Virus record (IMG/VR): IMGVR_UViG_3300009124_000117
Coordinates: 1 to 21,682 of that record
Direction: 5' to 3' (one strand)
Source of the DNA: a virus
Length of the DNA stretch: 21,682 nucleotides
In this document: one piece after another, positions 1 to 21,682 of the stretch
Layout: every line of letters starts with the position of its first letter
Position numbering within the stretch: the first letter of the stretch is position 1
Made by a program: the position numbers and the translations under genes
Notes under the pieces: generated by a model
What the model saw: the letters and a program-made list of their open reading frames with translations, nothing else
Told to the model about the DNA's origin: nothing
Database searches by the model: none

Positions 1-2256
1 CTAGCCCAACTAATCGAAGAAGATCGTAAGTATTACCGTGATGCTGCAGCTAAACGCCGTGACTACATTCAGACATACGGTACACGTGCTGTAAATGAGC
101 GTGAGAACAAAGCTAATGCAGCTAAAGGTGTATTTAACTATCTCATAAGTAATGACATCTCTGAGGAAGATGCACGTTATGTACTTAACACAAGCGGTGT
201 GCAGGGACTAGCTCAACTTAAAGCTACTATTGACTCTCGTAGTGATTTGACTGCAGATGAACGTTCTAAGCTAGTCAAGAAAGCTAAAGACTACGTAGAT
301 GAAAACCCTGATGAAGACATTAACTCTGTACTAAAACGTGCATATGGTTTGTACAAGTCTACGGATAACCCAGTAAAACGTGAGCGTAGTATGTTTGCTT
401 CTATGCTTGGGTTAGACTCTCGTATGATGGAAGACGAAGTACTAGACGATTTGTACATTAACGGCTACACTGGACGTGACATCTATCGTATTATGGGTAG
501 CGCAGAGGCTCAGACTGGTTCTGCTCTTGACCTTGATCTACCTAGTAAACCTCCTAGCCCTACTGTACTTAACAACACAGCTAAGTTCCTAGAGTCGCAG
601 TTTGATACGTCTATTGACAGTCGCATCTCTAGTATAGAACAACAGATGCTTAAAGCAGACCCTGATAGTACTGACTACAAAGACTTGTCTGATGAAAGAA
701 CTAAGCTAGAAAACCTTAAAGCAAAAGGACTACTAGCTCTAGGACAGTATGCTGCGGCGTATGACCCAGCGCTCTTTGACTTTGCTCGTGCACAAGAAGA
801 GGCACTACCTGGGTCTATCACACGTAACTCTTACTTGTTCGAGTTCTTGCCTGCCTATCAGACACACTTTGAAGAGGGTGAAGATGAAGCTAAACTAGCG
901 ACTGCTGGTACAGGTGAAGCGCTGGGTACACCTCCTGGTGCTGGCGATGGTACAGGCGCAACGCCTGAGCCTAGCAATAAAGTTATAGAGTTTGCTACAG
1001 CTGATGAGTTTAACAAAGCTGCAGCTGCTGGTGAGATTCCTTCTGGTGCTGCTGTACAGATTGGTGACGGTCAGGTACAAACGTTTAATCTTCCAGATGA
1101 AGAGCCTAAGACTGTAGACTTAGGTGATATGAGTGGTGCTCCTGGGTTCCGTGAGCGTGATGATATACCTGAAGCTGAAGCTGAACCTGTAGATGAAACA
1201 ATAAGAAGCTCTCGCAGAGAAAAACGAACTGCTTCCGAGAGCGATGTTAATGTACTAGAAATAATATCTGACTTCTTCACTAAGTCTCCCACAGGATCAA
1301 GAGGTAGAAATGTAAACAGAGGTAGTGCAGTTGGAGTTAGTACTGAAGCTCCTGTAGAAGTAGAAGAACTAAAGAATGTTCTTACTCGTGCAGTTGACAC
1401 CCCTGCTTATAAAGAGCTACAAGAATTAATTGCTGAGCGAACAGGTATGTCTTTTGAAGAGGCTGACTCTGCAATTAAAGAGGTAATGATTAATATACCT
1501 AAACGTTCTGAATGGAAATATAACAGTTGGCCTACTAAAAATGGAAGAAAAGTAACAGACGATAATGTTCTATTTGATATGCTGGTCTACGATAGACAAA
1601 ATAAGTCTTATCCAGACTCTGATTACTTAGACGATGGGTTCACTCAAGAGCAGATTGATAATGTAAGAAAAGAAGTAGATCAAGCCTTTAAAGATACTGA
1701 GACACGGATAAGTACTAGCGAGACAGAACCACGCTTTATAACTTATGAAGACTGGGAAGGTATGTCTAAAGAAAAACGTAAGATGTTTGGCTTAGATGTA
1801 TCCAAAATTAAGATACAAAACATAACACGTGGAGGCTTAGTGCCTATCCCTGAAGATGTGGTATTAGATATGGGTGCTCCTGATGTACAATCTATTATAC
1901 GATCAGGTACACTAGGTGATACACGTTCTGATCAGGCTGATATGGAGACTCCAAGTAGTATGGTGGTAGAGAACTTTACTACTAGAGGACGTAACGCAAT
2001 GCCTAGCGGCTTGATGTCTCCACGCACAGAGTTTGCACCTAAGCTAGGACAAGCTGAGTTTGGTGATCTGCTTGATCGTGTACACGGTTCATCTAAAGCA
2101 GCCGAAGTGTTCAACAACAAAGTATCATCAGGTAAAGTAACGGCTGCTGATGTCACACGCCTGATTAAAGCTACACGTAAACTACCTAAAACAACATCAA
2201 AGGATAAACTACTAGATTCTCTATTCGACTTACGTGATGCACTGAATAACCGATAA
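1..2256 (+). CDS. Large virion protein, probably internal/ejection protein; 5'-truncated by window edge
   Basis: The reading frame is open from base 1 to the TAA at 2254-2256, so about 751 codons are visible and the true start lies outside the window. The GTG at 199 is not needed as a start. The visible start is helical and rich in Lys, Arg, Asp and Ala. A flexible Gly/Ala/Thr/Pro-rich linker is encoded around 895-975, followed by more charged, coiled-coil-like sequence. I recognise no catalytic motif. It lies directly upstream of a 1165-aa protein with a 9-base gap. Two very large, soluble, Ala-rich proteins in tandem at the end of the late arm fit the T7 gp15/gp16 arrangement of internal core proteins ejected with the DNA. 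That role is inferred from size and position. Bases about 1200-1700 use AGA arginine codons, unlike the rest of the gene, which suggests a mosaic segment. Confidence 0.85.
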   Translation, partial: LAQLIEEDRKYYRDAAAKRRDYIQTYGTRAVNERENKANAAKGVFNYLISNDISEEDARYVLNTSGVQGLAQLKATIDSRSDLTADERSKLVKKAKDYVDENPDEDINSVLKRAYGLYKSTDNPVKRERSMFASMLGLDSRMMEDEVLDDLYINGYTGRDIYRIMGSAEAQTGSALDLDLPSKPPSPTVLNNTAKFLESQFDTSIDSRISSIEQQMLKADPDSTDYKDLSDERTKLENLKAKGLLALGQYAAAYDPALFDFARAQEEALPGSITRNSYLFEFLPAYQTHFEEGEDEAKLATAGTGEALGTPPGAGDGTGATPEPSNKVIEFATADEFNKAAAAGEIPSGAAVQIGDGQVQTFNLPDEEPKTVDLGDMSGAPGFRERDDIPEAEAEPVDETIRSSRREKRTASESDVNVLEIISDFFTKSPTGSRGRNVNRGSAVGVSTEAPVEVEELKNVLTRAVDTPAYKELQELIAERTGMSFEEADSAIKEVMINIPKRSEWKYNSWPTKNGRKVTDDNVLFDMLVYDRQNKSYPDSDYLDDGFTQEQIDNVRKEVDQAFKDTETRISTSETEPRFITYEDWEGMSKEKRKMFGLDVSKIKIQNITRGGLVPIPEDVVLDMGAPDVQSIIRSGTLGDTRSDQADMETPSSMVVENFTTRGRNAMPSGLMSPRTEFAPKLGQAEFGDLLDRVHGSSKAAEVFNNKVSSGKVTAADVTRLIKATRKLPKTTSKDKLLDSLFDLRDALNNR

Positions 2257-2265
2257 GGTAAAGCT

Positions 2266-5200
2266 ATGGTTGACTACACACAATACCTCACTCCTTTAGA
2301 GGACACTGAGGAGGAGACACCAACAACGCAAGACTATACGCAATACCTTAGTCCTGTATCTTCGGACCGTCCGAGCATAGAAGTACAAACTGAAGAGATG
2401 GTTGCTGCACCTGAAGGTGTACGTGATTTAACTAGGGACGATGTGTTTGCTAAGATCAGTCCTTATATGAAGTCTCGTTATGGTATGACTGAAGATAAGT
2501 ATGACCGCCAAGAGATTGTCGATGCTTATGTAAACAGTATGCGTAAGTTTAACTTCGGTCAGTCTGTAGTTACAGTCGGGGAGTTGTCCTATCTAAATGG
2601 TGCCACAGAAGCTGAAAAAGCTGAGGCTGCTGCAGCGTATCAAACGTTTGACTCTATGAAGGGTGCCTTTGCTGAAGGTACTTCTGGTATGGAGAAGCTA
2701 GACGCTGTGTACGACTACGGTAGATCACTTATTGTTGACCCTGTGAACGTTGTGTCTCTTGGTATAGGTAAGCTTATCACAGGTGGTGGCTCTAAGGCTG
2801 CAGCACAATTAGCTAAAGAAGGTGTTAAACGCCAAGTTGCTGACATTATTAAGAAGCAAGGCTTGACACAAGGTACTAAGCAAGCAGCCAAACAAGTGGA
2901 GCGTAAGCTTATTGGTGAAACGTTACGTAGTGAAGCTTTTAAGAAAGCCTCTAAAGGTTTAGCTGTAAAGGAAGCACTATACACAGGTGCAGCTGATACT
3001 GTAGCTGGTGTGTCTATGGATGCTGTGTACCAGCAAGCTATGCAAGAGGTAGGACTACAGAGTGAGTACGACTTAGTGCAAGGCTCTGTAGCTGCAGCTG
3101 GTGGTGCATTTGGTACAGGTTTATCTATGGGCCTGTCTATGCTAGGCCGTAGCTTTGATGCTGACTCAGATATGCTTGGTGCATTCTACTTTGATAGGGC
3201 TAACACAGACTTAGCTCGTGCTCGTGAGATTGCTGGGGATGTAACTAAGTCAGTTAAAGAGAAGCTAGACTTACGTGGGTTCCAAGACAGCTTGCCTGAC
3301 TTCCAGAAGAACATTGAAGACTTTGCTGATAAAGTAGAGCGTGGTAGTCTACTGCGTTTATTAGGCAACGGACAGCGTGTAAGTAAAGAGACACAGATAC
3401 GTAAAGCTTTCTATCTAGGTGACGAGAAGTTAGGCTTTAAAGGTATTGCTGACATCTTAGCTGACAATGGTGTACGTAACTGGACTAAGCGTACAGACGA
3501 TGACAACTTCTCTAACTGGATGCACGATCTTATTCGTGAGATGCCAGACGAAGTGCAAGCACAGTTAGATGACATCTTCCGTAAAACACTAGGTAAAGCT
3601 GTGCCTGACTACCAAGGTAAGTCATTACTGCAAGCACTAGATATGGATGCTAAAGAGTTCAGTGTAGCAGGTCAACAACTTAACATCCTATCACAAGCTG
3701 CACGTACATTGCGTTACATTCCTAAAGTAGCTGATGATGAGGTACTGCCTGAGTTAATTAAAGCAGAACTACCTCCTGTTTCTGCACGAGTACGTGAAGC
3801 ATTCGCTGAGAAGACTAGTTTCTTACAACGTAACCTTATTCGTATGCTTGTTACACACCCAGGCACTACAGCTTTGAACATTATTGGCTGGCAAACAGCT
3901 AGTTCTATGCAGAGTATGTCTGACATTGTACGTGGTACTTTGTATGGTGGTAACTCTATACTACAAGCTGCTATGTTCAACAAAGAAGGTGCAGCTAAGT
4001 ACGCCAAACGCGCTGGGCTTATGTTCACACTACAAAAGCAGAAGATGCGTAACCTACTAGACACGCATATGACTTACGAAGCGTTTATGGACTTTGCTGC
4101 TTACAACCCTGAAGCACAGAAGAAGATGTTCCGCTACTTGTCTGGTGGTATTGAGCTTGAAGAAGTTGCGAAAGACATAGGATTCCAAGACTTTGGTAAG
4201 ATGGCTAAAGAGATTGGTGTCAGTGACGCTGAGAAGCTGTCCCAGAATGAGGGCTTGTTCAGTAAAGCTATGGATGGTCTACAAACTATCTATGGTGTTA
4301 AAGCACAAGATATGCTGACTAAGACTCAAGAGTTTATGTACGCTGTAGATAAACGTATTCGTGCTGAGTATGGCGTGACTTACTCTGAGTTCATCCGTGA
4401 CCCTAACTTGTGGAAGAATATGCAAGGGGACAAGTACGCACAGATAGTTAGTGAATCAGCAGATGATGCTCTACGTTCTGTGTTTGCTAAGCCTTACGGT
4501 GGCACAAAAGGCACACTACAGTTTGCTGCTAAGATTGTAGAAGACATCCGTAAGTACCCTGTAGTTGGTGCTATGGTTCCCTTCGGTCAGTTCTTTAACA
4601 ACACGCTAGGTCATATGATGGACCACACAGGTATCAGCTTAGTGCATAAGTATCTGGCTGGTACTACACGTGATCCTATGGAACTACTAACTAAGTCTGC
4701 TGTAGGTCTAAGCTTTATCGGCGCAGCATACACCTATGAGAAAGACTATTTAGAAGAAGGCTTAGGGATATTCCAAGAGCGTAGCTCTGATGGTACTATT
4801 CGTAACAGACAGTATGACTTTCCTTACAGCTTCTACAAAGCTATCGGACGTATGACTGCTTACCTTGTACGTGATGGTGAGATACCTCGTGCGACTATTG
4901 AAGAGGTTGCAGCTACGTTTGGTCCACAACAGCTTACACGTCAGCTAGGTGACAGTATTCAAGCTTCTTACGATATGCTAATCGACATTGCTACGTCTGA
5001 TGACATTGAGACTAAGCGTGTTCTTACTGAGGTAGTACAGAAGTCTGCAGCTATGTATCTGTCAGGTTACTCTCGTCCTCTTGATCCAGTGAACATCACA
5101 GCTTCACTAATGAAGGGTGATGAGTATGTTTCACCTGATCGTCGTCAAGGTAGTGAGTGGCTGAATAACTCTGTACGTTACACTGATGAACTGCTAAGCG

Positions 5201-5763
5201 CTATGCAGCTGTACACTAAGCCTGAGCAGAAAGAACGTGCGCTAACGTCAGAGAAGGATCGTCTACCTATTGGGCGTATCTTTGGTTTCCGTGAAGAGCT
5301 AGCACAGAGTCCTATCCAAGAGATGTTTAACGAAGCAGGGTTAGCTCAGTGGCGTACTAACATACGTTCATCTATTGCAGAGCCACTTAATGATGTCAAC
5401 AGAATGATTACTCCTATCCTTAACTACAAGGCAGCAGAGTTACTAGAAACTAATGTGTGGAAGACAGCTGATGCAGCTAAGCGTAAGGATTTGATCTCTC
5501 GTGTAATCAGTGAAGCTAAGAAAGAGATACGCTCTTTACTTGAGAACTCTTTTGATCCAGAGGATACACGTACTTCATTACTGTTTAAGTTAGGGGAAGG
5601 TAGCTTTGTAAACAAGAAAGACTTAGCACAGTACCTCGTAGATATGGGCTTTGAGGATAACCCAGCTAAGCTTGAGACTGAACAGATACAACTTCTTATA
5701 GGTTACATTGAGTTAATGAAAGAAGAAGAGAAACGACAAGAGAAACTACTTAGGTTGAGATAA
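2266..5763 (+). CDS. Very large internal virion / DNA-ejection-like protein (1165 aa)
   Basis: The ATG at 2266 follows an AAGG Shine-Dalgarno seven bases upstream. The N-terminus has two near-identical octapeptides, DYTQYLTP at residues 3-10 and DYTQYLSP at 23-30, in an acidic, disordered-looking tail. The rest is a long, mostly alpha-helical protein with a Gly/Ala/Met-rich stretch near residues 270-295 and weakly hydrophobic segments that could meet a membrane. I see no transglycosylase motif I can defend. Length and position as the last late gene before the terminator match the gp16-like internal core protein of T7-type phages, which forms part of the trans-envelope DNA channel. This is inference from context; a large tail-associated protein is the alternative. 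Codon use (CGT, GTA, CTA/CTT) matches the other phage genes. Confidence 0.9.
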   Translation: MVDYTQYLTPLEDTEEETPTTQDYTQYLSPVSSDRPSIEVQTEEMVAAPEGVRDLTRDDVFAKISPYMKSRYGMTEDKYDRQEIVDAYVNSMRKFNFGQSVVTVGELSYLNGATEAEKAEAAAAYQTFDSMKGAFAEGTSGMEKLDAVYDYGRSLIVDPVNVVSLGIGKLITGGGSKAAAQLAKEGVKRQVADIIKKQGLTQGTKQAAKQVERKLIGETLRSEAFKKASKGLAVKEALYTGAADTVAGVSMDAVYQQAMQEVGLQSEYDLVQGSVAAAGGAFGTGLSMGLSMLGRSFDADSDMLGAFYFDRANTDLARAREIAGDVTKSVKEKLDLRGFQDSLPDFQKNIEDFADKVERGSLLRLLGNGQRVSKETQIRKAFYLGDEKLGFKGIADILADNGVRNWTKRTDDDNFSNWMHDLIREMPDEVQAQLDDIFRKTLGKAVPDYQGKSLLQALDMDAKEFSVAGQQLNILSQAARTLRYIPKVADDEVLPELIKAELPPVSARVREAFAEKTSFLQRNLIRMLVTHPGTTALNIIGWQTASSMQSMSDIVRGTLYGGNSILQAAMFNKEGAAKYAKRAGLMFTLQKQKMRNLLDTHMTYEAFMDFAAYNPEAQKKMFRYLSGGIELEEVAKDIGFQDFGKMAKEIGVSDAEKLSQNEGLFSKAMDGLQTIYGVKAQDMLTKTQEFMYAVDKRIRAEYGVTYSEFIRDPNLWKNMQGDKYAQIVSESADDALRSVFAKPYGGTKGTLQFAAKIVEDIRKYPVVGAMVPFGQFFNNTLGHMMDHTGISLVHKYLAGTTRDPMELLTKSAVGLSFIGAAYTYEKDYLEEGLGIFQERSSDGTIRNRQYDFPYSFYKAIGRMTAYLVRDGEIPRATIEEVAATFGPQQLTRQLGDSIQASYDMLIDIATSDDIETKRVLTEVVQKSAAMYLSGYSRPLDPVNITASLMKGDEYVSPDRRQGSEWLNNSVRYTDELLSAMQLYTKPEQKERALTSEKDRLPIGRIFGFREELAQSPIQEMFNEAGLAQWRTNIRSSIAEPLNDVNRMITPILNYKAAELLETNVWKTADAAKRKDLISRVISEAKKEIRSLLENSFDPEDTRTSLLFKLGEGSFVNKKDLAQYLVDMGFEDNPAKLETEQIQLLIGYIELMKEEEKRQEKLLRLR
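2357..2374 (+). repeat. 18-base repeat, copy 1 (late arm)
   Basis: TATCTTCGGACCGTCCGA occurs here on the plus strand inside the 1165-aa gene and again on the minus strand at 19839-19856. The core TCGGAC-C-GTCCGA is an inverted repeat with 6-bp arms around one central base. Both copies encode Ser-Ser-Asp-Arg-Pro in the same codon phase, in otherwise unrelated proteins. Confidence 0.9.
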
Positions 5764-5764
5764 A

Positions 5765-5791
5765 AAGAGGGGGGCTTAGTTGCCCCCCTTT
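5765..5791. terminator. Bidirectional rho-independent terminator between convergent arms
   Basis: AGGGGGGC (5768-5775), loop TTAGTT (5776-5781) and GCCCCCCT (5782-5789) form an 8-bp, very GC-rich stem that a G-T and an A-T pair extend. The plus-strand transcript leaves it through TTTCT. The minus-strand transcript leaves it through CTTTTTA. It starts two bases after the stop of the 1165-aa virion gene and ends five bases from the stop of the last minus-strand gene, so it should stop transcription from both sides. Confidence 0.92.
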
Positions 5792-5795
5792 CTAG

Positions 5796-6005
5796 TTATT
5801 TAACACCGTGTACTTTGGCTGCATTACTACACCAGAGAACGGCTTCTTTCAGAGCCTTGATAGCGTACTCTTTTTCATCAGAACCGTGCAGGTTATTGTC
5901 TATATGTACTAGCATCTCATAGTACTTTACATCAAGCTCATCAATAAACTGCTCTTGCTTCATCCGAATGAAACGCTTAGCTTCTTCTTCTATACTAAAT
6001 CCCAT
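5796..6005 (-). CDS. Acb2/Tad1-like helical-hairpin protein (candidate anti-CBASS/anti-Thoeris sponge)
   Basis: A 69-aa acidic, all-helical protein: helix about residues 5-38, a short His-Gly-Ser-Asp turn at 40-43, then a second helix at 44-66. The second helix reads EKEYAIKALKEAVLWCSNAA. This is close to the signature of the Acb2/Tad1 hairpin family as I remember it, where a Lys/Leu-rich helix ends in E-A-V-M/L-W-x-x-x-A-A/I. Acb2 is known to bind cyclic di- and trinucleotides and so block CBASS; Tad1 sequesters the Thoeris signal gcADPR. The match here is by eye and confined to the C-terminal helix, so the function is inference. The gene is last in its arm, with a GGAG Shine-Dalgarno and a private sigma70 promoter about 30 bases upstream. 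It therefore may be expressed strongly and independently, as expected for a counter-defence gene. Confidence 0.6.
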   Translation of the reverse strand: MGFSIEEEAKRFIRMKQEQFIDELDVKYYEMLVHIDNNLHGSDEKEYAIKALKEAVLWCSNAAKVHGVK

Positions 6006-6035
6006 ACTAACTCCAGTGCTGGGGGATGTGCGTGT

Positions 6036-6064
6036 AGTTTACCATAAGTACTACACACTGTCAA
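6036..6064 (-). promoter_or_regulatory. Sigma70-type promoter for the 69-aa Acb2-like gene
   Basis: On the minus strand, TTGACA (6059-6064) is a perfect -35 box. A 17-base spacer follows, then TAAACT (6036-6041), which matches TATAAT at four of six positions. It begins five bases after the stop of the DUF3310 gene, in one of the few real gaps of this arm (6006-6067). The only gene between it and the terminator is the 69-aa ORF. Confidence 0.75.
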
Positions 6065-6067
6065 CAA

Positions 6068-6295
6068 CTAATTGTGTGTTTCTACCCAGCGCTTTCGCAT
6101 TCGATGGAGATACCAGATAGCTTTGTCGATGTCCTCTAAGCCATTTTTGTATTCGCACCGCCACATATACTTCAGTACGTTAGCTGCCTGTGGTGCTATA
6201 GCGCCTGACATATTCTCAGTCATAGCTTCTATAGCGTCAATGCATTCGATACCACTCTGGTTGTAGTGCACTGGTTTATTTACTGGATCGTTCAC
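6068..6295 (-). CDS. DUF3310 (SaV-like) phage protein
   Basis: 75 aa. The sequence has the family pattern: KPVHY near residues 7-11, GIECIDAIEAM at 15-25, then N-V-L-K-Y-M-W-R, a K-x-G-x-x-D-I-x-K-A stretch and W-Y-L-H. DUF3310 proteins are common in phages of many bacteria and sit near nucleotide-metabolism genes. Their biochemical role is not established. The start is GTG at 6295 with a GGAG Shine-Dalgarno seven bases upstream, inside the 3' end of the endonuclease VII-type gene, so the two genes overlap by 20 bases and are probably translationally coupled. Confidence 0.88.
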   Translation of the reverse strand: MNDPVNKPVHYNQSGIECIDAIEAMTENMSGAIAPQAANVLKYMWRCEYKNGLEDIDKAIWYLHRMRKRWVETHN

Positions 6296-6680
6296 GTATA
6301 TACTCCGCTTGCTTGATTAACTTCTCAGGGTCATCGTTAGACTTGCCCATACTGTGATTACATCCTTCGCATACATAACCCCTGAACTTACCTGTAGCGT
6401 GATCGTGGTCTAAGCACAGAACTTCTGGTATATCCCCACAAGCCTGACACTTACCGTCTTTAGGTTTAGGGTGTAGCTTCTTTAATGTATTTACAAGCTT
6501 ACCCATTTCACTCGTACAGCTTTTACATTGATTGCCGTATACACGATGTCCACCTTTCCTGAAGTAGATAGTGCGAAACTTATATTCAGGTTTTACCTCG
6601 TTACATATACTGCAGCACTTATGTGCTTCATCTATGTTAGGTTTGTTCTCTACAGTTTCATTGAACAGGTCTAGCTGCAT
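6276..6680 (-). CDS. Recombination endonuclease VII-type (HNH, zinc-binding) nuclease
   Basis: 134 aa. The C-terminal half has the T4 gp49 fold signature: CQAC at residues 78-81, then L-D-H-D-H (90-94), G-K-F-R-G, then CEGCN at 104-108. The four cysteines bind structural zinc, and D91/H92/D93/H94 with N108 form the His-Me (HNH) active site. The N-terminal half carries a second possible zinc ribbon, C23xxC26 and C52xxC55, not found in T4 endonuclease VII. The family cleaves Holliday junctions and branched DNA and can trim DNA before packaging. A homing-type HNH nuclease is a possible alternative, but the G-K-x-R-G...C-x-x-C-N arrangement favours endonuclease VII. It overlaps the glutaredoxin gene by 23 bases, and its Shine-Dalgarno is weak. 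Confidence 0.85.
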   Translation of the reverse strand: MQLDLFNETVENKPNIDEAHKCCSICNEVKPEYKFRTIYFRKGGHRVYGNQCKSCTSEMGKLVNTLKKLHPKPKDGKCQACGDIPEVLCLDHDHATGKFRGYVCEGCNHSMGKSNDDPEKLIKQAEYIRERSSK

Positions 6681-6906
6681 TAGATTCCAACCAATCTTTT
6701 AGCTCACGATAACCACCAATGTAGCTACCATTCTCGTTAAACACTTGTGGTACAGTTGTGATACTCGAATGTTTAAGTATGTACAACAGCCACGCACTAG
6801 TCTCTTCTTGTATGTTATACTCGACGTATTCTTTGTTGGCTCCTTCTAGTAGTGCCTTAGCTTGATCACAAAAGTTACACTGGTTACGACTGATGATTGT
6901 GTACAT
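6658..6906 (-). CDS. Glutaredoxin
   Basis: 82 aa from the ATG at 6906, chosen because GGAG lies five bases upstream. A longer in-frame start at 6927 has no ribosome site. The protein has a CNFC dithiol active site at residues 10-13, the cis-proline TVP at 51-53 and the GGYREL motif at 64-69, which is the full glutaredoxin core with normal length. Glutaredoxins pass electrons from glutathione to ribonucleotide reductase. The gene lies two genes downstream of the class II RNR, whose C-terminal cysteine pair needs re-reduction, so the RNR is its probable partner. Its start overlaps the 3' end of the DUF1289 gene by 23 bases. Confidence 0.92.
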   Translation of the reverse strand: MYTIISRNQCNFCDQAKALLEGANKEYVEYNIQEETSAWLLYILKHSSITTVPQVFNENGSYIGGYRELKDWLESNAARPVQ

Positions 6907-7084
6907 CTTGTCTCCATTTAAGTTCAAACAATAGTTTCCGTTGCTCGTAGTCAGACATTATCATCCAATCACGTATCTCATCTACTGTGCGCATACACCC
7001 TGCGCAGTATCCATCATCACGTATACGACAGACCTTTACGCAGGGCGATGGTGTAGTTCCTAAGTTAGGTCTACGATTTCGCAC
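6884..7084 (-). CDS. DUF1289 small four-cysteine protein
   Basis: 66 aa. SPCVKVC (C15, C19) and YCAGC (C27, C30), followed by R-T-x-D-E-I and a W...M-S-D-Y-E-Q-R-K-L-L tail, is the DUF1289 pattern seen in proteobacterial and marine phage genomes. The four cysteines could bind zinc or an Fe-S cluster; function is unknown. The only plausible start is GTG at 7084, inside the RNR gene, with an AGGTGA-like ribosome site close upstream; no other ATG, GTG or TTG precedes the first cysteine. It overlaps RNR by 25 bases and glutaredoxin by 23, and this position between the two suggests a role in their redox chemistry (inference). Confidence 0.82.
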   Translation of the reverse strand: MRNRRPNLGTTPSPCVKVCRIRDDGYCAGCMRTVDEIRDWMIMSDYEQRKLLFELKWRQDVHNHQS

Positions 7085-8958
7085 GAATCACCTGAGCAAG
7101 CCATCGTCTGCATCGCTACAGTGTTGTCTTCTTGTTCATACTCAGACAGCTTAGCCCAGTCGATGCGCTCTGGCATCTCTTTCAGTAATGCCTCATATTC
7201 TTCCTGAGTGCAATCCTGATATGGTGCTTGCTGATAAGTATGATCTGAGTGTGGCAAGAATGACACGCCTGACATCTCATCGAAGTGTTTGTACACAAAG
7301 GCACCCACGTCTAGCCATTCAGTGTCACGTACTGAGATAGTCACCGATGGTTTATGCTCACACCAGTTACGCTGATACGTTAGCCACATCTCTAGCTGTT
7401 CGATAGCTGACATATCGTTACGAGTTACAGCATTGTCTGGTGACTGCTGAGGGAAGCTGAACACTGTAGTAGTGTCACCTTTGAATACGCAAGGCTCGTG
7501 AGGGATACCCTGGTCCTTCATAAACTGTGTGAGAGGGTCTTTGTTGTCACCTCGTACAGTCCTAATGTAAAACCGTGAATGCCGAGCGTGTATTCCAGAT
7601 GCTGAATCCACAAGCTGAGAGACTGTGCCGCTCGGCTTAACGCACGTGATACTAGCAGATACAGGAATACCAAGCTTAGCAGCCCACTCAGCGTTAGTAT
7701 CAACAGCCACTTGACGCAAGTGATTAAGAGTTTCATCTAGTCCTGCATTCTGTGTAGTTAGTAAAGGGTTATCCATAATCCCTGTTAAGCTTACGCCTAA
7801 CAGTCGTTCTTCTTCTGTGTTCTTCTGCCAGACTTTGCGTAGGTAGGGGAACTTTGTGAAGGTTGACTGGATGGTGCCGAGGATGGTAGCCAATCGTACC
7901 TTGCGAATAAGATCATCAATGCTATCCGTAGCACGGACAACGCACTCTGTAAGATTACAGAACTGATAAGGGCGCAAGACGATCTCACTGCACGGATTAG
8001 TACCAAAGTCCCAGTCGCTATCACGTCTGCCATACTTAGCAGCTTGCTTCTTAGATGCTTCACGGTTGAATACTCCACGTTCACCTGATTTACTTTCTAC
8101 TAATGCAGTCCATTCACGCATAAACGTTTCTACGTCTGGCTTCTCAGTGTAGCACACAGAGTTATTCGCCAAGGCACGATGCGCTGCAGTTTCCCACCAC
8201 TGTCCTGACTTAGCGTGACGCATACGGTCATCACTTAGGTTAGACAAGCTGATCATAGCTGAACGACGAACCCCTCCGACTACCACGATCTGCCCGATGA
8301 AACACATTAGATCGTGACACTCAATAGAGGATAGCTTACGTCCTTGTGCGTTCTTGAATGTAGACACAGCAAAGTTAAACAGTTCAACTAAAGGCGCTGG
8401 GCCTGATGCACGTCCACCGAATGTCTTTAGTCGAGCACCTGCAGGGCGTACCTTAGACACGTCCCACTTAGGAATCTCACCAGCCCATAGGAGTGCCAAC
8501 ACTTGACGGAAAGCCTTAGCCCACCCTTCCTTACTATCTTTAACGACAACGGTAGTGTCACTATCATAGAGGACAGGCACTTCGGGAAGCTTAGATATGT
8601 ACTGACGTTCAACAGAGAAGCCGACTCCAGTACCGCAGAGGAGGATGTACATCGCTTCGTCGAAGCTCTTCGGGTCATCTACGGGGAGATATGAACAGTT
8701 GTATCCTGCTGTATTGTCACGCTCTAGCGCTGGGCCAGCAGTCATCATAGCTCTCATAGAGGGCATAATCTCTAAGCCAAGGATAGCTTGCTCAATCTCG
8801 AAGCGTGTCTCAGGGTCTACCTTATCAGAGATTACATTGGTAGAGTAACGTGCCACTGTATCGTCCCACGATTCACGTCCATACCCGTCGAAGTACTTAG
8901 CGTAGCGTGACTTGTGAATGAATGACTGGTAGTCTGTTGGTAAAAAGTTTGATCCCAT
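7060..8958 (-). CDS. nrdJ: Adenosylcobalamin-dependent (class II, monomeric) ribonucleotide reductase
   Basis: 632 aa. It reduces ribonucleotides to deoxyribonucleotides with a thiyl radical made from adenosylcobalamin. Key residues are visible: NPCSE at 321-325 (radical Cys323, Glu325), the cysteine pair C88 (in N-C-S-Y) and C334, the phosphate-binding PSGTVSQ at 442-448, and C-terminal C621 and C626, five residues apart as in Lactobacillus leichmannii RTPR (C731/C736). It is about 100 residues shorter than RTPR. Most of the loss lies before the active-site cysteine, so allosteric insertions may be reduced. No NrdA/NrdB or NrdE/F pair is present. Start ATG at 8958 overlaps the MazG stop by one base, with AGGAG upstream. 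The phage would depend on host or imported vitamin B12. Confidence 0.95.
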   Translation of the reverse strand: MGSNFLPTDYQSFIHKSRYAKYFDGYGRESWDDTVARYSTNVISDKVDPETRFEIEQAILGLEIMPSMRAMMTAGPALERDNTAGYNCSYLPVDDPKSFDEAMYILLCGTGVGFSVERQYISKLPEVPVLYDSDTTVVVKDSKEGWAKAFRQVLALLWAGEIPKWDVSKVRPAGARLKTFGGRASGPAPLVELFNFAVSTFKNAQGRKLSSIECHDLMCFIGQIVVVGGVRRSAMISLSNLSDDRMRHAKSGQWWETAAHRALANNSVCYTEKPDVETFMREWTALVESKSGERGVFNREASKKQAAKYGRRDSDWDFGTNPCSEIVLRPYQFCNLTECVVRATDSIDDLIRKVRLATILGTIQSTFTKFPYLRKVWQKNTEEERLLGVSLTGIMDNPLLTTQNAGLDETLNHLRQVAVDTNAEWAAKLGIPVSASITCVKPSGTVSQLVDSASGIHARHSRFYIRTVRGDNKDPLTQFMKDQGIPHEPCVFKGDTTTVFSFPQQSPDNAVTRNDMSAIEQLEMWLTYQRNWCEHKPSVTISVRDTEWLDVGAFVYKHFDEMSGVSFLPHSDHTYQQAPYQDCTQEEYEALLKEMPERIDWAKLSEYEQEDNTVAMQTMACSGDSCEIVDLT

Positions 8959-9338
8959 TATCGCTTATCTCCTGATCCTTGTAGTGTTCCTCGTGCCTTG
9001 CGTCCGTACAACTTCTCTAAGTTCTTCATAGCAAGGTCGTGCATATCTAAGTTTAAGTCTCGTGACAGTGCAGCAATGTACCACAGCACGTCACCTACTT
9101 CTGATGCGATAGCTTGACGATCAAAGTTACCATCACGCAGCATCTTCTTTACTTTGTTGGCGACTTCCCCTGCTTCACCTGCCAAGCCCAGCGCAGGATA
9201 CAGAATAGAATGCTCGGCTTTGTAAATGGCTGTCCTGGCTGCTGCCTTTTGGTATGCATTTAATCCCATCTCTTTCTTGCTGTACGTTTCACTATAGTAT
9301 TCCCAGGCTTCTAAGTCGCCATCACTCAAAGTACTCAT
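8958..9338 (-). CDS. mazG: MazG-like nucleoside triphosphate pyrophosphohydrolase
   Basis: 126 aa, a single MazG domain. The Mg-binding residues are visible as GEAGE (E55, E58) and SEVGD (E80, D83), with the usual L-W-Y-I-A-A-L helix between them and the C-terminus. The family hydrolyses (d)NTPs to monophosphates. Phage versions are thought to adjust nucleotide pools or remove non-canonical dNTPs; older proposals linked them to (p)ppGpp. It sits just upstream of RNR with a 1-base stop/start overlap, in keeping with nucleotide-pool control. Its own ATG overlaps the stop of the 56-aa gene above by four bases. Confidence 0.9.
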   Translation of the reverse strand: MSTLSDGDLEAWEYYSETYSKKEMGLNAYQKAAARTAIYKAEHSILYPALGLAGEAGEVANKVKKMLRDGNFDRQAIASEVGDVLWYIAALSRDLNLDMHDLAMKNLEKLYGRKARGTLQGSGDKR

Positions 9339-9505
9339 AGTCTCTCCTTAACAATTATGTTTTCTACTTCGACATCATCTACATCGTAGAATAAGTCTTT
9401 AACTAAATCAAACACGTCATCAACGTGCGCTTCTTCAACAGAGGATAGTATGTTGTTATCCTCATCTACTTCAAGAACAAATGTCACACTGAACCGTTTG
9501 TTCAT
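9335..9505 (-). CDS. Small acidic hypothetical protein (56 aa)
   Basis: A short ORF beginning MNKRFSVTFVLEVD and rich in Asp, Glu and Val. Its ATG shares one base with the stop of the 98-aa gene upstream (TGATG), and its TGA shares four bases with the MazG start (ATGA). It fills exactly what would otherwise be a 166-base gap in an operon with almost no gaps. The alternating hydrophobic pattern suggests an N-terminal beta strand followed by an acidic helix. I do not recognise a family. Reality is supported by fit and codon use (GTA, GTT, CGG once), not by homology. Confidence 0.7.
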   Translation of the reverse strand: MNKRFSVTFVLEVDEDNNILSSVEEAHVDDVFDLVKDLFYDVDDVEVENIIVKERL

Positions 9506-9801
9506 CAGGCACTCCCATATGTTTTAGTAAAGGGTGTTAACTCTGTGGTTTCTAAGAAGTCAGTCTGAGCTATCTCATCACGCCTCTGTATCGCCATCTG
9601 CATAAGCTGTGGGTGATCCTCCATTAGATCAAACAGACTAGCCATCAAGCTAGCTGCATTGAATAGCCTGCTATAGGTATCGTCATCTAATACACAATCT
9701 TCGTGAGTCATAAGCCCCACAGATATTGTAGTGTACTCTCCATCGACTAGACCTGTAGGACGCATCACTACAGCTATCTCGTTCTTGTCTATCTCACTCA
9801 T
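9505..9801 (-). CDS. Hypothetical protein (98 aa)
   Basis: The start ATG at 9801 has AAGG nine bases upstream and overlaps the end of the endonuclease I gene by eight bases. The N-terminal half looks like beta strands (I-A-V-V-M-R-P-T-G, Y-T-T-I-S-V-G-L-M), followed by an amphipathic helix with many Met and Leu (residues about 45-72). No cysteine clusters, membrane segments or catalytic motifs are seen, and I recognise no family. Its place between endonuclease I and the MazG/RNR genes suggests a DNA-metabolism or nucleotide-related accessory role, but nothing in the sequence shows it. Confidence 0.8.
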   Translation of the reverse strand: MSEIDKNEIAVVMRPTGLVDGEYTTISVGLMTHEDCVLDDDTYSRLFNAASLMASLFDLMEDHPQLMQMAIQRRDEIAQTDFLETTELTPFTKTYGSA

Positions 9802-10237
9802 CTTGCTCTACCTTTAGTTTAATGTGTGTAGTTCTGAGTGGCTCACCTTCTTCTGCTAACCACTCTTCAGGTATTACTCTGTGTGCATATTTGAAGTCGT
9901 GCTTCTTACACCACACTGCATATGTACTCTTGGCTCCCTTGTATAGCTTAGCGTTAGCGTTACTGAATACAAACCTGATGTCTAGCTCAGGGTGCTGCTC
10001 TCGTACTGCTATATGCTTGCGCCTGTCTTCACTATCAAAGATGCCTTTCGTTTCGATTATGATACCGTTGTCTAGTACGAAGTCTGGAGTGTAAGTTCTA
10101 TAGCGTAAGTCTTTCCAGTCAATCTTGAGGTCTTCATATCTCAACCTCTTTTGTTTGTCCTTCAGGAACTTAGCTACTACTTTCTCCAGACCACTACGAT
10201 ACCTGCGAGGGTTATGTCTCTTCGCTGGCAAGTTCAT
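9794..10237 (-). CDS. Endonuclease I, T7 gp3-type Holliday-junction resolvase
   Basis: 147 aa, the same length class as T7 gp3 (149 aa). Catalytic residues fall where expected: E18 (RSGLE), D52 (YTPDF), and E62/K64 (IETKG), matching T7 E20, D55, E65 and K67. The enzyme cleaves four-way junctions and branched DNA and helps degrade host DNA and resolve replication intermediates. The ATG at 10237 lies directly after an AGGAG with no spacing. A TTG two codons later (10231) has ideal 6-base spacing, so the true start may be 10231. The gene overlaps the exonuclease gene by 26 bases. Confidence 0.93.
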   Translation of the reverse strand: MNLPAKRHNPRRYRSGLEKVVAKFLKDKQKRLRYEDLKIDWKDLRYRTYTPDFVLDNGIIIETKGIFDSEDRRKHIAVREQHPELDIRFVFSNANAKLYKGAKSTYAVWCKKHDFKYAHRVIPEEWLAEEGEPLRTTHIKLKVEQDE

Positions 10238-11084
10238 CTCCTATAAACACATAGTCTACCATAGGTTTCTCTGCAGCCTGTGATACACGTGATGGCTCAG
10301 TCTTCATATTAGGCCAACACTTATGTTTGTATGAACAGAACTTACACGCAGAGTTAAGCACAAGATTACCTGACGCTTTCTTACGATACGTTTCAGGTAC
10401 TGCATCAAAGCAACGCTTGAATGGTTGATCAGACTGTATATACTCTACCGTCTTTTCAATCTTCTGTAGTTGCTCATCAACGTTAACATTACCAGCGTCA
10501 ACATACTTGAACTCCCCATTAGCTTTGTTGACTACCCACCAACCGCCAACATCTTTGTCGGCTGCTGTAGCGTAACCTACAAGTTGACTTACATAGCCAA
10601 AGCTATCGCCTTGTGCTAGTGTTTCAAAGTCCTTGAACTTATTCTTGTATGACCAAGGTGATGCAGACTTAACATCATCCACCTTACCATCAAGAACCAT
10701 ATCGTACTCACCTTGTATCTCTGTACCGTCAGACAGAGTGAGTACAACCTTTTCATTATCCGTAAACTCTACATCAGCAGCACGAAGTAATCCTTTGAAA
10801 ACCGCTTCCACAATATCACCTAGCATCATATTAACTAGGAAGTGTGGGGGCAGTGGTGTTTTATCTTCAGGATCGTTCTTCTCGAACCACAGCTGACAAG
10901 TCGGACGCCCAAGATTGGACATCCGTAGTTTAAACTTGTCACGTGGACCGCTGCTGAACTGCTTACGTACAGCATCCGCTACGTCTTTACCTACCTGTTC
11001 AATCACAGCTTCATCAACTGTAGTCTCACCTGCAAGTGCTTTCTGTAGGAATGTGTGTAAGGCTAGCTCAGCTGTGTGGTTCAT
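10212..11084 (-). CDS. Cas4/RecB-like PD-(D/E)XK exonuclease with predicted Fe-S cluster
   Basis: 290 aa. The nuclease motif is GEYDMVLDGKVDDVKS (D128 and D137-x-K139), followed by Q167 and Y171 in SQLVGYA, the Q-x-x-x-Y motif of RecB-family nucleases. Four cysteines, C63 and the C-terminal C247-x2-C250-x5-C256, follow the Cas4/AddB layout that holds a 4Fe-4S cluster. In T7-like marine phages such a protein takes the place of the gp6 exonuclease, degrading host DNA and processing ends for recombination. The start ATG overlaps the upstream stop (ATGA), with GAGGT nine bases upstream. An alternative is a Cas4-like 5'-3' exonuclease used mainly in recombination; the sequence does not decide polarity. 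Confidence 0.85.
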   Translation of the reverse strand: MNHTAELALHTFLQKALAGETTVDEAVIEQVGKDVADAVRKQFSSGPRDKFKLRMSNLGRPTCQLWFEKNDPEDKTPLPPHFLVNMMLGDIVEAVFKGLLRAADVEFTDNEKVVLTLSDGTEIQGEYDMVLDGKVDDVKSASPWSYKNKFKDFETLAQGDSFGYVSQLVGYATAADKDVGGWWVVNKANGEFKYVDAGNVNVDEQLQKIEKTVEYIQSDQPFKRCFDAVPETYRKKASGNLVLNSACKFCSYKHKCWPNMKTEPSRVSQAAEKPMVDYVFIGDELASEET

Positions 11085-11962
11085 TCTGCAGCTACCTCAA
11101 CGTCTACGATATCGTTGATCACAGCTTCAGCTTTAGCTGACATACTACCACCGTTACGCTCTTCGTGCTGGTCATTGATGTAACCATTCATCCCTGCGAT
11201 CCAATCCATAAAGCTATCCAAGATGTCTTTGTCTGACTCGTCTAGCTCGTGCTTGTCTTCAAGGTCAAGCGTGAATGTAGCATACTCACTACCGTTAGGC
11301 ATACTGTGTAGCTCTGCACCTAGTGTAAGGTAGTACTGCAGAGGCAGTGCATTCTTACGCTCAATCTTCTTGAGTGCATCGTCAATAGCCTTGATAGAAC
11401 CACGGCTCTTCACATCCAACACAAAAGGAATCTCTTGTGCTGTGATAGCTGGATCATCAATAGGATTACCCTGATCATCCATAGCACCCTGCATAACTAC
11501 AGTACCGAAGACTACCTTAGTGCGCTTAGTGTCACGCATAAGTTGCTGTGTCTCTTTAGGTAGAGACTTGAAGTCCTCGACATAACCAGAGGGTCGGCCT
11601 GCATTGAAGCCACCTGTGTTGTCCTTCAGGTCACCATTCAAGTTGTTAACGAGAACAGTCTTGATCATCTCGTTAGCTTGTGAATCCCAACGTGTCCACT
11701 GCTGGCGCTGGGCGAAGATGCGAACCTTGGGTTCCATAGCGTACACAACCTTGTCGTCTGATTGTGTTAGCTTGTATGCACCAGCTGGGATGGCATCGAC
11801 TTTAACTGTCTTACCGTTGACTTCGATCTCACCTTTGATAGGCGAATGGATTTGACTGAACCGTGGTAGCATTGAACGCTTACCGCTTGAGTTCTCAGCC
11901 AGGCCCATCATCTCTGCCAATGATTTACCTTCTGTAGCCAGTGCGATTTGATTGTTACTCAT
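11081..11962 (-). CDS. Putative ssDNA-binding / recombination-associated protein
   Basis: 293 aa from the ATG at 11962, preferred over an in-frame GTG at 11977 because AAAGGA sits six bases before the ATG and would lie inside the longer reading frame. The protein looks like a beta-rich middle (residues about 40-215) with acidic, helical C-terminal parts (DKHELDESDKDILDSF) ending in an acidic tail, a layout found in phage ssDNA-binding proteins such as T7 gp2.5. Its place between polymerase and exonuclease, directly behind a strong promoter, also suits a DNA-binding protein needed in quantity. I see no diagnostic motif, so the function is inference. A generic recombination accessory protein is the main alternative. 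Confidence 0.55.
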   Translation of the reverse strand: MSNNQIALATEGKSLAEMMGLAENSSGKRSMLPRFSQIHSPIKGEIEVNGKTVKVDAIPAGAYKLTQSDDKVVYAMEPKVRIFAQRQQWTRWDSQANEMIKTVLVNNLNGDLKDNTGGFNAGRPSGYVEDFKSLPKETQQLMRDTKRTKVVFGTVVMQGAMDDQGNPIDDPAITAQEIPFVLDVKSRGSIKAIDDALKKIERKNALPLQYYLTLGAELHSMPNGSEYATFTLDLEDKHELDESDKDILDSFMDWIAGMNGYINDQHEERNGGSMSAKAEAVINDIVDVEVAAE

Positions 11963-12002
11963 TGTGTATCCTTTCACATTTACACAGTTTCAAAGAGTCG
12001 TA

Positions 12003-12031
12003 GTTATAGCACTAAACATCTTTTGTGTCAA
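12003..12031 (-). promoter_or_regulatory. Near-consensus sigma70 promoter inside/after the polymerase gene
   Basis: On the minus strand, TTGACA (12026-12031) lies in the last codons of the polymerase gene, followed by a 17-base spacer and TATAAC (12003-12008), five of six matches to TATAAT. The start point would be near 11996. That leaves a leader of about 30 bases before the AAAGGA and ATG of the 293-aa gene. It would launch the ssDNA-binding/exonuclease/endonuclease I/MazG/RNR block independently of the upstream promoter. Confidence 0.8.
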
Positions 12032-14060
12032 GCCAATTCGGACCGATTTTTGCTTCTAATAATAGAGGCACATTCATCTCTACTCCGTAGGCTTCTTCGA
12101 TGATAGTGTTAAGATCGTCGTTCAGTGTGTTTATCATAGCAATGACGTACTCCTTCTCGTCTGGGTGGATATCTATTACAGCTGAGTCGTGCACTGTGTT
12201 GACTAAGCAGGACTGCAAACCCTTGAGCCTCTCCTCAATCTCCATCAGTACAACTGGGACCACATCACCAGTAGCAAAGCCTTGCACTGGGTAGTTCTTG
12301 ATGTTGGTCATATGACTCACGCTGCCATTCTCTCTACGCTTACAGTCAGGGAATGCGTACTGCCTGCCACTGACGTTAGTAATCTTCAAGAGGTTAACTG
12401 CTTCCTTGGCTAGCTTCTTGTGCCACTTAGCTACGCCTTTGTACTTCTCTGTGAAGTGTTCATAATACGCTGCGACAGCTTTGGGTCTTCCATAACCAGT
12501 CGCGCCAAAGAGGGGTGCGAAGGTGTGCTCCTTAGCTTCTTGGCGTGTCGTTGGCTGACCTGCATCAGTGATAACTTGCGCCGTGTAGCTGTGCACGTCG
12601 AAGCCTGTGGCAATCTCTTGCATTGCAGTCTCGTCCTGTGCAAGGAACGCTGCCGTTCTAAATTCAAGCTGGGCAAAGTCGGCCTCCATTACGTAGCCAC
12701 CATCGAAGCGAGACACGAAGACCTTCTTGATAGGGAACGTGTTGCCTCGTGGCATATTCTGCATATTAGGGTTACGTCCACTGAACCGTCCAGTAGCTGC
12801 AGTAGTCTGTGATAGATCGACGTGCAGCATATCGTCAGGCTTAGTGAACAAACTGATACCACCTACAAAGTTATTCAGGTAGCTAGTGATAGCGTTGAGC
12901 CTACGTAGATCAGCTAGGAAAGCCTCAGCCTCTAGCATACCCTTTGATCTAGCTGTAGCGATAAGCACATCAAGGTTACCTTTGGATGTAGAGAACCCAC
13001 TGTCGCTAACCCAGTCCTTGTTAGGTGGGAAGAAGTTTAGACCTGCCACTTGGTTAGTCTCTTCTAGTTTGTACCCACGTGCTTCACAGTCCTTGCACTT
13101 GTTAGGCTTAGCGTAGCGTGTGCCATCCTTCTTTATCTTGTACGTATGCCCAGCGCCGTTGCACGTAGGACACGTGTACGCCTTAGTCTTCATCACGTGA
13201 GAAGAGTTAGCCTTGACTGTGGAACGATACTCGTCAACTGTATTGACGTGCTCGAATAGTGCAGCCCATTCCTTCTTGTTGTGTGGCTTCTTGCTGTAGA
13301 TGACTTGGGACTTCTGCTCAGGTGATGACATATTGATAGGTGTGTCACCCATCAGGTCACGTACCTTAGCGTTGATACGTGTCTCTAGTTCTACCTTCTC
13401 TTGCTCGAACTCTTCACGTACCTGCTCTAGTGCATCACGATCTACCTTGAACCCACGCTGATACATACGACACAGAGTCATACATACCTTCATACTAATG
13501 TCACGTACACGTATCATTGACTTACTCTCTGGCTGTGAGAAGTCGTGCTCCTGTGCTAAGAACAATTCACGTGTAACATTCAAGTCACCTACAAGATACT
13601 CTGTAAGTTCAGCCAGAGGTATCTCGTCTGTGTTGTAACCTTTCTTGTAGTACTCTTTGAGTGTGTCTAGTTTGTATGATGGTAAGTTACGCACCTCAGC
13701 ACAATGACCCAGACCCAACCCTCGCTTGACCCCACGCAGTAGCAGGTACTCGCCAATCATTGTGTCATAGATCAAGCCATCATACTTGAAGCCTGACTCC
13801 CATAGCCAAGGCATATCGTGTCGTGCGTTGTGCATAATCAACAGGGTTGTCTCGTCGAGCACAGCCTGCAGTACAAATGCAGCACCGCCTGTTGTGTCTT
13901 TAGCCTCAGTGTGATCGAAGTTAAGGATGTGCATCTCATCCGTGTTGTCCACGTTGAGTGTGCCTACCTGTACCAGGGTGTTGCCTGGTTGCCAAGGATC
14001 AAGCACCATCTTGCCATCAATCTTCTGGGTATTGTTTTCTACGTCTAGTACTGTCCTCAC
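12012..14060 (-). CDS. polA: Family A DNA polymerase with 3'-5' exonuclease and a zinc-knuckle insertion
   Basis: 682 aa, T7 gp5-type. Exonuclease residues are intact: D6 and E8 (LDVEN), D82 (NARHD), and Y155/D159 (YLVGD). Polymerase motif A is MEADFAQLEFR (D461). The O-helix is R506-x3-K510-x3-F514, giving phenylalanine at the position equivalent to E. coli F762. Motif C is VHDS at 623-626, with Ser where most family members have Glu. Residues 297-330 hold an extra CPTCNGAG...CKDCEARGY unit like one DnaJ zinc repeat. The start is GTG at 14060 with AGGAG six bases upstream, the best ribosome site available. The gene follows the helicase with a 13-base gap. It copies the phage genome and probably needs a host processivity factor or none; no thioredoxin-binding loop can be identified by eye. 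Confidence 0.95.
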   Translation of the reverse strand: MRTVLDVENNTQKIDGKMVLDPWQPGNTLVQVGTLNVDNTDEMHILNFDHTEAKDTTGGAAFVLQAVLDETTLLIMHNARHDMPWLWESGFKYDGLIYDTMIGEYLLLRGVKRGLGLGHCAEVRNLPSYKLDTLKEYYKKGYNTDEIPLAELTEYLVGDLNVTRELFLAQEHDFSQPESKSMIRVRDISMKVCMTLCRMYQRGFKVDRDALEQVREEFEQEKVELETRINAKVRDLMGDTPINMSSPEQKSQVIYSKKPHNKKEWAALFEHVNTVDEYRSTVKANSSHVMKTKAYTCPTCNGAGHTYKIKKDGTRYAKPNKCKDCEARGYKLEETNQVAGLNFFPPNKDWVSDSGFSTSKGNLDVLIATARSKGMLEAEAFLADLRRLNAITSYLNNFVGGISLFTKPDDMLHVDLSQTTAATGRFSGRNPNMQNMPRGNTFPIKKVFVSRFDGGYVMEADFAQLEFRTAAFLAQDETAMQEIATGFDVHSYTAQVITDAGQPTTRQEAKEHTFAPLFGATGYGRPKAVAAYYEHFTEKYKGVAKWHKKLAKEAVNLLKITNVSGRQYAFPDCKRRENGSVSHMTNIKNYPVQGFATGDVVPVVLMEIEERLKGLQSCLVNTVHDSAVIDIHPDEKEYVIAMINTLNDDLNTIIEEAYGVEMNVPLLLEAKIGPNWLDTKDV

Positions 14061-14073
14061 TCTACTCTCCTCT

Positions 14074-15303
14074 TTATGCGCTGTACTGCGCTATGTCTCC
14101 GTCTAACTCACAGGTGATACGTCCGTGCCACCCACCGTCGAGCTTGTTCTTAGCAATAGTTAAGTACCGTGTCAAGTCCTCATCTGAGTCAACACCTTCG
14201 ACTTGTCTGTTCTTAGAGATCAAGATCATCAGGTCAGCCTCAGCAGCCTTGCCTGTCTTACTGCCCTCCATCATAGACATATCAGGTTGCACTACACCCT
14301 CAGCTACAGCACTCAGCTGTGACATCCAGATCACTGCACAGTCGTATAGCTTGGCGATGTTACGTGCGTGGATAGCTGCATCCTTCAAGTAGATGTCTGA
14401 CTTATCACCAGTACGATTAGCGAACTTGTCACCCATATCAAGTACTACAATGTCAGGACGGTAGCTCTTCACTACAGCTTCAACCCAGTTCATATCTTTG
14501 CCTGTGCTGTCCTTCATCTGTACGTTCTTCTTGACCTCGTTGTACCGTGTCAGTGCAAGAGCTTTGTTCTCTACGATCTGCTTTATATTCATACCCGATG
14601 ATGCCTGTACGTAACGTGCAGCTACACGTACATACTTCTCTTCGTTGGTAAGCACAAGGCACTTAGCTCCCTGATGTGCGAAGCCATTCGGTGCAGCGAT
14701 AAGAGATGCGTGGAATGTAGTCTTGCCTGTGTTAGGACGTGCACCCACCATCACTAAGTGACCACCACTGATACCCTCGACACGTTGTCGCAGGCTAGGG
14801 ATGTTCATCTTCCACTGTGTCTCAATCTGAATACCATCAAGCACAGTGTCTAGCTCAATGTCCTCGAATTTGATGTTGAGGTTGGGCGTGAAGTTATCCT
14901 TGTAATCGTCAAGCAATGTACGTAACGACTCCAAGTTATTCTCTTCGCCATTCACATACTTGAACCCAAGGTTAGCTACCTTCTCACCTACGTGCTGTTG
15001 AAACAGACGAGACATAACCTCAGTAGCAATCTCTTGGTGCATAGGCTGCTCGTTCTCAATCTTCTGGAACAGCTGCTTGTATGTCTCCTTGTTAGCTGTA
15101 GTCATAGTACGGTTAGCTGTGAAGAACAACGACTCCAGTTCAGCAGGGCTGACTGACTTATCGTACACATCCATAGCTTGATCCAAGGCTTGCTTGATCT
15201 TACGCATATCTTTAGTGAACAACTCATCAGGACAACGTATGCCTTTGTGGTTGTCGTAGAACTCTTTGTCTAACAGAGTACGTAGTAACGCTGTCTCACT
15301 CAT
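14074..15303 (-). CDS. dnaB: Replicative DNA helicase, DnaB/gp4C-like
   Basis: 409 aa. A helical N-terminal domain (residues 1-140), which in DnaB proteins contacts primase, is followed by a RecA-like ATPase. Walker A is GARPNTGKTT at 187-196, Walker B is IVVLDMGD with D289, the H3 glutamine is WMSQLS (Q329), and a C-terminal N-K-x-x-x-G-G-x-x-G segment fits the ring helicase core. It should unwind DNA 5'-3' ahead of the polymerase. In T7 the primase and helicase are fused; here they are separate genes with ThyX and two small genes between them. The ATG has GAGGAG nine bases upstream and overlaps the end of the small membrane-protein gene by eight bases. Confidence 0.92.
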   Translation of the reverse strand: MSETALLRTLLDKEFYDNHKGIRCPDELFTKDMRKIKQALDQAMDVYDKSVSPAELESLFFTANRTMTTANKETYKQLFQKIENEQPMHQEIATEVMSRLFQQHVGEKVANLGFKYVNGEENNLESLRTLLDDYKDNFTPNLNIKFEDIELDTVLDGIQIETQWKMNIPSLRQRVEGISGGHLVMVGARPNTGKTTFHASLIAAPNGFAHQGAKCLVLTNEEKYVRVAARYVQASSGMNIKQIVENKALALTRYNEVKKNVQMKDSTGKDMNWVEAVVKSYRPDIVVLDMGDKFANRTGDKSDIYLKDAAIHARNIAKLYDCAVIWMSQLSAVAEGVVQPDMSMMEGSKTGKAAEADLMILISKNRQVEGVDSDEDLTRYLTIAKNKLDGGWHGRITCELDGDIAQYSA

Positions 15304-15496
15304 CGTCGTAGTCTCCTCTACTTCGTAGTACTAAGTCTTCTAGTACAGTCAGCACTGTAATGAAAGGCCAAGTTAAGGCCAGCCATATGTGTGCGTTAGG
15401 TCTTTCTTGGTCAGCTGCATCTGTAATGTACAGCAGTAGTATAGCACCCAGGCCATACATAACTAACAACCCATAGATAAAATGTAAGTCTAACAA
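15296..15496 (-). CDS. Small two-helix membrane protein (66 aa)
   Basis: Two hydrophobic segments, residues about 6-24 (F-I-Y-G-L-L-V-M-Y-G-L-G) and 36-55 (I-W-L-A-L-T-W-P-F), are joined by a polar loop, with a charged tail ending DYDDE. I chose the TTG at 15496 because AAGGAG lies eight bases upstream. The longer GTG start at 15523 has no ribosome site, and an ATG at 15460 would cut the first helix. It overlaps the ThyX stop by seven bases and the helicase start by eight. The function is unknown. A holin-like or host-membrane-modifying role is possible, but its place among replication genes argues against a dedicated lysis protein. Confidence 0.7.
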   Translation of the reverse strand: MLDLHFIYGLLVMYGLGAILLLYITDAADQERPNAHIWLALTWPFITVLTVLEDLVLRSRGDYDDE

Positions 15497-16149
15497 TATG
15501 CGTACTCCTTCAATGCATCCCACGATACAGGGTATATCTTCTGCATCACTACGTCTATCTGCTCAGCTACGATACGTGTCTCTGCCTGAGTGTCTTCCTT
15601 TAGGCGTAGTCCACACATCTTACTAAAGGCAAAAAGTGTACCTGACCAGTACCACTCTGTCATCATACTCTGTGGCAACACCATACGTGCTTGCTCTGGT
15701 GACACACCTTCGTTAAGCAACTGATCGTATGCTTGCCAAGCTTTCTCGTGATAGTATTCAATACCAAAGTTACTCTTGACCTGACCCTCACTGCCTTGCT
15801 TCTTATCAGCACTACGTCCACGCCATACATCAGGTGTATAGAACTCTGGTTCTTCATCGACGTAGCGACGACTGATCTCGTTCCAAGGCATATACTCGTG
15901 CTTCACAAGTTGACGTGCTACAAACACAGGTGCCTTGATGTGGAATGTAACAAACGTGTGATTGAATGGTGACTTGTGTTGATGCTTAGCTAAGTAATGT
16001 ATTAGCTTAGCGTCTTTAGGTTTCAACACTAACTCCTCACCGTAGTGAATGCGTGGCATCCATTCGCTCTTCTTACCAAAGCTCACACGTGCTGCGTTAA
16101 CCACTGATAAGTCTGAACCCATATGATCTATGTAATTAACTTCTATCAT
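15490..16149 (-). CDS. thyX: Flavin-dependent thymidylate synthase ThyX (divergent signature)
   Basis: 219 aa from the ATG at 16149, which has GAGG nine to ten bases upstream. An in-frame TTG at 16170 is less likely. The protein has the ThyX core ARQLVKHEYMPWNEISRRY (residues 78-96), aligned with RHRxxSxNExSxRY, and the C-terminal Q-A-R-M-V-L-P-Q...T-E-W segment. The RHR triad reads K83-H84-E85 here, while N90, E91, S93 and R95 are kept. ThyX makes dTMP from dUMP using FAD, NADPH and methylene-tetrahydrofolate, and with the RNR feeds phage DNA synthesis. The start overlaps the stop of the 56-aa gene by four bases. Confidence 0.92.
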   Translation of the reverse strand: MIEVNYIDHMGSDLSVVNAARVSFGKKSEWMPRIHYGEELVLKPKDAKLIHYLAKHQHKSPFNHTFVTFHIKAPVFVARQLVKHEYMPWNEISRRYVDEEPEFYTPDVWRGRSADKKQGSEGQVKSNFGIEYYHEKAWQAYDQLLNEGVSPEQARMVLPQSMMTEWYWSGTLFAFSKMCGLRLKEDTQAETRIVAEQIDVVMQKIYPVSWDALKEYAYC

Positions 16150-16316
16150 TTTACATTTACCTCTAAACAAATTACTGCTTCGCCTTGATGTGTGACTAGT
16201 ACCTGAGCCTCATCTAAAGCTTGAATGCATTCCTCTTTCTTAGCGTAGTTGTTTATCTGATAATACTCTACGCCTTGGCTGTTGGTCATTTGAAACCAAA
16301 CTAAAACCCAAACCAT
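16146..16316 (-). CDS. Small hypothetical protein (56 aa)
   Basis: A short ORF beginning MVWVLVWFQMT and ending LEVNVK. It starts on the last base of the primase stop (TAATG), with AGGAG about ten bases upstream, and ends by sharing four bases with the ThyX ATG (ATGA). It fills a gap of about 165 bases that would otherwise be empty. The N-terminus is hydrophobic but short; the pattern of beta strand, helix (E-E-C-I-Q-A-L-D-E-A) and beta strand could form a small alpha/beta fold rather than a membrane segment. I do not recognise a named family, and the function is unknown. Confidence 0.75.
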   Translation of the reverse strand: MVWVLVWFQMTNSQGVEYYQINNYAKKEECIQALDEAQVLVTHQGEAVICLEVNVK

Positions 16317-17104
16317 TATAGCATCTCCTTTAGTCTCATTATATCATCTTGTACACCATACTTGATGTCGTCGTCAAGTAGTAATGCTCTTGTAGGTAGG
16401 CCAGTCCATAGCTCTACCTCTCGCTTGTATTGCAAGGTCTTGTGTGTAGCGTCCCTGTCTAACGCTATAACTACCTCACGAAACTCACCCAAGTGTTTCA
16501 TTATTGTAACATTAAGTGATGTACCTAGTATGGCAAACCCTACTGCGCTGGGTGCAAAGTGTGACACTTTTATCGCACTTATCACATCCTCAACTACTAC
16601 AGCTACATCTGCATCAGGGTTCACTCGCTTAGTAAAGAAGTCAGCCTGGCCTGAGTAGCGATACCATTTAGGTACAGCACCATCAAGCGCACGGCCTACA
16701 GCATCCAGTAGCCTACCGTTGTAGTGGATAGGGAACACAGCACGTCTGTCCTTCACGTCATACATCAAGCCCTCGTGATGCAGGTCATACTGATCGACAA
16801 ACTTCTGTAACAAAACGTGATCAGAAGTAGGCTGCACTACATATTCTGGATAAACTAAGGTCTGTAACTCTTTGTTTTCATTAGTGTTTCTAGGCTTAGC
16901 CATACGCAGTTTGAGTTCCTCAACAGTCATATCTGTAGAGTATGCACCCTTGAGTGAGCAGCTAAGCTTGAAGCAGTTGTACACGTAGTCACCCCCATCC
17001 TTGTAGCAGGTGAAGGTGTTACGTGATCTGCAGCTTGGGCAGTCAAGGCGTAGGGAATCCCCATCCTTTAAGTTAAGTGTATCTAGGAAGCCTCTGATAT
17101 TCAT
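16316..17104 (-). CDS. DNA primase, zinc-ribbon plus Toprim
   Basis: 262 aa. The N-terminal zinc ribbon has C22-x2-C25 and C44-x4-C49. The Toprim catalytic residues are E172 (VVEDVISAIK) and D216/D218 (VIALDRD). This is the primase half of T7 gp4 without a helicase domain, and the separate DnaB-type helicase is encoded three genes downstream. It should lay RNA primers at sites read by the zinc ribbon. The ATG at 17104 shares four bases with the integrase stop (ATGA), so it is translated in step with the recombinase. The length is slightly short of the T7 primase domain but has all core motifs. Confidence 0.92.
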   Translation of the reverse strand: MNIRGFLDTLNLKDGDSLRLDCPSCRSRNTFTCYKDGGDYVYNCFKLSCSLKGAYSTDMTVEELKLRMAKPRNTNENKELQTLVYPEYVVQPTSDHVLLQKFVDQYDLHHEGLMYDVKDRRAVFPIHYNGRLLDAVGRALDGAVPKWYRYSGQADFFTKRVNPDADVAVVVEDVISAIKVSHFAPSAVGFAILGTSLNVTIMKHLGEFREVVIALDRDATHKTLQYKREVELWTGLPTRALLLDDDIKYGVQDDIMRLKEML

Positions 17105-18030
17105 TCAGTAATTCCTTTGCGTTTAGCTAGTGCAGCTGATGCACCGCTGAATGTGTTGACTAGGTAAGGCTTAACACTGGCAGGGTTCTGGTGTCCACTC
17201 ACCTGCATAATACCTATGAGATCAACGCCTGCCTCTGCCATCTCAGTTATAGCTGTACGGCGTAGGTCACGTGCTTGTAAGTCAGGGTCAAGTCCTGCTG
17301 CATCCTTCACACGATTGACGTAGTTGTGTATGTCAGTCTCACTGTATGGGTTGTAGCTGCCACTCTTAGGCTTGACGTGTGGTGCTACGTAGGGTTGGAA
17401 ACCGAAGTCTTCCTTCTGTTGTTCGAGCATACGAAGTAACCCATCATCAATAGGCAGGTGTACCTCAGCCCCACGCTTAGACTGTGTAATGTCTACACGC
17501 TCTTGGTCTAAGTCGATAGCATCCCACTGTAGCAGACGCATATCACCAATACGTTGACCCCACTCGTATGACATATGTACGATCAGACCTATGCTTCTGG
17601 ACCACCACTGCGAGTACGCTGTGTCTAGGAACAGTTGCACATCCTCACGTGACCACATCACACGGCGAGGCTTGTCAGTCTTACGCTTGAGCAGGGACAC
17701 TGGGTTGTACAAGATAGCCTCGTGCCTACGTGCCAGGTTGAACACGATACTCAGGCACGAAGCATTGTAGTTAGCAGCACGAGGGCCACTATCGTTTAGC
17801 CACTTGTCGTATGCAAACGTCACGTGCTTGAGGCTGATCCTGTTGAGCTTCATCTCACCCATAGGTCTACCACCCTGCACGTAGGTGTTAGACACCATAG
17901 CTAGCCTTGTCTCGTACTGCTTCTGTGTTGGACCAGATAGCTCAGCAAACGCAGGGCTGTGCAAGTATGCATCGACTGCAACCTTGAGCTTGTCAGTACC
18001 TTTTAAGTCTAGCTGTTTACGCTTCACCAT
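17101..18030 (-). CDS. int: Tyrosine recombinase / integrase
   Basis: 309 aa from the ATG at 18030, with GAGG six bases upstream; a longer TTG start at 18069 lacks a site. A helical SAM-like core-binding domain (residues 1-115) precedes the catalytic domain. Catalytic residues are R160 (WGQRIGDMR), K185 (QSKRG), R257 (RDLRRT), H280 (SGHQN) and Y289 (KPYLVNT). The box II His is replaced by R254, a change found in other phage integrases. Such enzymes integrate phage DNA or resolve concatemers and dimers. No repressor, excisionase or tRNA-like attP core is visible nearby. It is co-transcribed with the primase and the replication genes, which is unusual for a lysogeny integrase. Confidence 0.92.
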   Translation of the reverse strand: MVKRKQLDLKGTDKLKVAVDAYLHSPAFAELSGPTQKQYETRLAMVSNTYVQGGRPMGEMKLNRISLKHVTFAYDKWLNDSGPRAANYNASCLSIVFNLARRHEAILYNPVSLLKRKTDKPRRVMWSREDVQLFLDTAYSQWWSRSIGLIVHMSYEWGQRIGDMRLLQWDAIDLDQERVDITQSKRGAEVHLPIDDGLLRMLEQQKEDFGFQPYVAPHVKPKSGSYNPYSETDIHNYVNRVKDAAGLDPDLQARDLRRTAITEMAEAGVDLIGIMQVSGHQNPASVKPYLVNTFSGASAALAKRKGITE

Positions 18031-18263
18031 TTCTTCCTCACTTTCCAGTATGCCCAACACTCTACACAATGTCCTTGCCCCAGCGCAAGATCAATAAAGT
18101 ATACGATGTTAGGTTTCTTTTCCTTCTGCCACTGGTAGTTCCTTGCGCTGAACGTCTGATTGTTTTGTCCTCCGAGGATTACGTTTATCAGTACGCTCAG
18201 TGCTGTCAGTACTCGGCTCAGGTAGATTGCCAACCCAGTGTGTAACATCGTCAGTCGGGTCAT
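18024..18263 (-). CDS. Possible overlapping small protein in an alternative frame (79 aa)
   Basis: From the ATG at 18263 (GGAG six bases upstream) this frame reads through the gap before the integrase and stops at a TGA three bases past the integrase ATG, the same overlap geometry used elsewhere in this operon. It has a hydrophobic stretch (L-A-I-Y-L-S-R-V-L-T-A-L-S-V-L) and a C-terminal C-V-E-C-W-A-Y-W segment ending in basic residues. It overlaps the 60-aa gene at 18109-18291 in a different frame for about 155 bases. In the shared part its codons (CTG, CGA, GGA) are less typical of this phage than those of the 60-aa frame. It may be a true overlapping gene, the tail of a +1 frameshift product, or chance. 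Confidence 0.35.
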   Translation of the reverse strand: MTRLTMLHTGLAIYLSRVLTALSVLINVILGGQNNQTFSARNYQWQKEKKPNIVYFIDLALGQGHCVECWAYWKVRKKW

Positions 18264-18291
18264 CATCTTCTCCATCGTCTGTCATCATCAT
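18109..18291 (-). CDS. Small acidic/basic hydrophilic protein (60 aa)
   Basis: It begins Met-Met-Met at 18291, with GGAG ten bases upstream overlapping the stop of the 29-aa gene. The N-terminus is strongly acidic (DDGEDDDPTDD) and the second half is basic and Thr/Arg rich, so the chain is probably disordered. Codon use matches the phage (CGT, ACT, GAT). No family is recognised. It ends 78 bases before the integrase start, the largest gap in this part of the operon, which the alternative frame at 18024-18263 would fill. Confidence 0.55.
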   Translation of the reverse strand: MMMTDDGEDDDPTDDVTHWVGNLPEPSTDSTERTDKRNPRRTKQSDVQRKELPVAEGKET

Positions 18292-18293
18292 AG

Positions 18294-18383
18294 TTAAAAT
18301 ACTCCAAAGCCTAGACCAAAGGTAACCCACGCCATCAATGCGATGGCGCAGTACAACAGTAGGTCTTTAAAAATTTGGAACAT
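18294..18383 (-). CDS. Tiny single-helix membrane protein (29 aa)
   Basis: The ATG at 18383 has AGGGGG six bases upstream, one of the strongest ribosome sites in the arm, and overlaps the end of the 60-aa gene upstream by 17 bases. The product, beginning MFQIFKDLLLYC, is one hydrophobic helix ending in Gly/Phe-rich residues, so it should sit in the inner membrane. Very small early membrane proteins are common in phages, with varied or unknown roles. No family is recognised. Confidence 0.55.
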   Translation of the reverse strand: MFQIFKDLLLYCAIALMAWVTFGLGFGVF

Positions 18384-18549
18384 ACAGTTCCCCCTTGTCA
18401 CGTAGTGCATCAATGTGGCGTAGCTCTTGACGTAAGGCATCAGCCTCATCGAACTCACCGTCCCAATCAGCGTCATCAATAGCACGTGCTACACGATTGT
18501 GCTCCTCATTGATAGGTGACAAACGTGGATCATCATAGTTGTTAGGCAT
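18367..18549 (-). CDS. Small helical protein (60 aa), UVR-motif-like
   Basis: The ATG at 18549 is chosen for AGGAG seven bases upstream; longer in-frame starts lie inside the upstream gene without a site. It overlaps the stop of the 161-aa gene by eight bases. Residues about 21-45 (A-I-D-D-A-D-W-D-G-E-F-D-E-A-D-A-L-R-Q-E-L) follow the rhythm of the UVR/UvrB-UvrC interaction helix hairpin (acidic-Phe-Asp-x-Ala-x-x-Leu-Arg). This resemblance is weak and may reflect only an acidic helix pair. Function unknown. Confidence 0.65.
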   Translation of the reverse strand: MPNNYDDPRLSPINEEHNRVARAIDDADWDGEFDEADALRQELRHIDALRDKGELYVPNF

Positions 18550-19027
18550 CTTCATACTCCTCTTGGTATTCTTTCCAGTTCTCATAGTCATCATCTAAAC
18601 CCCACTCAGAGATAAGATCATTGGGTATATCATTAGCCCAATCATCATTAGTATAGTCTACTTCGTAGCAACTGTCTTCATCTAAATCATACAGACCTAC
18701 AAAGCACATACCTGGCTCATAGTATGACGCAGATATCTTGATGTCGTGTATCTCCTGAGCATTACGATACGCTGCAATAGGTGGACTCCACGCAGTGTCA
18801 AAGCTTAGGTAAGCAAAGTAGTCACCTTCTATCTCTTCAGGTCCATCGACAGTAGCTTCTCTGACCTCCCACTTAGTACCCCATTCTTCCCACGCTTTAC
18901 CGTAGTCCCACTCACCAATAGGGTTAAGGAACTCTAGTAGTTTATCTTCTTGAGCAGCAGCAACCAGAGCATCCATCTTCTCTTTGGTTCCACTGACAGT
19001 GATTGTATTCATACACCAGTTAGGCAT
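18542..19027 (-). CDS. YubB/DUF1281-type ferredoxin-like-fold protein (161 aa)
   Basis: It begins MPNWCMNTITVSG, the hallmark N-terminus of the Api92/YubB (DUF1281) family found on phages and conjugative plasmids, followed by D-A-L-V-A-A-A, an L-N-P-I-G-E-W motif, and a W-G-T-K-W segment. The second half is very acidic (about residues 110-161: DLDEDSCYEVDY, DDDYENW). The family fold is predicted ferredoxin-like, and the role is unknown; acidic DNA-mimic behaviour could be imagined but is not shown. The ATG has GGAG seven bases upstream and overlaps the previous gene by eight bases. Confidence 0.82.
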   Translation of the reverse strand: MPNWCMNTITVSGTKEKMDALVAAAQEDKLLEFLNPIGEWDYGKAWEEWGTKWEVREATVDGPEEIEGDYFAYLSFDTAWSPPIAAYRNAQEIHDIKISASYYEPGMCFVGLYDLDEDSCYEVDYTNDDWANDIPNDLISEWGLDDDYENWKEYQEEYEDA

Positions 19028-19307
19028 TGTTGTTCTCCTTTACATATTCTATTACTTCTAAGTTATACCCTGATGCTAAACCATCTAGTGCCATACGCTG
19101 TACACAGGTTGGATGATCTAAGTTAAACCAATCATCAGGAATGTGATACTGTAGCTGCTCCTTCTGTGTGTCAAGTAGTATCTCTACCAAACCACGGTCT
19201 GTGATGTCCCAACGAAAGTAGTGTAGGTCATACGATGCAGTGTGGTGCTTCCTACCTAAGATGAGTGTGATAGATGCTACTGCATCTACTATGTCATACG
19301 GTTCCAT
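19020..19307 (-). CDS. Hypothetical protein (95 aa)
   Basis: The ATG at 19307 has AAGGA eight bases upstream, within the leader AAGGATACACAAGATG, which resembles the leader before the 293-aa putative ssDNA-binding protein. The protein has mixed alpha/beta character (S-I-T-L-I-L-G-R, then a His/Tyr-rich strand) and one cysteine; no known motif. A UUCG-loop hairpin lies between it and the preceding gene, so its translation or mRNA stability may be set separately from its neighbours. Confidence 0.75.
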   Translation of the reverse strand: MEPYDIVDAVASITLILGRKHHTASYDLHYFRWDITDRGLVEILLDTQKEQLQYHIPDDWFNLDHPTCVQRMALDGLASGYNLEVIEYVKENNNA

Positions 19308-19332
19308 CTTGTGTATCCTTGTTAGTTGAGGC

Positions 19333-19346
19333 GGGGCCGAAGCCCC
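19333..19346 (-). other. Intergenic UUCG-tetraloop hairpin
   Basis: On the minus strand GGGGC-TTCG-GCCCC forms a 5-bp GC stem with a C(UUCG)G tetraloop, an exceptionally stable RNA hairpin. It starts six bases after the stop of the 76-aa gene and ends 25 bases before the next ATG. No T-run follows, so it is more likely an RNA-stabilising or processing element than a full terminator. Confidence 0.7.
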
Positions 19347-19352
19347 ACTAGT

Positions 19353-19583
19353 TTAGCCTGCAAAGTGACGCACCTTACGTGAGCCACGCTTGTTGCCAGA
19401 CTGCTCTACATATACGCTGAGCTTGCCGAAGTGGTAGCCTGTCATACATACACCGTGCTGTATGCCATAGCGTTTGTGTGAGCGAGGCTTACGCTTACGT
19501 GCTAGACCTTTGATGCCTGCGAAGTTAAAGCGGAAGCCAGTAGTGCCATCGTTAAGTGGTTTAGTTGCGAAACATACAAACAT
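19353..19583 (-). CDS. Small basic hypothetical protein (76 aa)
   Basis: Strongly basic, with a cluster at residues about 25-39 (K-G-L-A-R-K-R-K-P-R-S-H-K-R-Y) and a basic C-terminus, which suggests nucleic-acid or ribosome binding. No known domain is recognised. The ATG at 19583 has AGGAG eight bases upstream and shares one base with the stop of the 44-aa gene (TAATG). A stable hairpin follows its stop. Confidence 0.72.
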   Translation of the reverse strand: MFVCFATKPLNDGTTGFRFNFAGIKGLARKRKPRSHKRYGIQHGVCMTGYHFGKLSVYVEQSGNKRGSRKVRHFAG

Positions 19584-19717
19584 TATTTTGTCTCCTTTAG
19601 TGCTGTACGAATTTCAGATAGTAAGTTCTTGAGTTCTGCGTTGTTAGCCATACGAGTGTTAGGCAATAGTTTCTCACACATATCAAGTATCTTCAGGTTT
19701 AGTTGTTTAGTAATCAT
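19583..19717 (-). CDS. Small helical hypothetical protein (44 aa)
   Basis: A short ORF beginning MITKQLNLKILDMCEK and ending ALKETK, almost entirely amphipathic helix. It shares four bases with the stop of the 99-aa gene (ATGA) and one with the start of the 76-aa gene (TAATG), and has GAGG about nine bases upstream of its ATG. It fills the gap between them exactly. No family is recognised; the evidence is operon fit and codon use. Confidence 0.68.
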   Translation of the reverse strand: MITKQLNLKILDMCEKLLPNTRMANNAELKNLLSEIRTALKETK

Positions 19718-20013
19718 TTGTCAAGCCCTCCGTCTATGACAATAAGTTTAGGTTTGTAAGCAGCCTTGGATACAGGACGTATGAGTTCGTGTCTGTACTC
19801 AAGGAACCTATCGTAGTCGTACTCATCAAGTCTTAACTTCGGACGGTCCGAAGATAGATCAAACCAAGCGAAGTTGAACAGGGTTTCAAGCAATGCAAGC
19901 ATACGTATGCCTGACTGCTCAGTCTTACACGCTGTAATGAGGTACCTGTTGTCGTCTATGATCTCGCTGAGATAGCGTGTATCCTCGTCCATCTCGTCCA
20001 TATTGATCGTCAT
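19714..20013 (-). CDS. Hypothetical acidic protein (99 aa)
   Basis: The ATG at 20013 has AGGAG eight bases upstream within a leader ending AATACACAATG. The protein is rich in Asp, Glu, Tyr and Leu, with a long helix in the middle (M-L-A-L-L-E-T-L-F-N-F-A-W-F) and no cysteine cluster. It contains the second copy of the 18-base repeat, translated as SSDRP at residues about 54-58. The first 89 bases overlap the end of the 68-aa gene in another frame. Function unknown. Confidence 0.72.
   Translation of the reverse strand: MTINMDEMDEDTRYLSEIIDDNRYLITACKTEQSGIRMLALLETLFNFAWFDLSSDRPKLRLDEYDYDRFLEYRHELIRPVSKAAYKPKLIVIDGGLDK
19837..19856 (-). repeat. 18-base repeat, copy 2 (early arm), with extended palindrome
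   Basis: The minus strand reads TATCTTCGGACCGTCCGA over 19839-19856, identical to 2357-2374 on the plus strand. Here the inverted repeat is longer: CTTCGGAC-C-GTCCGAAG over 19837-19853, with perfect 8-bp arms. In RNA it could form a 6-bp stem with a 5-base loop. It lies inside the 99-aa gene. Confidence 0.9.
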
Positions 20014-20131
20014 TGTGTATTCTCCTCACATCTACGTTGTAATGTCTTAGCTTCTTGAGTGTACCATCTATGCGACACTCAGGTACAGTCGCTACGAATA
20101 CCTTATCTATATACACTTCATACATATTCAT
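19925..20131 (-). CDS. Small hypothetical protein (68 aa)
   Basis: The ATG at 20131 has AGGAG six bases upstream, inside the 3' end of the 135-aa gene. The first 40 residues (MNMYEVYIDKVFVATVPECR...) look like a small beta-alpha fold. The C-terminal 30 residues, which overlap the 99-aa gene, are basic and less ordered. An 89-base overlap is long for this operon, yet both starts have strong ribosome sites. No family is recognised. Confidence 0.65.
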   Translation of the reverse strand: MNMYEVYIDKVFVATVPECRIDGTLKKLRHYNVDVRRIHNDDQYGRDGRGYTLSQRDHRRQQVPHYSV

Positions 20132-20525
20132 AGCCTGCTCCTAACATCACCTTTGTCGTAACCTTCTGGTCACCACCACCAGTTAGCACAGCCAATGTAG
20201 CTTTGTCAATAGGCTCTCCAGTGTCCTTAACTACGAAGCTGCTGTACTTGTATGGATTGTACGTCACCTCCTTGCCGTGAAACACAGCGTGGAAATAGTT
20301 ACGAGCACAAGCCTCGTCATCCTCTGGCAAGATATAACCACGTACAAAAGCGTGGACATTCTTCTTACGCTCACGCAGTACACGCTCACGTCCTGCCTTA
20401 CGTACTACGAACTTAGGGTTAGCGATAGCAATGTGATTAGTGTGGTCAATCACACGCCCTGTCTTACAGTCACGCACACTGAATAACTTCTTGTGCAGAT
20501 TAAAGTATACTTCAACTCGTTTCAT
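20118..20525 (-). CDS. Hypothetical basic protein (135 aa)
   Basis: The start at 20525 is chosen for GGAG eight bases upstream and because it falls just after the stop of the previous gene; a longer start at 20540 lacks a site. The N-terminus reads MKRVEVYFNLHKKLFSVRD, and the middle is rich in basic residues (V-R-K-A-G-R-E-R-V-L-R-E-R-K-K). These are features of a small nucleic-acid-binding alpha/beta protein. It ends G-A-G-Y-E-Y-V, where the same bases supply the ribosome site of the next gene. I recall similar unnamed proteins in marine podoviruses, but no function. Confidence 0.78.
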   Translation of the reverse strand: MKRVEVYFNLHKKLFSVRDCKTGRVIDHTNHIAIANPKFVVRKAGRERVLRERKKNVHAFVRGYILPEDDEACARNYFHAVFHGKEVTYNPYKYSSFVVKDTGEPIDKATLAVLTGGGDQKVTTKVMLGAGYEYV

Positions 20526-20527
20526 AG

Positions 20528-20737
20528 TTAATACTCCCACTCCTCTGGCGGCATATCTTGATACACTAAGTCGCCGTTCTCATCACGCTCATAACCCATA
20601 GCAAACTCTACGTAAGACATACATAAGCGTATCTCATCCCACTGCTCATCATCTGTTGAGATACAGTCCTCACGATAGCCAAGTAATGCATCCCAAACTG
20701 TCTCTAGTATTTGCTCACCTGTCCTATGATTCTTCAT
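20528..20737 (-). CDS. Hypothetical acidic protein (69 aa)
   Basis: The start ATG at 20737 has GGAG seven bases upstream; a GTG one codon earlier is less likely. The protein is acidic and helical, with Trp and Tyr residues and a C-terminus of Pro-Pro-Glu-Glu-Trp-Glu-Tyr. It overlaps the end of the 80-aa gene by 14 bases. No domain is recognised. Small acidic early proteins of phages often bind host enzymes, but nothing specific is visible. Confidence 0.72.
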   Translation of the reverse strand: MKNHRTGEQILETVWDALLGYREDCISTDDEQWDEIRLCMSYVEFAMGYERDENGDLVYQDMPPEEWEY

Positions 20738-20966
20738 CACTCATCTCCTCGTTAAGTAAGTAGCTACCTATAGTCTCCTCGACTATATCGAATAGCGTAT
20801 TGAATCTATCCTGGGCATCATCTGTGTACATCACACAGTCGTGCACCTTATCGTGAAAGTACAAGTCCTCTGGTGCAGTCACATTAGCGTAGTACATATT
20901 CTCTAGCACAGCACCTGCAATCTCAGCTACTAGTTCTGTTCGTGTTGCTCTACATATTAGGGGCAT
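20724..20966 (-). CDS. Hypothetical acidic protein (80 aa)
   Basis: The ATG at 20966 belongs to one of three identical GGAGTTAGAACAATG ribosome-site modules and overlaps the 3' end of the 112-aa gene by ten bases. The product is largely helical and acidic at its C-terminus (NEEMSDEES), with two cysteines far apart. No membrane segment or catalytic motif is visible. Function unknown. Confidence 0.74.
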   Translation of the reverse strand: MPLICRATRTELVAEIAGAVLENMYYANVTAPEDLYFHDKVHDCVMYTDDAQDRFNTLFDIVEETIGSYLLNEEMSDEES

Positions 20967-21295
20967 TGTTCTAACTCCATTACATAAGGTTTGCTACCAA
21001 AGTCGGTAACGTTACACCAGTTATCAATCCACTTGCCGTGCAAGCAGTCACAGATAGTTTCATCAGGTGCATTGCCGTGCACTAGGTATGCCCAGTCTAC
21101 AGGTGTCAACTCCAGTGTGTCAGGGTTCACAGTGCATAGCTCAAGCTCTACCTCATCACAAGCAGTGGCAGCTTCCCATATCGCATCAGGGTTGCGGCCT
21201 GTGTAATCTATCTCACCGTCATACGATATCATTACTACGCACTCAGTGTGTGTAATCACATCGTTGATCATCTTGTATGCTACATCGTTACTCAT
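20957..21295 (-). CDS. Hypothetical protein (112 aa), Cys-rich C-terminal half
   Basis: The start at 21295 sits in the second GGAGTTAGAACAATG module; a longer start at 21334 has no site. The protein has an N-terminal helix-strand part (A-Y-K-M-I-N-D-V-I) and a C-terminal half with several Cys and Trp residues (D-C-L-H-G-K-W-I-D-N-W-C). These could bind zinc, but there is no regular CxxC pair. It ends M-E-L-E-Q-C-P, where E-L-E-Q is encoded by the ribosome-site module of the next gene. Function unknown. Confidence 0.76.
   Translation of the reverse strand: MSNDVAYKMINDVITHTECVVMISYDGEIDYTGRNPDAIWEAATACDEVELELCTVNPDTLELTPVDWAYLVHGNAPDETICDCLHGKWIDNWCNVTDFGSKPYVMELEQCP
20964..20978 (-). promoter_or_regulatory. 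Repeated Shine-Dalgarno/start module, copy 3
   Basis: GGAGTTAGAACAATG on the minus strand: GGAG, eight bases, ATG of the 80-aa gene. In the upstream gene the same bases encode Glu-Leu-Glu-Gln. Together with copy 1 it shares the longer ATGGAGTTAGAACAATG. Confidence 0.85.
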
Positions 21296-21498
21296 TGTTC
21301 TAACTCCTCTGGTACAACATCCCAACCAATCCATTCAGTATAATAACATATCTGTTTGGCATCAGGTTCATCATACAAATCATCACGCTCTAAATTATCT
21401 GCCATATTACGAAGCTCATCATCAGTACAATCGTCTGCTACACGGCGTGTGACCTCGTATTCAACCGTAGTATTTAAACGTATCTTAACTGTCTTCAT
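21292..21498 (-). CDS. Hypothetical acidic protein (68 aa)
   Basis: The ATG at 21498 follows GGAG by eight bases in the first GGAGTTAGAACAATG module. The protein has a beta-rich N-terminus (M-K-T-V-K-I-R-L-N-T-T-V-E-Y-E-V), an acidic helical middle (D-D-C-T-D-D-E-L-R-N-M) and ends E-E-L-E-Q, encoded by the next module. Its stop shares four bases with the following ATG. No family recognised. Confidence 0.74.
   Translation of the reverse strand: MKTVKIRLNTTVEYEVTRRVADDCTDDELRNMADNLERDDLYDEPDAKQICYYTEWIGWDVVPEELEQ
21293..21307 (-). promoter_or_regulatory. Repeated Shine-Dalgarno/start module, copy 2
   Basis: GGAGTTAGAACAATG on the minus strand, preceded by GA to give GAGGAG. It provides the ribosome site and ATG of the 112-aa gene, and its Glu-Leu-Glu-Gln reading ends the 68-aa protein upstream. 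Confidence 0.85.
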
Positions 21499-21682
21499 TG
21501 TTCTAACTCCATAATTGCAGTGACGTGATACTTAGACACAGCATCACCAGTTGGCAAGGACTTATTCATACCACCCTTGTCAGCTACGTAGTTACACCAC
21601 GTGTTCCACCAGTACTCGGCACCCTTGCGTCTGCACAGCTTAACGTAGTCACGTATCTTGCGGCGGCGTAGCTCAGGCTTGA
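21495..21682 (-). CDS. Hypothetical protein, 5'-truncated by window edge
   Basis: An open frame runs from the window end to the TGA at 21495-21497. About 61 C-terminal residues are visible: a basic Lys/Arg-rich helix, then an aromatic stretch (E-Y-W-W-N-T-W-C-N-Y-V), and an end of I-M-E-L-E-Q encoded by the first ribosome-site module. The start lies outside the window. No family is recognised from this fragment, though the basic and Trp-rich make-up suggests nucleic-acid or protein binding. Confidence 0.7.
   Translation of the reverse strand, partial: KPELRRRKIRDYVKLCRRKGAEYWWNTWCNYVADKGGMNKSLPTGDAVSKYHVTAIMELEQ
21496..21510 (-). promoter_or_regulatory. Repeated Shine-Dalgarno/start module, copy 1
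   Basis: GGAGTTAGAACAATG on the minus strand. It gives the ribosome site and ATG of the 68-aa gene at 21292-21498, and at the same time the Glu-Leu-Glu-Gln end and TGA of the truncated upstream gene. Confidence 0.85.

Follow-up and report, generated by a model that had tools for sequence, protein, structure and literature searches.

The gene that closes the minus-strand early arm of an HMO-2011-type marine phage encodes a 69-residue two-helix hairpin protein. Profile comparisons indicate that this protein is very probably a remote homologue of the Acb2/Tad1 hairpin superfamily, and its gene occurs as two old, constrained alleles that are being exchanged between phages. Our best explanation as a whole, which we hold to be about as probable as its opposite, is that the protein is a divergent, hairpin-only member of that superfamily that would act as a multimer and sequester a signalling nucleotide. 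If it is such a sponge, nucleotide-sequestering counter-defence extends to HMO-2011-type phages, where the gene is unannotated, and a hairpin that lacks the N-terminal regions used for ligand binding in Acb2 and Tad1 can be a functional unit. The analysis covered one stretch of viral DNA of 21,682 nucleotides (IMG/VR record IMGVR_UViG_3300009124_000117, positions 1 to 21,682), referred to here as the window.

A conserved gene at the end of the early arm

5796-6005, minus strand: gene for a two-helix hairpin protein, probable divergent relative of the Acb2/Tad1 hairpins (ORF, conserved family, profile-profile match, AlphaFold2 hairpin)
5967-6005, minus strand: first 13 codons, MGFSIEEEAKRFI, nearly constant across the allele swap, with divergence directly 3' (comparison of contigs L004 and L005)

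The earlier note had described a 69-residue last gene of the minus arm, and this description held. The ORF list gives a 69-codon gene with an ATG start and a GGAG 7 nt upstream, the product of which is MGFSIEEEAKRFIRMKQEQFIDELDVKYYEMLVHIDNNLHGSDEKEYAIKALKEAVLWCSNAAKVHGVK. The ORF is a real gene: homologues of about equal length were found at more than 80 viral loci (pattern and tblastn searches), its syntenic counterpart closes the early genes of CRP-2, CRP-603, and CRP-207 (tblastn, 36%–37% identity, same position), and dN/dS within an allele type is 0–0.08. In these three phages, the homologue is annotated as 'hypothetical protein'. Residues E6, E8, A9, F12, F20, N38, L39, L52, W58, and G67 are invariant in the family, and searches of plasmids and of species-representative genomes of bacteria and archaea returned no homologue.

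At E 1e-60, the window's DNA polymerase matches only HMO-2011-type phages and their kin (12 records, including CRP-603, CRP-2, CRP-207, HMO-2011, and HTVC033P), and the window was therefore assigned to an HMO-2011-type marine phage. Phages of this type have been described as a dominant marine group (PMC9038755). Upstream neighbours of the hairpin gene encode DUF3310 (6068-6295), endonuclease VII (6276-6680), DUF1289, MazG, and a family A DNA polymerase, and glutaredoxin and ribonucleotide reductase genes are also among its neighbours. The convergent gene across the terminator encodes 1165 aa.

Probable remote homology to the Acb2/Tad1 hairpins

5865-5894, minus strand: turn and start of helix 2 (codons 38-47), invariant N38-L39 followed by E44 in common with Acb2 hairpins (column comparison, alignment)
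5811-5876, minus strand: helix 2 (codons 44-65), with E44, A48, L52, and W58 in Acb2/Tad1 register and the Thr of the Acb2 signature replaced by Lys50 (profile comparison, columns)

Two kinds of phage sponge served as the reference. Acb2 (T4 Vs.4 and the PaMx33/PaP2 homologues) is a hexameric cyclic-nucleotide sponge that counters CBASS, and Tad1 (CbTad1, 7UAV/7UAW) is a sponge for gcADPR and cyclic nucleotides that counters Thoeris. To our knowledge, most Acb2/Tad1-hairpin proteins in databases are themselves without functional tests.

The HMM comparison with the Acb2/Tad1 family that the earlier note had proposed gave a divided answer. On its own, the window protein scored 14 bits against Pfam PF24729 (E 0.06; cut-off 27), behind a spurious match, and had no significant match in Pfam, PHROGs, NCBIfam, or the PDB. 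Among the records searched, the best match of any family member to PF24729 reached 17.6 bits and thus stayed below the cut-off, and a HMMER profile of the hairpin family alone retrieved nothing relevant from the PDB. Across the family, however, 14 of 22 members matched PF24729 (best E 0.0025) as against two of 22 for the next Pfam family, and 18 of 22 matched phrog_1454 in PHROGs (best 3.2e-6). Pfam-verified Acb2/Tad1 hairpins match phrog_1454 down to 3e-36, and by these matches phrog_1454 is a group of genuine Acb2/Tad1 hairpins. The top Pfam match of the window protein, T4_Rnl1_C, was rejected (matched by just one of the 22 members), and PF24729 matches of whole records at E ≤ 1 were discarded as proof, as 8 of 14 control genomes match at that level too.

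Profile-profile comparison gave the strongest signal. Reference Acb2/Tad1 hairpins were gathered with a sequence motif and then verified, and the hairpin family was not used for their selection. With hhalign, 23 family members aligned with 12 Acb2/Tad1-type hairpins at a probability of 95.2% (P 2.6e-8, score 42.3, 48 ungapped columns); this reference set includes a few members that are below the PF24729 cut-off or unchecked. An independent comparison with a nine-sequence reference alignment, in which eight of the nine phage proteins were confirmed above the PF24729 cut-off, gave 93.8%. Among controls, 200 column shuffles reached 16.3 at most and the reversed alignment 9. When 40 ORF families from all six frames of the same loci were compared with the Acb2/Tad1 profile, the hairpin family scored 41.8 and the next family 15.6.

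Positions in common with the Acb2/Tad1 hairpins are E44, A48, L52, and W58, together with the hydrophobic spacing of helix 1. The likeness of helix 2 to the Acb2/Tad1 signature, claimed in the earlier note, is partial: in R-E-x3-A-x-T-x-L-E-E-A-x-x-W, the family keeps these four residues, whereas Arg is replaced (mostly by D/E/S/T) and Thr by Lys. T4 Acb2 itself is without the R-E of the signature. T4 Vs.4 and the window protein, both small phage proteins with a two-helix hairpin, have the helix 2 register A-x3-L-x-E-A-x-M/L-W-A/C in common (IAKTKLKEASMWA in T4 Vs.4 versus YAIKALKEAVLWC). Likeness to the phrog_1454/PF24729 hairpin proteins of actinophages and Paenibacillus phages is at the level of profile homology across both helices. 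However, those proteins mostly carry an N-terminal F-x-Y/F-H-P and R-E-K-S-L-A-x-T-K-L-E-E-A-M, whereas the hairpin family starts with S-L-E-x-E-A-x-x-F.

Predicted structures agree with a hairpin, as the earlier note had read from the sequence. The AlphaFold2 monomer of the window protein consists of antiparallel helices at residues 5-38 and 44-66 (mean pLDDT 94), and a second family member from another clade has the same predicted fold (pLDDT 95). In a Foldseek search of 350,542 PDB chains, the window model placed T4 Acb2 with cGAMP (7UQ2) at rank 1 (E 0.93) and Tad1 at ranks 4-5, with non-significant E-values throughout (0.93–2.5). The second model gave a less specific list, with Tad1 at rank 16 and T4 Acb2 outside the top 50. 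In the viral library BFVD, ranks 3-8 were all Acb2/Tad1 hairpin proteins (E 0.2–0.5). Because the second model puts Tad1 only at rank 16, the first rank of T4 Acb2 in the PDB search is supportive, not decisive. A bare hairpin holds little structural information, and the sequence profiles are stronger evidence than structure.

The likeness might alternatively have arisen by convergence, in that an E-A-L-W pattern in any amphipathic helical hairpin would produce it without common descent. The insignificant single-sequence scores, the PDB Foldseek E-values above 0.7, and the differing lists of the two models are what such a reading would predict. However, the column-shuffled, reversed, and 39 other-family controls fell far below the observed profile score, the profile alignment is ungapped over 45–49 columns spanning both helices and the turn, and PF24729 and phrog_1454 dominate the matches. 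We consider convergence improbable and remote homology to the Acb2/Tad1 hairpin superfamily, as indicated by the profiles, very likely.

The family link proposed in the earlier note therefore stands as remote superfamily homology (profile probability 94%–95%) and not as membership of either known group. The window protein is not a canonical Acb2 or Tad1, and the names 'an Acb2' or 'a Tad1' are not established for it, since it falls below the Pfam cut-off, has none of the aromatics with which Acb2 binds dinucleotides, and is without the sheet domain of Tad1. In T4 Acb2, the binding of dinucleotides is disrupted when Tyr8 is mutated, and Phe82 makes a stacking contact with the ligand (PMC12657218). 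The window protein is shorter (69 versus 88 aa), the conserved Thr is replaced by Lys, and helix 1 starts at residue 5, leaving no N-terminal segment for the ligand-stacking Tyr8; the position of Phe82 is occupied by Lys64, and across the family mostly by R/K/E/S/D. Arg79 of T4 Acb2, three residues after the conserved Trp, presumably has a role in trinucleotide binding; this was not used as evidence. Tad1 has an N-terminal beta-sheet domain beside its C-terminal helices (review PMC12043709). Its C-terminal hairpin belongs to the same Pfam domain, PF24729, but the 69-aa model of the window protein is an all-helical hairpin alone. A literature search, with a scope excluding most subscription journals, found no report of Acb2 in HMO-2011-type phages.

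A promoter conserved within the clade

6036-6064, minus strand: sigma-70-type promoter, TTGACA-17-TAAACT (scan; 10 or more of the 12 consensus positions matched in 16/16 clade members and 0/12 distant homologues)
5768-5789, minus strand: bidirectional intrinsic terminator between convergent genes, 8-pair GC-rich stem and T run (scan; stem-loop kept in L004-L011)

The earlier note had placed the hairpin gene alone between a TTGACA-17-TAAACT promoter and the terminator, and both the site and this arrangement were recovered. The promoter (6064-6036) lies directly after the DUF3310 stop (6068), and the hairpin gene is the sole minus-strand gene between it and the terminator. A generic promoter scan of the window was not above chance (four sites versus 6.8 expected), but sites that match the consensus at 10 or more of its 12 positions are rare (three in the whole window, both strands). 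Such a site lies at the same place in all 16 clade sequences examined, including L033-L035, in which flanks and spacer have diverged. None was present upstream of the gene in 12 of 12 more distant homologues, in which the gene directly abuts its neighbour (with a 4-base overlap in CRP-2, for example). The promoter is therefore real and under selection in the clade, yet it is no defining trait of the hairpin family.

No terminator was found between the hairpin gene and the operon above it, so that transcription is possible both from the operon and from the gene's own promoter. The argument of the earlier note that a private promoter suits a counter-defence gene keeps its premise within the clade. 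As an argument it is weak, because in CRP-2, CRP-603, and CRP-207 the same gene is simply the last of the operon (the promoter was not found in the two scored, CRP-2 and CRP-207). A dyad-symmetric operator overlapping the promoter was considered and rejected as non-significant (shuffle P 0.06–0.59).

Exchange of divergent alleles between phages

5796-6005 of the window, 4001-4210 of L004, 2867-3076 of L005, and 2673-2882 of L010: hairpin gene alleles, divergent on near-identical backbones, with a shared terminator

Contigs L004 and L005 come from separate metagenomes. Upstream of the hairpin gene they differ at 1 of 2866 bases, within its coding sequence at 70 of 207, and downstream at 18 of about 400. 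Within the gene, the first 13 codons differ at one silent site and the remaining coding sequence at 69 sites. A second backbone repeats the pattern: the window and L010 are about 95% identical upstream and 62% identical in the coding sequence after codon 7. Moreover, the same alleles recur on backbones that differ upstream, namely one in the window and L004 (96% aa identity) and the other in L005 and L009 (zero differences). Given the low dN/dS within an allele type, a dS above 1 between types, and the occurrence of each allele on different backbones, the hairpin gene has two old, constrained alleles that are being exchanged between phages. Assembly chimerism is the main caveat on the swap, and recurrence on a second backbone argues against it. 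Such swapping fits a host-facing gene for which recombination brings in another version when the defence repertoire changes.

Close contigs also vary in the genes that they carry upstream, namely those for endonuclease VII, glutaredoxin, and DUF1289 (window 6300-7000 versus L004, L005, and L006), which suggests that the end of the early arm as a whole is prone to recombination.

These data also bear on whether the hairpin gene simply serves replication or nucleotide metabolism as the final gene of its operon, with the extra promoter only raising expression so far down a long operon. Its neighbours (DUF3310, endonuclease VII, glutaredoxin, and ribonucleotide reductase), the distant homologues without a promoter of their own, and the MazG gene at the same place in CRP-1, CRP-345, and HMO-2011 are in keeping with such a role. 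However, it is unusual for a housekeeping gene to be replaced, as seen here, by an allele of about 60% identity while the rest of the backbone stays identical, and MazG-type phage proteins have themselves been reported as counter-defence (Atd1, review PMC10419184). We regard the housekeeping role as highly improbable.

In CRP-1 (L014:4613-4993), CRP-345 (L015:3494-3856), CRP-13 (L016:3675-3926), and HMO-2011 (L114:701-1084), the last early gene encodes MazG or another small protein, the N-terminus of which resembles that of the hairpin family (L-E/K-x-E-A-x-x-F/Y/W). The pattern used to search the last genes of CRP-1, CRP-345, and CRP-13 was fitted to sequences already seen, and a profile of the hairpin family alone gave E 0.3–0.6 for two of these last early genes and nothing for the others. 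The resemblance hints, as a lead only, that the gene in this slot can be replaced in related phages while a stretch at the N-terminus is retained.

A possible nucleotide sponge

For the preferred reading of a hairpin-only sponge, support was computed as remote homology, the two-helix fold, the conserved promoter, and the swapped pair of divergent alleles, whereas we infer the multimer, the ligand, and the defence target. The gene, carried by HMO-2011-type phages of marine alphaproteobacteria, would be expressed early, both as part of the operon and through its own promoter. By analogy with Acb2 and Tad1, the hairpins may then assemble into a multimer that would sequester a small host signalling nucleotide, such that an abortive-infection effector stays off. 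Since the protein has no equivalent of the aromatic residues through which T4 Acb2 contacts cyclic dinucleotides, a dinucleotide bound in the manner of Acb2 would be a less likely ligand than a cyclic trinucleotide in the central channel of the trimer or some other nucleotide. In Acb2, the central channel at the trimer interface is an independent binding site for cyclic trinucleotides (PMC12043709), and a protein consisting of the hairpin alone might therefore bind them as well. We put the chance that the hairpin protein functions as a nucleotide sponge at around one half.

The protein might instead be an Acb2/Tad1 hairpin homologue that lost, or never had, nucleotide binding and serves another purpose, for instance as a scaffold made of small oligomers or by inhibiting a host protein. 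The ligand-contact aromatics are missing, the Arg/Thr signature is altered, and the conserved positions specific to the family (E6, E8, A9, F12, F20, N38-L39, and G67) differ from those of Acb2; moreover, the hairpin is the oligomerisation core in Acb2 and Tad1 and hence reusable. However, strong purifying selection and exchange between phages are as expected of a host-facing function, and Acb2 homologues are known to vary in the ligands that they bind (review PMC12043709), which makes altered contacts compatible with binding. A homologue without nucleotide binding is possible, if on the doubtful side.

A more specific version of the sponge reading is that the family forms a hairpin-only branch, with a pocket unlike the known Acb2 dinucleotide site, in which phages of the same genotype swap deeply divergent alleles between a shared promoter and N-terminus and a shared terminator so as to match the nucleotide alarm of the host. 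This version is rather unlikely as a complete account. With the natural allele pair on near-identical backbones, the purpose of the variation can readily be tested.

Other features of the window

A second near-consensus promoter, TTGACA-17-TATAAC (11 of 12 positions), lies at 12031-12003 on the minus strand, at the end of the DNA polymerase gene, and precedes a gene for 298 aa (11081-11977) without a Pfam match. The family A DNA polymerase (12012-14060, minus strand) carries a DnaJ-type CxxCxGxG zinc stretch at residues 291-333 that scores below the Pfam cut-off. A tyrosine recombinase (Phage_integrase, E 3e-20) is encoded at 17101-18069 on the minus strand.
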